Positions 1 to 64,000 of a stretch of DNA of 64,000 nucleotides are shown here, piece after piece; the stretch's first letter is position 1, and each line of letters begins with the position of its first letter. The stretch is from Pseudomonas hormoni (GTDB lineage: Bacteria; Pseudomonadota; Gammaproteobacteria; Pseudomonadales; Pseudomonadaceae). The position numbers and the translations under genes were made by a program. The notes under the pieces are model-generated. The model made no database searches, was not told the origin of the DNA, and was given only the letters and a program-made list of their open reading frames with translations. Where the stretch lies: positions 67,001 through 131,000 of the forward strand of contig NZ_CP075566.1 in NCBI RefSeq assembly GCF_018502625.1, read 5' to 3'.

Positions 1-224
1 ACCGCTCAGGAGTGATACGGCCAGCAGGCATGAAACGGAGAACAGAAATTTTGGATTTTTCATTGAATGTCCATATCCACAAAGAAGGGGGGGGGGCTGA
101 TAGCGATTTGATGGCTAGCAGGCTGCGAGCGCGCAATCCTGATGGCGAACCGCTCATCCAGTCAAGCTTCCCGCCGGTAGTTCGTTGCCACTTGACCGCC
201 TGAGGTTCGAATGGCGATAGCCCG
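1..224. other. left edge, no convincing gene
   Basis: No gene is supported here. A 63-codon GTG frame at 12-203 has no recognisable domain and carries the translation of a ten-G run at 87-96, so I left it out. The stretch lies downstream of the stop of the HxlR-type gene, so it may hold that gene's terminator, but I see no clear hairpin with a T tract. Confidence 0.5.
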
Positions 225-599
225 CTATAAGTAACTGCGAACAACCGCATCACATGGCAGCAGCCTATCGAGCTCGTCGAGCTCCGTGGCGTGATGGACA
301 CCCCACTCGATCAAAGAATCCAGAATGCTCCGCAGGCTTTCGCCAAGCGGGGTGAGCAGGTATTCGATCCCCTGACGATCCTCGGCACTGGGTTGCCGGG
401 TCACCATGCCATGTTCCTCAAGCGCTCGGAGTTGCTCGATCAATACCTTCTGTGAGACGCCGACAATGCGCTTCTCCAGGCCACAGGTGCGTTGCGGACC
501 GTCCAGCAGCACATGAAGGATGACCGCCTTCCAGCGCCCGGAGAGGATTGCCAGCGTCCGCTCGATCGGCAAACCTGGAAGTCTATTGAGGGTCTTCAT
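225..599 (-). CDS. HxlR-family transcriptional regulator
   Basis: A 124-residue winged-helix DNA-binding protein. The family core is visible: PIERTLAILSGRWKAVILHV near residues 11-30, then the recognition-helix region SQKVLIEQLRALEEHGMVTR, then the wing RQGIEYLLTPLGESL. HxlR proteins usually act as dimers and often control a divergent oxidoreductase gene in response to electrophiles or oxidants. The Old Yellow Enzyme gene next door fits this role. I chose the ATG at 599 because the in-frame ATG at 653, although it has a good GGAAGG, would leave only 36 bp for two divergent promoters. The family's usual Cys before P-(I/V)-ERTL is Leu here; Cys residues remain in the RTCGLEK and LLPCDAV segments. 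Confidence 0.9.
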   Translation of the reverse strand: MKTLNRLPGLPIERTLAILSGRWKAVILHVLLDGPQRTCGLEKRIVGVSQKVLIEQLRALEEHGMVTRQPSAEDRQGIEYLLTPLGESLRSILDSLIEWGVHHATELDELDRLLPCDAVVRSYL

Positions 600-689
600 G
601 TGCTTCCACTGACAAAACGGTGTGTAGATGGGGGCGACTATCGAACCGTACATTTTCCTTCCGATCAGAACCGACCCGAAGGAAGAGCC

Positions 690-1847
690 ATGATAGACCT
701 GTTTGATTCTCAATTGGTTGGCGGCACCGTTCTGCTGAAGAACCGTATTGTCATGGCGCCCATGACTCGCACGCGGACGTCCGATGGCGACGTCCCGAAC
801 GAGTTGATGGCCACCTACTATGGGCAGCGAGCCAGTGCCGGCCTGATCGTGGCCGAGGCAACCGACGTTGCTCCGTCCAGCAACGGCTACGCGATGACCC
901 CCGGCATTTACACGGATGCTCAGCGGCAGGGCTGGCGTTTGGTGACCGATCAGGTTCACCGCAATGGCGGCACGATATTTTTGCAGTTATGGCACGTCGG
1001 CAGGATGGCCCATTCATCGCTCATGCCGAACGGCGAGGCGCCTTGGGGTGTGACCGAGGAAAGGGCTGAGTCGCAGGTGTTTGCCCACGGCCCGGACGGT
1101 AAGCTGGACCCTATCCCCGCAGGCAAGCCCAGGCGCTTGAGGACGGATGAGGTGTTTGCGTTGATCAACACCTTTACCCAAAGATGCGTCCAGTCTCGCG
1201 AGGCTGGATTTGACGGCGTCGAAATCCACGGAGCCAACGGCTATTTGTTCGAGCAGTTCATGAACTCGGTACTCAATACGCGCACCGATTGCTTCGGAGG
1301 CAGTAGCGTTGAAAACCGTACACGGTTCCTGTTGGAAGTCGTTGAAGCGGCGGTACGTGCGTTGGGACCGGGACGCGTGGGTGTCCGCCTGTCCCCGTTT
1401 GGCAAGTTCAACGGTATTCCGGCGGACCCTCGCACTGAGGAAACCTTGCTGTACGTTGCCGAGCGTCTAGGGCGTTTAGGTGTCGCGTATCTGCACCTGG
1501 TCTATGAACTGATGCCTGAGGCGAACATGGAGGTCGCCCAGTTCAAAGCCAATTATCTCGACCACGCTTTGCTCAGGAAAATACGGAAGGCGTTTTCTGG
1601 CGCAATCATCTGGTGCGGCGGTTTCACTGACCGCAAGAGCGCGCAGGATGCGCTGGACACAGGGTTGGTGGACCTGATCGGTTTCGGCAGGCCGTATATT
1701 GCAAACCCGGATCTGGCTGAGCGTCTCAAGCACGGCTGGCCGATAGCCGAAGCGGACCGATCAACTTACTACACTCGACGCGGTGGAACGGGTTACACGG
1801 ACTTCCCGGCGTTCGCGATGGTTCGTGCTGCGTGCGGCGCAGTCTGA
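690..1847 (+). CDS. Old Yellow Enzyme family flavin reductase (NemA-like)
   Basis: A 385-residue FMN-dependent ene-reductase of the NemA/OYE type, which uses NAD(P)H to reduce activated C=C bonds and nitro compounds in the cytoplasm. Visible features are the N-terminal barrel strand KNRIVMAPMTRTR, the FLQLWHVGRMAH segment, FDGVEIHGANGYLFEQF with the catalytic His-Gly-Ala-Asn region, RTDCFGGSSVENR, and the C-terminal FMN-phosphate loop LIGFGRPYIANPDL. The ATG at 690 follows GAAGGAAG and gives the usual family length. It is divergent from the HxlR-type regulator with a 90-bp gap, so it is probably that regulator's target. The exact substrate cannot be told from sequence. Confidence 0.93.
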   Translation: MIDLFDSQLVGGTVLLKNRIVMAPMTRTRTSDGDVPNELMATYYGQRASAGLIVAEATDVAPSSNGYAMTPGIYTDAQRQGWRLVTDQVHRNGGTIFLQLWHVGRMAHSSLMPNGEAPWGVTEERAESQVFAHGPDGKLDPIPAGKPRRLRTDEVFALINTFTQRCVQSREAGFDGVEIHGANGYLFEQFMNSVLNTRTDCFGGSSVENRTRFLLEVVEAAVRALGPGRVGVRLSPFGKFNGIPADPRTEETLLYVAERLGRLGVAYLHLVYELMPEANMEVAQFKANYLDHALLRKIRKAFSGAIIWCGGFTDRKSAQDALDTGLVDLIGFGRPYIANPDLAERLKHGWPIAEADRSTYYTRRGGTGYTDFPAFAMVRAACGAV

Positions 1848-1964
1848 CCGCGGCGATGGAGCGAGCAGGCGTTGGGTGCGGGCGGTTCTGACGACGCCTG
1901 CTGGTGGCCAAGGGGTAGACCCAAGTGGACGTTTGATGCCTTGATTTTTCTGAATTTCAGGCAC

Positions 1965-1993
1965 AAAAAAAGACGTCCTTGGACGTCTTTTTT
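1965..1993 (-). terminator. intrinsic terminator of tmRNA gene
   Basis: An inverted repeat pairs AGACGTCC with GGACGTCT around a TT loop, flanked by A and T runs on the two sides, so it can work in both directions. It lies 9 bp beyond the 3' CCA of the tmRNA and about 120 bp beyond the reductase stop. Confidence 0.85.
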
Positions 1994-2001
1994 CGTTGAA
2001 G

Positions 2002-2398
2002 TGGTGGAGCCGGGGGGATTTGAACCCCCGTCCGCCAGTACTCCGCTGTCGGTACTACATGCGTAGCCGTTTCTATTAAGTTAACCCTCAGCGACCCGAA
2101 GGGCAGGGTGCTTTGGGCGAGTTGTGTAAGTTTTAGCCGCTTCGTCCACAACGTACTGCACGGCGATTCTGTTCTATATGACAATCACTTTGGGTTTACA
2201 GACATCCCCTGGTGATTGCTGGACCCGAAGGTACCAGAAGCTCAGGTCTAAAGCTGCTTACGCAGCGAGAGAGAATTCCTGGCCGTAGTTTTCGTCATTG
2301 GCAACTATAAGTAGTTGCAACAGTGGATTTACGAGTTCTGTTACCAACTCGGCATGCACCTAAAGTTTCGCAACCGGCGTCGAATCCTAAACGGCCCC
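2002..2398 (-). ncRNA. ssrA: transfer-messenger RNA (tmRNA)
   Basis: A 397-nt one-piece tmRNA that rescues stalled ribosomes together with SmpB. On the minus strand it begins GGGGCCGTTTAGGATTCGAC and ends with a T-arm GGTTCAAATCCCCCC followed by GGCTCCACCA, the tRNA-Ala-like acceptor with encoded CCA. The tag reading frame in the middle reads A-N-D-E-N-Y-G-Q-E-F-S-L-A-A then TAA, the normal C-terminal LAA degradation signal. smpB lies about 10 kb away on the same strand. Confidence 0.96.
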
Positions 2399-2465
2399 GA
2401 GCCTGTTGCTCTGTGAATCAAAGTGAGCAACAAGCCTGCGCAGTGTACGCCAACGCGGCTCAGAA

Positions 2466-2485
2466 GGCCAACCCGAAGGTTGGCC
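2466..2485 (-). terminator. hairpin downstream of small secreted protein gene
   Basis: A perfect 8-bp stem, GGCCAACC and GGTTGGCC, closes on a CGAA loop 8 bp after the stop of the gene at 2494-2772. It lacks a T tract on the minus strand, so it may be a weak terminator or an mRNA-protecting hairpin. Nearly the same hairpin follows the paralogous gene at 3045. Confidence 0.6.
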
Positions 2486-2493
2486 ACCGCAGA

Positions 2494-2772
2494 TTATGGG
2501 GTGGGTTGATTGCGCAGTTGGTCAGCGAGTGCCGATGCCTGTGTGGCCTCGGTGACGCATTTTTTGTCGTCCCCGGACGCTTGGGAAGCTTCGGCGCTGG
2601 ACATCAGCCTTTTGATCTCCATCGCGGTGTTGCTGGAGCTCGCCGGCAGTGAATTCATTTTGCTTTTGAGCTCTTGCAGCTTGCTCGTACAAAGATTGTT
2701 GTCCGCAGCAAATACGGGAGAGGCCAACATTGCAGCAGAAATGAACAGACCAGCGAGTGCGGTACGTTTCAT
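2494..2772 (-). CDS. small secreted protein, paralogue 1
   Basis: A 92-residue protein of unknown function. Residues 1-22 form a Sec signal peptide (MKRTALAGLFISAAMLAS, cleavage likely after VFA). The mature part is short, polar and probably helical, with two Cys residues (LCTSKLQEL and KKCVTEA) that could form a disulfide in the periplasm. It is paralogous to the product of the gene at 3045-3317: same MKR start, same signal-peptide pattern, and an (x)LC(x)xxL motif after the cleavage site. The start is set by AGGAGATATCC before the ATG. I do not recognise a named family. Confidence 0.8.
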   Translation of the reverse strand: MKRTALAGLFISAAMLASPVFAADNNLCTSKLQELKSKMNSLPASSSNTAMEIKRLMSSAEASQASGDDKKCVTEATQASALADQLRNQPTP

Positions 2773-2953
2773 GGATATCTCCTTGAACTGATGGTCTCGG
2801 TGCTGCCGTGTGAGCGTGCGGCTCGGCCGAGGTCCGAAAATAAGCCACGATTGATGAGGCCTGCTTAAAAGACTCCGACGCTGCGCAGGAATTCGGTTTT
2901 TGCAAAAAAAGTGATGGAAATACTTTTTTATAGAACCAAACCCCAGAGGCAGC

Positions 2954-2976
2954 AAAACCCGCACTTGGCGGGTTTT
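2954..2976 (-). terminator. intrinsic terminator
   Basis: A 9-bp perfect stem AAAACCCGC / GCGGGTTTT with a 5-nt loop, symmetric A/T flanks. It lies downstream of the gene at 3045-3317 on the minus strand and probably ends that transcript before the next gene. Confidence 0.75.
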
Positions 2977-3015
2977 GGTTTGCATCATATTGGGTGGCAC
3001 CGGGCGGAGCAGAAC

Positions 3016-3033
3016 GCCAACCCGAAGGTTGGC
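3016..3033 (-). repeat. hairpin matching the one at 2466
   Basis: A 7-bp stem GCCAACC / GGTTGGC with the same CGAA loop as the hairpin after the neighbouring paralogue, 11 bp after the stop codon at 3045. The shared element suggests the gene was duplicated with its 3' flank. Confidence 0.65.
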
Positions 3034-3044
3034 ATTGTGCCGGG

Positions 3045-3317
3045 TTACTTCCCGCCTTTGTTCGCGTTCTTGATTTGCTGGATGGTTTGCTCGGTCTCGG
3101 CGATGCAATCATTAGTCCCTTCCTTGGTGCCTTTTGCCTGATCGGCTTGGGCTTTCTTGACGCTGTCCATAACCTGATCACTCATCTCCGGAGGAGTCTG
3201 TGCCTTGGCATTTTCGATGGTTTTCAAATTGACCGCACAGAGGTCTTCGGCGGCAAACGAGGGGGACGCCATCAGCGAGACAGTAACGAACAGACCTAAC
3301 AGTACAGAACGTTTCAT
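3045..3317 (-). CDS. small secreted protein, paralogue 2
   Basis: A 90-residue protein of unknown function with a Sec signal peptide (MKRSVLLGLFVTVSLMAS, cleavage near SFA-AE). The mature part has two Cys residues (LCAVNLKTI and NDCIAETE) at spacing like its paralogue at 2494-2772 and is rich in Gln, Lys and Ala. The ribosome-binding site AAGGAGATACAC is almost identical to that of the paralogue. It is probably periplasmic. No named family was recognised. Confidence 0.78.
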   Translation of the reverse strand: MKRSVLLGLFVTVSLMASPSFAAEDLCAVNLKTIENAKAQTPPEMSDQVMDSVKKAQADQAKGTKEGTNDCIAETEQTIQQIKNANKGGK

Positions 3318-3386
3318 GTGTATCTCCTTGAACTGAGGGTCCAGGCATCTGCTGGCCATCAGAACGGGCTGCCGAGTGTGGGAAAG

Positions 3387-3404
3387 GCCCGGCAATCTCC
3401 GGGC
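3387..3404 (-). terminator. hairpin after the lactate operon
   Basis: A GCCCGG / CCGGGC stem with a 6-nt loop, 43 bp downstream of the dehydrogenase stop and followed on the minus strand by CTTT. It is a moderate terminator candidate that separates the lactate operon from the small secreted-protein gene. Confidence 0.5.
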
Positions 3405-3447
3405 TTAATCAGTGGACTACGGCGGCGCGTCAGGGTTCTATTTTTCT

Positions 3448-6258
3448 TCAGAGGGCCCTTGCCCGAGTTACCCGATCCACAAGATAGACCAGCCCGTGGT
3501 AGTCAATTCCACCGTGTTGCGTCAGACCGATCTCACAGGTGCGGCTGGTCGAAATCCCCTCGCTGCACTGTTGCACCGCATCCTTGAGCGTGCGCAGCGA
3601 ATGGGCGTTCAGCTCCGGCGTGGTAAAGCCCTTGTCGCCGGCAAATCCACAGCAGTGAATACCTTCGGGAATGACCACGGTTTTGCTGCACTTGCGCGCC
3701 AGATCGATCAGCGCCTGACTTTCCCCCAGGTGCTGTGTGCTGCACGTAACGTGCACCGCGATTGGCGCTTCCTGCGGCGTGAATTCGAGCCTGTCCATCA
3801 AATGCGTACGGATGAAACGCACCGGATCGTACAGATCCAGTCGAACATCACCCAGGTCCTGAACCAGACGCAGCGTGCAGGGGCTGGTGTCGCAGTAAAT
3901 CGGATCGAGCCCGCCACGGCTGGCGTGCAGCAACGCGCCGATCAGCTCCTGGCGTTTGTGTTCGGCTTGCTCGGCGTAGCCCTTGGAGGCGAACGGCTGA
4001 CCGCAGCAAAGGCTGTCCTGATTGTCCGGAAAGACGACCTGATAACCGGCTTTTTCCAGCAAGCCACGGGTTTTGTCGTACAGCGACATTTGTTCTTTAT
4101 CACCGGCCGCAGGCCCCATCACCCGCGAGACGCAGGCTGCCAGGTACACCACTCGCGGACGCGCATCCGTCACGGTCGGGCTGAAGCGAATGGCCTTTTC
4201 TGGCTGTGGCATGGCGTTGGTCCATTGCGGGACCTGACCTTTGGACAGCTTGGTCAGCGTTGCCGAAAGCTTCGCCAAACGTGGCGCCCCCAGCAGCATC
4301 CGCGCACCGTTGGCCACGTGCAGGGTGAAACGTGCGCCTTGCAACGCGGTGGCGAAATTGCCTTCAAGCCAGTTGGCAGTTTTCGTATGCGTCGCCTTAC
4401 GGCTTCGGAGCTTTTTCACCAACTCGCCGGTGTTGATTCCTACAGGGCAACGCTGGGCGCACAACCCGGTGGCGGCGCAGGTGTCGATGCCTTGGTATTC
4501 GTAAGCGGCTTCGAGTTCAGTGGTGTCCACGCCGGCGCGTTTTTTCGCCTGAATGTCTCGCCAGATCACGATGCGCTGGCGCGGGCTCAGGGTCAGGCCT
4601 TTCGAGGGGCAAACTGGCTCGCAGAAACCGCACTCGATGCACTTGTCCACAATCTCGTCGGCGGCCGGCAGCGGTTTCAGATGCTTCAAGTGGATCTGCG
4701 GATCGTCGCTGAGCACCACGTCGGGATTGAGAATGCCGTTAGGGTCGAGCAGGCGTTTGAGCTGCCACATCAACTGGTAGGCATCGCTGCCCCATTCCAG
4801 TTCGACGAAGGGCGCCATGTTGCGGCCGGTACCGTGCTCGGCCTTCAGCGAACCGCCGAATTCCACGGCGACCAATTGCGCGACGTCATCCATGAACGCC
4901 TGATAGCGTGCGACTTCTTCCGGGTTGTTGAAGCCCTGGGTGAAGACAAAGTGCAGATTGCCTTCCAGGGCGTGCCCGAAAAGGATCGCTTCGTCGTAGT
5001 GATGTTTGTCGAACAGCTCGATCAGACGGTTTACGCCGATGGCCAGTTGTTCCACCGGGAAGGTCACGTCTTCGATGATCACCGTGGTGCCGGTTTTGCG
5101 CACCGCACCAACGGCGGGAAAGGTGTCCTTGCGAATCGCCCAGAGGCGGGCGTTTTCGACTGGGTCTTCGGTGAAGTCGACCTGTTTCTCCACCGGGAAT
5201 GAGGCCAGCGACGCCATGATTTGCGCCAGTTGCTCATGCAGCAAAGTGGATGACGCTGCGCGAGATTCGATCAGCAGGGCGCAGGCATTGTTCGACAGAT
5301 GCTGTACGAAAGCAGGCATGCCGGGTTTGTTCTGCACCGAGCGCAGACTGCGGCGGTCCAACAGTTCCACGGCCGACACCGGTTGGCTTTTCAGTACGGT
5401 GACGGCGTTGCAGCAGGTTTCCACATCCGGGAACACAATCAGCGCCGACGCTTTGTTCGGGTGGTCGATCACGGTGTCGTAAGTCACTGCACTGATGAAC
5501 CCGAGCGTGCCTTCGGAACCCACCAGCAAGTGGCTCAAGATATCCACAGGCTCATCGAAATCCACCAGGGCGTTGAGTGACAGGCCGGTGGTATTTTTCA
5601 GACGATACTTGTGGCGGATTTTTGCGGCCAGTTCGGAATTGGCGCGGGTCTCGCGACCCAGTGTCGCCAGACGATCAAGCACCGTTGCGTGACTCTCGCG
5701 AAACGCCGCGACACTCGCCGCATCTTCGGTATCGAGGCGGCTGCCGTCGGCGAGCACCAGGCGAATACCGGCCAGCGTGTGATAGGTGTTTTGCGCCGTG
5801 CCGCAGCACATGCCGCTGGCATTGTTGGCGACAATGCCACCGATTTTGCAGGCGTTGATCGAGGCGGGGTCCGGACCGATCTTGCGCCCGAACGGTGCCA
5901 GCCACGCATTGGCCTGCGCGCCGATCACGCCCGGTTGCAGGCGGATTTGCGTGCCCTGGCCGCGGATCTCGCGACCGTTCCAGTTATCCCCAAGCACGAT
6001 CAGCACCGAATCGCTGATGGCCTGGCCGGACAGGCTGGTGCCTGCGGCGCGGAAGGTCACCGGGACTTGATCCCGTTGCGCCAGTCCGAGCAGTGCCACC
6101 ACTTCGTCTTCGGATTCGACGCGGATCACCAGTTTCGGAATCAGCCGGTAGAAACTGGCGTCGGTACCGAAGGCCAATGTCGACAGTGGATCGTCGAAAC
6201 GCCGCTCTTGGGGGATCAGTTTCTGTGCATCTCGCAGGAAAGCGGCCGGTAGAGTCAT
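3448..6258 (-). CDS. dld: D-lactate dehydrogenase, FAD and Fe-S fusion
   Basis: A 936-residue membrane-associated flavoprotein that would oxidise D-lactate to pyruvate and pass electrons to the respiratory chain. Residues about 40-260 are the FAD-binding domain (VTFRAAGTSLSGQA, GGIVANNASGM, LLVGSEGTLGF). Residues about 270-510 are the FAD-linked oxidase C-terminal domain. Two 4Fe-4S motifs follow: CIECGFCEPVCP at 540-551 and CAATGLCAQRCP at 594-605. The C-terminal half carries two CCG motifs (SLCCGQPF and HCCGFAGDKG). The start ATG overlaps the lutC stop as ATGA, so translation is probably coupled. Its place next to lldP and lutABC makes lactate the best substrate; other 2-hydroxyacids are possible. 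Confidence 0.9.
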   Translation of the reverse strand: MTLPAAFLRDAQKLIPQERRFDDPLSTLAFGTDASFYRLIPKLVIRVESEDEVVALLGLAQRDQVPVTFRAAGTSLSGQAISDSVLIVLGDNWNGREIRGQGTQIRLQPGVIGAQANAWLAPFGRKIGPDPASINACKIGGIVANNASGMCCGTAQNTYHTLAGIRLVLADGSRLDTEDAASVAAFRESHATVLDRLATLGRETRANSELAAKIRHKYRLKNTTGLSLNALVDFDEPVDILSHLLVGSEGTLGFISAVTYDTVIDHPNKASALIVFPDVETCCNAVTVLKSQPVSAVELLDRRSLRSVQNKPGMPAFVQHLSNNACALLIESRAASSTLLHEQLAQIMASLASFPVEKQVDFTEDPVENARLWAIRKDTFPAVGAVRKTGTTVIIEDVTFPVEQLAIGVNRLIELFDKHHYDEAILFGHALEGNLHFVFTQGFNNPEEVARYQAFMDDVAQLVAVEFGGSLKAEHGTGRNMAPFVELEWGSDAYQLMWQLKRLLDPNGILNPDVVLSDDPQIHLKHLKPLPAADEIVDKCIECGFCEPVCPSKGLTLSPRQRIVIWRDIQAKKRAGVDTTELEAAYEYQGIDTCAATGLCAQRCPVGINTGELVKKLRSRKATHTKTANWLEGNFATALQGARFTLHVANGARMLLGAPRLAKLSATLTKLSKGQVPQWTNAMPQPEKAIRFSPTVTDARPRVVYLAACVSRVMGPAAGDKEQMSLYDKTRGLLEKAGYQVVFPDNQDSLCCGQPFASKGYAEQAEHKRQELIGALLHASRGGLDPIYCDTSPCTLRLVQDLGDVRLDLYDPVRFIRTHLMDRLEFTPQEAPIAVHVTCSTQHLGESQALIDLARKCSKTVVIPEGIHCCGFAGDKGFTTPELNAHSLRTLKDAVQQCSEGISTSRTCEIGLTQHGGIDYHGLVYLVDRVTRARAL

Positions 6259-6926
6259 TGGTCCTCCAGGATCAAAACCACCAGGTCTTTCGGGCCGTGA
6301 GCGCCGTAGGCCAGGACCTGCTCGATGTCGGCGGTCTTCGACGGGCCGGAGACCAACAGCGCGTTGGTCGGCATGCCTTGCGCCCAGTTGAATTCCTGTT
6401 GCACCTGATAGAAGTTGTCGCGGATTTCACTGGCCTTGAGCAGCGCGAAATGCACCGGCGGCACCAGGCTCATCAGGCGGGGTTCTTCCCGCGTCGGCCA
6501 GAGAATCAGACTACCTGTGGCGGCGATTGCGCCGAGGGTGGTGGTGAGGCTGGCCGGGGTGTCGTTAAACAGCTCGACTTTCCACTCTTCCACCGGACGG
6601 TCGTAGGACTTAAGCGTCGGCAGACCAGGATTTTTTGCCCAGTGCTGAGAGACACGTTGACCGTGCGGCGTCGTCGGCGCGATCAACAGGCTCGGCAACT
6701 GACGATCCCGCAGCAACTGAGCCAGCAACGAAGGCCAGGCTTCGGCGGACGTCAGGTGGATTTCCGTGTGCACCGCTTCCATCAGTTTGCGCAATTGCGG
6801 AATGCGTTGCTCGGGCGCGTAGGTGTAGGGCGCTGTCACCAGTTCGACGTCGAATTCGTCAGGCACGGGCGTGGTGCCGGTCAGACTATTCCGTAACTTG
6901 GCGAGGATATTTTGTTTGGCGCTCAT
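6255..6926 (-). CDS. lutC: L-lactate utilisation protein LutC (LldG)
   Basis: A 223-residue LUD-domain protein, the small subunit of the LutABC complex that oxidises L-lactate to pyruvate. Family segments include AKLRNSLTG at the N-terminus, a central NDTPASLTTTLGAIAATGSL, the conserved LVPPVHFALL, and the C-terminal LLVSGPSKTADIEQVLAYGAHGPKDLVVLIL. The start ATG at 6926 shares one base with the lutB stop (TGATG), and its stop overlaps the dld start. Both overlaps point to a coupled operon. Confidence 0.93.
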   Translation of the reverse strand: MSAKQNILAKLRNSLTGTTPVPDEFDVELVTAPYTYAPEQRIPQLRKLMEAVHTEIHLTSAEAWPSLLAQLLRDRQLPSLLIAPTTPHGQRVSQHWAKNPGLPTLKSYDRPVEEWKVELFNDTPASLTTTLGAIAATGSLILWPTREEPRLMSLVPPVHFALLKASEIRDNFYQVQQEFNWAQGMPTNALLVSGPSKTADIEQVLAYGAHGPKDLVVLILEDQ

Positions 6927-8380
6927 CAGCGTTCTCCCTGTTTGGCCAGATGCTCGCGGGCCATGTCGTGCAGTGAGCGGGCAGCGGGTTTCGGGGCGCT
7001 GTGGTTTTGCGTCCACGGGCCGACGTTACTCGGGGCGAGGGCGCGCAGGCGTGTGGCGAAAAAGCCGAACAGCCGATACAGCGTCGGCGAGCTGTTGAGC
7101 TTCGCCCAGGCATTCCAGATAAAGCGTTCCTTGCGCGAATACTTGCTGCCCTGGCCGCGCATGACTTGATGCGGACTGTCCGGGGCTTTGACGTTCTCTT
7201 CCCGCAGGCGGCGAAGTAACGCAGGGATAGGGATTTTTACCGGGCAGACTTCACCGCAGGCACCGCACAGCGACGACGCGCTCGGATGGTCCGGGACGTT
7301 CGCCAGACCGACCATGTGCGGGGTGATGATTTTTCCGATAGGCCCAGGGTAAACCTCCCCATAGGCGTGACCGCCGATTCGAGTGTAGACCGGGCAATGA
7401 TTCATACAGGCGCCGCAGCGAATGCAGTTCAGGGTCTGGCGCAATTCACTGTCAGCGAAGGCCTGGCTGCGACCGTTGTCCAGCAACACCAGATGCACTT
7501 CCTGCGGGCCGTCGAGTTCCTGGGCCTTGCGCGGGCCGGAGATCATGTTGACGTAGGTGGTGATCGGCTGGCCAAGGGCCGAGCGGGTCAGCAGCGACAA
7601 CAGCGGCACCACGTCACGCAGGTTTTCCACGACTTTTTCGATGCCGGTGACAGCGATGTGCACCGGCGGCACCGTGGTGGTCATGCGGCCGTTGCCTTCG
7701 TTTTCCACCAGCAGCAGGGTGCCGGTTTCGGCCACGGCGAAGTTGACGCCGGAGACGCCGATGTCCGCTTCGAAGAATTTCTGTCGCAAGACTTTGCGAC
7801 CGATCTGAATGAGTTGGTCAACGTCCTTGGTGTACTCCACGCCAAGTTTGTCGTGGAACAAGGACGCGACCTGACCGGCATTCTTGTGGATCGCCGGCAT
7901 AATAATGTGTGAAGGCTTCTCGTGGTCGAGCTGGACGATGTACTCGCCCATGTCCGATTCCAGACATTCAATGCCACGTTCAGCGAGGAAATGGTTCATC
8001 TCCATTTCTTCGCTGACCATCGATTTGCCCTTGATCACTTGCCGCCCCTCGTGAGCGCGGATGATCGAAAGGACGATGCCATTGGCCTCGTCCACCGTTT
8101 CCGCCCAGTGCACTGTCACACCGTTGCGGGTCAGGTTCTGTTCAAGCTGCTCGAGCAGGTCGGGCAACTTCGATAACGCACGGGCGCGGACAGCATTGCC
8201 CAGCGCTCGCAAATGTTCTCTTTCATGGGCATCGCTGAAGGACGTTGCCCGTTTTGTCATCAGTGAATCCATCGCAGTGCGAAAGTTGTTTCGCAATTGC
8301 TTGTCACCCAGCGCCGTGTGAGCCCGGGTGCGAAAGTCTTCTTCTACGGCAACCGTAGGAATAATCGCGGAAGCGTTCAT
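6926..8380 (-). CDS. lutB: L-lactate utilisation iron-sulfur protein LutB (LldF)
   Basis: A 484-residue LUD-domain protein with a ferredoxin-like C-terminal part. It is the iron-sulfur subunit of the lactate-oxidising LutABC complex. The LUD region contains KGKSMVSEEMEMNHFL and a GTLLLVENEGNGRM segment. Two Cys motifs, CIRCGACMNHCPVY and CGACGEVCPVKIPI, fit two 4Fe-4S clusters. The ATG at 8380 overlaps the lutA stop as ATGA. An upstream in-frame extension to 8479 would run through lutA and is not needed. Confidence 0.94.
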   Translation of the reverse strand: MNASAIIPTVAVEEDFRTRAHTALGDKQLRNNFRTAMDSLMTKRATSFSDAHEREHLRALGNAVRARALSKLPDLLEQLEQNLTRNGVTVHWAETVDEANGIVLSIIRAHEGRQVIKGKSMVSEEMEMNHFLAERGIECLESDMGEYIVQLDHEKPSHIIMPAIHKNAGQVASLFHDKLGVEYTKDVDQLIQIGRKVLRQKFFEADIGVSGVNFAVAETGTLLLVENEGNGRMTTTVPPVHIAVTGIEKVVENLRDVVPLLSLLTRSALGQPITTYVNMISGPRKAQELDGPQEVHLVLLDNGRSQAFADSELRQTLNCIRCGACMNHCPVYTRIGGHAYGEVYPGPIGKIITPHMVGLANVPDHPSASSLCGACGEVCPVKIPIPALLRRLREENVKAPDSPHQVMRGQGSKYSRKERFIWNAWAKLNSSPTLYRLFGFFATRLRALAPSNVGPWTQNHSAPKPAARSLHDMAREHLAKQGER

Positions 8381-9201
8381 TGGCCGCCTCCGGTTCGCTG
8401 CCAGAGGAAAGTGGCCAGATGCTGACCGCGCAACGCTTCCTTCTGTTTCTCCAGCGAGCCGTTGATGTTCATCAGGCAACCGCAGTCGGCACTGAGTACC
8501 TTGTGCGCGCCGGATTCCTTCAACGACCGGGTCTTGTCAGCCACCATTGCGCCGGAAATGTCTGGCATACGGACGCTGAATGTCCCACCAAAGCCACAGC
8601 ATTCACTTTCATGGCTATGGTCGACGCGCTCCACATTGCCCAACTGCGCCAACAACTCGCGGCCGTGCAGGTGGGTGTTCATCTCGCGACGTGCCGAGCA
8701 CGAGGTGTGCAACGCCACTTTTACCGGTTCGCCGCTGTCCTTGAGGCGCACCTTGCAGACGAACAACAGGAACTCGGCCAACTCATACGTCCGGGCGGCC
8801 AGCGCCTGAACCTGTTTCAGTGTTTCCGGCTCATCCTTGAACAAGTCGGCGTAGTGTTCGCGCAACATGCCGGCACACGATCCCGACGGCACCACCACTG
8901 GATAGTCGCCAGCGAACAGCGCCAATTGCGAGCGTGCAACGGTCCGGGCCTGGTCGGTGTAACCGGAGGTGTAGGCCGGTTGCCCGCAACAGCTTTGCCC
9001 CTGCGGGTATTCGACACGAATGCCTTCGCGTTCCAGCAGGTGAATCGCATCCATCCCGGCTTCCGGGTAGAACAAATCCACCACGCAGGTCCCGAACAGG
9101 TAGACCCGAGTCGGCTTTTCGCTGGGGTATTGCCGAGGCTCGGGCAGTGGCGGGGCGACGCGGGTCGCGTTCGGCACGGCGTTGTAAAAAAGCTCGCTCA
9201 T
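8377..9201 (-). CDS. lutA: L-lactate utilisation protein LutA (LldE)
   Basis: A 274-residue protein with two CCG domains, the LutA/LldE subunit of L-lactate oxidation. Motifs are SCCGQPAYTSGY near residue 70 and ECCGFGGTFSVRMPDIS near residue 205, plus SADCGCLMN. It is the first gene of the tightly overlapped lutA-lutB-lutC-dld set. It is separated from lldP by 152 bp that hold two stem-loops. Much longer in-frame extensions run into lldP antisense and are artefacts; the ATG at 9201 gives the family's normal length. Confidence 0.95.
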   Translation of the reverse strand: MSELFYNAVPNATRVAPPLPEPRQYPSEKPTRVYLFGTCVVDLFYPEAGMDAIHLLEREGIRVEYPQGQSCCGQPAYTSGYTDQARTVARSQLALFAGDYPVVVPSGSCAGMLREHYADLFKDEPETLKQVQALAARTYELAEFLLFVCKVRLKDSGEPVKVALHTSCSARREMNTHLHGRELLAQLGNVERVDHSHESECCGFGGTFSVRMPDISGAMVADKTRSLKESGAHKVLSADCGCLMNINGSLEKQKEALRGQHLATFLWQRTGGGQ

Positions 9202-9240
9202 CAGGCGTGTCTCCGGGTGGGCCCGGTTATCCGTCCGCTG

Positions 9241-9279
9241 AGGCTGCTGAAATATAGAGAGTGTTTCTTTCAGCAGCCT
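9241..9279 (-). repeat. stem-loop between lldP and lutA
   Basis: A perfect 12-bp inverted repeat AGGCTGCTGAAA / TTTCAGCAGCCT with a 15-nt loop. It lies 40 bp upstream of lutA in the lldP-lutA gap. It may set the relative expression of transporter and enzyme by partial termination or by RNA processing. Confidence 0.6.
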
Positions 9280-9302
9280 TACAGACCGGGTTGTGGATAG
9301 CT

Positions 9303-9327
9303 GACGCCGGAATCGTGGTCCGGCGTC
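9303..9327. repeat. stem-loop downstream of lldP
   Basis: A perfect 9-bp stem GACGCCGGA / TCCGGCGTC with a 7-nt loop, 27 bp after the lldP stop. The T run lies on the plus-strand side only, so on the operon transcript it is a hairpin without a U tract. It is probably an mRNA 3'-end stabiliser or a weak attenuator. Confidence 0.6.
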
Positions 9328-9353
9328 GGTTTTTGCTGTTTGTCTTGTAGTAC

Positions 9354-11048
9354 TTAGTGCACCAGCATGCCGGTGAACCAGTAGGCCTGAGCCAGGGTGA
9401 TCAAGCCGACGATCGTTGCAAAGAACAGGCTGTGCTTGAGGGTGAAGCGGAACAGATCCGACTCCTTGCCCACCAGTCCGGTCGCGGCGCAGGCCACGGC
9501 GATCGATTGTGGCGAGATCATCTTGCCGGTTACGCCGCCGCTGGTGTTCGCCGCGACCAGCAAGGTGTCGCTGACGCCGATCTGGTGTGCGGTAGTCGCC
9601 TGCAACGAGCTGAACAGCGCGTTGGAAGAGGTATCGGAACCTGTGAGGAACACACCCAGCCAGCCGAGGAACGGCGAGAAGAATGGGAACGCTGCGCCGG
9701 TACCTGCCAGTACCAGGGCCATGGTCGAGGACATGCCCGAGTAGTTGGTGACGAAGGCAAACGCCAGCACCATGCCGATGGACAGAATCGGCCAACGCAG
9801 CTCGTAGAAGGTTTCTTTCAAAGTGGTCAGACCAGTTTTGAAGTTGATCTTCAGTACCAGCATCGAGATCAGCGCGGAGAAGAAAATCGCCGTGCCGGTC
9901 GCGGAAATCGGATCGAGTTTGAACACGGCCGGAATGGCGGTTGGCGCGGTCACGATCGGTGCGACTTTGATCACCATTTGATCCAGGTGCGGGATCGCGA
10001 AGTTGAACACCCAGCTGTACATCGAGCCGCCAGCGGCAAACATTGCCTTGAACGGTTTCAGGGTCCAGATGGTGACCAGTACGGTGAGGATCAGGAACGG
10101 CGACCACGCTTTGAAGATTTCACCAAGGCTGTAAGGCGAAGCCACGGTTGTGCGCGGCTGGCCGAAACCACCGGCGCTGGCAGTCACAACGGAGGCCGAG
10201 ACCGCCCCCGCGATGTGTTGGCCTGCAGCGCGTTTTGGCTGCCAGACTTTCAGGAACAGCGTCAGGGAGATCAGGCTGGCCAGGGCCGAGGTGATGTCCG
10301 GCAACTCAGGACCGATGAAGTTCGAGGTGAAATATTGGGTGATGGCAAAGCTCAAGCCAGCGACCAGCGCTGCCGGCCAGGTTTCCCGCACGCCGCGCAG
10401 GCCATCCATCATGAACACCAGCCAGAACGGTACGAACAGCGACAGCAGCGGCAGTTGGCGGCCGGTCATGGCGCCGATCTTGAATGCATCGATACCGGTC
10501 ACTTGCCCGGCGACGATAATTGGAATCCCCAAGGCACCGAACGCCACCGGCGCGGTGTTGGCGATCAGGCACAAGCCCGCGGCGTACAACGGATTGAATC
10601 CCAGTCCTACAAGCAGTGCGGCTGTAATCGCTACCGGTGCGCCGAAACCGGCTGCACCTTCAAGGAACGCACCGAAGCAGAAACCGATCAGCAGCACCTG
10701 CAAGCGCTGGTCGTCGGTGATCGACAGGACGGAGCTGCGAATCACCTCGAACTGACCACTCTTGACCGTCAGTTTGTAGAGGAATACAGCGGCCACGATG
10801 ATCCACGCAATCGGCCAAAGACCGTAAGCGAAGCCATACCCGGCGGCGGCGAATGCCATGTCGACCGGCATCTGGAAAGCGAAGATGGCGACCGCAATGG
10901 ACAAGGCCAGCGTGATGCTGCCGGCCACATGCCCTTTGAGCCGGAACACGGCCAGCGCCAGAAAGAAAAACACGATGGGAATGACGGCGGCGAGCGCGGA
11001 AAAGCCGAGGCTGCCAAGCGGGGTATAGAGCTGTTGCCAGGTTTGCAT
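9354..11048 (-). CDS. lldP: L-lactate permease
   Basis: A 564-residue inner-membrane transporter of the lactate permease family, with about 13 or more hydrophobic segments along its length. Characteristic stretches include [30 protein letters not shown] and [19 protein letters not shown], both diagnostic of LldP/GlcA. It imports lactate, and possibly glycolate, by proton symport. It is the first gene of the lactate operon, divergent from lldR, with the palindromic operator about 50 bp upstream. Confidence 0.96.
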
Positions 11049-11099
11049 ATGGGGTGGCCCCTAATTGTTGTTGGTCATGCACTGTCAGCGTTCTTGGCT

Positions 11100-11116
11100 A
11101 ATTGGTAATACCAATT
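11100..11116. promoter_or_regulatory. LldR operator candidate
   Basis: A perfect palindrome AATTGGTAATACCAATT centred at 11108, in the 261-bp gap between lldP and lldR. It matches the known GntR/FadR-subfamily pattern for LldR and PdhR, an AATTGGT half site facing ACCAATT. It sits 51 bp upstream of lldP, where bound LldR could block transcription. Confidence 0.8.
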
Positions 11117-11309
11117 TACAATCGCTGTTCGCTAGGGTAAAAGCCTTGTAGGCGGTGTGTCAATTTGCCGCCCTAAAACTTTTGTCGAACAAGTGCTGTG
11201 GCTCCCGAGTGATGCGCTCGAACAAATGCCGTCGGGTAGGTGCTGGCACAGCGCCGATAGGCCAGAATAGAGAGCCCGGCGAGCCGTCGGGGACGTGGAG
11301 AATTGAGTT

Positions 11310-12077
11310 ATGGGGTTTGATCAAATTCGTCAGCGCCGTTTGTCTGACGATATTGTCGAGCAGCTCGAGGGGATGATTCTCGAGGGCACGCTGAAGGCAG
11401 GTGAACGCTTGCCGGCAGAACGCGCGCTGGCCGAGCAGTTCGGCGTGTCACGCCCTTCATTGCGCGAAGCGATTCAGAAACTGGCGGCCAAGGGTTTGCT
11501 GGTCAGTCGCCAGGGCGGCGGAAATTATGTGGTGGAATCACTGGGCACGACCTTCAGTGATCCGCTTCTTCATCTGCTGGAAAGCAATCCCGAGGCCCAG
11601 CGTGATCTGCTGGAGTTTCGCCACACCCTGGAAGCGTCCTGCGCCTATTACGCAGCGCTGCGCGCCACGGATGTCGATCGCGAGCGACTGACCGCGGCCT
11701 TTAATGAGCTGCAGGATTGCTACACGCGTCACGATGAAGTGAGTCGGGCGGAAGAGGGCGCGGCGGATGCGAAATTTCACCTGGCCATCGCCGAGGCCAG
11801 TCACAACGCGGTGTTGCTGCACACCATTCGCGGGCTGTTCGACCTGCTCAAGCGCAACGTGGTGACCAACATCGGCGGTATGTACAAACAGCGCACTGAA
11901 ACCCGTGACATGCTGATCACGCAGCATCGGGAGTTGTACCTGGCGATTATCGAAGGAAGGGCAGAGCAGGCGCGGGAAGTCTCCAGTCGACACATTTTGT
12001 ATGTGCAGGAAGTGCTGGAAGAGGTGCGTCAGGAAGTGCAGCGCATGGCCCGGGCGGAGCGGCGCAAGGGAATGTAG
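11310..12077 (+). CDS. lldR: lactate-responsive GntR/FadR-family regulator LldR
   Basis: A 255-residue regulator. Residues about 8-75 are the GntR winged helix (LKAGERLPAERALAEQFGVS followed by RPSLREAIQKLAAKGLL). Residues about 95-230 are the all-helical FCD ligand-binding domain, with metal/ligand-type residues in RHTLEASCAYYAA, DAKFHLAIAEASHN and HRELYLAI. It is divergent from lldP, and lactate is the expected inducer. An equivalent name is LutR. The ATG at 11310 is the only reasonable start. Confidence 0.93.
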   Translation: MGFDQIRQRRLSDDIVEQLEGMILEGTLKAGERLPAERALAEQFGVSRPSLREAIQKLAAKGLLVSRQGGGNYVVESLGTTFSDPLLHLLESNPEAQRDLLEFRHTLEASCAYYAALRATDVDRERLTAAFNELQDCYTRHDEVSRAEEGAADAKFHLAIAEASHNAVLLHTIRGLFDLLKRNVVTNIGGMYKQRTETRDMLITQHRELYLAIIEGRAEQAREVSSRHILYVQEVLEEVRQEVQRMARAERRKGM

Positions 12078-12094
12078 GTTGGTCGATGGGGACA

Positions 12095-12230
12095 CTGTGG
12101 CGAGGGAGCTTGCTCCCGCTGGGGCGCGAAGCGGCCCCTTTAACCAGCCAACACAGATTCTACAGACAGAATATGTTTGCCGGATTGCGACTGCTGCGCA
12201 GCCGAGCGGGAGCAAGCTCCCTCGCCACAG
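12095..12230. repeat. REPIN: two inverted REP elements
   Basis: Two REP units in opposite orientation. The left unit (12095-12138) starts CTGTGGCGAGGGAGCTTGCT. The right unit (12189-12230) ends with the reverse complement of the same sequence. About 50 bp separate them. This is the classic REPIN layout of fluorescent pseudomonads, mobilised by a REP-associated transposase elsewhere in the genome. It lies between the convergent genes lldR and smpB and may also serve as a terminator. Confidence 0.93.
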
Positions 12231-12240
12231 GTCGAAGGAA

Positions 12241-12723
12241 TTATTCTTCCTTGCCCTTGTTGCGCACCGCTCGCTGCAACTCGCGACCGGCGTCGCGTTC
12301 GCGTTCGGTATCACGCTTGTCGTATTCCTTCTTGCCCTTGCCCAGCGCAATCTCGCACTTGACCATGTGCTTGCTCCAGTACCAGGACAGGCACACGCAG
12401 GCGTAACCCTTTTGCTGCACGGCGGCGGCCAGCTTTTCCAGCTCGCGGCGGTTGAGCAGCAATTTACGGGTGCGCGTCGGATCAGCAATGACGTGGGTGC
12501 TGGCGGTCGTCAGGGGCGTAATGTGGCTGCCGAGCAGCCAGGCTTCCCCATCCTTGAGCAGTACATAACTGTCAACCAGCTGTAGCTTGCTCGCCCGCAG
12601 ACTTTTTACTTCCCAGCCGGCCAGGACCAGACCAGCCTCGAACCGATGTTCGATGAAGTAATCGTGTCGCGCCTTTTTATTTTGCGCGATGGTCCCTGTT
12701 GGGTGTTTCTTCTGTTTAGCCAT
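12241..12723 (-). CDS. smpB: SsrA-binding protein SmpB
   Basis: A 160-residue RNA-binding protein that partners tmRNA in trans-translation. The OB-fold core is visible ([31 protein letters not shown], then [11 protein letters not shown]). The basic C-terminal tail ([16 protein letters not shown]) is the part that enters the ribosomal A site and mRNA channel. It is convergent with lldR across the REPIN and close to ratA and rnfH, as in other gammaproteobacteria. Confidence 0.97.
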
Positions 12724-12841
12724 AGGGGCGGCATTATAGGGAGTTGCAAGCGAGTCGGCTACGGTGACGCAGCGTGCTTGAGCAGGTTGATTGAATCCCG
12801 GACAATGCGCCCTCTTTTTTCAATGCTTGGACGTGGTAACG

Positions 12842-14245
12842 ATGTCGACAGACAAGGTTTCTGTCCACGGCAGTTGGGCTAGCCGCTGGGTCTTCATACT
12901 CGCCGCGACCGGTTCGGCCGTGGGCCTGGGTAGCATCTGGAAGTTCCCGTACATGGTCGGGGTCTACGGCGGCGGTGCGTTTGTGTTGATGTTCCTGGCC
13001 TGTATCGCACTGATCGGTGTACCGGTCATGCTGGCGGAAACCCTGATCGGCCGGCGCGCCCGGCAAAGTCCGGCCAACGCCTTGAAGGTGCTGGCGCTGG
13101 AGGCGGGGCATTCGGGAAAGTGGTCCTGGGGCGCTTTCGCCGGGATGATCACGGCGCTGCTGATCCTGTCTTTCTATAGCGTTGTCGGCGGCTGGTCGCT
13201 GGATTACATCATCGACATGGGGCGCGGCGATTTCCAGGGTGTAACGCCCGATCAGGTTGGCGCTTACTTTGGCAAGGTGATCGCCGATCCATGGCGCCTG
13301 ACACTTTGGCACACGATTTTTATGCTGCTGTCCGCCATTGTGATCGCCAAAGGCGTCGTCGCCGGGCTTGAACGCAGCCTGCGCATCATGATGCCGTTGC
13401 TCTTTGTGATGATTCTGGTGCTGCTGGGTTACAGCATGACCACCGGCCATTTCATGGAAGGCGTGCATTTCATGTTCGACTTCCACCCGGAAAAAGTCCT
13501 CGACGGCTTGCTGCCCGCCATGGGGCATGCGTTCTTCTCCCTCAGCGTGGGTGTGGGTTCGATCATGATCTACGGCGCTTACATGCCAAAGGACTCGTCG
13601 ATTTCAGGCACCGTCGTCGGAGTAGCGCTGCTCGATACCTTTGTTTCTCTCGTGGCCGGCCTGGCGTTGTTTCCAATAGTGTTTGCTGCCGGCCTGAATC
13701 CAAGTGAAGGCCCTGGTCTGATGTTCGTCAGCCTGCCATTTGCCTTTGGTAACGTAGCGTTCGGCCAGTTGATGGGCGTAGTGTTCTTCGTGCTGGTCGC
13801 GATTGCAGCCTGGAGTTCGGCTATTTCGTTGCTGGAGCCGATGGTGGCTTACCTGGTTGAACGTACTAAAGTCAGTCGCGCCTGGGTGACATTCTGGCTG
13901 GCGTTTACGTGCTGGTTTGTCGGTCTGGGCACGGTGTTTTCCTTCAATATCTGGAAGGAAGCCAAGTTTTTCGTGAACGAAGGCGGGATGTTCCATCTCT
14001 ATCAATGGGGTGCGGCCGGCGGCCTGGATTTCTTTGGGGTGATCGATTTCTTTACCTCGCGGATCATGCTGCCACTCGGTGGTTTGTGTTTCGTGGTGTT
14101 TGCGGGCTGGGTGATGGGGCGTGAAGCGGTGCGCGACGAGCTGTCGATCCGCAGCCCCATGCTGTTCACTCTGTCCCTGTTTTTGATGCGCTATGTGGCG
14201 CCCATCGGCATTCTTGTAGTGTTTGCCGCCCAGCTGTGGAAGTGA
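12842..14245 (+). CDS. sodium-dependent NSS/SNF-family transporter
   Basis: A 467-residue inner-membrane protein of the neurotransmitter:sodium symporter family (LeuT fold), with about 11-12 hydrophobic segments. TM1 carries the sodium and substrate motif ATGSAVGLGSIWKFPYMVG, followed by GGAFVLMF and the TM2-3 region MLAETLIGRRAR. The family co-transports amino acids with Na+. The substrate is not predictable from sequence. The ATG at 12842 was chosen over an upstream in-frame start because the family begins just before the WASRWVFILA segment. Confidence 0.92.
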   Translation: MSTDKVSVHGSWASRWVFILAATGSAVGLGSIWKFPYMVGVYGGGAFVLMFLACIALIGVPVMLAETLIGRRARQSPANALKVLALEAGHSGKWSWGAFAGMITALLILSFYSVVGGWSLDYIIDMGRGDFQGVTPDQVGAYFGKVIADPWRLTLWHTIFMLLSAIVIAKGVVAGLERSLRIMMPLLFVMILVLLGYSMTTGHFMEGVHFMFDFHPEKVLDGLLPAMGHAFFSLSVGVGSIMIYGAYMPKDSSISGTVVGVALLDTFVSLVAGLALFPIVFAAGLNPSEGPGLMFVSLPFAFGNVAFGQLMGVVFFVLVAIAAWSSAISLLEPMVAYLVERTKVSRAWVTFWLAFTCWFVGLGTVFSFNIWKEAKFFVNEGGMFHLYQWGAAGGLDFFGVIDFFTSRIMLPLGGLCFVVFAGWVMGREAVRDELSIRSPMLFTLSLFLMRYVAPIGILVVFAAQLWK

Positions 14246-14252
14246 CGCTGAC

Positions 14253-14687
14253 ATGACGACACACATTCAACGTTCGGCTTTGCTGCCGTATCCGGCGCAA
14301 ACGCTGTATGACCTGGTCAATGACGTGGCGCGTTACCCGGAGTTTCTGCCGTGGTGCTCGTCGGCCGAAGTCCTGGAAAGCTCTCCCGAGCATATGCGCG
14401 CGAGCGTTGGCGTGGCCAAGGGTGGCCTCAGTCAGCATTTCGTGACGCGCAACACGCTGGTGCCCGGGCAATCGATCGAAATGAATCTCGAGGAGGGCCC
14501 GTTCACTCAGTTGCACGGCATCTGGGTGTTCAAGGCGTTGACCGACAAGGCCTGCAAGATCAGCCTGGACCTTTCGTTCGACTACGCCGGGCCGATCGTT
14601 CGCGCGACCCTGGGGCCGTTGTTCAATCAGGCGGCCAATACGCTGGTGGATGCGTTCTGCCAGCGCGCCAAGCAGATGCATGGTTGA
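14253..14687 (+). CDS. ratA: RatA/COQ10-type START-domain protein
   Basis: A 144-residue polyketide-cyclase/START-like lipid-binding protein. Family marks are LPYPAQTLYDLVNDVARYPEFLPWCSSAEV at the N-terminus and EGPFTQLHGIWVF in the middle. Relatives are described either as ubiquinone-binding COQ10-like proteins or as the RatA ribosome-association toxin, and sequence does not settle which role applies. It overlaps the following rnfH by 8 bp. The order smpB, ratA, rnfH, bamE is conserved in enterics. Confidence 0.92.
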   Translation: MTTHIQRSALLPYPAQTLYDLVNDVARYPEFLPWCSSAEVLESSPEHMRASVGVAKGGLSQHFVTRNTLVPGQSIEMNLEEGPFTQLHGIWVFKALTDKACKISLDLSFDYAGPIVRATLGPLFNQAANTLVDAFCQRAKQMHG

Positions 14688-14994
14688 GGTCGTGATCGAA
14701 GTCGAGGTGGTGTATGCCGCCGTTGATCGTCAAGTGCTTCTAAGTGTGACGGTGGCAGCGGGGGCGTCAGTGCGGGCGGCTTTGCTGGCGTCGGGGGTAG
14801 ACCGCGAGTTTCCTGAGCTGGATCTGGCTGAATGTGCTGTGGGGATATTCGGCAAGGTGGTCGTCGATCCTGATACTCGCCAGCTTCAGGCGGGGGATCG
14901 CATCGAGATTTATCGGCCGCTGCTGGCTGATCCGAAAGAGGTTCGCCGGCTTCGCGCGGCCAAGGCTGCCGAGGCCAAAGCGCGGAATCAGTGA
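14680..14994 (+). CDS. rnfH: RnfH/RatB ubiquitin-like protein
   Basis: A 104-residue UPF0125/RnfH-family protein with a beta-grasp fold: VEVVYAAVDRQVLLSVTV at the start, SGVDREFPELDL, VGIFGKVV, and AGDRIEIYRPLLADPKEVRR near the end. Its function is poorly known; it is always found beside ratA. The start ATG lies inside the end of ratA (8-bp overlap), so it is probably translationally coupled. Confidence 0.9.
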   Translation: MVEVVIEVEVVYAAVDRQVLLSVTVAAGASVRAALLASGVDREFPELDLAECAVGIFGKVVVDPDTRQLQAGDRIEIYRPLLADPKEVRRLRAAKAAEAKARNQ

Positions 14995-15010
14995 GGCGTT
15001 TAAACGCCAG

Positions 15011-15047
15011 GCAATAAAAAACCCGGACATTCCGGGTTTTTTATTGC
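15011..15047. terminator. bidirectional terminator between rnfH and bamE
   Basis: A perfect 17-bp inverted repeat around a CAT loop, core ACCCGGA / TCCGGGT with A and T runs on both sides. It ends both the plus-strand ratA-rnfH transcript and the minus-strand bamE transcript. Confidence 0.95.
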
Positions 15048-15055
15048 GTCGCAAA

Positions 15056-15583
15056 TTATTGCGGCGAGGTTTCCAGCGGTTCTGGTGTCGGGACCGGAAC
15101 GGTTTCTACGCCGTCCACGTCCTTCTGGATCTGATCCAGCAACGAACCCGGCTTGACCGGTTTTTCCGGTTTCGGCTTCTCGGCGTTTTCAGCAGGAGCG
15201 GTCACGTTAGTGCCACTGTCCTTGCCGAGAATGGCTTCGTCCCGGCTCACGCCTGGCATGAAATCACCAGAGAGGCTGACAAGTTGGTCATTTGGGTTGA
15301 AGATAACGCTAATGCGTTCCTGTTGGCGTTCACCGCCACCCGGCTGCAGGCTGTACAGATAATCCCAGCGATCGGCATGGAACGTGTCGGTCAACAGGGG
15401 GTTGCCCATAATAAACCGTACTTGCTTACGGGTCATTCCCGGGCGTAACTGGTTTATCATGTCCTGCGTGACGACATTGCCCTGCTGGATGTCGATTTTG
15501 TAAACCCCGGGGAATGAACAACCGGCGAGTGCGAGCAGTCCCACAAAGGTGAAACTGGTTAGCAAGAGCTTGGTGTTTTGCAT
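15056..15583 (-). CDS. bamE: outer-membrane lipoprotein BamE (OmlA)
   Basis: A 175-residue lipoprotein, accessory subunit of the BAM outer-membrane protein assembly machine. The lipobox LALAGC places the lipidated Cys at residue 22. The SmpA/OmlA domain follows: [39 protein letters not shown] and [11 protein letters not shown]. The Pro-rich tail after about residue 130 is longer than in E. coli BamE, as is usual in pseudomonads. It is divergent from fur with a 97-bp gap. Confidence 0.96.
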
Positions 15584-15680
15584 CGGTGGGCGACTTCCAC
15601 TATCTTGGCTGGGACAACGTAAACGCCGATCATACCCGCATTAAGAGAAGCTGCGAAGCAGCATCGCGAGAAAGCTGACC

Positions 15681-16085
15681 ATGGTTGAAAATAGCGAACT
15701 ACGCAAAGCCGGTCTCAAAGTGACCCTTCCACGGGTCAAGATTCTGCAAATGCTCGATTCCGCCGAGCAACGCCACATGAGTGCCGAGGATGTTTACAAG
15801 GCGCTGATGGAGGCTGGTGAGGACGTCGGTCTGGCCACGGTTTACCGTGTACTGACTCAGTTCGAGGCAGCTGGCCTTGTTGTGCGGCACAACTTCGACG
15901 GAGGCCATGCGGTCTTCGAGCTGGATGACGGCAAGCATCACGACCATATGGTCAACGTCGAAACCAGCGAAGTGATCGAATTCTTCGACGAAGAAATCGA
16001 GCGCCTGCAGAAAGCCATCGTCGACAAATACGGTTTCGAGATGGTTGATCACAATCTGGTGCTGTACGTACGCAAGAAAAAGTAA
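15681..16085 (+). CDS. fur: ferric uptake regulator Fur
   Basis: A 134-residue iron-sensing repressor. The N-terminal winged helix (LRKAGLKVTLPRVKILQML, VGLATVYRVLTQFEAAGLV) is followed by the dimerisation domain with the metal site KHHDHM and the segment SEVIEFFDEEIE. It lacks the CxxC pairs of zinc-stabilised Fur proteins, which is normal for Pseudomonas Fur. Its position next to bamE and recN is conserved in the genus. Confidence 0.97.
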   Translation: MVENSELRKAGLKVTLPRVKILQMLDSAEQRHMSAEDVYKALMEAGEDVGLATVYRVLTQFEAAGLVVRHNFDGGHAVFELDDGKHHDHMVNVETSEVIEFFDEEIERLQKAIVDKYGFEMVDHNLVLYVRKKK

Positions 16086-16119
16086 GCATGTCGCGCGAAT
16101 TTCACATTCGCGAAACGAG

Positions 16120-16145
16120 CGAAGGCGACCCCAGGGTCGCCTTCG
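16120..16145. terminator. terminator between fur and recN
   Basis: A 12-bp inverted repeat CGAAGGCGACCC / GGGTCGCCTTCG with a minimal loop, between the convergent fur and recN stops. The T tract after it is weak. Confidence 0.8.
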
Positions 16146-16160
16146 TGCTTTCTGCCGTTC

Positions 16161-17834
16161 CTAAATTTTTGCGGTAACGACCATCTTTTTCGCGTGGGCC
16201 AGGGATTCCTTGGTCAGGTCGATACCCCCCAGCATCCGTGCGACTTCTTCGACACGATCATTCTTGCTGAGCTTGGAGACGGCCGTGTGGGTCGCATCCT
16301 CGCCACGGACCTTGTGTACAAACAGATGCTGATGACCCTGCGCCGCCACTTGTGGCAAGTGAGTGACCGTCAACACCTGCCCGCGCTCGCCAAGACGTCG
16401 CAGCAGCTGGCCGACAATCTCCGCGGTCGGTCCGCCGATACCCACGTCCACTTCGTCGAATACCAGGGTTGGTACGCGTGAAGTCTGCGCGGTGATCACC
16501 TGAATCGCGAGGCTGATCCGCGACAGCTCACCACCCGAGGCTACTTTGGCCAGCGCTTTCAAGGGCTGGCCGGGGTTGGCACTGACCAGTAACTCGACTT
16601 GTTCCAGCCCGTTGGGCAGTAATTCATCGCTGCCGTTGGGGCGCAATTCGATGGTGAAACGACCGCCGGGCATACCCAGACGCTGAATTTCCTGCTCCAC
16701 GGCGCTGGCTAGACTCGTGGACGCTTGATGGCGCAGATCGCTCAGCTCCCGAGCCTTCTCCTGATAATGGCGGGCATAAGAGGCCAGCTCATCACTCAGT
16801 CGCTCAATGGATTCATCATTGGCATTCAGGGTTTCAATTTCATCCAGCAATCGCTGCTGCATCTCGGCCACCTCGGTGGGCTGGATGCGGTGTTTGCGCG
16901 CCATGGTGTAGATCGCATCGAGGCGTTCTTCCAGGTACTGCAGGCGCGCCGGGTCGGCATCGAAGTTATCGAGGAAGCGATTCAGCTCGCCCACGGCTTC
17001 TTCTACCTGAATCTGCGCACTGGTCAGCAAGCTGCTGGCTTCGCCCAGCGCGCCAATCGAGTTGTTCACGCTGGACAGGCGATTGAGGCTGGCGGTCAGG
17101 GCATTCAGGACATTGCCGGAATCACTCTCGCTGCATTGTTCGACCACTTGTCGGCAGATGCCCAGCAGGGTTTCGGCGTTGGTCAGGTTCTTGTGTTCCT
17201 GCTCCAACTGCTCCAGTTCGTTTTCACCGAGGCCGAGATTTTCCAGTTCTTCGAGTTGATAACTGAGCAATTGGTGGCGGGCGCGCTGCTCGTCACCGGA
17301 GTTCGACAGGCGTTCCAGCTCCTGGCGGGTTTGGCGCCAGCGCTGGGCGGCGAGCTGAACCTGACGGGCAAGGTCGGTGGCGCCGGCATACTCGTCGAGC
17401 AGGCGGCGGTGAGTATCGGTCTTGAGCAGGGATTGGTGTTCATGCTGGCTGTGGATATCAATCAGTAACTCGCCCAGAGACTTGAGGTCACCGAGCGGGC
17501 AGGGCGTGCCGTTGATATAGCCGCGCGAGCGTCCTTCGGCGGTGATCACCCGGCGAAGGATGCACGGGCCATCGCTTTCGAGGTCGCGCTCGGCCAGCCA
17601 GGCACTGGCTTCCGGAATGTCGACCAGGTCGAAGGTGGCCAGGATGTCGGCCTTGTCGGCGCCGGGGCGGACTACGCCACTGTCGGCGCGATCGCCCAGG
17701 GTCAGGCCGAGGGCGTCGAGCATGATCGACTTGCCGGCGCCGGTTTCCCCTGTGATCACGCTCATCCCGCGATCGAGTTCGAGATCGAGATGTTCAACGA
17801 TGGCGTAGTTGTGTACGGACAGGTGCACCAGCAT
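16161..17834 (-). CDS. recN: DNA repair protein RecN
   Basis: A 557-residue SMC-like ATPase for double-strand break repair. The Walker A motif GETGAGKS lies near residue 30. A long coiled-coil middle (about 160-360) is followed by the ABC signature SGGELSRISLAIQV and the Walker B VFDEVDVGIGGPTAE. An apparent LexA box upstream shows it is part of the SOS response. It is convergent with fur. Confidence 0.97.
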   Translation of the reverse strand: MLVHLSVHNYAIVEHLDLELDRGMSVITGETGAGKSIMLDALGLTLGDRADSGVVRPGADKADILATFDLVDIPEASAWLAERDLESDGPCILRRVITAEGRSRGYINGTPCPLGDLKSLGELLIDIHSQHEHQSLLKTDTHRRLLDEYAGATDLARQVQLAAQRWRQTRQELERLSNSGDEQRARHQLLSYQLEELENLGLGENELEQLEQEHKNLTNAETLLGICRQVVEQCSESDSGNVLNALTASLNRLSSVNNSIGALGEASSLLTSAQIQVEEAVGELNRFLDNFDADPARLQYLEERLDAIYTMARKHRIQPTEVAEMQQRLLDEIETLNANDESIERLSDELASYARHYQEKARELSDLRHQASTSLASAVEQEIQRLGMPGGRFTIELRPNGSDELLPNGLEQVELLVSANPGQPLKALAKVASGGELSRISLAIQVITAQTSRVPTLVFDEVDVGIGGPTAEIVGQLLRRLGERGQVLTVTHLPQVAAQGHQHLFVHKVRGEDATHTAVSKLSKNDRVEEVARMLGGIDLTKESLAHAKKMVVTAKI

Positions 17835-17858
17835 AAAGGCCGCTCCCAGGCTTTAGGT

Positions 17859-17874
17859 CTGGTTATTTATACAG
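17859..17874 (-). promoter_or_regulatory. LexA (SOS) box of recN
   Basis: The 16-bp sequence reads CTGTATAAATAACCAG on the minus strand, a CTG-N10-CAG box with an AT-rich centre. It lies 25 bp upstream of the recN start, where LexA would block its promoter. Confidence 0.85.
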
Positions 17875-17994
17875 TGTTTTATTTGCGCCTGACAATGCCC
17901 TCGCTTAGCTCGATTTGCTTGATCCGACGAAATCGTTAGCGCAACGAGAAATGAAAATGCAGCTGTTTTTTGTAGGGTTAATCATAACAAGCCC

Positions 17995-18022
17995 CTTGAA
18001 GCTGATTTTTGCGGCCCCATAT
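17995..18022 (+). promoter_or_regulatory. sigma-32 heat-shock promoter of grpE
   Basis: CTTGAA at 17995-18000 and CCCCATAT at 18015-18022, 14 bp apart, match the sigma-32 consensus (CTTGAAA and CCCCATNT). The site is about 55 bp upstream of the grpE start. Confidence 0.88.
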
Positions 18023-18075
18023 ACCCGGACAGAAGCGCGAGTTGAGCTCGCGGACGAAATTGAAAGGAGAAATCT

Positions 18076-18642
18076 ATGGCTGACGAACAGACAGTGGATA
18101 CGCAAAATCAAGATGCCAACCAGGGCTCCGCGGCTTCGGGTGAAGACCTCGCGGCTCGTGTACAAGTGCTCGAAGAGCAACTGGCAGGCGCGCAGGATCA
18201 GGCTTTGCGTGTTGCCGCCGATCTGCAGAACGTCCGCCGTCGCGCCGAGCAGGATGTAGAAAAAGCGCACAAATTCGCCCTGGAAAAATTCGCAGGCGAT
18301 TTGCTGCCGATCATCGACAGCCTGGAGCGTGGTCTGGAGTTGTCCAACCCGGACGACGAAAGCATCCGTCCAATGCGCGAAGGCATCGAGCTGACCCTGA
18401 AAATGTTCCAGGACACCCTGAAGCGTTATCAGCTGGAAGCGATCGATCCGCATGGCGAACCGTTCAACGCCGTTCAGCATCAGGCAATGGCCATGCAGGA
18501 AAGCGCCGACGTAGAGCCGAACAGCGTGCTCAAGGTGTTCCAGAAGGGCTATCAGCTCAACGGTCGTCTGCTGCGCCCGGCCATGGTCGTGGTCAGCAAG
18601 GCCCCTGCGCCGGTTTCGCCTTCGATTGACGAGCAGGCTTGA
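18076..18642 (+). CDS. grpE: nucleotide exchange factor GrpE
   Basis: A 188-residue co-chaperone that releases ADP from DnaK. A long N-terminal helix (about 25-90; [19 protein letters not shown], then [20 protein letters not shown]) leads to the beta-domain ([21 protein letters not shown]). An AAAGGAGAA ribosome site precedes the ATG. It starts the grpE-dnaK-dnaJ heat-shock set and has its own sigma-32 promoter. Confidence 0.97.
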
Positions 18643-18665
18643 AATTAGCCGCAAGGCCCCCATTT
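18638..18665 (+). promoter_or_regulatory. sigma-32 heat-shock promoter of dnaK
   Basis: CTTGAAA at 18638-18644, exactly 13 bp of spacer, then CCCCATTT at 18658-18665: a full match to the sigma-32 consensus. The -35 element contains the grpE stop codon TGA. The site lies 80 bp upstream of the dnaK ATG and gives dnaK a heat-shock promoter separate from that of grpE. Confidence 0.92.
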
Positions 18666-18744
18666 AGAAGTCAAGCGTTTAAGTGCTACCGCAGTTAGCC
18701 ACCACTGCTGCGGCAACCAAATCCAAAGTTTCGGGAGAGTGAAC

Positions 18745-20661
<1,917 letters not shown>

Positions 20662-20715
20662 GTTAGTGGTCGCCCGGTTGACTGCCTTAAGGCGGTGACT
20701 GGTAGGATGTCGCCG

Positions 20716-20735
20716 CGCGGGAGCTTGCTCCCGCG
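20716..20735. repeat. single REP-like hairpin
   Basis: A perfect 9-bp stem CGCGGGAGC / GCTCCCGCG with a TT loop, the same core as in the REPIN at 12095. It is a solitary REP unit 55 bp after the dnaK stop and may act as a boundary in the dnaK-dnaJ transcript. Confidence 0.75.
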
Positions 20736-20863
20736 TTGGCGTGTCTGGAGTACACGAATTTTTACAGCATGCGACAGCGGTCGTATGTTGGCGGTATGGC
20801 CGAAGATGCTCCTGCTTTTCGAGCCGAAAGTACTGCAATGAATCAAAGACCAGGATCGTTGAA

Positions 20864-20892
20864 TTGACGTGAGTTGGGTCCGGGCCTGTATT
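20864..20892 (+). promoter_or_regulatory. possible sigma-70 promoter of dnaJ
   Basis: TTGACG, 17 bp, TGTATT lie 67 bp upstream of the dnaJ start in the 297-bp dnaK-dnaJ gap. The match is fair; no sigma-32 site was seen here. Confidence 0.35.
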
Positions 20893-20958
20893 GGGGCTCA
20901 GCGAGTTTGGCGAGGCTCAGGAGAGGTTTGCCGAACGTCCTTAAGAGTGCAAAGACTT

Positions 20959-22083
20959 ATGGCAAAGCGTGACTATTACGAAGTATTGGGTGTTGAGCGT
21001 GGCTCGAGCGAAGCGGACCTGAAAAAGGCCTACCGTCGCCTGGCGATGAAGCACCACCCGGACCGTAATCCCGATGACAAAGCGTCGGAAGAGATGTTCA
21101 AAGAGGCCAACGAGGCCTACGAAGTGCTGTCCGATTCCAGCAAGCGCGCGGCGTACGACCAGTATGGTCATGCCGGTGTCGACCCAAGCATGGGTGGCGG
21201 CGGTGCCGGGTTTGGCGGTCAGAACTTCTCCGACATCTTTGGCGATGTCTTCAGTGACTTCTTCGGTGGCGGTCGCGGCGGTGCTCGTGGCGGTGCCCAG
21301 CGCGGCAGCGACTTGCGTTATACCCTGGAGCTGAATCTGGAAGAGGCGGTGCGCGGTACCACCGTTAACATCCGCGTTCCGACACTGGTCAACTGCAAGC
21401 CATGCGATGGCTCGGGTGCCAAGAAAGGCTCCTCGCCGGTCACCTGCCCGACGTGCGGCGGTATCGGTCAAGTCCGCATGCAGCAAGGTTTCTTCTCGGT
21501 GCAACAGACCTGCCCGCGCTGCCATGGTCAGGGCAAGATCATTTCCGATCCGTGCAGCTCCTGCAACGGTGACGGTCGCGTTGAAGAGTACAAGACCCTT
21601 TCCGTGAAAGTGCCGGCCGGTGTCGACACTGGTGACCGCATTCGTCTGTCCGGCGAAGGCGAGGCGGGTGCTCAGGGCGGTCCGACTGGCGACCTGTACG
21701 TGGTGATCAATGTGCGCGAGCACGCGATCTTCCAGCGCGATGGCAAGCACTTGTTCTGCGAAGTGCCGATCAGCTTCGTCGATGCGGCGCTGGGTGGCGA
21801 GCTCGAGATTCCGACTCTTGATGGTCGGGTCAAACTGAAAATCCCTGAAGGGACTCAGACCGGCAAACAATTCCGTGTGCGCGGCAAAGGCGTTGCGCCG
21901 GTGCGTGGTGGCGGTGCCGGTGACCTGATGTGCCGTGTGGCGGTCGAAACCCCGGTCAACCTGGGTCGTCGTCAGCGCGAATTGCTGGAGGAATTCCGCA
22001 GCTCGCTGGCGGACGACAACAGCCATTCACCGAAAACCACCGGTTGGTTCGAAGGCGTGAAGCGCTTCTTCGGCGATCTGTAA
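20959..22083 (+). CDS. dnaJ: chaperone protein DnaJ (Hsp40)
   Basis: A 374-residue co-chaperone that stimulates DnaK ATPase. The J-domain (1-70) has the HPD motif in [11 protein letters not shown] Gly/Phe-rich region (75-125) follows, then the zinc domain with four CxxCxGxG-type motifs ([32 protein letters not shown]), then two beta-barrel client-binding domains. The ATG at 20959 fits the family N-terminus [12 protein letters not shown]. Confidence 0.98.
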
Positions 22084-22899
<816 letters not shown>

Positions 22900-22909
22900 G
22901 ATGCAGCCG

Positions 22910-22947
22910 AAACCGGGTTCCAACCCAGCGATGGGGCCCGGTTTTAT
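22910..22947 (+). terminator. terminator of dapB
   Basis: AAACCGGG pairs with CCCGGTTT across a 19-nt loop, followed by a short T run, 11 bp after the dapB stop. Confidence 0.75.
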
Positions 22948-23031
22948 TACGCCAAGCGACGTCCTGTCGCATTCTCCAGCCTTTAGGGCTCATTGGCGGT
23001 AGACCAAAAATGCCTTTTTCTGTAAGCTACA

Positions 23032-23113
23032 GCTTTAGTGTGTTCACTAAAAGCGCGCAGAATAATTCAGTGAATGAGCGGGGTGACGTGTCCATACGTC
23101 ACTCCGCTTTTTT
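23032..23113 (+). promoter_or_regulatory. carA leader with terminator-like attenuator
   Basis: Two hairpins sit in the 258-bp dapB-carA gap. The first pairs GCTTTAGTG (23032-23040) with CACTAAAAGC (23045-23054). The second is a 13-bp stem (23077-23089 with 23096-23108, one G-T pair, GTCCAT loop) running straight into six Ts: a textbook intrinsic terminator only 44 bp upstream of the carA start. A terminator in this place would stop any transcript coming from a promoter upstream, so conditional readthrough is likely. A 51-codon frame starting at ATG 23010 crosses both hairpins and ends inside carA; it could be a leader peptide but has no strong ribosome site. Confidence 0.65.
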
Positions 23114-23157
23114 ACACCTGCGATCGCCCTTTCAGGCTTTATTTACGGGAGGTCTTC

Positions 23158-24294
23158 TTGACTAAGCCAGCCATACTCGCCCTTGCTGATGGCAGCATTT
23201 TTCGCGGCGAAGCCATTGGAGCCGACGGTCAAACCGTTGGTGAGGTGGTGTTTAACACCGCAATGACCGGCTATCAGGAAATCCTTACCGATCCTTCCTA
23301 CGCCCAACAGATCGTTACCCTGACTTACCCGCACATCGGCAACACCGGCACCACGCCGGAAGACGCCGAGTCCGACCGCGTCTGGTCCGCTGGCCTGGTT
23401 ATCCGTGACCTGCCACTGGTTGCGAGCAACTGGCGTAACACGATGTCCCTGTCCGATTACCTGAAAGCCAATAACGTTGTGGCCATCGCCGGTATCGACA
23501 CCCGCCGCCTGACGCGCATCCTGCGTGAAAAAGGCGCGCAGAACGGCTGCATCATGGCCGGTGACAACATTTCCGAAGAAGCGGCCATCGCCGCGGCTCA
23601 AGGCTTCCCTGGCCTCAAAGGCATGGACCTGGCGAAAGTCGTCAGCACCAAAGAAACCTACGAATGGCGCTCGACTGTCTGGGACTTGAAAACCGACAGC
23701 CATGCGACCATCGACGCCTCCGAGCTGCCGTACCACGTGGTTGCCTACGACTACGGCGTCAAGCTGAACATCCTGCGCATGCTGGTCGAGCGCGGTTGCC
23801 GCGTCACCGTGGTGCCGGCTCAAACGCCTGCCGCTGACGTGCTGGCGATGAAACCGGACGGCGTGTTTCTGTCCAACGGCCCTGGCGACCCGGAGCCTTG
23901 CGACTACGCGATCCAGGCGATCAAGGATGTGCTGGAAACCGAGATTCCGGTCTTCGGTATCTGCCTCGGTCACCAACTGCTGGCCCTGGCCTCCGGCGCC
24001 AAGACCCTGAAAATGGGTCACGGCCACCACGGTGCCAACCACCCGGTCCAGGATCTGGACAGCGGTGTGGTGATGATCACCAGCCAGAACCACGGTTTTG
24101 CGGTAGACGAAGCGACCCTGCCAGCCAACGTTCGCGCGATTCACAAATCGCTGTTCGACGGCACACTGCAAGGCATCGAGCGCACCGACAAGAGCGCCTT
24201 CAGCTTCCAGGGTCACCCGGAAGCCAGCCCTGGCCCGAACGACGTAGCGCCACTGTTCGATCGCTTCATCAACGAAATGGCCAAGCGACGCTGA
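23158..24294 (+). CDS. carA: carbamoyl-phosphate synthase small subunit
   Basis: A 378-residue glutamine amidotransferase that supplies ammonia to CarB for arginine and pyrimidine synthesis. The N-terminal domain ([15 protein letters not shown]) is followed by a class I GATase domain with the nucleophile in [12 protein letters not shown] and the His/Glu in [10 protein letters not shown]. It starts at TTG, preceded by a strong GGGAGG; E. coli carA also uses TTG. The in-frame ATG at 23074 lies within the terminator hairpin, has no ribosome site, and is rejected. Confidence 0.95.
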
Positions 24295-24317
24295 TCGCTC
24301 GCCTTGATGGTGCAAGG

Positions 24318-24353
24318 CTTGAGGGCGGTCCCGACACCGGCGGCCCCCTCAAG
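24318..24353 (+). repeat. carA-carB intercistronic inverted repeat
   Basis: CTTGAGGG pairs with CCCTCAAG across a 20-nt GC-rich loop in the 118-bp gap between carA and carB. There is no T tract. It may be a processing or stability element. Confidence 0.5.
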
Positions 24354-24412
24354 GCTTCAAAGATTGAACAAGACGGCTTGCCGACTGACCTGCGGATTTG
24401 AGTGACAAACCC

Positions 24413-27630
<3,218 letters not shown>

Positions 27631-27634
<4 letters not shown>

Positions 27635-28107
27635 TCAAGTACCCAATGACCGTCCAGGGCGCGAAAGCCCTGGAAGAAGAACACGCTCACCTGACCAAGG
27701 TCGTCCGTCCGAAGCTCAGCCAGGACATCGGCACGGCCCGCGAGTTGGGTGACTTGAAGGAAAACGCCGAGTACCACGCTGCTCGCGAGCAGCAAGGTAT
27801 GGTCGAGGCGCGGATCCGTGACATCGAAGGCCGGATTCAGAATCAGGTCATCATCGACGTCACGACCATTCCTCACACCGGCAAAGTGATTTTCGGCACC
27901 ACTGTTGAAATCGCCAACGTCGAGACGGATGAGCGCGTCACTTACCACATCGTGGGTGAGGATGAGGCTGACTTCAAACTCGGCAAGATTTCGGTAGGTT
28001 CGCCATTGGCCCGCGCCTTGATTGCCAAGGAAGAGGGTGATGTCGTCGCCGTGAAAACGCCTGGTGGCGTTATCGAGTACGAGATTGTCGAAGTTCGTCA
28101 CATCTAA
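27631..28107 (+). CDS. greA: transcription elongation factor GreA
   Basis: A 158-residue factor that stimulates RNA cleavage by backtracked RNA polymerase. The N-terminal coiled coil has the conserved acidic tip [16 protein letters not shown] near residues 40-55. The C-terminal FKBP-like domain has [20 protein letters not shown]. The ATG overlaps the carB stop by 4 bp, so the two are probably coupled. Confidence 0.97.
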
Positions 28108-28114
28108 ACGCAGA

Positions 28115-28133
28115 CGCCCGCTTCGTGCGGGCG
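28115..28133 (+). terminator. hairpin downstream of greA
   Basis: A 7-bp stem CGCCCGC / GCGGGCG with a TTCGT loop, 7 bp after the greA stop and without a T tract. It ends only 7 bp before the TTG start of the next frame, so it may reduce its translation. Confidence 0.55.
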
Positions 28134-28140
28134 CGATGCT

Positions 28141-28536
28141 TTGGCAACTCAGATGTTGTGGGTCGGCGGCCTGTGGCTGTTACATATCGGTCTGCTGCCG
28201 GTGCTGGGCCAAATTGGCCTGGCGCCGCTGCTGATCGACGAAATTGCAGGCATGCTGAACTCGCTGATGGTGGGATTCGCCGCAGCGTGCGTGATTTTTC
28301 AGGCTTTGGTGCTGGTTCAGGCCGAGGGCCTTGCCAGTCTATGGCGCGATATTCGTGGGCAACTGCTGATGATGGCGCTGTATGCGTGCGCGATGTATGT
28401 CGCGGTGCGTGTCGGCTGGCCGGATGCGGTGCGTTGGCAGGTGTTCAGTTATCTGGTTCTGGGTTTTTCCGGGCTGGTGCTGGTACTGCAGCCAGTGCCT
28501 GGATGGAGTGGCAGGGTGCGCGAAGCACACCCTTGA
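28141..28536 (+). CDS. four-helix membrane protein, DUF4149-like
   Basis: A protein of about 131 residues with four hydrophobic segments (MLWVGGLWLLHIGLLPVLG; AGMLNSLMVGFAAACVIF; LLMMALYACAMYVAVRVG; FSYLVLGFSGLVLVLQ). It resembles the DUF4149-type proteins found between greA and yhbY in Pseudomonas; this assignment is from memory. Function is unknown. The start is uncertain: TTG at 28141 or ATG at 28153. Neither has a good ribosome site, and a hairpin lies just upstream. Confidence 0.7.
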   Translation: MATQMLWVGGLWLLHIGLLPVLGQIGLAPLLIDEIAGMLNSLMVGFAAACVIFQALVLVQAEGLASLWRDIRGQLLMMALYACAMYVAVRVGWPDAVRWQVFSYLVLGFSGLVLVLQPVPGWSGRVREAHP

Positions 28537-28545
28537 CCCTTGCCA

Positions 28546-28854
28546 TCATTTGAAGCGATGGACGTTCGACAGCTGCTTGTTGACGCTGAAGTTCTTGCGG
28601 TAAATCAGTGCCATCTTGCCGATGACCTGAACCAGATCCGCTTTGCCGACCTTGCAGAGTTCTGCAATGGACGCCAGGCGCGATTCGCGATCGAGGATGT
28701 TGAGCTTGATTTTGATCAGCTCGTGATCCGCCAAAGCGCGTTCAAGTTCGGCTAACACACCTTCAGTCAAACCGTTGTCAGCCACAATCAAAACTGGTTT
28801 CAGATGGTGGCCAATGGATTTGTACTGTTTCTTCTGCTCTTGAGTGAGCGGCAT
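28546..28854 (-). CDS. yhbY: YhbY-family RNA-binding protein
   Basis: A 102-residue CRM-domain protein linked to assembly of the large ribosomal subunit. The family pattern MPLTQEQKKQYKSIGHHLKP, then VLIVADNGLTEGVLAELERAL, then ELIKIKLN and LVQVIGKMALIYR is intact, including the GxxG-like loop region. It is divergent from rlmE with a 101-bp shared promoter region, the usual arrangement. Confidence 0.94.
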   Translation of the reverse strand: MPLTQEQKKQYKSIGHHLKPVLIVADNGLTEGVLAELERALADHELIKIKLNILDRESRLASIAELCKVGKADLVQVIGKMALIYRKNFSVNKQLSNVHRFK

Positions 28855-28955
28855 AATCTGACCCTTTAGTCTGGATTCTGTAAAATGGCGGCCATTTTAC
28901 CCGAGGGTTCGTGGATCCGCCCAATTAATCACGACCCTTATCATCGAGGTGCCCA

Positions 28956-29585
28956 ATGGCGCGTTCCAAGACAAGCCTTGGTTGGCTGAAAAGACATGTC
29001 AATGATCCCTATGTGAAGCAGGCGCAGAAGGATGGTTACCGCTCGCGTGCGAGTTACAAGCTTCTGGAGGTCCAGGAGAAATACAAGCTGATCCGTCCGG
29101 GTATGAGCGTTGTCGACCTGGGTGCGGCGCCCGGCGGCTGGTCGCAGGTCACTAGTCGGCTGATCGGTGGTCAGGGGCGTCTGATCGCCTCGGACATCCT
29201 GGAAATGGACAGCATTCCGGACGTGACTTTCATCCAGGGTGACTTCACCCAAGACGAAGTGCTCGCTCAGATCCTCGAAGCCGTGGGTAATTCGCAGGTG
29301 GACCTTGTGATTTCCGATATGGCCCCCAATATGAGTGGTACGCCTGAGGTGGACATGCCAAAAGCCATGTTTCTATGTGAGCTGGCTCTTGATCTGGCGG
29401 CTCGGATACTCAAGCCGGGTGGTAATTTCGTGATCAAGGTGTTTCAGGGCGAAGGGTTTGATGCTTACGTGAAGGACGCTCGTCAGAAATTCGACAAGGT
29501 CCAGATGATCAAGCCGGACTCTTCCCGTGGCAGTTCCCGCGAGCAATACATGCTGGCTTGGGGCTACCGCGGCCGTAGTGAGTAA
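28956..29585 (+). CDS. rlmE: 23S rRNA U2552 2'-O-methyltransferase
   Basis: A 209-residue SAM-dependent methyltransferase (RrmJ/FtsJ) that modifies U2552 in the ribosomal A loop. The SAM motif [14 protein letters not shown] is near residues 51-64. The catalytic K-D-K-E residues are in [30 protein letters not shown] and SRGSSREQY. It precedes ftsH by 202 bp, the conserved order. Confidence 0.97.
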
Positions 29586-29787
29586 ATCGAGGTTTTTTTG
29601 CGGGCCGATAGGATTTTCGTATTTCGCCCCGCGAGCATTAGCGAATACTGTGTAGAAAGTGTTTCACAAAGGGTTACAGACGGCGCCTGCCAGAGCCGTA
29701 GGTAATGTAGTAAGTTAGGCCGGTGAATATCATGCGAAGCGCGCGCCATTAGCGGAGCTTGCTTCAGAGGGTAGTTAATTGAACGAT

Positions 29788-31698
29788 ATGGCAAAGAATC
29801 TGATCCTGTGGTTGATCATCGCGGCTGTCCTGGTGACAGTGATGAACAACTTCTCCAGCCCTAACGAGCCGCAGACCCTCAACTATTCCGACTTCATCCA
29901 GCAGGTCAAGGATGGCAAGGTCGAGCGCGTAGCCGTTGATGGCTATGTGATTACCGGTAAGCGCAACGATGGCGACAGCTTCAAGACCATCCGTCCCGCT
30001 ATCCAGGATAACGGTCTGATCGGTGATCTCGTGGATAACCACGTGGTCGTTGAAGGCAAGCAGCCAGAACAGCAAAGCATCTGGACTCAGCTCCTGGTCG
30101 CGAGCTTCCCGATCCTGGTGATCATTGCCGTGTTCATGTTCTTCATGCGGCAGATGCAGGGCGGCGCCGGAGGCAAGGGCGGGCCGATGAGCTTCGGCAA
30201 GAGCAAGGCACGCCTGCTCTCCGAAGATCAGGTGAAAACTACTCTGGCTGATGTTGCCGGTTGCGACGAAGCCAAGGAAGAAGTCGGTGAACTGGTCGAA
30301 TTCCTTCGTGATCCGGGCAAGTTCCAGCGCCTGGGCGGTCGCATTCCCCGCGGCGTGCTGATGGTCGGTCCTCCGGGTACCGGTAAAACCTTGCTGGCCA
30401 AGGCGATTGCCGGCGAAGCCAAAGTGCCGTTCTTTACCATTTCCGGTTCCGATTTCGTTGAAATGTTCGTCGGCGTCGGTGCGAGCCGTGTTCGTGACAT
30501 GTTCGAGCAGGCCAAGAAGCACGCGCCATGCATCATCTTCATCGATGAAATCGACGCCGTCGGTCGCCACCGTGGCGCCGGCATGGGCGGTGGTCACGAT
30601 GAGCGCGAGCAGACGCTCAACCAGTTGCTGGTAGAGATGGACGGCTTCGAAATGAATGACGGCATCATCGTCATCGCCGCAACCAACCGTCCGGACGTAC
30701 TGGACCCGGCGTTGCTGCGCCCGGGCCGTTTCGACCGTCAGGTCGTGGTCGGTCTGCCGGATATCCGCGGTCGTGAGCAGATTCTCAAGGTCCACATGCG
30801 CAAAGTGCCAATGGGCGACGATGTTGCTCCGGCCGTGATTGCTCGTGGTACACCTGGTTTCTCGGGTGCCGACCTGGCCAACCTGGTGAACGAAGCGTCG
30901 TTGTTCGCTGCCCGTACCGGCAAGCGTGTCGTCGAAATGAAAGAATTCGAACTGGCCAAGGACAAGATCATGATGGGCGCCGAGCGCAAATCCATGGTCA
31001 TGTCCGAAAAAGAGAAGCAGAACACCGCTTATCACGAAGCTGGCCATGCCATTGTCGGTCGCGTCGTGCCTGAGCATGACCCGGTTTATAAGGTCTCCAT
31101 CATCCCGCGTGGTCGTGCGCTGGGTGTGACCATGTTCCTGCCGGAAGAAGATCGCTACAGCCTGTCCAAGCGTGCGTTGATCAGCCAAATCTGCTCGCTG
31201 TACGGCGGCCGTATCGCTGAAGAAATGACCCTGGGCTTCGATGGTGTGACCACCGGCGCCTCCAACGACATCATGCGTGCCAGCCAGATTGCGCGAAACA
31301 TGGTGACTAAGTGGGGCCTGTCAGAAAAACTCGGTCCGTTGATGTACGCCGAAGACGAGGGCGAGGTATTCCTCGGTCGTGGCGGCGGTGGTCAGAGTGC
31401 AAGTTTCTCTGGTGAGACAGCCAAGTTGATCGACTCCGAAGTTCGAAGCATCATTGACCAGTGCTACGGTACGGCCAAGCAGATCCTCACGGATAACCGC
31501 GACAAGCTCGACGCCATGGCTGATGCCCTGATGAAATACGAAACGATCGATGCTGAGCAGATTGACGACATCATGGCAGGCCGTGCGCCTCGTGAGCCTC
31601 GCGACTGGTCGGGTGGCACCGGTACTTCCGGAACACCTCCGGCAGTGCAGGATCCGCGTCCGGAAACACCGATCGGCGGTCCGGCTGCTGACGTTTAA
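29788..31698 (+). CDS. ftsH: ATP-dependent zinc metalloprotease FtsH
   Basis: A 636-residue inner-membrane AAA+ protease that degrades membrane and regulatory proteins such as sigma-32. TM1 ([18 protein letters not shown]) and TM2 (near residues 105-125) flank a periplasmic domain. The AAA module has Walker A GPPGTGKT, Walker [12 protein letters not shown] and the second region of homology ([20 protein letters not shown]). The zinc site is HEAGH near residue 414. A TTG start 9 bp upstream (MND-MAKN) is better spaced from the GAGGG ribosome site, so a three-residue longer form may be the real product. Confidence 0.97.
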
Positions 31699-31706
31699 GG
31701 TTTGAA

Positions 31707-32558
31707 ATGACTTCTGTTCAGTCCTCGACCCGGTTGCCTTGCGGCAACCGGGTTCTTGATTTGGCCCAGACGCATGTCATGGGCATTCTCAATGTCACCC
31801 CCGATTCCTTTTCCGATGGCGGCCAATACAGCCAGCTCGACGCGGCCTTGCGCCACGCTGAGGCCATGGTGTTGGCTGGCGCGACGCTGATTGATGTCGG
31901 CGGTGAGTCGACCCGGCCCGGTGCCAGGGCGGTTTCCCCCCTCGAAGAGCTGGAGCGCGTAGCGCCGATCGTTGAGCGCATCAATCGCGAGCTGGATGTG
32001 ATTATTTCGGTCGATACCTCCACGCCAGCCGTCATGCGCGAAACCGCGCGGCTGGGGGCAGGTTTGATCAATGACGTCCGCGCGTTGCGCCGTGAAGGCG
32101 CCCTGGACGCGGCGGCGGACACTGGTTTGCCGGTCTGTCTGATGCATATGCTCGGCGAGCCGGGCGACATGCAGGACAACCCGCATTATCAGGACGTGAC
32201 CAAAGAGGTGGGCGAGTTTCTCGCCGAGCGCATGGCGCAGTGTGCTTTGGTTGGAATCCCGGCTGAGCGGATCATCCTGGATCCGGGTTTCGGCTTCGCC
32301 AAAAACTTGCAGCACAATCTAAGTTTGTTCAAACATATGGAAGCCCTGCATATCTTCGGGCGCCCCCTGTTGGTTGGGGTTTCGCGCAAGAGCATGATAG
32401 GTCAGGCCTTGAATCGCCCGGTCGGAGAGCGACTGCATGGTGGTTTGGCACTCGCGGCGCTGGCTTCATTCAAGGGGGCGCGTATATTGCGCGTCCATGA
32501 TGTGGCCGAAACCGTCGATGTGGTGCGGATGATCGCCGCAGTGGAATCAGCCGAATAA
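31707..32558 (+). CDS. folP: dihydropteroate synthase
   Basis: A 283-residue folate-pathway enzyme that joins p-aminobenzoate to the pterin pyrophosphate; the sulfonamide target. Motifs are [16 protein letters not shown] near residues 24-39, [11 protein letters not shown] (pterin loop), [21 protein letters not shown] and [10 protein letters not shown]. It starts 8 bp after the ftsH stop and is followed by glmM 16 bp later, the conserved ftsH-folP-glmM order. Confidence 0.97.
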
Positions 32559-32574
32559 GAATGATGGAGCACTT

Positions 32575-33912
32575 ATGACTAAGAAATACTTTGGCACCGA
32601 CGGCATTCGTGGTCGGGTCGGCGTGTACCCGATTACTCCTGAATTCATGCTCAAGCTCGGTTGGGCGGCGGGCATGGCGTTCCGTAAAATGGGCGCCTGT
32701 AAAGTGCTGGTGGGCAAGGACACCCGGATCTCCGGGTACATGTTCGAATCGGCGCTCGAGGCCGGGCTGACTTCGGCAGGTGCCGACGTGATGCTCCTGG
32801 GCCCGATGCCGACCCCGGCCATCGCTTATCTGACGCGTACGTTCCATGCCGAAGCCGGGATCGTGATCAGTGCTTCGCACAATCCTCACGATGACAATGG
32901 CATCAAGTTTTTCTCCGGAAAGGGCACCAAGCTGCCGGATGAAGTCGAGCACATGATCGAAGAGTTGCTCGACACCCCGATGACCGTTGTTGAGTCGAGC
33001 AAGATCGGCAAAGTGTCGCGAATCAACGACGCTTCGGGCCGTTATATCGAATTCTGCAAGAGCAGTGTGCCGACCGGCACCAGCTTTTCGGGCCTGAAGA
33101 TCGTGATCGATTGCGCTCACGGTGCGACCTACAAGGTGGCGCCGAGCGTGTTCCGCGAACTGGGCGCCGACGTCGTCGTGCTTTCCGCGCAACCGAACGG
33201 CCTGAATATCAATGACAACTGCGGTTCGACCCATATGGGCCCGCTGCAGGCTGCCGTGCTGGCCGAGCACGCCGATCTGGGCATTGCTTTCGATGGCGAT
33301 GGCGATCGGGTTCTGATGGTCGATCACACAGGCGCCGTTGTGGATGGTGATGAGCTTTTGTTTATCATTGCCCGCGACCTGCATGAGCGTGACCTGTTGA
33401 AAGGTGGCGTGGTCGGGACATTGATGAGTAACCTGGGGCTGGAACTGGCCCTCGCGGATCTGTCGATTCCATTTGTGCGTGCGAACGTCGGTGACCGTTA
33501 TGTGATTGCGGATCTGCTGGAGCGCAACTGGCTGGTGGGTGGTGAGAACTCGGGTCATATCGTTTGCTTCAATCACACCACCACCGGTGATGCGATCATT
33601 GCAGCGTTGCAGGTGCTGATGGCGTTGCAGACGCGCTCCGAGGGACTGGCTCAAGCCCGTCAGTCGTTGCGCAAGTGTCCTCAGGTGTTGATCAACGTGC
33701 GTTTCGGTGGTGGTGCGAGCCCGCTGGATCATCCGTCGGTCAAAGAAGCCAGCGAGCGCGTGACCAAAGCCATGGCGGGCCGTGGACGTGTGCTGTTGCG
33801 CAAGTCCGGCACGGAGCCGTTGGTGCGTGTCATGGTCGAAGGCGAAGACGAAACACAGGTTCGCGGCTACGCCGAAGAGCTGGCAAAACTGGTTACTGAA
33901 GTTTCTGCCTGA
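32575..33912 (+). CDS. glmM: phosphoglucosamine mutase
   Basis: A 445-residue enzyme that converts glucosamine-6-phosphate to glucosamine-1-phosphate for peptidoglycan and LPS. The N-terminal [11 protein letters not shown], the catalytic phosphoserine loop [15 protein letters not shown] near residue 101, the metal loop [12 protein letters not shown] and the C-terminal phosphate loop [14 protein letters not shown] are intact. Confidence 0.98.
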
Positions 33913-33978
33913 ATTCGGCTTGCCAGCCATGGTTGTGTTGGGTAACATCTGCGCCCACTTTGACCGACGAGGTACAGC

Positions 33979-34734
33979 ATGCGTCGCCCTATGGTAGCTG
34001 GTAACTGGAAGATGCACGGTACCCGCGCCAGCGTCGCTGAGCTGATCAAAGGCTTGCGTAATTTGGCCTTGCCGAGCGGTGTTGATGTAGCGGTATTCCC
34101 GTCTTTCTTGCATGTCAATCAAGTGATTGATGGTCTGGAAGGCAAGTCGATCAAGGTCGGCGCGCAGAACGCTGCGGTGGAATCCAAGCAAGGTGCATTG
34201 ACCGGTGAAGTTGCACCGAGTCAGTTGGCTGATGAAGGTTGTTCCCTGGTGCTTGTCGGGCATTCCGAACGCCGCCAGATCATCGGCGAGAATGATGAGG
34301 CACTGATTCGCAAGTTCGCAGCGGCACAGGAATGTGGCTTGATTCCGGTGTTATGCATAGGGGAAACCCTGGAGCAGCGCGAAGCCGGTAAAACTCTTGA
34401 GGTTGTCGGGCGTCAGCTCGGTAGCGTCATCGAGAAACTGGGTGTCGGTGTTTTTGCAAAGGCAGTAATCGCTTACGAGCCGGTCTGGGCCATTGGCACC
34501 GGGCTGACTGCTTCGCCGCAACAGGCGCAGGATGTGCACGCAGCCATTCGCGCTCAGTTGGCGGCAGAGAATTCTGAGGTCGCACAAGGTGTGCGGCTTC
34601 TATACGGCGGCAGCGTGAAGGCGGCCAATGCGGTCGAACTGTTCGGCATGCCGGATATCGATGGGGGGCTCATTGGTGGGGCTTCCCTGAATGCAGATGA
34701 GTTCGGTGCGATTATTCGCGCCGCGGGAAACTGA
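33979..34734 (+). CDS. tpiA: triosephosphate isomerase
   Basis: A 251-residue glycolytic TIM barrel. Active-site residues are Asn-Lys-type in [10 protein letters not shown], the catalytic His in VGHSERRQ, the catalytic Glu in [11 protein letters not shown] (followed by loop 6), and the phosphate loop [13 protein letters not shown]. It precedes secG by 4 bp. Confidence 0.98.
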
Positions 34735-34738
34735 AAAA

Positions 34739-35122
34739 ATGCTGGAAACAGTCGTAGTCGTTTTTCATCTGCTGGGTGCATTGGGCGTAGTTGCTCTGGT
34801 ATTGCTGCAGCAGGGTAAAGGTGCGGATGCTGGCGCGTCTTTCGGAGCAGGTGCTTCAAATACTGTGTTCGGAAGCCAAGGTTCCTCTACCTTTCTTAGT
34901 AAGTTTACTGCTATACTTGCCGCCGGTTTCTTCATAACCAGCTTGGGGTTAGGTTACTTTGCTAAAGAGAAGGCTCACCAGCTGACTCAAGTAGGTTTGC
35001 CAAACCCGGCAGTGTTGGAAGTTCCAAAGCAACAACCGGCTTCTGATGATGTCCCGGTGCTTCAAGAGCAAAAGTCGGCTACTCCAGCGACTGACGTGCC
35101 TCCAGCTCAAGAGCAAAAGTAA
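34739..35122 (+). CDS. secG: preprotein translocase subunit SecG
   Basis: A 127-residue inner-membrane protein, auxiliary subunit of SecYEG. Two hydrophobic helices ([20 protein letters not shown] and [19 protein letters not shown]) flank the conserved [17 protein letters not shown] loop and [10 protein letters not shown]. The Gln/Pro-rich tail after residue 85 is longer than in E. coli, typical of pseudomonads. The ATG at 34739 is the family start. tRNA-Leu follows. Confidence 0.96.
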
Positions 35123-35144
35123 GAAGGGTTTCAAACGTAGTATT

Positions 35145-35230
35145 GCCGAGGTGGTGGAATTGGTAGACACGCAACCTTGAGGTGGTTGTGCCCATAGGGT
35201 GTAGGGGTTCGAGTCCCCTTCTCGGTACCA
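35145..35230 (+). tRNA. tRNA-Leu (GAG)
   Basis: An 86-nt class II tRNA with acceptor GCCGAGG, D-arm TGGTGGAATTGGTAGACACG, anticodon loop TTGAGGT (anticodon GAG), a long variable arm, T-loop GGTTCGAGTCC and encoded CCA. secG followed by tRNA-Leu(GAG) is conserved with E. coli. Confidence 0.96.
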
Positions 35231-35241
35231 ATTATCAGGAG

Positions 35242-35264
35242 AGCCCGCTGTTGCGGGCTTTCTT
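35242..35264 (+). terminator. terminator after tRNA-Leu
   Basis: AGCCCGC / GCGGGCT stem with a TGTT loop, followed by TTCTT, 11 bp beyond the tRNA. Confidence 0.85.
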
Positions 35265-35326
35265 GTAGGTGGAAGGTTACATTGACCCTGTCAAGGATCG
35301 GTCGTATACTTCCGCCCCAGCTTTGT

Positions 35327-35403
<77 letters not shown>

Positions 35404-35411
35404 GTTTAAGG

Positions 35412-35433
35412 AGCCCCTTTTAAGGGGCTTTTT
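35412..35433 (+). terminator. terminator after tRNA-fMet
   Basis: AGCCCCTT / AAGGGGCT stem with a TT loop, then four Ts. It separates the tRNA from rimP; readthrough is likely in this operon. Confidence 0.85.
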
Positions 35434-35542
35434 GTTAGCTGGACACTTTCTACGCCGCTGTTCGACGGCGTTTCAAGGATGGGCGTTTCGCCCATTTTTT
35501 TATTTTTGCAAAGCATGCACATACATGCACGAGGGGGTTCAG

Positions 35543-36001
35543 GTGTCGAGCAAGCTAGAAGAGTTGCAGGCCTTGTTGGCCCCGGTGGTCGTGGCCCTAG
35601 GCTATGAATGCTGGGGTATTGAGTTTTCGGCTCAAGGTCGCCACTCAATGTTGCGCGTTTATATTGATAAAGAAGGCGGCGTGCTGGTGGACGATTGCGC
35701 CATCGTCAGCCGTCAGATCAGCGGTGTCCTGGATGTTGAAGATCCAATCGCCGTTGAATACACCCTTGAAGTTTCCTCGCCTGGCATGGAACGCCCACTG
35801 TTCACTATTGAGCAGTTTGCAAAATTTGCCGGTGAACAAGTGAAGATCAAGCTGCGCTCGCCTTTTGAAGGACGACGCAACTTTCAGGGCCTTCTGCGCG
35901 GTGTAGAAGAGCAGGACGTCGTGGTGCAGGTAGAAGACCATGAATTCCTGTTGCCGATCGATATGATCGACAAGGCCAACATTATTCCCAGTTTTGACTG
36001 A
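35543..36001 (+). CDS. rimP: ribosome maturation factor RimP
   Basis: A 152-residue factor needed for 30S subunit assembly. The N-terminal domain ([42 protein letters not shown]) ends with [14 protein letters not shown], followed by an Sm-like C-terminal domain. The start is GTG at 35543 after GAGGGGG; this gives the normal 152-residue length. Longer in-frame starts are not supported. Confidence 0.95.
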
Positions 36002-36048
36002 GACGCGGATCCCGCGGATCCAATGGCTTGCGAAAGGCGAGGCGTACG

Positions 36049-37530
36049 ATGAGCAAAGAAGTACTGCTGGTTGTTGAGTCGGTATCCAATGAAAAGGGCG
36101 TACCGGCAAACGTAATTTTTGAAGCGCTGGAGCTGGCTCTGGCCACCGCTACCAAAAAGCGGTTTGAGGACGAAGTCGATCTGCGTGTGGAAATCAATCG
36201 CCACACCGGTGCATACGAGACATTCCGTCGCTGGACGGTTGTCGAAGAAGCAGACCTGGACGATCCGGCCATCGAAACCTGGCCGAGCAAGGTTGCCGAA
36301 ACGCATCCTGGCGCCAAGGTTGGCGATGTAGTCGAAGAAAAAATCGAATCCATCGAGTTCGGCCGTATCGCTGCACAGACTGCCAAGCAAGTCATTGTGC
36401 AGAAAGTTCGCGAAGCCGAACGTGCTCAAGTCGTTGACGCCTATCGCGAGCGCCTGGGGGAAATCATCTCCGGCACCGTGAAGAAAGTGACCCGCGACAA
36501 CGTGATCGTCGACCTGGGCAACAACGCCGAAGCGTTGCTGGCTCGTGAAGACATCATCTCTCGCGAAACCTTCCGGGTTGGCGTGCGCCTGCGTGCGTTG
36601 CTCAAGGAAATCCGCACCGAGAACCGCGGCCCGCAGCTGATCCTGTCGCGTACTGCGCCGGAAATGCTGATCGAGTTGTTCCGCATCGAAGTGCCGGAAA
36701 TCGCTGAAGGCCTGATCGAAGTAATGGCTGCCTCCCGTGACCCGGGTTCGCGCGCCAAGATCGCGGTCCGCTCCAAGGACAAACGCATCGACCCGCAAGG
36801 CGCTTGCATCGGTATGCGCGGTTCGCGCGTCCAGGCAGTGTCGGGTGAGTTGGGCGGTGAGCGTGTGGACATCGTCCTGTGGGACGACAACCCGGCTCAG
36901 TTCGTAATCAATGCAATGTCGCCGGCTGAAGTGGCGGCAATTATCGTTGACGAAGATGCCCATGCAATGGACATCGCCGTTGGCGCAGACAATCTGGCTC
37001 AGGCCATCGGTCGCGGTGGTCAGAACGTGCGTCTGGCTAGCCAATTGACTGGCTGGACCCTGAACGTGATGACCGAATCGGACATCCAGGCTAAGCAGCA
37101 AGCAGAAACCGGCGACATCCTGCGCAACTTCATCGACGAGCTGGAAGTCGACGAAGACCTGGCACAGGTGCTGGTAGATGAAGGCTTCACCAGCCTGGAA
37201 GAGATTGCCTACGTACCGTTGGAAGAAATGCTCAACATCGACGGCTTTGACGAAGAAACCGTCAACGAGCTTCGCGCTCGTGCCAAGGATCGTTTGTTGA
37301 CCAAAGCCATCGCTACTGAGGAAAAGCTGGCAGACGCCCATCCGGCCGAAGACCTGCTCTCGCTTGAGGGTATGGACAAGGATTTGGCGATGGAACTGGC
37401 GGTGCGCGGCGTAATTACCCGCGAAGACCTGGCCGAGCAGTCTATTGACGACCTGCTCGACATCGACGGCATTGACGATGATCGTGCCGGCAAGTTGATC
37501 ATGGCCGCCCGAGCCCACTGGTTCGAGTAA
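36049..37530 (+). CDS. nusA: transcription termination/antitermination factor NusA
   Basis: A 493-residue RNA polymerase-binding factor. It has the N-terminal domain ([21 protein letters not shown]), an S1 domain ([18 protein letters not shown], near 135-200), two KH domains ([17 protein letters not shown] and [18 protein letters not shown]), and two C-terminal acidic repeats ([35 protein letters not shown]). Confidence 0.98.
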
Positions 37531-37557
37531 TTAGGCGCGGCCTGAGGAGAGAAGTGC

Positions 37558-40089
37558 ATGACGCAAGTCACGGTGAAACAACTGGCCGATGAGGTCAAAA
37601 CACCGGTAGAGCGCCTGTTGCAGCAGATGCGTGAGGCAGGTCTGCCGCACACCGCCGCCGAAGAACATGTGACTGACAGTGAGAAGCAATCTTTGCTGAC
37701 TCACTTGAAAAGCAGCCACAAGGCGAAAGTGGAAGAACCACGCAAGATTACACTGCAGCGTAAAACCACCAGCACCTTGCGTGTTGCTGGCAGCAAAAGC
37801 ATCAGTGTTGAAGTCCGTAAAAAGAAAGTTTTCGTACAGCGCAGCCCGGAAGAAATCGAAGCCGAGCGCAAACGCGAACTGGAAGAACGTCGCGCAGTAG
37901 AAAATGCTGCTCGTCAGAAGGCTGAAGAAGAAGCCAAGCGTCGCTCCGAAGAAGAAGCGCGTCGCCAGCCTGCTGCTGCGCAAACCGCTTCCAACGACGC
38001 TGTCGCAGCACCGGTTGCCGTTGCTGAGCCAGTGCGTGAAAGCGCACCGGTTGTTGCAGCTGCACCAGCTCCGTCTGCTGACGTTCGCAACAAGCAGAAC
38101 GAACAGCGCCGTCCGGACAAACCACGTGCCGACGATAACAATCGTCGCAGCGGTGGTGGCGACGGCGAGCGTAAAAACGCTCCGCATCGTGCCTCGGTCA
38201 AAGAGAAAGCGCCTGCTCCACGCGTTGCGCCACGTACTACCGACGAAGAAAGCGATGGCTTCCGTCGTGGTGGTCGCGGCAAGGCCAAGCTGAAGAAACG
38301 CAACGCCCACGGTTTCCAGAGCCCAACCGGCCCTGTCGTGCGTGATGTGCAGATTGGCGAGACCATCACTGTTGGCGATCTTGCCAATCAGATGTCGGTC
38401 AAGGCTGCTGAAATCATCAAGTTTATGTTCAAACTGGGTACTCCAGCGACCATCAACCAGGTGCTTGATCAGGAAACTGCTCAGCTGGTAGCCGAAGAAC
38501 TGGGCCACAAAGTGACCCTGGTCAGCGACACCGCCCTGGAAGATTCCCTGGCCGAGTCCCTGAAGTTTGAAGGTGAGACGTTCTCCCGTGCACCGGTTGT
38601 GACCGTAATGGGCCACGTTGACCACGGTAAAACCTCGCTGCTCGACTACATCCGTCGTGCCAAGGTAGCTGCTGGCGAAGCCGGTGGTATCACCCAGCAC
38701 ATCGGTGCATACCACGTTGAAACTGATCGCGGCATGGTCACTTTCCTCGACACCCCTGGTCACGCCGCGTTTACCGCAATGCGTGCCCGTGGTGCCAAGG
38801 CGACCGACATCGTAATCCTGGTGGTTGCAGCGGACGACGGCGTGATGCCGCAGACCATTGAAGCCGTTCAGCACGCCAAGGCTGCCGGTGTTCCACTGGT
38901 TGTTGCAGTGAACAAGATCGACAAGCCGGGCGCCGATCTCGACCGCATCCGTAGCGAACTGTCGGTTCACGGCGTGACCTCGGAAGAGTGGGGCGGCGAC
39001 ACCCCGTTCGTATCGGTTTCGGCGAAAGTCGGTACTGGCGTGGACGAGTTGCTCGAAGCTGTTCTGCTGCAAGCTGAAGTTCTCGAACTGAAAGCGACTC
39101 CATCGGCTCCAGGCCGTGGCGTCGTGGTTGAATCGCGTCTCGACAAAGGTCGTGGCCCGGTTGCTACCGTTCTGGTTCAAGACGGTACCCTGCGCCAAGG
39201 CGACATGGTCCTGGTCGGTTCGAACTATGGCCGTGTCCGTGCCATGCTCGACGAGAACGGCAAGCCGATCAAAGAAGCCGGTCCTTCCATCCCTGTCGAG
39301 ATCCTCGGCCTGGACGGTACCCCGGACGCTGGCGATGAGATGAGCGTTCTGTCGGACGAGAAGAAAGCCCGTGAAGTGGCTCTGTTCCGTCAAGGCAAGT
39401 TCCGCGAAGTCAAGCTGGCCCGCGCTCACGCCGGCAAGCTGGAAAACATCTTCGAAAACATGGGCCAGGCAGAGAAGAAGACGCTCAACATCGTCCTCAA
39501 ATCCGACGTCCGTGGTTCGCTGGAAGCGTTGAACGGTGCCTTGAACGGCCTGGGTAACGACGAAGTGCAAGTGCGTGTTGTCGGTGGCGGTGTCGGTGGT
39601 ATCACCGAGTCCGACGCCAACCTGGCACTGGCCTCCAACGCTGTACTGTTCGGCTTCAACGTGCGTGCCGATGCCGGCGCTCGCAAGATCGTCGAGCAGG
39701 AAGGTCTGGATATGCGTTACTACAACGTGATCTACGACATCATCGAAGACGTCAAGAAAGCCCTCACCGGTATGCTGGGCAGCGATGTTCGCGAGAACAT
39801 CCTGGGTACCGCTGAAGTCCGTGACGTGTTCCGTTCGCCGAAGTTTGGCGCGATCGCCGGTTGCATGGTTATCGAAGGTGTTGTTCACCGTAACCGTCCA
39901 ATCCGTGTACTGCGTGAAGACATCGTTATCTTCGAAGGCGAGCTGGAATCCCTGCGCCGCTTCAAGGATGACGCTTCCGAAGTACGTGCCGGCATGGAAT
40001 GCGGTATCGGCGTGAAGAGCTACAACGACGTCAAAGTCGGTGACAAGATCGAAGTCTTCGAGAAGGTTCAGGTTGCTCGCAGCCTCTAA
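37558..40089 (+). CDS. infB: translation initiation factor IF-2
   Basis: An 843-residue GTPase that brings initiator tRNA to the ribosome. The N-terminal IF2 domain ([19 protein letters not shown]) is followed by a charged, Ala/Glu/Arg-rich linker to about residue 260. The G domain (about 340-510) has [29 protein letters not shown] and [13 protein letters not shown]. Domains II-IV follow. It lies between nusA and rbfA. Confidence 0.98.
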
Positions 40090-40160
40090 CTCGCGCACTT
40101 CAAGGGCCACGCCAAGCCGCCGCATGCAGATGCGCGGCACCGCGTCAGGACTCTAAACGC

Positions 40161-40195
40161 AACGCCCGGTCTGGCTTTTGTCAGGCCGGGCGTTT
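40161..40195 (+). terminator. hairpin in the infB-rbfA gap
   Basis: AACGCCCGG pairs with CCGGGCGTT, extended inward by further pairs around a TTTTG loop. The T tract is short, so partial readthrough into rbfA is expected. Confidence 0.7.
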
Positions 40196-40248
40196 GCCGC
40201 TTTCAGACCCTTCGGGTTTCACCGTGGGGCAGTAACAGGTAACAAGAC

Positions 40249-40650
40249 ATGGCAAAAGAATACAGCCGTACCCAACGTATCGGCGATCAGATGCAGCGTG
40301 AGCTGGCACAGCTGATCCGTCGTGAAGTCAAAGACCCGCGCGTTGGCCTGGTCACCATTACCGCTGTTGAAGTCAGCCGTGACGTCGGTCACGCCAAGAT
40401 TTTCATCACCGTAATGGGCCAGGACAGCGCCGAAGACATCGCGCAAAGCATCAAGGTGCTCAACTCCGCCGCTGGTTTCCTGCGCATGCAGCTAGCCCGC
40501 GAAATGAAGTTGCGCAGCGTTCCGCAGCTGCACTTCCACTACGACGAAAGCGTCGTGCGTGGCGCGCACCTGTCGGCACTGATCGAGCGTGCGGTGGCTG
40601 AAGACAATCAGCACCCGGTTGCGGCAGAAGCCGAAGACACCAAGGAGTAA
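40249..40650 (+). CDS. rbfA: 30S ribosome-binding factor RbfA
   Basis: A 133-residue KH-type protein for 16S rRNA 5'-end maturation and cold adaptation. The family core ([38 protein letters not shown] is split by a KH fold; [17 protein letters not shown] follows) is intact. It is separated from truB by only 3 bp. Confidence 0.97.
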
Positions 40651-40653
40651 TCG

Positions 40654-41571
40654 GTGGCTCAGGTCAAACGTATCCGTCGTAACGTCAGCGGCATCATCCT
40701 GCTCGACAAACCGCTGGGGTTCACCTCCAACGCGGCGTTGCAGAAGGTCCGCTGGTTGCTCAACGCCGAGAAGGCCGGTCACACCGGCAGTCTCGATCCG
40801 CTGGCCACCGGCGTATTGCCGTTGTGCTTCGGTGAGGCCACCAAGTTCTCGCAATACCTGCTCGATTCCGACAAGGGTTACGAAACCCTGGCGCAACTGG
40901 GCAAAACCACCACCACGGCGGATGCCGAAGGTGAAGTTTTGCAGGAACGCCCGGTGACCGTTGGTCGATCCGATGTCGAAGCGGCACTGCCGAAATTTCG
41001 TGGGCAAATCAGTCAGATACCGCCGATGTACTCGGCGCTCAAGCGTGATGGCCAGCCGCTGTACAAGCTGGCACGTGCAGGCGAAGTAGTGGAGCGCGAA
41101 CCGCGTTCTGTTACTATTGCGCGCTTGGAATTGCTGGCCTTTGAAGGTGATACTGCGCGGCTGGCGGTGGATTGCAGCAAAGGCACCTATATCCGCACCC
41201 TGGTGGAGGATATTGGTGAGCAACTCGGTTGTGGCGCTTACGTTGCTGAATTGCGACGTACCCAGGCCGGGCCTTTCACCCTGGCGCAGACGGTCACGCT
41301 TGAAGAGCTGGAAGCGGTACATGCCGAAGGCGGCAACGAAGCGGTCGACCGCTTCCTGATGCCATCGGACAGCGGCTTGCTGGATTGGCCACTGCTGCAG
41401 TTCTCGGAGCACAGCTCGTTCTACTGGCTCAACGGCCAGCCGGTACGAGCCCCGGATGCACCGAAGTTCGGCATGGTACGGGTACAGGATCACAACGGTC
41501 GCTTCATCGGTATCGGTGAAGTGAGCGAAGACGGGCGCATCGCGCCGCGTCGACTGATTCGGTCAGAATGA
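40654..41571 (+). CDS. truB: tRNA pseudouridine-55 synthase TruB
   Basis: A 305-residue enzyme that makes pseudouridine 55 in the T loop of tRNAs. The catalytic Asp lies in [19 protein letters not shown] near residue 48. Further motifs are [17 protein letters not shown] and [19 protein letters not shown]. The C-terminal PUA domain is present. It starts with GTG at 40654 after AAGGAG. Confidence 0.97.
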
Positions 41572-41590
41572 CCGGACGAGGGTGGCTGTT

Positions 41591-41665
41591 AACAGGCACG
41601 GTCACTACTCATTTTTAGATACAGGGATTTGTCCCTGGCCTGTTGAAGCTGTTTTTCTGAAACAG
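41591..41665 (+). promoter_or_regulatory. structured leader of rpsO
   Basis: In the 117-bp truB-rpsO gap, AACAGGC (41591-41597) pairs with GCCTGTT (41638-41644) and encloses a hairpin CAGGGA-TTTG-TCCCTG (41622-41637). A further hairpin CTGTTT-TTCTG-AAACAG (41649-41665) stands directly before the AAAAGGA ribosome site. The layout suits autogenous control by S15, which is known in other bacteria with different folds. Confidence 0.5.
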
Positions 41666-41688
41666 TTTCCTGATAAAAGGATTGCCTC

Positions 41689-41958
41689 ATGGCTCTCGAC
41701 GTTCAAGAAAAAGCTCAAATCGTAGCTGACTACCAGCAAGCTGTTGGTGACACTGGTTCGCCAGAAGTGCAAGTTGCACTGCTGACCCACAACATCAACA
41801 AGCTGCAAGGTCACTTCAAGGCCAACGGTAAAGATCACCACTCCCGTCGTGGTCTGATCCGCATGGTAAACCAGCGTCGTAAGCTGCTGGACTACCTGAA
41901 AGGCAAGGATCTGGGTCGTTATCAGGCTCTGATCGGTCGCCTGGGTCTGCGTCGCTAA
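41689..41958 (+). CDS. rpsO: 30S ribosomal protein S15
   Basis: An 89-residue ribosomal protein that binds 16S rRNA in the central domain. The whole family pattern is present: [40 protein letters not shown] and LIGRLGLRR at the end. A TAAAAGGATT ribosome site precedes the ATG. Confidence 0.98.
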
Positions 41959-41985
41959 TAAGCGATTGCGCTAGAGGTTGGTTGT

Positions 41986-42024
41986 CTGTCGTACGTCAGT
42001 GGGTTTCCCGCTGGCGTATGGCAG
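41986..42024 (+). ncRNA. rpsO-pnp processing stem-loop (RNase III candidate)
   Basis: CTGTCGTACGTCAGTGGG (41986-42003) pairs with 42007-42024 over 18 bp, with four G-U pairs and a TTT loop. It lies in the rpsO-pnp gap. In E. coli an RNase III-cut hairpin in the same gap mediates PNPase autoregulation; the same role is inferred here. Confidence 0.75.
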
Positions 42025-42153
42025 GCTCCCAGCCTCAAGTTTTATCTGGATACACGTTTTACCCTGGACAGGCGTTGGGCCGATTCCCGACATTGCCCAA
42101 GAATTTCGCAAGAAGACAAGTTCCCCAAGAGCCACAAAAGAAGGTAGGACACC

Positions 42154-44259
42154 GTGAACCCGGTAATCAAAAAATTCCAGTTCGGTCAGTCGACCGTTAC
42201 CCTCGAGACTGGCCGCATCGCCCGTCAGGCCTCCGGCGCAGTATTGGTCACCGTTGACGACGACGTCAGCGTATTGGTGACCGTAGTCGGTGCCAAGCAA
42301 GCCGATCCAGGCAAGGGCTTCTTCCCTCTGTCCGTTCACTACCAGGAAAAGACTTACGCTGCCGGTAAGATTCCTGGCGGTTTCTTCAAGCGCGAAGGCC
42401 GTCCTTCCGAGAAAGAAACCCTGACTTCCCGACTGATCGACCGTCCGATCCGTCCGCTGTTCCCGGAAGGCTTCATGAACGAAGTGCAGGTTGTCTGCAC
42501 CGTCGTTTCCACCAGCAAGAAGACCGATCCGGACATCGCTGCGATGATCGGTACCTCGGCTGCGCTGGCCATCTCCGGCATTCCTTTCGATGGCCCGATC
42601 GGCGCTGCCCGCGTTGCGTTCCACGAAAGCACCGGCTACCTGCTGAACCCGACTTACGAACAACAGAAAGCTTCGAGCCTGGACATGGTCGTTGCCGGTA
42701 CTTCGGAAGCCGTTCTGATGGTTGAATCGGAAGCCAAAGAGCTGACCGAAGACCAGATGCTGGGCGCGGTACTGTTTGCTCACGACGAGTTCCAGGTTGT
42801 GATCAACGCCGTTAAAGAACTGGCTGCCGAAGCTGCCAAGCCGACCTGGACCTGGGCTCCACAGCCAGAAGCCACTGCTCTGCTGGGCGCTATCCGTGCC
42901 GAGTTCGGCGACGCGATTTCCCAGGCTTACACCATCACCATCAAGGCCGACCGTTACGCTCGCCTGGGTGAGCTGAAAGACCAGGTTGTTGCCAAGCTGT
43001 CCGGTGAAGAAGGCCAGCCTTCTTCCAGCGAAGTCAAAGCAGCATTCGGCGAAATCGAATACCGCACTGTTCGCGAAAACATCGTAAACGGCAAGCCACG
43101 TATCGACGGCCGCGACACCAAGACCGTACGTCCTTTGAACATCGAAGTCGGTGTTCTGCCTAAAACCCACGGTTCGGCACTGTTCACCCGTGGCGAAACC
43201 CAGGCTCTGGTTGTTGCAACACTGGGCACCGCCCGTGACGCACAACTGCTGGACACCCTGGAAGGCGAGAAAAAAGACCCGTTCATGCTGCACTACAACT
43301 TCCCTCCGTTCTCGGTAGGTGAGTGTGGTCGCATGGGTGGCGCTGGTCGTCGCGAAATCGGTCACGGCCGTCTGGCCCGTCGTTCGATTGCAGCCATGCT
43401 GCCTGCCGCCGACGTGTTCCCGTACACCATCCGTGTAGTGTCGGAAATCACCGAGTCCAACGGTTCGAGCTCCATGGCTTCGGTCTGCGGCGCTTCCCTG
43501 GCCCTGATGGATGCCGGCGTTCCGATGAAGGCACCGGTTGCCGGTATCGCCATGGGTCTGGTTAAAGAAGGCGAGAAGTTCGCCATCCTGACCGACATCC
43601 TGGGTGACGAAGACCACCTCGGCGACATGGACTTCAAAGTAGCCGGTACCGCCAAAGGTGTTACCGCGCTGCAGATGGACATCAAGATCAAAGGCATCAC
43701 CGAAGAAATCATGGAGATCGCTCTGGGCCAAGCCCTGGAAGCGCGCCTGAACATCCTCGGTCAGATGAACCAGATCATTGGTCAGTCGCGTACCGAACTG
43801 TCGGAAAACGCTCCGACCATGATCGCGATGAAAATCGACACCGACAAAATCCGTGATGTCATCGGTAAAGGCGGCGCGACCATTCGTGCGATCTGTGAAG
43901 AGACCAAGGCTTCGATCGACATCGAAGACGACGGCTCGATCAAGATCTTCGGCGAAACCAAGGAAGCGGCTGAAGCAGCACGTCAGCGCGTTCTGGGCAT
44001 CACCGCTGAAGCTGAAATCGGCAAGATCTACGTCGGCAAGGTTGAGCGCATCGTCGACTTCGGCGCATTCGTCAACATCCTGCCGGGCAAGGACGGTCTG
44101 GTTCACATCTCGATGCTGAGCGACGCTCGCGTTGAGAAAGTGACCGACATCCTGAAAGAAGGTCAGGAAGTGGAAGTGCTGGTACTGGACGTGGACAACC
44201 GCGGCCGTATCAAGCTGTCCATCAAAGACGTCGCAGCAGCCAAGGCTTCGGGCGTTTAA
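42154..44259 (+). CDS. pnp: polyribonucleotide nucleotidyltransferase (PNPase)
   Basis: A 701-residue 3'-5' phosphorolytic exoribonuclease and degradosome component. Two RNase PH-like domains (about 10-230 and 310-545; [60 protein letters not shown]) flank a helical domain. KH ([18 protein letters not shown]) and S1 ([24 protein letters not shown]) domains follow. The start is GTG at 42154. Confidence 0.97.
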
Positions 44260-44289
44260 TCACCCTGCGCCTGACTGCTTCAACGTTAT

Positions 44290-44328
44290 AAAAAATGCCC
44301 CGCAGTGAAAGCTGCGGGGCATTTTTTT
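44290..44328 (+). terminator. terminator of pnp
   Basis: A stem of about 16 bp, ATGCCCCGCAG / CTGCGGGGCAT with flanking A and T runs and a TGAAAG loop, then seven Ts. It ends the rimP-pnp cluster. Confidence 0.95.
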
Positions 44329-44388
44329 GTCTGCAAAACCGGGCTTGAAGTTGCCGCCTCTCAAGCCCGATGCTAGGTTTAGCCCACC

Positions 44389-44428
44389 GCCCGTGTAGCT
44401 CAGTCGGTAGAGCAGCGCACTCGTAACG
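44389..44428 (+). pseudogene. truncated tRNA-Thr (CGT), 5' half
   Basis: The sequence GCCCGTGTAGCTCAGTCGGT, continuing AGAGCAGCGCACTCGTAAC, is the acceptor 5' strand, D-arm and anticodon loop of a tRNA-Thr with anticodon CGT. After the anticodon loop the sequence no longer fits a tRNA: no variable loop, T-arm or CCA follows. It is a tRNA remnant, likely the edge of an insertion or rearrangement. The missing 3' half was not found in the window. Confidence 0.75.
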
Positions 44429-44456
44429 CATTTGTCACTCGAAAGTCGTTAAAAAT

Positions 44457-44518
44457 ATGCCGGGCCTATCTCATTGAGAAATATGATTTTTTTCAAGAGA
44501 GGTCCCCGGCATTTTTTT
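44457..44518 (+). terminator. terminator-like inverted repeat after the tRNA remnant
   Basis: ATGCCGGG (44457-44464) pairs with CCCGGCAT (44505-44512) across a 40-nt loop that has some inner pairing, followed by seven Ts. It could end a transcript entering from the remnant. Confidence 0.6.
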
Positions 44519-45043
44519 GGGTAAAAAATGCCTCAGCTGCCAGCCGGTTGAACGCCTACTGACAGCGGATGGTTTTAACTTAGTGCTTCTCACATAGCGC
44601 ATTTCAATGCTCAGGCGCGCGGTGGTTCCTGCGGTGCACCGTCGGGTTGCCCATTTTTTGATTAAATTATTTCCTCTATGAATCTTTTAGGACAAAAAGT
44701 GGCGTCCCCTTTCGGAACGTGATTAGGCGGTGAAGTTATTTGGGTAATTGCACGGACCTTCCCACGCATTTGCACCGGATTTGAGCAGCACGATTCGTGG
44801 GCATTGACCGGCAGAGAACGACCCATAGCTATCGGTCAGCAAGGGCGGAACTCAGCAAAATCTGTCGCTGGCGATAATGCGCAAATAGAACCACAAGTTG
44901 ACGGAAACATGTGTCTACGCCATCAGGGATGATAAAAATGAAGTAAACGGTGGCGGAGACTGCAAATGTGCCATCGGCCTAAGCCCGCTTATGTTCCACG
45001 TCATAGGTATGGATATGTCACTTTGACTCAGGAGTTCCAAAAT
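44519..45043. other. gene-free stretch next to island edge
   Basis: About 0.5 kb with no credible reading frame on either strand, lower GC than the core and scattered AT-rich runs. It separates the tRNA remnant from the pyrophosphatase gene. I see no integrase, insertion sequence or clear direct repeat here; it looks like degraded sequence. Confidence 0.6.
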
Positions 45044-45574
45044 CTAGCTTTTGACATAGGTGGCTACCGACTTGCGAATCTGTTCCCTCGCCTCATCTGC
45101 GCTCCCCCAGCGGCCCATCTTCACCCACTTGCCCGGCTCCAACACTCTGGAGTTTTCGAAATAATGCTGGATCTGGGCGAGCAGTAGTACGGGAAGGTCT
45201 TCCCATTCCTTCACGTTGCTGTAAAAGGCGCTAAGCTTCTCGTGCGGTACCGCTATTATATTGGCTCCCGGGCCGGTTTCGTCCGTTGTGTACATAACAC
45301 CAACTGGTCGACTGCGAACAACTACGCCAAGCGATACTGGGTAAGGGCAAATCACCAGTACGTCCAGAGGATCGCCATCATCACATAGCGTATTTGGAAT
45401 AAATCCGTAGTACGCTGGATACAGCGTTGCTGTACTGAGGAAGCGTTCGACGAAAATCTGCCCACTTAGTTTATCCACCTCGTAATTAACTGGAGAATGG
45501 TTTGCAGGGATATCAATGACCGTAAAAAAATCATCGGGAATTTCGTTACCTGCTGAAAAATCTTCATAACTCAT
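45044..45574 (-). CDS. inorganic pyrophosphatase paralogue, altered active site
   Basis: A 176-residue family I inorganic pyrophosphatase by fold: IDIPANHSPVNYEVDK, FVERFLSTATLYPAYYGFIP and the signature DGDPLDVLV. Aligned by eye to E. coli PPase, several catalytic positions are changed: Glu20 to Asp21, Lys29 to Asn30, Asp102 to Gly103, Lys104 to Asn105, Tyr141 to Ser142 and Lys142 to Arg143. The Arg43, Asp65, Asp67, Asp70 and Asp97 equivalents remain. It may be inactive, slow, or specific for another phosphate. It lies 26 bp downstream of the small acidic-protein gene on the same strand, so the two are probably co-transcribed. Confidence 0.85.
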   Translation of the reverse strand: MSYEDFSAGNEIPDDFFTVIDIPANHSPVNYEVDKLSGQIFVERFLSTATLYPAYYGFIPNTLCDDGDPLDVLVICPYPVSLGVVVRSRPVGVMYTTDETGPGANIIAVPHEKLSAFYSNVKEWEDLPVLLLAQIQHYFENSRVLEPGKWVKMGRWGSADEAREQIRKSVATYVKS

Positions 45575-45600
45575 ATTCGTACTCCAATGACTTAAGAAGA

Positions 45601-45897
45601 CTACCCATTAATCCCATTCAGTTTGCAATACTCCTCCCACTCCATTTCTACCATTTCTGCCACCTCTCGATGAAACTCCAGGGTCAAATTTTTCAGTTCT
45701 TCGGGCGACTCTGAAATCAATGTAAGCGTCAGCTCCCATACCTCGACCCCCAGCCGCATGGCCTCTTGTTCAAAGGCCGACTCGATGCAGAATTTTTTAT
45801 CGTCCGGACTCAGTCCTTGGACGGCGTCGTTGAGTGATGAGTCGCCATTGAAGAACTTCGACAGCGCTAATTCTCTTCGCAAGTCATCCGAGTTCAT
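45601..45897 (-). CDS. small acidic protein, DUF6388-like
   Basis: A 98-residue, Glu-rich, mostly helical cytoplasmic protein without signal or membrane segment. The pattern VEVWELTLTLISESPEELKNL and the C-terminal REVAEMVEMEWEEYCKLN resemble small Pseudomonas proteins I recall as DUF6388; this is not verified. Function is unknown. It is 26 bp upstream of the pyrophosphatase paralogue and probably in one operon with it. Confidence 0.75.
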   Translation of the reverse strand: MNSDDLRRELALSKFFNGDSSLNDAVQGLSPDDKKFCIESAFEQEAMRLGVEVWELTLTLISESPEELKNLTLEFHREVAEMVEMEWEEYCKLNGING

Positions 45898-45963
45898 CAG
45901 CTACTCCGGCCCTGTGAGTCGTCTGGGCATTTTCTTCCCAGTGTGAGGACGCCTTTGCCACGG

Positions 45964-47172
45964 TCATGCAATCTCCGGCTCATCGAACCAACCGCGGATC
46001 GTTTGGTAAAAAAACAGATGCATTGTGTCCCACCAACGTTTCCACCAAACACCCAGTTCACCGTCTTCAAGTGCTACCAGTGGTAGGCTGCCCAGTTTTT
46101 GCTCAGCATCGTACAGATCCAGTCTTCCAACGACGGTGCCAGCAGAGATAGGCGCTTCAAGTGGTCCGTCAATCTCCAGACGTGTCTCTACTTCACGATT
46201 TTCATTCTTGGGTAATGTGAGGGTCATATCGTCCAACAATCCCAAGGCGATCAATCGTTCTTTGCCCTTCCAGAGTGCAGACCAAGTGAGTATTTCCCCT
46301 GCTTTTTTGTAGGTTTGGGTGTCGTAGAAGCGAAAACCATAGCCCATGAGCTTTTCCGTCTCTGCCGTGCGTTTATGCGCGCTGCTGGCGCCAAATATCA
46401 CACTGATCAAGCGTCGCCCAGCTCGGTGCGACGAAGCCACCATGCAATAACCAGCGGCCTCAGTATGGCCAGTCTTCAATCCGTCAAAGCTTGAGTCGCG
46501 CCATAAAAGTAGATTGCGGTTGGCTTGCCGAATGCCGTTCCAAGAAAAGTGTTTTTTGGAGTAAAGCGCGTAAGAGTCAGCCCCTTGGCTGATGATTGCC
46601 CGCGCCAACAAAGCCATATCGCGGGCAGATGAATAATGCTCTGGGTCAGGCAGCCCGGTGGAATTCACAAAGTGCGTGTTACTCATGCCGAATACAGATG
46701 CAGTCGAATTCATCATCCCGACGAAGGCGCCCTCACTTCCAGCCACATGTTCGGCGAGTGCAACGCTTGCGTCGTTACCAGAGTCAATGATCACACCGCT
46801 CAGCAAGTCGTGAACAGAAACCGAACTGCCCGGGTCGAGAAACATTCGTGAGCCACCCGTGCGCCAGGCGTTTTCGCTAATAGAGACGCTGTCATCATCT
46901 TTCATGCGCCCGGCCTTGATCTCACGTGTGGCGACAAACGCCGTCATCATTTTTGTCAGGCTTGCAGGAGGTAGTCGCTTATCGCTGTTGTGACTGGTAA
47001 TGACGCTTCCCGTAGCCGCGTCGATCAGAATCCAGGCTTTAGCCCCGAGTTTTGGCGCGGCGGGGATCATCGCTCTTGGCGCGTTAGTTTCAGCCAGCGC
47101 ATGGTTAGCGAAGACTACAGGCATCGTTAGACAGAACACGGTTAGCAAAAGCGGGGACAACAGGTATTTCAC
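45964..47172 (-). CDS. D-alanyl-D-alanine carboxypeptidase (PBP5/6 type)
   Basis: A 402-residue low-molecular-weight penicillin-binding protein (peptidase S11) that trims the terminal D-Ala from peptidoglycan stem peptides in the periplasm. A signal peptide (1-27) precedes the catalytic motifs S71-L-T-K74, S131-G-N133 and K233-T-G235. The C-terminal PBP5 domain ends in an aromatic amphipathic helix (WWKRWWDTMHLFFYQTIRGW) for membrane anchoring. The start is GTG at 47172 with a weak ribosome site. It lies directly downstream of the histidine kinase gene but has its own promoter with a response-regulator-like box. Confidence 0.93.
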   Translation of the reverse strand: MKYLLSPLLLTVFCLTMPVVFANHALAETNAPRAMIPAAPKLGAKAWILIDAATGSVITSHNSDKRLPPASLTKMMTAFVATREIKAGRMKDDDSVSISENAWRTGGSRMFLDPGSSVSVHDLLSGVIIDSGNDASVALAEHVAGSEGAFVGMMNSTASVFGMSNTHFVNSTGLPDPEHYSSARDMALLARAIISQGADSYALYSKKHFSWNGIRQANRNLLLWRDSSFDGLKTGHTEAAGYCMVASSHRAGRRLISVIFGASSAHKRTAETEKLMGYGFRFYDTQTYKKAGEILTWSALWKGKERLIALGLLDDMTLTLPKNENREVETRLEIDGPLEAPISAGTVVGRLDLYDAEQKLGSLPLVALEDGELGVWWKRWWDTMHLFFYQTIRGWFDEPEIA

Positions 47173-47207
47173 AAGGAAGAGGCCCTAGATCACCAAAAAG
47201 TGGTGTA

Positions 47208-47253
47208 AAGCTAGCCCTCAGGGCGTCGAGCCTCAAAATTAAGCTGGATTAAG
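47208..47253 (-). promoter_or_regulatory. promoter of the carboxypeptidase gene with tandem CTTAAT box
   Basis: On the minus strand CTTAAT-N4-CTTAAT (47253-47238) is followed after one base by TTGAGG (-35, 47236-47231), 17 bp, and TAGCTT (-10, 47213-47208). The predicted start of transcription is about 30 bp upstream of the GTG. The same geometry occurs at the small-ORF promoter near 49440. Confidence 0.6.
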
Positions 47254-47289
47254 TTAAATTTAATGTGCAGGTATCGATAGATCCGCAAA

Positions 47290-48675
47290 TCAACCGGAAA
47301 CCGTCGGGCAGATAATCAAGACACGGGTACCGCTATGCATAGCGGCAGGCTGAATATCCAACGTATAGCCGTGCAATTTCACGATGGCCGCGACCAGGGA
47401 TAATCCGAGGCCATGGCCGGGTTGCATTCTGCTAGCGTCCCCTCGGTAGAGCCTGCGAATGACGTGTGTACGGTCTGTCTCGGGTATGCCAGTGCCATCG
47501 TCAGCAACTTCAACGATGACCGTTGAATCCTTGATACTTCCCCGCAATTTGATGTGCCCTCCCTCCGGGGTGAATTTGATGGCGTTATCGAGCAGGTTGA
47601 CCAAGGCTTCAAACATCAACGAAGAGTCGCCATACAGTTGAGGCAGGATATTGGTAATTTCCAGAGAGAGCGTCTGAGAGCGGTCGAGTGCCAAAGGCTC
47701 ATAAAATTCATGCGCTTGCTGTAACAGCGCCATAATTTTGAAAGGTGCAAATGCCGAGCGGCGACGAATGTCGTCGAGTTCAGCAACCCGAAGCAATCCT
47801 TGAAAACGCACCATGATCGATTCGCTTTCCTCAAGGGCTTGGTTCAAAATTTGCTCGTGATCGTTGTCCATAGGCAGTTGCTGGAGCTGATAAAGCCTTG
47901 CACGCAGCCGTGTTAGTGGCGTACGCAAATCGTGAGCGACACCATCACAAACGGTTTTGACCTCATGCATCAGTTGCTCGATATGATCGAGCATCGTGTT
48001 CACGGCATTTGCCAGCATATCCAATTCATCGCGACGGGCGGATAAGGGTAAACGCTCCGACAAGTTGCCTGAAACGATGCTCTCGGTACAAAGCTGTAGG
48101 CGTTTGACACGGCGTAAGGGCAGACGCCGCAACAAGTGCCAACCAATCAATCCGGGGATGAGTGTTAACGAAAATCCCCACATCAATGCCTGCTCAATAA
48201 TCCCGCCAACGGCTAAAATCGAGCCGCCGTCACGCGCCAGAATAAGAATATGCCCGTCGGGACGGCGTGCTAACAGGGCATAACTGCTTCTGGTTTCTTT
48301 GTCAGGTAACGCAATGCTCAGTCCGCGCTCAAGATAATGAACCTTGCCATCATCAGGCAAACTGGAGCGCAGTTTGAGCAGGTCTCCTGCAACGTGTTGT
48401 CCGTCGGAAGTGAACAATCCGTAAGCATCGATCCCGGGCGTTGAGTAGGCTTCACTGGCAGCCAGTTCTTTCACCAGTTTTTTGTCATCGATTTTTTGAT
48501 AGTAGTGGGCACGCTGCAATAATGTCCGCTCTGCAACGGTGCCCAGGTAGTGGGAGATTTCCCAGTACAACACGCCGGTGAAGAGTGCCCCCCAAACCAC
48601 AAAAAACATGGCGTAGAACCCGATCAATCGACTACCGGATGAGCGCCACTCCTCAGTTTTTGGTAGCAAGGACAT
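47290..48675 (-). CDS. two-component sensor histidine kinase
   Basis: A 461-residue inner-membrane kinase. TM1 is near 17-38 and TM2 near 153-180, with a periplasmic sensor of about 110 residues between them. A HAMP region (RRVKRLQLCTESIVSGNLSERL) leads to the HisKA domain with H248 in AHDLRTPLTRL. The ATPase domain has N box LVNLLDNAIKF, G1 DDGTGIP and G2 GHGLGLSLV. It begins inside the end of the response-regulator gene (23-bp overlap), so the pair is coupled. The ligand is unknown. Confidence 0.93.
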   Translation of the reverse strand: MSLLPKTEEWRSSGSRLIGFYAMFFVVWGALFTGVLYWEISHYLGTVAERTLLQRAHYYQKIDDKKLVKELAASEAYSTPGIDAYGLFTSDGQHVAGDLLKLRSSLPDDGKVHYLERGLSIALPDKETRSSYALLARRPDGHILILARDGGSILAVGGIIEQALMWGFSLTLIPGLIGWHLLRRLPLRRVKRLQLCTESIVSGNLSERLPLSARRDELDMLANAVNTMLDHIEQLMHEVKTVCDGVAHDLRTPLTRLRARLYQLQQLPMDNDHEQILNQALEESESIMVRFQGLLRVAELDDIRRRSAFAPFKIMALLQQAHEFYEPLALDRSQTLSLEITNILPQLYGDSSLMFEALVNLLDNAIKFTPEGGHIKLRGSIKDSTVIVEVADDGTGIPETDRTHVIRRLYRGDASRMQPGHGLGLSLVAAIVKLHGYTLDIQPAAMHSGTRVLIICPTVSG

Positions 48676-49333
48676 AGCCGGCACCGCGTATTGTATGAAT
48701 GACGGGGGTGCCTTCGTCGCCTTCAAGCTTTTTGCGCAGCCGACCAATGTGAACATCGATGATGTTCGTCCCAGGATCGAAGTGATAACCCCAGACCTCT
48801 TCAAACAGCATGGTCCGAGTGACCAACTGTCCGGCACTGCGCATCAGGTAATTGAGCAGCTTGAACTCGGTCGGTAGCAGCAGAATGTGTTCATCATTTC
48901 GAGTCAGTTTGTGTTCGACCAGATCCAATCGCAGGTTTCCGCAACAAAGTTGCGGATGGCCTGCGTCTACACTGGTGCGCCTAAGCAATGCGTCAAGACG
49001 CGCAACCATCTCGATAGCAGAAAAGGGTTTGGTCAGATAATCATCGCCGCCCGCACGCAGACCCTGAACGCGCTCATCGACGTCTGAAAGTGCACTGATC
49101 ATCAGGACAGGTGTTTGAATCCCAAGACTACGCAACGTACTGACAATGGTTAGGCCATCAAAATCGGGAAGCATTCGATCCAGGGTAATGGCGTCATAAC
49201 CTCCCGCAATCGCCAGTGCTAATCCGTCGCGTCCAGTTGCGGCCCATTTCGCACTGAAACCATGGCGTTGGAGTTCAGTGATGATGACTTCCGCCGTCAC
49301 CTTGTCGTCCTCTATGACCAATGCGCAATTCAT
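48653..49333 (-). CDS. OmpR-family response regulator
   Basis: A 226-residue regulator. The receiver domain (1-120) has the acidic pair E8-D9-D10, phospho-acceptor D52 in ITLDRMLPDFDG, and the Lys in GGDDYLTKPF. The winged-helix output domain (about 130-224) has LLPTEFKLLNYLMRSAGQLVTR and IDVHIGRLRKKL. OmpR-type regulators bind tandem half-sites with a 10-11 bp period; matching boxes lie at 49432 and 47238. It is the first gene of the kinase operon, after GGAGGAAGG. Confidence 0.95.
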   Translation of the reverse strand: MNCALVIEDDKVTAEVIITELQRHGFSAKWAATGRDGLALAIAGGYDAITLDRMLPDFDGLTIVSTLRSLGIQTPVLMISALSDVDERVQGLRAGGDDYLTKPFSAIEMVARLDALLRRTSVDAGHPQLCCGNLRLDLVEHKLTRNDEHILLLPTEFKLLNYLMRSAGQLVTRTMLFEEVWGYHFDPGTNIIDVHIGRLRKKLEGDEGTPVIHTIRGAGYVLATKN

Positions 49334-49422
49334 ACCTTCCTCCGCTTCAGCCTGCTCTTAGCGCTTGCGACTCAATGCCGCCTTGGCAGGTCCACCTTAG
49401 TGACCAGCGCAGCGGCCGAAGA

Positions 49423-49476
49423 TTAAATTTTCTTAACCCACCTTAACCTTGATGCATGCCAAAGCACCGATATATT
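49423..49476 (+). promoter_or_regulatory. tandem CTTAAC box and promoter of the 24-residue ORF
   Basis: TTAA recurs at 49423, 49433 and 49443, an exact 10-bp period; the last two form CTTAAC-N4-CTTAAC (49432-49447). One base later comes TTGATG (-35, 49449-49454), 16 bp, and TATATT (-10, 49471-49476). The box directly abuts the -35 as expected for class II activation. It lies 99 bp upstream of the divergent response-regulator gene, so autoregulation is also possible. Confidence 0.65.
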
Positions 49477-49514
49477 CGAAAACTGATGCGCTCCGCACCG
49501 AGAGGAGGGAAAAC

Positions 49515-49589
49515 ATGACCCCTTATTTGGCGTTCTTTTTGTTAGCCTTTGGTTTGATGTGTACCTACGCAAGTTGGGTCACTGCATGA
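49515..49589 (+). CDS. 24-residue single-span membrane microprotein
   Basis: A 24-codon ORF, too short for standard gene calling. It begins MTPYLAFFLLAFGLM and ends CTYASWVTA; residues 3-20 form one hydrophobic helix. It has a near-ideal ribosome site, GGAGG six bases before the ATG, and a good promoter about 40 bp upstream with the tandem CTTAAC box. It is divergent from the response-regulator gene. Tiny inner-membrane proteins beside two-component systems (for example MgrB, made under PhoP control) can tune the sensor kinase; that role here is inference only. Confidence 0.6.
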   Translation: MTPYLAFFLLAFGLMCTYASWVTA

Positions 49590-49715
49590 AGCATTCAGGT
49601 GTACCTGATGTAGATCTGGGGCTATCAACCAGCCTCTTGCAACCAACGAATTCATGCTGATGTCAATTGTATAAGGATGCGGATCAATGCTCGGTTTCAG
49701 CCTTTGGAGCCCCCT

Positions 49716-49919
49716 ATGACTCGGCAAAAAGAGTTTTTAGCAAAAGCGTTGGAAATACATCATGAGTACCAACAGGCGACAGCTGTCATCCACGCCATGA
49801 TGAGTAAAAACATGGCCGTAGGTTCCGAGTGGGATGCTGCTGTCGCCAGGCAGCTCGCAGCTCTTGACACTTGGATGGAGCTTCCTAGAGGTTACGGAGA
49901 CTTCCAGGCCGTCGACTGA
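49716..49919 (+). CDS. hypothetical small protein
   Basis: A 67-residue soluble protein of unknown function, mostly helical (KEFLAKALEIHHEYQQATAV, AAVARQLAALDTWMEL). The ATG at 49716 follows GGAG; an earlier in-frame ATG at 49677 is possible. It lies 126 bp after the 24-residue ORF and could share its transcript. The following 260 bp up to 50179 hold no other gene I can support. Confidence 0.55.
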   Translation: MTRQKEFLAKALEIHHEYQQATAVIHAMMSKNMAVGSEWDAAVARQLAALDTWMELPRGYGDFQAVD

Positions 49920-50179
49920 CCTTCATTTCAATAGATTTCCAGATCATGGCGTCTACCACAGGTGCGCAGTTCCAGGGGGGAGTGGGCGCGCTGAGTCTGC
50001 GCTTCGTGCGATATACGTCCCATTCACCTGATTCACTAAAGGAGTCGCAACGGGGCCCCGCACCTAGTCGACCTATTTCTCCCGCTTGAGGTATCTTGCT
50101 ACGCCACAGACGCTCGAATCGTTTGCGCGAATTGGAGAGGGTGGCTTTGTCTATCGGTGAGCAAAAACTTGGGAGGGGA

Positions 50180-50404
50180 ATGGACGAAATATTTGTCGTG
50201 CAAAAACGTCCATTGCTTACGGACGATGGGCCTGTTTATCGAGACGCGGCGAACAATTTCAACACGGATTTTTATTACCGGATCGTCAACACGGTTACGG
50301 GTATCTTCGTCAGTGAAAAGTACCTAGTGTGCGAAGAAGCAGAGACCGTATGCCAAAGTTTAAATCTGATGGGGCGCGATGACCTTTCTCGTGATCCATC
50401 CTAA
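50180..50404 (+). CDS. hypothetical small protein
   Basis: A 74-residue protein of unknown function (MDEIFVVQKRPLLTDDGPVY, then FYYRIVNTVTGIFVSEKYLV). The ATG at 50180 follows GGGAGGGG but with short spacing; in-frame starts at GTG 50144 or TTG 50150 after GGAGAGG are also possible. No domain was recognised. It is convergent with the TRAP operon. Confidence 0.55.
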   Translation: MDEIFVVQKRPLLTDDGPVYRDAANNFNTDFYYRIVNTVTGIFVSEKYLVCEEAETVCQSLNLMGRDDLSRDPS

Positions 50405-50507
50405 CCTTTGGTCGCTGGCAAAATGCGCTCATAAATGTCGATAGGCGTTTTTCAGTCTGCCAAGTCGTTTACCTGTCTTTCCAAATCCGAATTCGGATAT
50501 CCAGGCA

Positions 50508-50894
50508 TTAGCCCGTCTCGCAACTCCACATCTGTATGAAAGGCTGGCTGTTGGTCGGTATTCCAACCCACCGGCTCATGAAGTTGCACGCCCCATTAAT
50601 GCACAATTGGTAGTCTCCAGCCTCCGGAGTACGCCCCAAGCGCAGAGGTTGCAGCGGTGGCAGCTGACGTTGGTAGTGCCAACTGCCATTTTCCAGTCGG
50701 GCGTCCTCAGGAACTTCCATTCCCGCACCATTGCCCCGGATTCTGGCTTCCTTCAACACAAGGCCTTGCTTGGTGACGCGGTAGTCCTCCTCCCAACGGA
50801 TCTTCTCGATAGTGTGGTCCCACGCCAGCGTGAACTGCGAAATGGGCAACTGCGCCCAGACGACGCCAGCGAGACCCAGACACAATCCAATCAT
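50508..50894 (-). CDS. DUF1850 protein of TRAP transporter operon
   Basis: A 128-residue protein with an N-terminal hydrophobic signal or anchor (MIGLCLGLAGVVWA). The DUF1850 pattern is visible: FTLAWDHTIEKIRWEEDYRV, ARIRGNGAGMEVPEDARL, and GDYQLCINGACNFM near the end. DUF1850 genes regularly accompany TAXI-type TRAP permeases; their role is unknown. The start overlaps the permease stop as ATGA. Confidence 0.85.
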   Translation of the reverse strand: MIGLCLGLAGVVWAQLPISQFTLAWDHTIEKIRWEEDYRVTKQGLVLKEARIRGNGAGMEVPEDARLENGSWHYQRQLPPLQPLRLGRTPEAGDYQLCINGACNFMSRWVGIPTNSQPFIQMWSCETG

Positions 50895-52918
50895 GCGTTA
50901 GCCGTCCCGACCTGCTTTGACCGCCACACGTGTTGAAGGATCACCAGCAGCCCAAGTGCAAAGCCAATTTCATCGGTCAGCGGCAACGCCACGATTAACA
51001 ATGCTCCCGCGCCAACACTCAACAAGCGTTCCCATAGCGCCATTTTTTGTTGCAGGTATCCCGTTGATGCCATTCCCCAGAGACCGACCGCCAACGTTGT
51101 CTTGATCAACATGTAGGCAGTCATCCATAAATTGCCACCTTGCAACATTAGCGCCGGGTTGTAGACGGCCATGAACGGAATGATGAACCCAGCGAGCGCA
51201 ATACGGACCGCCCATAAACTGATCTTGAATCCGGTCTCCTTCGCAATCGGTGCTGCGGCAAAACAGGCGAGGGCCACCGGTGGCGTTAGGTCGGCTAGGA
51301 TGCCGAAATAGAACACGAACATGTGTGACACGATCAGGGGCACACCCAGTTCCAACAGTGCAGGTGCTGCGATTGAACTGGTGATGATGTAGTTGGGAAT
51401 GGTCGGAATACCCATGCCCAATACCAGGCAGGTGATCATCGTCAGCACCAGTGAAAGCAGCAGGTTGTCCCGGCCAATGGCCAAAATGTAACCCGCAAAG
51501 GTTGAGGCGACGCCTGTCAGTGACACTACGCCGATGATGATGCCAACCAGCGCACAAGCAATCCCCACCGGTACCGCATGTCGCGCACCTTCGACCAGCG
51601 CATGCAGGCAAATCGTCAGCGTTTCCCGGCCACCTTTTATGAATCCGCACACCAATACCAGCACCGCGATGACTAAAAAGATCACTCCGATTCCCAGCTG
51701 GAAGAATCCTGTGCACAGAACTCCGAGGGCGATCCAGAACGCACAGCGCAGGCCAAAATTACGTACTCTGAGAATGATCGCCGAGCCGAGAATGACGATG
51801 GCCGTCAGTGCCAGCCCCACCATGCCGGAGAACAGGGGCGTGCGACCGGAAAACAGCAGGTAAACCAGAACCAAGAGAGGAGTCAGCAGGTACCAGCTCT
51901 TCTTTACCGCGCCCAGTGCACTGGGGCATTGGTCCTTGGGCAGGCCTTTGAGGTTCGAGCGCTTGGCTTCCAGATGTACCATCCAGAACACGGAGCCGAA
52001 GTAAAGAATCGCGGGAATCAACGCTGCCTTGGCAATCTCCACGAACGGCACGTTGATAGTTTCAGCCATGATAAAGGCGACGGCCCCCATCACGGGCGGC
52101 ATCAACTGGCTGCCCATGCTGGAGGTCGCTTCGACCCCGCCGGCAAACGCCGCCCGGTAACCGAAACGCTTCATCAACGGGATAGTGAATTGCCCTGTCG
52201 TCACGACGTTGGCAATCCCGGAACCGGTTATGGTCCCCATCAGTGCCGACGAGGCGACTGCGACTTTGGCCGGACCGCCCAGCTTGTGACCGAACAACCC
52301 CATGGCGAAATCTGTGAACAACTTGATCATGCCAGCCTGTTCCAGAAAGGCACCGAAGAGGATGAACAGGAAAATGTAGGTGGCCGACACGTAGGTTGGT
52401 GTTCCGTACAACCCTTCTGTACCAAATGAGAGTTGGTTGATGATCTGGTCAAATCCATATCCCCGGTGTGCCAAGTCGCCGGGCAGATATTCGCCTAACA
52501 AGCCATAAGCCAAGAACAGGCCGCAGATGATTGGAAGCGCAATTCCCATTACCCGCCGGGCGGCTTCGAACACCAGTGCGATCAGCACAAGACCAATCAC
52601 GGTGTCTGCTGTCGTCAGATCGCCGGAGCGCTGAATCAGGTCAGCCTCGAACACCCACTGATACAAGGCCGTGGCAATCCCAGCCAGACTGAGTACCCAA
52701 GCCAGCGGTTGCCAGGGACGATCCTTACCGAAAGCGGGGTAGCTCAGAAAAACTACCCAAAGCAAAAAACCGACGTGTACGGCGCGTAAAACCTGACTTG
52801 AGATGGGTGCAAACGCTGCGGTGACAATCTGAAAGATCGAGAACAGCAACGCCACGTAAAACAGGGTTTTTGGCCAGTCTCGCGGATTTGCAGAGATGCC
52901 CTGATGATCTTCACTCAT
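50891..52918 (-). CDS. TRAP transporter fused permease subunit
   Basis: A 675-residue inner-membrane protein in which the small (DctQ-like) and large (DctM-like) TRAP permeases are fused. Many hydrophobic segments are seen. Signatures include FDQIINQLSFGTEGLYGTP, VASSALMGTITGSGIANVVTTG, EATSSMGSQLMPPVMGAVAFIMAE and MGIPTIPNYIITSSIAAPAL. It imports organic solutes using an ion gradient together with the TAXI binding protein encoded 74 bp upstream. The substrate is unknown. Confidence 0.94.
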   Translation of the reverse strand: MSEDHQGISANPRDWPKTLFYVALLFSIFQIVTAAFAPISSQVLRAVHVGFLLWVVFLSYPAFGKDRPWQPLAWVLSLAGIATALYQWVFEADLIQRSGDLTTADTVIGLVLIALVFEAARRVMGIALPIICGLFLAYGLLGEYLPGDLAHRGYGFDQIINQLSFGTEGLYGTPTYVSATYIFLFILFGAFLEQAGMIKLFTDFAMGLFGHKLGGPAKVAVASSALMGTITGSGIANVVTTGQFTIPLMKRFGYRAAFAGGVEATSSMGSQLMPPVMGAVAFIMAETINVPFVEIAKAALIPAILYFGSVFWMVHLEAKRSNLKGLPKDQCPSALGAVKKSWYLLTPLLVLVYLLFSGRTPLFSGMVGLALTAIVILGSAIILRVRNFGLRCAFWIALGVLCTGFFQLGIGVIFLVIAVLVLVCGFIKGGRETLTICLHALVEGARHAVPVGIACALVGIIIGVVSLTGVASTFAGYILAIGRDNLLLSLVLTMITCLVLGMGIPTIPNYIITSSIAAPALLELGVPLIVSHMFVFYFGILADLTPPVALACFAAAPIAKETGFKISLWAVRIALAGFIIPFMAVYNPALMLQGGNLWMTAYMLIKTTLAVGLWGMASTGYLQQKMALWERLLSVGAGALLIVALPLTDEIGFALGLLVILQHVWRSKQVGTANA

Positions 52919-52992
52919 TAGCTGCCTGCCTCATGACCACATTGAAAAGAGCGAAAGAAGGCGTAGCGGTCCTGCCGCCACGCCTTGTGTCA

Positions 52993-53943
52993 TTACAAAG
53001 CGCCCTTTTCCCTGTAGTAGCGTTCCGCGCCCGAGTGCAGTGCTATCGGCAGGTTTTTAGCTGCATTTTCCAGCTTGATGTCCTTGGCCGCCGAATGAGA
53101 GTTGCCCAAGCGAGTCAGGTTTTCGAACAACAGCTTAGTCATTTCGTAAGCCACTTCATCGGATACATCGGCTCGCGTTACCAGAATATTAGTGATCGCA
53201 ACCGTAGGTACCGCTTCAGGTTGCCCATCATAGGTATTGGCCGGAATCATCGCGCCCTGATAGGCGGGGTTGCCGATTTTTGCGACCACCTCAGTCGGGA
53301 TTGAAACGTAGTTCAACGGCATGACAGAGGACAAATCGCGAATAGCCGCCATGCCCAACCCGGAAGATTGCAGGGTGGCATCCAACTGTCGGTTCTTGAT
53401 CAGTTCGACCGATTCGGCAAAGGGCAGGTATTGCACTTTACCCATGTCTTCATAGGTCAGGCCTGCGGCTTTGAAGATCGCTCGCGCGTTCAGTTCAGTG
53501 CCTGACTTTGGCGCTCCTACGGAGATGGTCTTGCCTTTAAGGTCCGCCAGAGTTTTGATTCCTGACTCTTTGCTGGCCACTATTTGAATGTAGTTAGGGT
53601 AAGCACCCGCGATGGCGCGCAATTTGGTTAACGGCGCACTGAAACCGGCGTCTTCCACGCCGTTCTTCGCATCGGCTACGGAGTCCCCCAGTGCGAGTGC
53701 CAACTCTCCACGACCGGCTTGCAACAGGTTCAAATTTTCCACCGACGCTTTTGTGGCCTGAACCGAAGTCTTCACGCCTGGGATGCCGTCGTTATAGATC
53801 TGCGACAGGCCAACACCAATTGGGTAGTAAACCCCACTGGTTCCCCCCGTTAGAATGTTGATGAATACTGGAGCGGCCTGAACTGCGGTGGTGACAGCCA
53901 ACGTAGCGGCGGCTAACAGGGCAAAGCGGCTTATTACTCGCAT
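52993..53943 (-). CDS. TAXI-family TRAP solute-binding protein
   Basis: A 316-residue periplasmic binding protein. A signal peptide (about 1-23, cleavage after VQA) precedes the family start FINILTGGTSGVYYPIGVGLSQIYN. Later segments are ASVENLNLLQAGRGELALALGDSV and LKGKTISVGAPKSGTELNARAIFKAAGL, typical of TAXI proteins. It is the first gene of the TRAP operon. The ATG at 53943 sets a proper signal peptide; the longer upstream frame is not needed. Confidence 0.94.
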   Translation of the reverse strand: MRVISRFALLAAATLAVTTAVQAAPVFINILTGGTSGVYYPIGVGLSQIYNDGIPGVKTSVQATKASVENLNLLQAGRGELALALGDSVADAKNGVEDAGFSAPLTKLRAIAGAYPNYIQIVASKESGIKTLADLKGKTISVGAPKSGTELNARAIFKAAGLTYEDMGKVQYLPFAESVELIKNRQLDATLQSSGLGMAAIRDLSSVMPLNYVSIPTEVVAKIGNPAYQGAMIPANTYDGQPEAVPTVAITNILVTRADVSDEVAYEMTKLLFENLTRLGNSHSAAKDIKLENAAKNLPIALHSGAERYYREKGAL

Positions 53944-54168
53944 GGGAAATCTCCGTCTTGTTTTTGTCTGTATGCAGAGTGATTCCACTGTAGTTGATTC
54001 AGGCGCGGACAGCGGTGGATTGAGCCAATCTCGGCGGTGGAAGTCCTGATAAAGGCTAGCAGTGACGGGATGGTTGTCCGCATTGGTGCTAGAGCTGTTG
54101 GACGACAGCGCATATCCGGTTAGTCTTGCCAGCACCACAGTCCTGAAACTCAATGGGAATTCGCTCGG

Positions 54169-55491
54169 GTGATCAAACCGATAGTGCTACTGCGCCGCCG
54201 CTTCGCCTCCATACGCTGGCGAACACGCGTGACGCTCTGGGCGGCTGCGACCCTGGCGGGCCTACTTGTCGTGATGTTTGCTCGGTTGGCTGATCTGGCA
54301 CTGACGCAATTTGCGCAACAGACTGCCGAACGGCCCTGGTTGCCGTTTATTTACACACCCTTGGTCGGCATGTTGGTAGTGTGGTTGACCACCCGTTTTT
54401 TTGTCGGCTCCCAAGGCAGCGGCATTCCCCAGGTGATTGCCGCCACGCGCCTGGCTCATCAGGGCAAACCCGTCGACAAACTGGTGTCGCTGCGCATTGC
54501 CTTTGCCAAAATAGGACTTGGCACACTGGCGCTGACCGGTGGTTTTTCCGCAGGACGCGAGGGGCCGTCGGTGCAAGTCGCTGCTTCGATCATGCATTTC
54601 TTTCACCGCTATCTGCCCAATGCACGAATCATCCGCAGCGAGGACCTTATTCTGGCCGGAGGGGCGGCAGGCATCGCGGCAGCCTTCAATACACCACTGG
54701 CCGGTGTGGCCTTTGCCGTCGAAGAGCTGGGGCGCAAGCTTGAGACCCGCACCAGCGGAGTCTTGCTCAGCACGATCATCCTGTCGGGGATGGTCGCCAT
54801 CGCCTTGCAGGGCAACTACAACTATTTCGGTCACTTCGACATACACGAAATCGGCTTGGACATCATTGCCCCGGTGCTGGTGATCGGAATTGGCTGCGGG
54901 CTGCTGGGCGGCCTGTTCAGTCGGATGTTGCTGTGGCCCCAGCGCCATCATCGATTCATCCTTTGGGAATGGCGGCGCACGCATCCTGTATGGTTCGCCG
55001 GCGCGTGTGGAATGATCGTGGCAATACTGGGCTGGTTGAGTGGCGGTATGTCATTTGGCAGCGGCTACGGGATCACGTCGCAGATCATCGTGTCCGATGT
55101 CGGCCTGCCATGGCACGCACCGATCACCCGTTTTCTTGCGACGGTAGTGACTTACTTCTCCGGTATCCCGGGCGGCATTTTTGCCCCGTCCCTGGCAGTC
55201 GGCGCCGCTGTAGGAGCCAACGTCGCGGACTTCTTTGGTTTGGCGACGCAGCCTATCATTGCGCTGTGCATGGTCGGTTTTCTGGCCGCAGTAACACAGT
55301 CCCCGATCACTTCCGCAATCATCGTGATGGAGATGATCGACAGCCATGGGATGGTGATCAGCCTTATGGCAGTCGCATTGATTGCTAAAGCGGTTAGCGC
55401 ACGGATGGGGCCTGAGTTGTATCAGCAGCTAGCTCGTGGCTTTCTGCAATCGCCGGATAATGACGTCACAACCCGAAAGACAAATCCTTAA
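54169..55491 (+). CDS. ClC-family chloride channel/antiporter
   Basis: A 440-residue inner-membrane protein of the ClC family. Conserved selectivity motifs are GSGIPQV (83-89), GREGPSVQ (129-136, with gating Glu131) and GGIFAPSLAVGA near residue 340. Presence of the gating Glu favours Cl-/H+ exchange, though sequence alone does not prove it. It starts with GTG at 54169, divergent from the TRAP operon, and is followed by a convergent DUF2254 gene 6 bp later. Confidence 0.92.
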   Translation: MIKPIVLLRRRFASIRWRTRVTLWAAATLAGLLVVMFARLADLALTQFAQQTAERPWLPFIYTPLVGMLVVWLTTRFFVGSQGSGIPQVIAATRLAHQGKPVDKLVSLRIAFAKIGLGTLALTGGFSAGREGPSVQVAASIMHFFHRYLPNARIIRSEDLILAGGAAGIAAAFNTPLAGVAFAVEELGRKLETRTSGVLLSTIILSGMVAIALQGNYNYFGHFDIHEIGLDIIAPVLVIGIGCGLLGGLFSRMLLWPQRHHRFILWEWRRTHPVWFAGACGMIVAILGWLSGGMSFGSGYGITSQIIVSDVGLPWHAPITRFLATVVTYFSGIPGGIFAPSLAVGAAVGANVADFFGLATQPIIALCMVGFLAAVTQSPITSAIIVMEMIDSHGMVISLMAVALIAKAVSARMGPELYQQLARGFLQSPDNDVTTRKTNP

Positions 55492-55497
55492 GGTGTT

Positions 55498-56775
55498 TTA
55501 GTGGACCAGTGTTCGGGCCAGTGCACTGAGCTTCGTCTGGTCTTCCGACAATGTGAGCGCATGTTCCGCTCGTTGGAGTAGTAGGCTCATATGTCTGGTA
55601 CAGGCACTCTTGAAAATATCCGGATTTATCTGCGCCAGACTGATCAGGGCCTTCATCAGTCGGACGTCCACTTCAATCAAGCTCGCACCATCTCTGGCGA
55701 TTGGAGCGAAAAAATCGTCGAACAGGTCACCGACATCCAGTCCGTGCAGGAAGACTCGCTCGCACCCTGAACCTATTTCCGCCATCTGTTCTGTTGGTTT
55801 ACCCCAGCAGGTAAGGCTCCTGACCCCGCGTCCCAGCACGTCAATTGCAGTCCCAGGATCATTGACCGCAGGCGACAAGGCTCGTGAGGCGATCTCCGAC
55901 AGCACCGAAAGCCCGAACCGTGGATCGTGTTCAAAGGTTCGGCGCACGCCAATGGTCAAGGCACCCAGGATTTTTTCAGCGCAGGCCCCCGGATCTCCAA
56001 TGTGTTCATTGCTTAAAATCACGACCTGGGCCAGACGCATGCCTTCATGCACAAAGCTGCCGGGAAGAATATCGAGATAAATCTGCGTCTCATGCTCTTC
56101 AGCAATCGCACCCAACGCATGCACATCGATGTGTTGGACATACCCGGTTTGAAGACTCGTAATGGCTTTCGCTGAGCACGGAACACTCCCATCGGCAGGG
56201 TAGGCGACGCCCCCCAGATAAGGCCATTCGACCCGATTTTTTAACGCATGGATGGTGGCCGCTTCGACGCGATCAATTGTTTCACCCACCCGCCCCAATC
56301 TCGATAGGTGATCGATCCAACGCAGAAGTGTGTACACGATCAGAATCACCACGCCGATGGTCACTGCAAAAAGCAGAACCCTTCCCTGCGCGCCATAGGC
56401 TCCAGTACTTAATGCAATGATTCCCACCAGGCTAAACAGAAATGAACCGATAAAGGTGGCGAGGGCATTTTGGGTAGTGCGGTCTTCCATCACCAGTGTG
56501 GTGGCGCGGGGTGTTACGCCACTGCTAGCGGCGCCGTAGGCCGTCACCATTGTGCTGAGCGAAAAGGTGGTCACGGCGAGCATGCTGGAGGCGATGATGC
56601 CCAAAATTTTGTCAACAGCGTCAGCGCCGATACGCGCTGGCAGTGAGGCGGGAATGTAGTCATTGAAGACCACGGCGAGCAATGCGGTCGCCACACCCAG
56701 TACAGAAAATAAACTGGCTCTGAACCAGAGCCGTTTCGTCATCTGATGTAGCAGCCAGCGCCAACGAGCGATCAT
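55498..56775 (-). CDS. DUF2254 membrane protein
   Basis: A 425-residue protein with four N-terminal hydrophobic segments (FSVLGVATALLAVVF; GIIASSMLAVTTFSLS; ATFIGSFLFSLVGIIAL; VLLFAVTIGVVILIVYTLL) and a soluble C-terminal half. The family pattern TMVTAYGAASSGVTPRATTLVMED and ASRALSPAVNDPGTAIDVL is clear. Function unknown. The ATG at 56775 sits 8 bp after AAGG; a TTG at 56781 is in frame. Confidence 0.9.
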   Translation of the reverse strand: MIARWRWLLHQMTKRLWFRASLFSVLGVATALLAVVFNDYIPASLPARIGADAVDKILGIIASSMLAVTTFSLSTMVTAYGAASSGVTPRATTLVMEDRTTQNALATFIGSFLFSLVGIIALSTGAYGAQGRVLLFAVTIGVVILIVYTLLRWIDHLSRLGRVGETIDRVEAATIHALKNRVEWPYLGGVAYPADGSVPCSAKAITSLQTGYVQHIDVHALGAIAEEHETQIYLDILPGSFVHEGMRLAQVVILSNEHIGDPGACAEKILGALTIGVRRTFEHDPRFGLSVLSEIASRALSPAVNDPGTAIDVLGRGVRSLTCWGKPTEQMAEIGSGCERVFLHGLDVGDLFDDFFAPIARDGASLIEVDVRLMKALISLAQINPDIFKSACTRHMSLLLQRAEHALTLSEDQTKLSALARTLVH

Positions 56776-57003
56776 CTTCAATACCTTTTATAGCGACGTC
56801 ACTGGTCCACGATTTAAGTTCGGTCTGCCAATGCAACAACTCGATCACCTTTGATGGAGTGACATTGCCGGCGGAAGGTTCATTGGCGGAGTCATTTGCT
56901 TCCCGCTGTTAAGCTACCTATCATCGAGCCGGGTGCGTTGCTGCATACGGCACATCGCAGGTTAATGCTCAAACGTTGGTCGGGCCGCCAGCGGAGAGTT
57001 AAT

Positions 57004-58341
57004 GTGCCTGATAAAAACTTGGCGTCACCCTCGATTCCACGTCCCCAAGAGTTGACCGTACGCGCGCTGACAGCGATTGAGCGGTTTACCCATATCGAAG
57101 CCGTCAGCGGCGTCGTTCTATTACTCGCGGCATTGGTAGCACTGATCTGGGCGAACAGCCCGATTGCCGGCTCCTACGAGCATTTCTGGAACACCCAACT
57201 CACTTTAGGGCTCGGTGAATTCAAAGTCGCTTGCTCACTACACTTCTTAGTCAATGATGGCTTGATGGCAGTTTTCTTCCTTGTTGTTGGGGCGGAGATA
57301 CGCCAGGAGATTCATGACGGCGCGCTTGCGAACTTCAAGTTGGCGACCCTGCCTCTAGGAGCCGCATTGGGCGGCGTCTTGGTGCCGGCGATCATCTACA
57401 CGCTGTTCAATCATGGAACCGAGGGCAGTGCAGGTTGGGCCGTGCCGACGGCCACTGATATCGCATTTGCAGTGGGTGTTCTCGCACTTTTGGGGAAGTC
57501 GATCCCGGGTGGTATTCGCGTGCTGCTGTTGGCACTGGCCATCATCGACGACATAGTCGCCATCCTCATCATCGCCGTGTTCTATACCTCAAGCCTGGAT
57601 TATATCGGTTTGGTGGTGGCGTTGAGTGGACTGGTATTGGTGCTGGCTTTTCAGCGAATGGGTATCAGCAAGGCCTACGCCTACATACTGCCTGGCGCCA
57701 TTGTGTGGTTTGGCCTCCTGAAGACGGGGGTGCACCCAACGCTCGCAGGGGTAATTCTTGGGCTGATGACACCGACCAGCTCCAAGCCTACAACGGAGCG
57801 CCCGCTGGACACCATCGGGCGTACGTTCCATGAACTGATGGATCGACTTGCCCAGACCGGGAATAGTCCGCAGGCCGTGGCGGCACCGCTGAAACAACTC
57901 CGACAGGCCGAGCGGGAAATACTGCCCCCAGTGCAGCGCGTCCAGGCAGGACTGCATTCATGGGTAGCTTTTGGGGTTATGCCTCTTTTCGCACTGGCAA
58001 ACGCTGGGGTGAGTCTAGAGGGCAGCAGCCTGGAAGATGCTGTCTCGCTGAATGTATTCATTGGGGTTGTATTGGCACTGGTACTGGGCAAGCCTCTCGG
58101 AATCGTTTTGGCCAGCGTAACCCTCGTTAAACTCAAAATTTGTGAGCTACCTGAGGGCGTGACCTGGGCGGGTGTCGGCTTGGTGGGACTGCTGGCGGGT
58201 ATCGGATTCACCATGTCCATTTTCATAGCGTCGTTAGCGTTTCCTGATCCGGCGTTACTCTCAACGGCGAAACTTAGCGTGCTCGCGGCGTCTGGCTTAG
58301 CCGCACTCATCGGATTGATTTGGGGGAAGCTGAGGTACTAA
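57004..58341 (+). CDS. nhaA: Na+/H+ antiporter NhaA
   Basis: A 445-residue inner-membrane antiporter that exports Na+ in exchange for protons. The ion-binding pair D182-D183 in LALAIIDDIVAILII and the TM4 motif PTATDIAFAVGVL are present, as are LVNDGLMAVFFLVVGAEIRQE and GFTMSIFIASLAF. About 12 hydrophobic segments are seen. I chose GTG at 57004 after GGAGAG; the longer frame from 56896 gives an atypical N-terminus. Confidence 0.94.
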   Translation: MPDKNLASPSIPRPQELTVRALTAIERFTHIEAVSGVVLLLAALVALIWANSPIAGSYEHFWNTQLTLGLGEFKVACSLHFLVNDGLMAVFFLVVGAEIRQEIHDGALANFKLATLPLGAALGGVLVPAIIYTLFNHGTEGSAGWAVPTATDIAFAVGVLALLGKSIPGGIRVLLLALAIIDDIVAILIIAVFYTSSLDYIGLVVALSGLVLVLAFQRMGISKAYAYILPGAIVWFGLLKTGVHPTLAGVILGLMTPTSSKPTTERPLDTIGRTFHELMDRLAQTGNSPQAVAAPLKQLRQAEREILPPVQRVQAGLHSWVAFGVMPLFALANAGVSLEGSSLEDAVSLNVFIGVVLALVLGKPLGIVLASVTLVKLKICELPEGVTWAGVGLVGLLAGIGFTMSIFIASLAFPDPALLSTAKLSVLAASGLAALIGLIWGKLRY

Positions 58342-58375
58342 GCCCTTTTACTAAGTGCCAGTTTTCAGCGCTGTG

Positions 58376-58419
58376 ATCACCACCGGGCAAAAGCCGACTA
58401 GCCATTGCCCCGTGGTGAT
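58376..58419. terminator. long inverted repeat between nhaA and the oxidase
   Basis: ATCACCACCGGGCAA and TTGCCCCGTGGTGAT pair over 15 positions with one mismatch, loop 14 nt, with a further outer stem GCGCT / AGCGC at 58368 and 58424. It lies between two convergent genes and may end both transcripts, although it lacks a good T tract. Confidence 0.55.
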
Positions 58420-58470
58420 TGAAAGCGCGGCCAACTTACTGCTAGTGGCGCAAACTCCCCTAAATGCAGT

Positions 58471-61887
<3,417 letters not shown>

Positions 61888-62006
61888 TTTATTCCCCTCG
61901 CGTCATGCCTATCGGCGAAACCCGCCATCACTGTTCAGTGACGGCAGATGCTGCGGTAGTGGGGAAATTGCAACTGTTAGGCCATCATTTGGCCTCGAAG
62001 AAAAAG

Positions 62007-62022
62007 TACTAATGAATTAGTA
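62007..62022. promoter_or_regulatory. palindrome upstream of the oxidase gene
   Basis: TACTAAT-GA-ATTAGTA, two perfect 7-bp arms, 120 bp upstream of the oxidase start. It is a candidate operator; the cognate regulator is not known. Confidence 0.45.
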
Positions 62023-62414
62023 AGTTGTTTCAGAGTGTTTCTGCGCGCTTACAGAACACGATGGGGCATATTCCTATAAATTGGTGGGTCTTCCCCAACC
62101 AATGGGGGCAGTTCCCCATTTTTGGAAAAAATGATCGGTCTACAAAGCTCGGGGGAATCTGCTTGAAATTCGTCCCATCCCGCGATCCCCTCTAAACCTA
62201 CAATTTCAATTGGAGCTGGGATTTGTCGGCGCAATGAATTAGCGGTTTTTTAGTCTGTTCATCGCAGTGGTGTAGCGACAGTTAGCTGTCGGAGCATTTT
62301 TCATAGATGGATTGCTTTGCAAAACGTGCTTTGGCAATATCGGCGACCTGTGTTCCTCAGTCGGTTCTCCATCCCTCTCATTTGGGAACTGTGTAGTAGG
62401 GGAGTACAGGCAAG

Positions 62415-62437
62415 CCCGGCCCTGTGCCGGGTTTTTT
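62415..62437 (+). terminator. orphan intrinsic terminator on the plus strand
   Basis: CCCGGC / GCCGGG stem with a CCTGT loop followed by six Ts. No plus-strand gene lies upstream for several kb; the TrkH-type gene starts 128 bp downstream. It may end a small RNA or be a leader attenuator of that gene. Confidence 0.75.
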
Positions 62438-62565
62438 ATTTGTAGGAAACATTACTCAATTACGTTGCAGATACTCTCCACTCGTTGGCTATGAGTTGGA
62501 TGGTCGGTAGCGCTCTGAAGGCCTGATTTAAAGGCTTCGCAGCTAAAATCTGGCAGGCTATTTCT

Positions 62566-64000
62566 ATGTCCATCGCGGCAATGCGGCTCATCGGCTTCAT
62601 CCTAGGCATTTTTCTGATCACGCTAGCCGTAAGCATGGCTATTCCCATGATTACGCTGGTGGCCTATGAGCGTAGCGACGAACTGTCGGCCTTTCTCTGG
62701 TCGAGTTTGATTACCTTCATCAGCGGCCTTCTTTTGATCGTGCGTGGGCGCCCTGATACTGGCCAGCTCCGCCCGAGGGATATGTACCTGTTGACGACTG
62801 GCAGTTGGGTGGTGGTCTGTACCTTCGCGGCGTTGCCAATGGTGTTTATCAGTCACATCAGTTACACCGACGCTTTCTTCGAAACGATGTCCGGCATCAC
62901 AACCACGGGCTCAACTGTCCTGAGTGGTTTGGATACCGCTTCACCGGGATTGTTGATCTGGCGCTCGATGCTGCACTGGCTGGGGGGTATCGGCTTCATC
63001 GGCATGGCGGTGGCGATCCTTCCACTGTTGCGAGTGGGTGGCATGCGTCTTTTCCAGACAGAGTCCTCAGACTGGTCGGAGAAAGTGACGCCGCGTTCTC
63101 ATGTGGCAGCCAAGTACATCCTCTTTCTCTATCTGGGACTTACTGGCACCGGGGCTCTGGCACTCTGGATCGCTGGGATGACGCCTTTTGAAGCGGTCAA
63201 CCACGCAATGTCTTTGATCTCTACTGGCGGATTCTCCACTTCGGACGCCTCGCTTGGGCATTGGACGCAGCCAGCGATTCACTGGGTAGCGGTGGTCATC
63301 ATGATTCTGGGTAGCCTGCCCTTTACCTTGTACGTCGCAACATTGCGCGGCCATCGGCGTGTGTTACTGAAGGATCATCAGGTGCGCGGGTTTGTTGGGT
63401 TCCTGATCGTTACCTGGTTGGTAGTGGGCACCTGGTTGTGTTTCCACAGTGATTACACATGGTGGGATGCCTTTCGCATCGTGGCCGTCAATGTGACCTC
63501 GGTCGTTACGACTACCGGCATCGCGGTAGGTGACTACACATTGTGGGGCAGTTTTTCCGTGTTGTTGTTTTTCTACCTGACCTTCGTCGGGGGATGCTCC
63601 GGCTCAACCGCCGGTGGCCTTAAAATTTTCCGCTTTCAGGTTGCCGCTGCGCTGCTCCTGAGTGGCTTGAAACAACTGATTCATCCCCGAGCGGTGATCC
63701 AGAAAAAGTACAACGGCCATTCCATCGATGAGGACGTCTTGCGTTCGCTGTTGACCTTCTCGTTTTTCTTCACAATTACTATTGCTGTGATCGCTTTGGG
63801 GTTGGCGTTGATTGGACTGGATTGGACGACTGCCTTGAGTGGCGCCGCCACCGCAGTATGCAATGTTGGGCCGGGGCTTGGCACGGTCATTGGGCCTGCG
63901 GGCAATTTTGCTTCGTTGCCTGACGCTGCTAAGTGGCTGCTGACCGTCGGCATGCTGCTTGGACGGTTGGAAATTCTGACGGTGCTGGTGATTTTGACAC
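62566..64000 (+). CDS. TrkH-family potassium uptake protein (cut by window end)
   Basis: An open frame of 478 codons to the window end, close to the usual full length of about 485. It is the membrane subunit of a Trk K+ uptake system. The four selectivity-filter loops are visible: TTTGST near residue 112, STGGFS in the second repeat, TTTGIA in the third and NVGPGLG in the fourth, with LHWLGGIGF and GGCSGSTAGGLK. ATG at 62566; ribosome site weak (GCAGG). A partner TrkA-type regulator is not in the window. Confidence 0.93.
   Translation, partial: MSIAAMRLIGFILGIFLITLAVSMAIPMITLVAYERSDELSAFLWSSLITFISGLLLIVRGRPDTGQLRPRDMYLLTTGSWVVVCTFAALPMVFISHISYTDAFFETMSGITTTGSTVLSGLDTASPGLLIWRSMLHWLGGIGFIGMAVAILPLLRVGGMRLFQTESSDWSEKVTPRSHVAAKYILFLYLGLTGTGALALWIAGMTPFEAVNHAMSLISTGGFSTSDASLGHWTQPAIHWVAVVIMILGSLPFTLYVATLRGHRRVLLKDHQVRGFVGFLIVTWLVVGTWLCFHSDYTWWDAFRIVAVNVTSVVTTTGIAVGDYTLWGSFSVLLFFYLTFVGGCSGSTAGGLKIFRFQVAAALLLSGLKQLIHPRAVIQKKYNGHSIDEDVLRSLLTFSFFFTITIAVIALGLALIGLDWTTALSGAATAVCNVGPGLGTVIGPAGNFASLPDAAKWLLTVGMLLGRLEILTVLVILT

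Follow-up and report, generated by a model that had tools for sequence, protein, structure and literature searches.

Large stress regulons can easily hide the question of what turns on a second PBP5-type carboxypeptidase. The locus described here, in a 64,000-nucleotide stretch of Pseudomonas hormoni DNA (the window), poses it in the form of what appears to be a compact circuit: one regulator, two promoters and four genes. A search of the open-licence literature found no description of this system.

The gene at the centre of the question (45964..47172, minus strand, GTG start) encodes 402 amino acids with an S11 domain (PF00768, E 2.1e-85), a C-terminal PBP5_C domain (PF07943, 1e-17) and the SxxK, SxN and KTG motifs, here SLTK, SGN and KTG. 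By these marks it is a member of the S11/PBP5 D,D-carboxypeptidase family, with predicted enzymatic activity, and so matches the peptidoglycan-trimming enzyme that an earlier, sequence-only reading had placed beside the operon. PBP5-type carboxypeptidases are anchored in the membrane via the PBP5_C region. The same genome has three S11 genes, and the product of this one is 63% identical to that of another across 229 catalytic-domain residues. It therefore shares family, catalytic motifs and C-terminal domain with PBP5/DacC-type enzymes; what differs is that here an extra copy is coupled to its own two-component system.

That two-component system lies upstream on the same strand, and Pfam domains confirm the OmpR-family regulator and kinase operon proposed before. 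The response regulator (226 aa, 48653..49333) scores above the cut-offs for both the receiver domain (Response_reg, PF00072) and the winged-helix C-terminal domain (Trans_reg_C, PF00486), which places it in the OmpR/PhoB family. An identity with PmrA, QseB or CreB was rejected: the regulator falls well below the NCBIfam cut-offs for PmrA (166.7 versus 330 bits), QseB (162.1 versus 345) and CreB (133.9 versus 273), and the heavy-metal cztR/silR/copR models fail for both regulator (TIGR01387, 204.2 versus 279.2 bits) and kinase (TIGR01386, 163.9 versus 292.55). The sensor kinase (461 aa, 47290..48675) has two transmembrane helices, a PAS/PDC-like periplasmic domain, HAMP, an HDLRTPL phosphoacceptor and a HATPase; HAMP and HATPase_c are above the Pfam cut-off, and HisKA is below it (23.2 of 26.9 bits). 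AlphaFold models residues 1-185 as helices and a PAS/PDC-like sheet (mean pLDDT 74.7); the full-length model is poor (59.7). Because no PDB entry matched the sensor fold at E 0.001, the best being the WalK extracytoplasmic domain at E 0.012, no ligand can be named.

What might connect the regulator to the carboxypeptidase gene is a tandem box, CTTAAY-N4-CTTAAY, at each end of the operon. Both copies were found exactly as first reported: CTTAACCCACCTTAAC at 49432-49447 on the plus strand and CTTAATCCAGCTTAAT at 47253-47238 on the minus strand. The single base said to separate each box from a -35 hexamer can also be read directly (TTGATG at 49449-49454, TTGAGG at 47236-47231), and the interval of about 30 nt from expected transcription start to start codon holds for the ATG at 49515 and the GTG at 47172. 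A third half-site (TTAAA), distal to the other two and kept in relatives, precedes each box by 10 or 11 bp. The full putative operators are thus TTAAAT, CTTAAT, CTTAAT for the carboxypeptidase promoter (47238..47268, minus strand) and ATTAAA, CTTAAC, CTTAAC for the divergent promoter (49417..49447, plus strand). A 31-bp matrix of the element scores above 8 at just these two places in the window (46.9 and 19.3, the former being itself among the training sequences); two shuffled windows give one such site (8.2).

The promoters are likewise predicted. A plain sigma-70 scan lists the divergent promoter and misses that of the carboxypeptidase; it finds two promoter-like sites in the region, fewer than shuffled sequence (mean 4.5). 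Since the scan shows no excess over shuffles, our promoter calls rest on conservation. For the carboxypeptidase gene we place the -35 at TTGAGG and the -10 at TAGCTT (47213-47208; promoter 47208..47236, minus strand), from the sequence and the alignment: TTGAG and a CTAGsTT-like -10 recur in most of 52 aligned carboxypeptidase promoters. On the divergent side, TTGATG and the predicted -10 TATATT (49471-49476; promoter 49449..49476, plus strand) match the consensus in the scan. The -10 is constant in relatives: all 20 rows, among them duplicates, have TATATT or TACATT 22-23 nt past the box. The -35 hexamer varies. A variable -35 with a constant -10 is as expected if this promoter depends on an activator.

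Are these boxes kept where the kinase operon is kept? We compared 60 orthologous loci, five of them identical copies (L115, L117, L120, L121 and L124 equal L061, L065, L069, L067 and L076, respectively, in regulator and kinase). L095, at 27% identity, was excluded before all counts, and L004, L005, L007, L110, L113 and L114, whose sequences matched loci already present, stand outside the 60. Per-locus scores of the best box pair are lower bounds, the wrong pair having been picked at several loci, and conservation was judged with the matrix of the carboxypeptidase promoter. This matrix finds the element in all 54 distinct divergent regions, as against 3 when reversed and 2 on the opposite strand. 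Cross-training gave the same picture: a matrix from outside the window's branch recovered 17 of 17 elements inside it, and one from inside recovered 37 of 37 outside. Gene order is also stable. Regulator, kinase and carboxypeptidase follow one another in at least 52 of the 60 loci, where no more than 200 nt separate the carboxypeptidase from the kinase match (47 of 55 without the identical copies). The distance of 355 at L089 arises because the kinase match stops too soon, and element and promoter are visible there; at five loci with an intact kinase (L073, L079, L084, L088 and L122) the carboxypeptidase is displaced or absent from the fetched stretch.

In the P. oryzihabitans branch the half-site has changed from TTAA to TTCA, and it has done so in both promoters (in all 6 of the carboxypeptidase promoters examined and in all 8 divergent elements). 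Outside that branch, 0 of 46 are changed in both half-sites and 0 of 52 in the middle one; TTCA occurs in one half-site of three other carboxypeptidase promoters, and in L119 in the last half-site, counted distal to proximal, of the divergent element, a position outside the TTCA count. The parallel change, which is a single lineage event, points to one common regulator for both promoters.

That common regulator need not be the one encoded between them. The boxes could be operators of another protein, such as PmrA, BqsR or a widespread paralogue, and lie here by chance: PmrA and BqsR have similar half-sites, and the paralogue has a nearly identical recognition helix, so that cross-binding is possible. 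We think this very unlikely. Exact boxes are tied to the locus: the window's genome, of 6,481,491 bases, has two, both here (the backward pattern has one), and across 24 genomes the 10 that have the kinase (broken in two of them) contain 13 exact boxes, 10 of which sit at the locus, two of these genomes having none. The 14 genomes that lack the kinase have 4, none at the locus of the kinase's paralogue. In total this makes 17, no more than the 22 of the backward control, and position alone is special. The paralogous kinase of the same genome (47% identical) was also considered as the controlling partner and rejected, because its promoters carry a different element (24 loci), and there is no exact box near it.

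Spacing separates the boxes from those of the named regulators as well. PmrAB regulons share with this locus direct repeats of TTAA half-sites, and to that extent the resemblance first proposed stands; it does not extend to the spacing, which is reported as N5 for the PmrA box (PMC10927774) and is N4 between hexamers in the window, with a distal third half-site. BqsRS/CarRS of P. aeruginosa comes close in another way. As PMC4682146 describes it, the regulator activates from direct repeats containing TTAA, with one pentamer overlapping the site of RNA polymerase; its box is TTAAG-N6-TTAAG, of period 11, with 432 candidate operators in the P. aeruginosa genome when up to two mutations are allowed. 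The window's pairs are instead TTAAC-N5-TTAAC and TTAAT-N5-TTAAT, and this genome has only the two exact sites. A site of exact BqsR form does occur elsewhere in the genome (L103, reverse strand), which further argues against assigning our boxes to BqsR. CreBC/BlrAB with CreD is similar in being OmpR-type, linked to cell-wall stress and equipped with a tandem tag before a membrane-protein gene beside the operon, and the tag, TTCACN6TTCAC in PMC4689548, is like the TTCA form that the half-site takes in the P. oryzihabitans branch. Its period is 11, however, whereas here there are a period of 10, a third half-site and a carboxypeptidase target. We rejected the cre/blr tag as an identity for the boxes: the window has TTAA half-sites with a 10-bp period, which the TTCA branch keeps.

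A local regulon had been proposed from the outset, and the comparison strongly supports it, with a tandem element common to both promoters and conserved in relatives. We consider it highly probable that the locus is a dedicated OmpR-type envelope regulon of an extra PBP5-type carboxypeptidase and a lineage-specific envelope partner. In the circuit that we propose, a periplasmic or membrane stimulus would activate the kinase, and the phosphorylated regulator would bind the element head-to-tail (TTAAA, 10-11 bp, CTTAAY, N4, CTTAAY, with TTCA in one branch). Because the element abuts the -35 region, the regulator would recruit RNA polymerase in class-II style at both promoters; activation rather than repression is suggested by this position only. 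One promoter would serve the carboxypeptidase gene just 3' of the kinase, and the other whichever envelope gene fills the divergent slot: a small membrane protein, a periplasmic protein that binds solutes, or a cell-wall amidase. Under stress, peptidoglycan trimming would probably be altered, and the small protein would act as a membrane partner. The sequences themselves show the genes, the common element with its conservation, and selection on the small ORF at the protein level; binding, activation, stimulus and the small protein's role are inferred here.

In the window, the divergent slot holds a predicted small membrane-protein gene of 24 codons, MTPYLAFFLLAFGLMCTYASWVTA (49515..49589, plus strand), preceded by a Shine-Dalgarno-like AGGAGGG (49503..49509), which is purine-rich in relatives and weak in L111. 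It has no Pfam or NCBIfam match. An ORF this short might be untranslated, its transcript being a small RNA or a leader, but this is extremely improbable. In 15 distinct alleles pN/pS is 0.16 over codons 2-19; the pattern used to locate the ORF left no freedom at codons 2 and 4-10 and so lowered pN there, and over the free codons 11-19 the ratio is 0.24. Third-position bias is significant (permutation P 0.0022, relatedness ignored), the start codon exchanges between ATG and GTG, and the frame is open for at least 20 codons in all 15 alleles. The sequence 3' of the ORF differs between loci, so it is not the leader of one gene. The ORF thus looks translated, and its substitutions indicate purifying selection on a protein.

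The small ORF is not core. Of the two elements expected to accompany the kinase operon, the boxes are present everywhere, and the ORF is confined to the window's branch, where 15 of 17 loci have it (L057, missed by tblastn, was supplied by the allele pattern search); it is absent from other branches. Of the 396 Pseudomonas genomes searched, 9 carry it, each at this locus only. Two loci of the window's branch, L053 and L060, keep the box without the ORF. In other branches the slot is taken at 39 of 60 loci (34 of 55 without identical copies) by a periplasmic binding protein, which has no match elsewhere in the window's genome at E 1e-10, and at 4 of 60, among them L122, by an amidase.

What does the small protein do? 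It has 20-33 residues (52 in one allele), and its conserved part is a membrane segment, TxYLAFxLLxF, followed by a variable C-tail of 2-34 residues after residue 18. Enterobacterial PhoPQ-MgrB offers a parallel, a small inner-membrane protein within an OmpR-family two-component regulon. By analogy, and as the earlier reading suggested, the protein here would be made when the regulator is active, contact the kinase's transmembrane helices and dampen the kinase; on balance the comparison speaks against this idea. In its favour, the ORF adjoins the system, is very probably controlled by it and, among the 396 genomes, occurs only beside this kinase; in PMC8404706, a fragment of MgrB with the N-terminal and transmembrane parts still contacted PhoQ. 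That same fragment failed to inhibit PhoQ, transmembrane and periplasmic parts both being needed. MgrB itself is 47 residues long and requires a periplasmic part and two cysteines, according to PMC2789325 and PMC8404706, and the alleles here have no conserved periplasmic part and no cysteine pair, the single cysteine not being invariant. They show no visible likeness to MgrB in sequence and lack the features of its family. Given also the loci where the box is kept without the ORF, and the unrelated genes that fill the slot in other branches, we regard MgrB-type feedback as rather unlikely.

Somewhat more plausible, although still less likely than not, is a role as an envelope effector: the small protein would be the partner of another membrane enzyme or transporter, such as the carboxypeptidase, and would not regulate the kinase. 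The other occupants of the slot, binding protein and amidase, are envelope proteins by family, and the carboxypeptidase is membrane-associated by family through PBP5_C. Against this, most loci without the small ORF still have the carboxypeptidase. Among single partners the kinase ranks first, with a probability well below one half. We also considered the slot as a plug-in position for kinase-tuning proteins, in which the periplasmic binding protein of most branches was replaced, in the window's branch, by a self-contained transmembrane peptide of about 24 residues doing the same job inside the membrane. This is decidedly doubtful; if true, such very short kinase modulators would form a new family, and a soluble co-sensor would have been swapped for a membrane peptide. 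On the envelope-regulon reading, one kinase comes with a family of very small membrane proteins, and the genes behind a conserved operator change from lineage to lineage, so that the slot's role can be approached through natural variants.

Finally, we asked how far the regulon might extend. Genome-wide there are 13 sites when one mismatch is allowed, against 43 for the backward pattern, and hence no wider genomic excess. A wider regulon in the same genome was rejected: the 11 one-mismatch sites are outnumbered by those of the control, and none of them exceeds 7.6 with the full matrix, versus 19.3 and 46.9. This search comprised the exact and one-mismatch patterns genome-wide, with the 31-bp matrix applied to those 11, so weak sites of another form are possible. 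The best one-mismatch site, L103, has three TTAA half-sites; since its opposite strand has the form TTAAG-N6-TTAAG, upstream of a small secreted-looking protein, we read it as a BqsR-type box. The bqsP product is a PepSY-like protein. Closer to hand, a DUF6388 protein (45601-45897, minus strand, by Pfam) lies directly 3' of the carboxypeptidase gene, followed in the same direction by an inorganic pyrophosphatase (45044-45574, minus strand, by Pfam). The same order occurs in L048, L049 and L052, and the pair (45044..45897) is a possible extension of the carboxypeptidase operon.

The response regulator gene (window 49333-48653) and histidine kinase gene (48675-47290) lie on the minus strand, followed after 117 nt by a minus-strand gene for a 402-aa peptidase S11, a PBP5-type carboxypeptidase (47172-45964); a 24-codon small ORF (49515-49589) is divergent from the regulator gene, 181 nt from its start codon. 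The kinase sensor domain appears, with moderate confidence, to be PAS/PDC-like. The sequence-only reading had placed tandem CTTAAY-N4-CTTAAY boxes before the carboxypeptidase and the small ORF, and the genome count bears this out: there are two exact pairs in 6.48 Mb, one before each gene. One-mismatch sites number 13 versus 43 for the pattern read backward, so the two exact sites are not simply the best matches to a widespread motif. We then counted exact sites in 24 Pseudomonas genomes. The 10 with the orthologous kinase (broken in G135 and G030) have 13, of which 10 are at this locus; the 14 without it have 4, none near a kinase paralogue. The backward control gives 9 sites in the first group and 13 in the second, so the number of exact sites is ordinary, and position is what stands out. 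Two of the ten kinase genomes, G086 and G051, have no exact site, and their elements are degenerate (loci L008 and L010, equal to L066 and L073).

A scan of genome contigs yielded 48 loci. One, L095, was unrelated and was dropped; the remaining 47 (46 under the title Pseudomonas and one under 'gamma proteobacterium L18') encode orthologues, the kinase being 63-97% identical in its best segment. Of 398 Pseudomonas genomes, 23 match the kinase with an E-value of 1e-195 or lower, implying an accessory system. Counts were made over 60 loci, namely the window, L048-L094 and a further 12; among these 12, five duplicate named loci exactly. In 52 of the 60, no more than 200 nt separate the kinase match from the start of the carboxypeptidase. 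Among the eight exceptions, L089 arises artefactually from a kinase match that is too short, transposase-like ORFs sit inside the kinase of L090, and L091 is ended by a contig edge; the carboxypeptidase is displaced in L084 (417 nt) and L088 (1412 nt), and was not seen within the fetched stretch in L073, L079 and L122. All of these last five retain the divergent element. The interrupted L090 is from P. mandelii OWC5, and in the assemblies of L090 and L091 another contig (L043 and L042) has the carboxypeptidase next to a C-terminal piece of the kinase. A single in-frame TGA is present within the kinase match of L123 (G386:C12:167742-169106).

Aligned on the -35, the 52 carboxypeptidase promoters show three half-sites, TTAAA(t/c), then CTTAAY-like, then STTAAT-like, followed in most by TTGAG and a CTAGsTT-like -10. 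A matrix built from their 34 distinct 31-mers was then run over the divergent regions at all 60 loci. Conservation of both box and small ORF had been proposed as a check; the element exceeded the 99% shuffle level in all 54 distinct divergent regions (reversed matrix, 3; opposite strand, 2), and the small ORF held only in the window's own branch, at 15 of 17 loci. Trained without that branch, the matrix recovered all 17 of its regions (0 with the matrix reversed, 1 on the opposite strand); trained on it, all 37 regions elsewhere (4 and 3 by the same controls). Within the window, scores above 8 occur only at the two elements, before the carboxypeptidase and before the small ORF.

Loci of the P. 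oryzihabitans branch have TTCA in both proximal half-sites before the carboxypeptidase (6 of 6 examined, since L088 and L089 did not satisfy the 200-nt rule), and their divergent element has TTCA in its middle half-site (8 of 8). In the other branches, 43 of 46 carboxypeptidase promoters have TTAA in both half-sites and the other 3 have TTCA in one, and the middle divergent half-site has TTAA in 52 of 52, ATTTAA of the amidase loci included; this divergent count covers the middle half-site, and the last one, outside it, reads TTCAC in L119. The change falls in one lineage, so it is one event. That it strikes both promoters is as expected if a single protein reads both.

An OmpR-type activator bound head-to-tail on direct repeats, about one helical turn apart and beside the -35, is the classic arrangement of class-II activation. 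The regulator would bind and activate in this manner, which fits the constant -10 distance of the small-ORF promoter and its poor -35 hexamer in several relatives. The kind of system is already known, an OmpR-type regulon for envelope genes with a small protein inside it; our search of open-licence literature found no description of the combination, of the three-part operator with its 10-bp core or of differing cargo at a conserved promoter.

The gene behind the divergent element follows the branches of a tree made by a quick method, with gene labels corrected by per-locus search. Where the window's branch has the small ORF, its sister branch (4 loci) has an AMIN/Amidase_3 protein, and the other 39 loci an SBP_bac_11 binding protein, in pieces in L064; Pfam was run on three of these proteins, and tblastn served to assign the rest. 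The binding protein occupies this position in the other three main branches and is on that account the most parsimonious ancestral state, with the order of those branches unsettled. At E 1e-10 the window's genome has no homologue of it; among 13 genomes searched, a homologue occurs in 7. Pseudomonas sp. JAI120, possibly the same strain as G278, carries two copies of the system (L059 and L062); the small-ORF branch and the binding-protein branch are each represented by one of them.

With duplicates counted, the small ORF is present in 20 of 23 rows of its branch, as 15 distinct 72-nt alleles starting with ATG or GTG; L004 and L053 (same genome) and L060 lack it. Over codons 2-19, pS is 0.57 and pN 0.09 (ratio 0.16), and the ratio is 0.24 over codons 11-19, whose residues are free of the locating pattern. 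The conserved part is the membrane segment, the C-tail varies in length and charge, and the contents downstream differ among loci. A search of 396 genomes, in which a 24-residue query has limited reach and may miss distant relatives, found the ORF in 9, always at 0.8-0.95 kb from where the kinase begins; these are nine of the ten genomes of the window's branch that the kinase search of 398 genomes turned up, the tenth (G105) having the locus without the ORF. L060 (P. antarctica) retains the box and -10 but not the ORF, and other genes follow closely, which may reflect a natural deletion.

The comparison with MgrB made in the sequence-only reading is reasonable as an idea. According to PMC8404706, MgrB requires a periplasmic part and two cysteines. 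Unlike MgrB, the small protein has neither, and its membership of that family was rejected. It may possibly touch the kinase; that it acts as feedback on the kinase we consider unlikely, and that it works with some other envelope partner, all candidates taken together, is a tentative proposal.

Another PBP5-type enzyme of the window's genome shares 63% identity with the carboxypeptidase over 229 residues; the latter is thus a second enzyme of its type, and the response probably increases peptidoglycan-trimming capacity as a result. Close behind the carboxypeptidase gene (gaps 66 and 26 nt) are genes for a DUF6388 protein and an inorganic pyrophosphatase (45044-45897), an order also kept in L048, L049 and L052; these genes may belong to the regulated operon.

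The window's genome also holds a kinase paralogue with its regulator at G000:C1:3104083-3105447 (L044; 47% identity). Counting orthologues and paralogues alike, 120 of 149 genomes have a match at E 1e-60 or better, most at 45-50% identity, and the paralogue promoters have their own common element ahead of the regulator gene. Finally, a TTAAG-N6-TTAAG site, the form reported for BqsR (PMC4682146), lies at G000:C1:4219481-4219496 (L103), upstream of an ORF whose 102-aa product looks secreted, which suggests a separate BqsR-type circuit in this genome.
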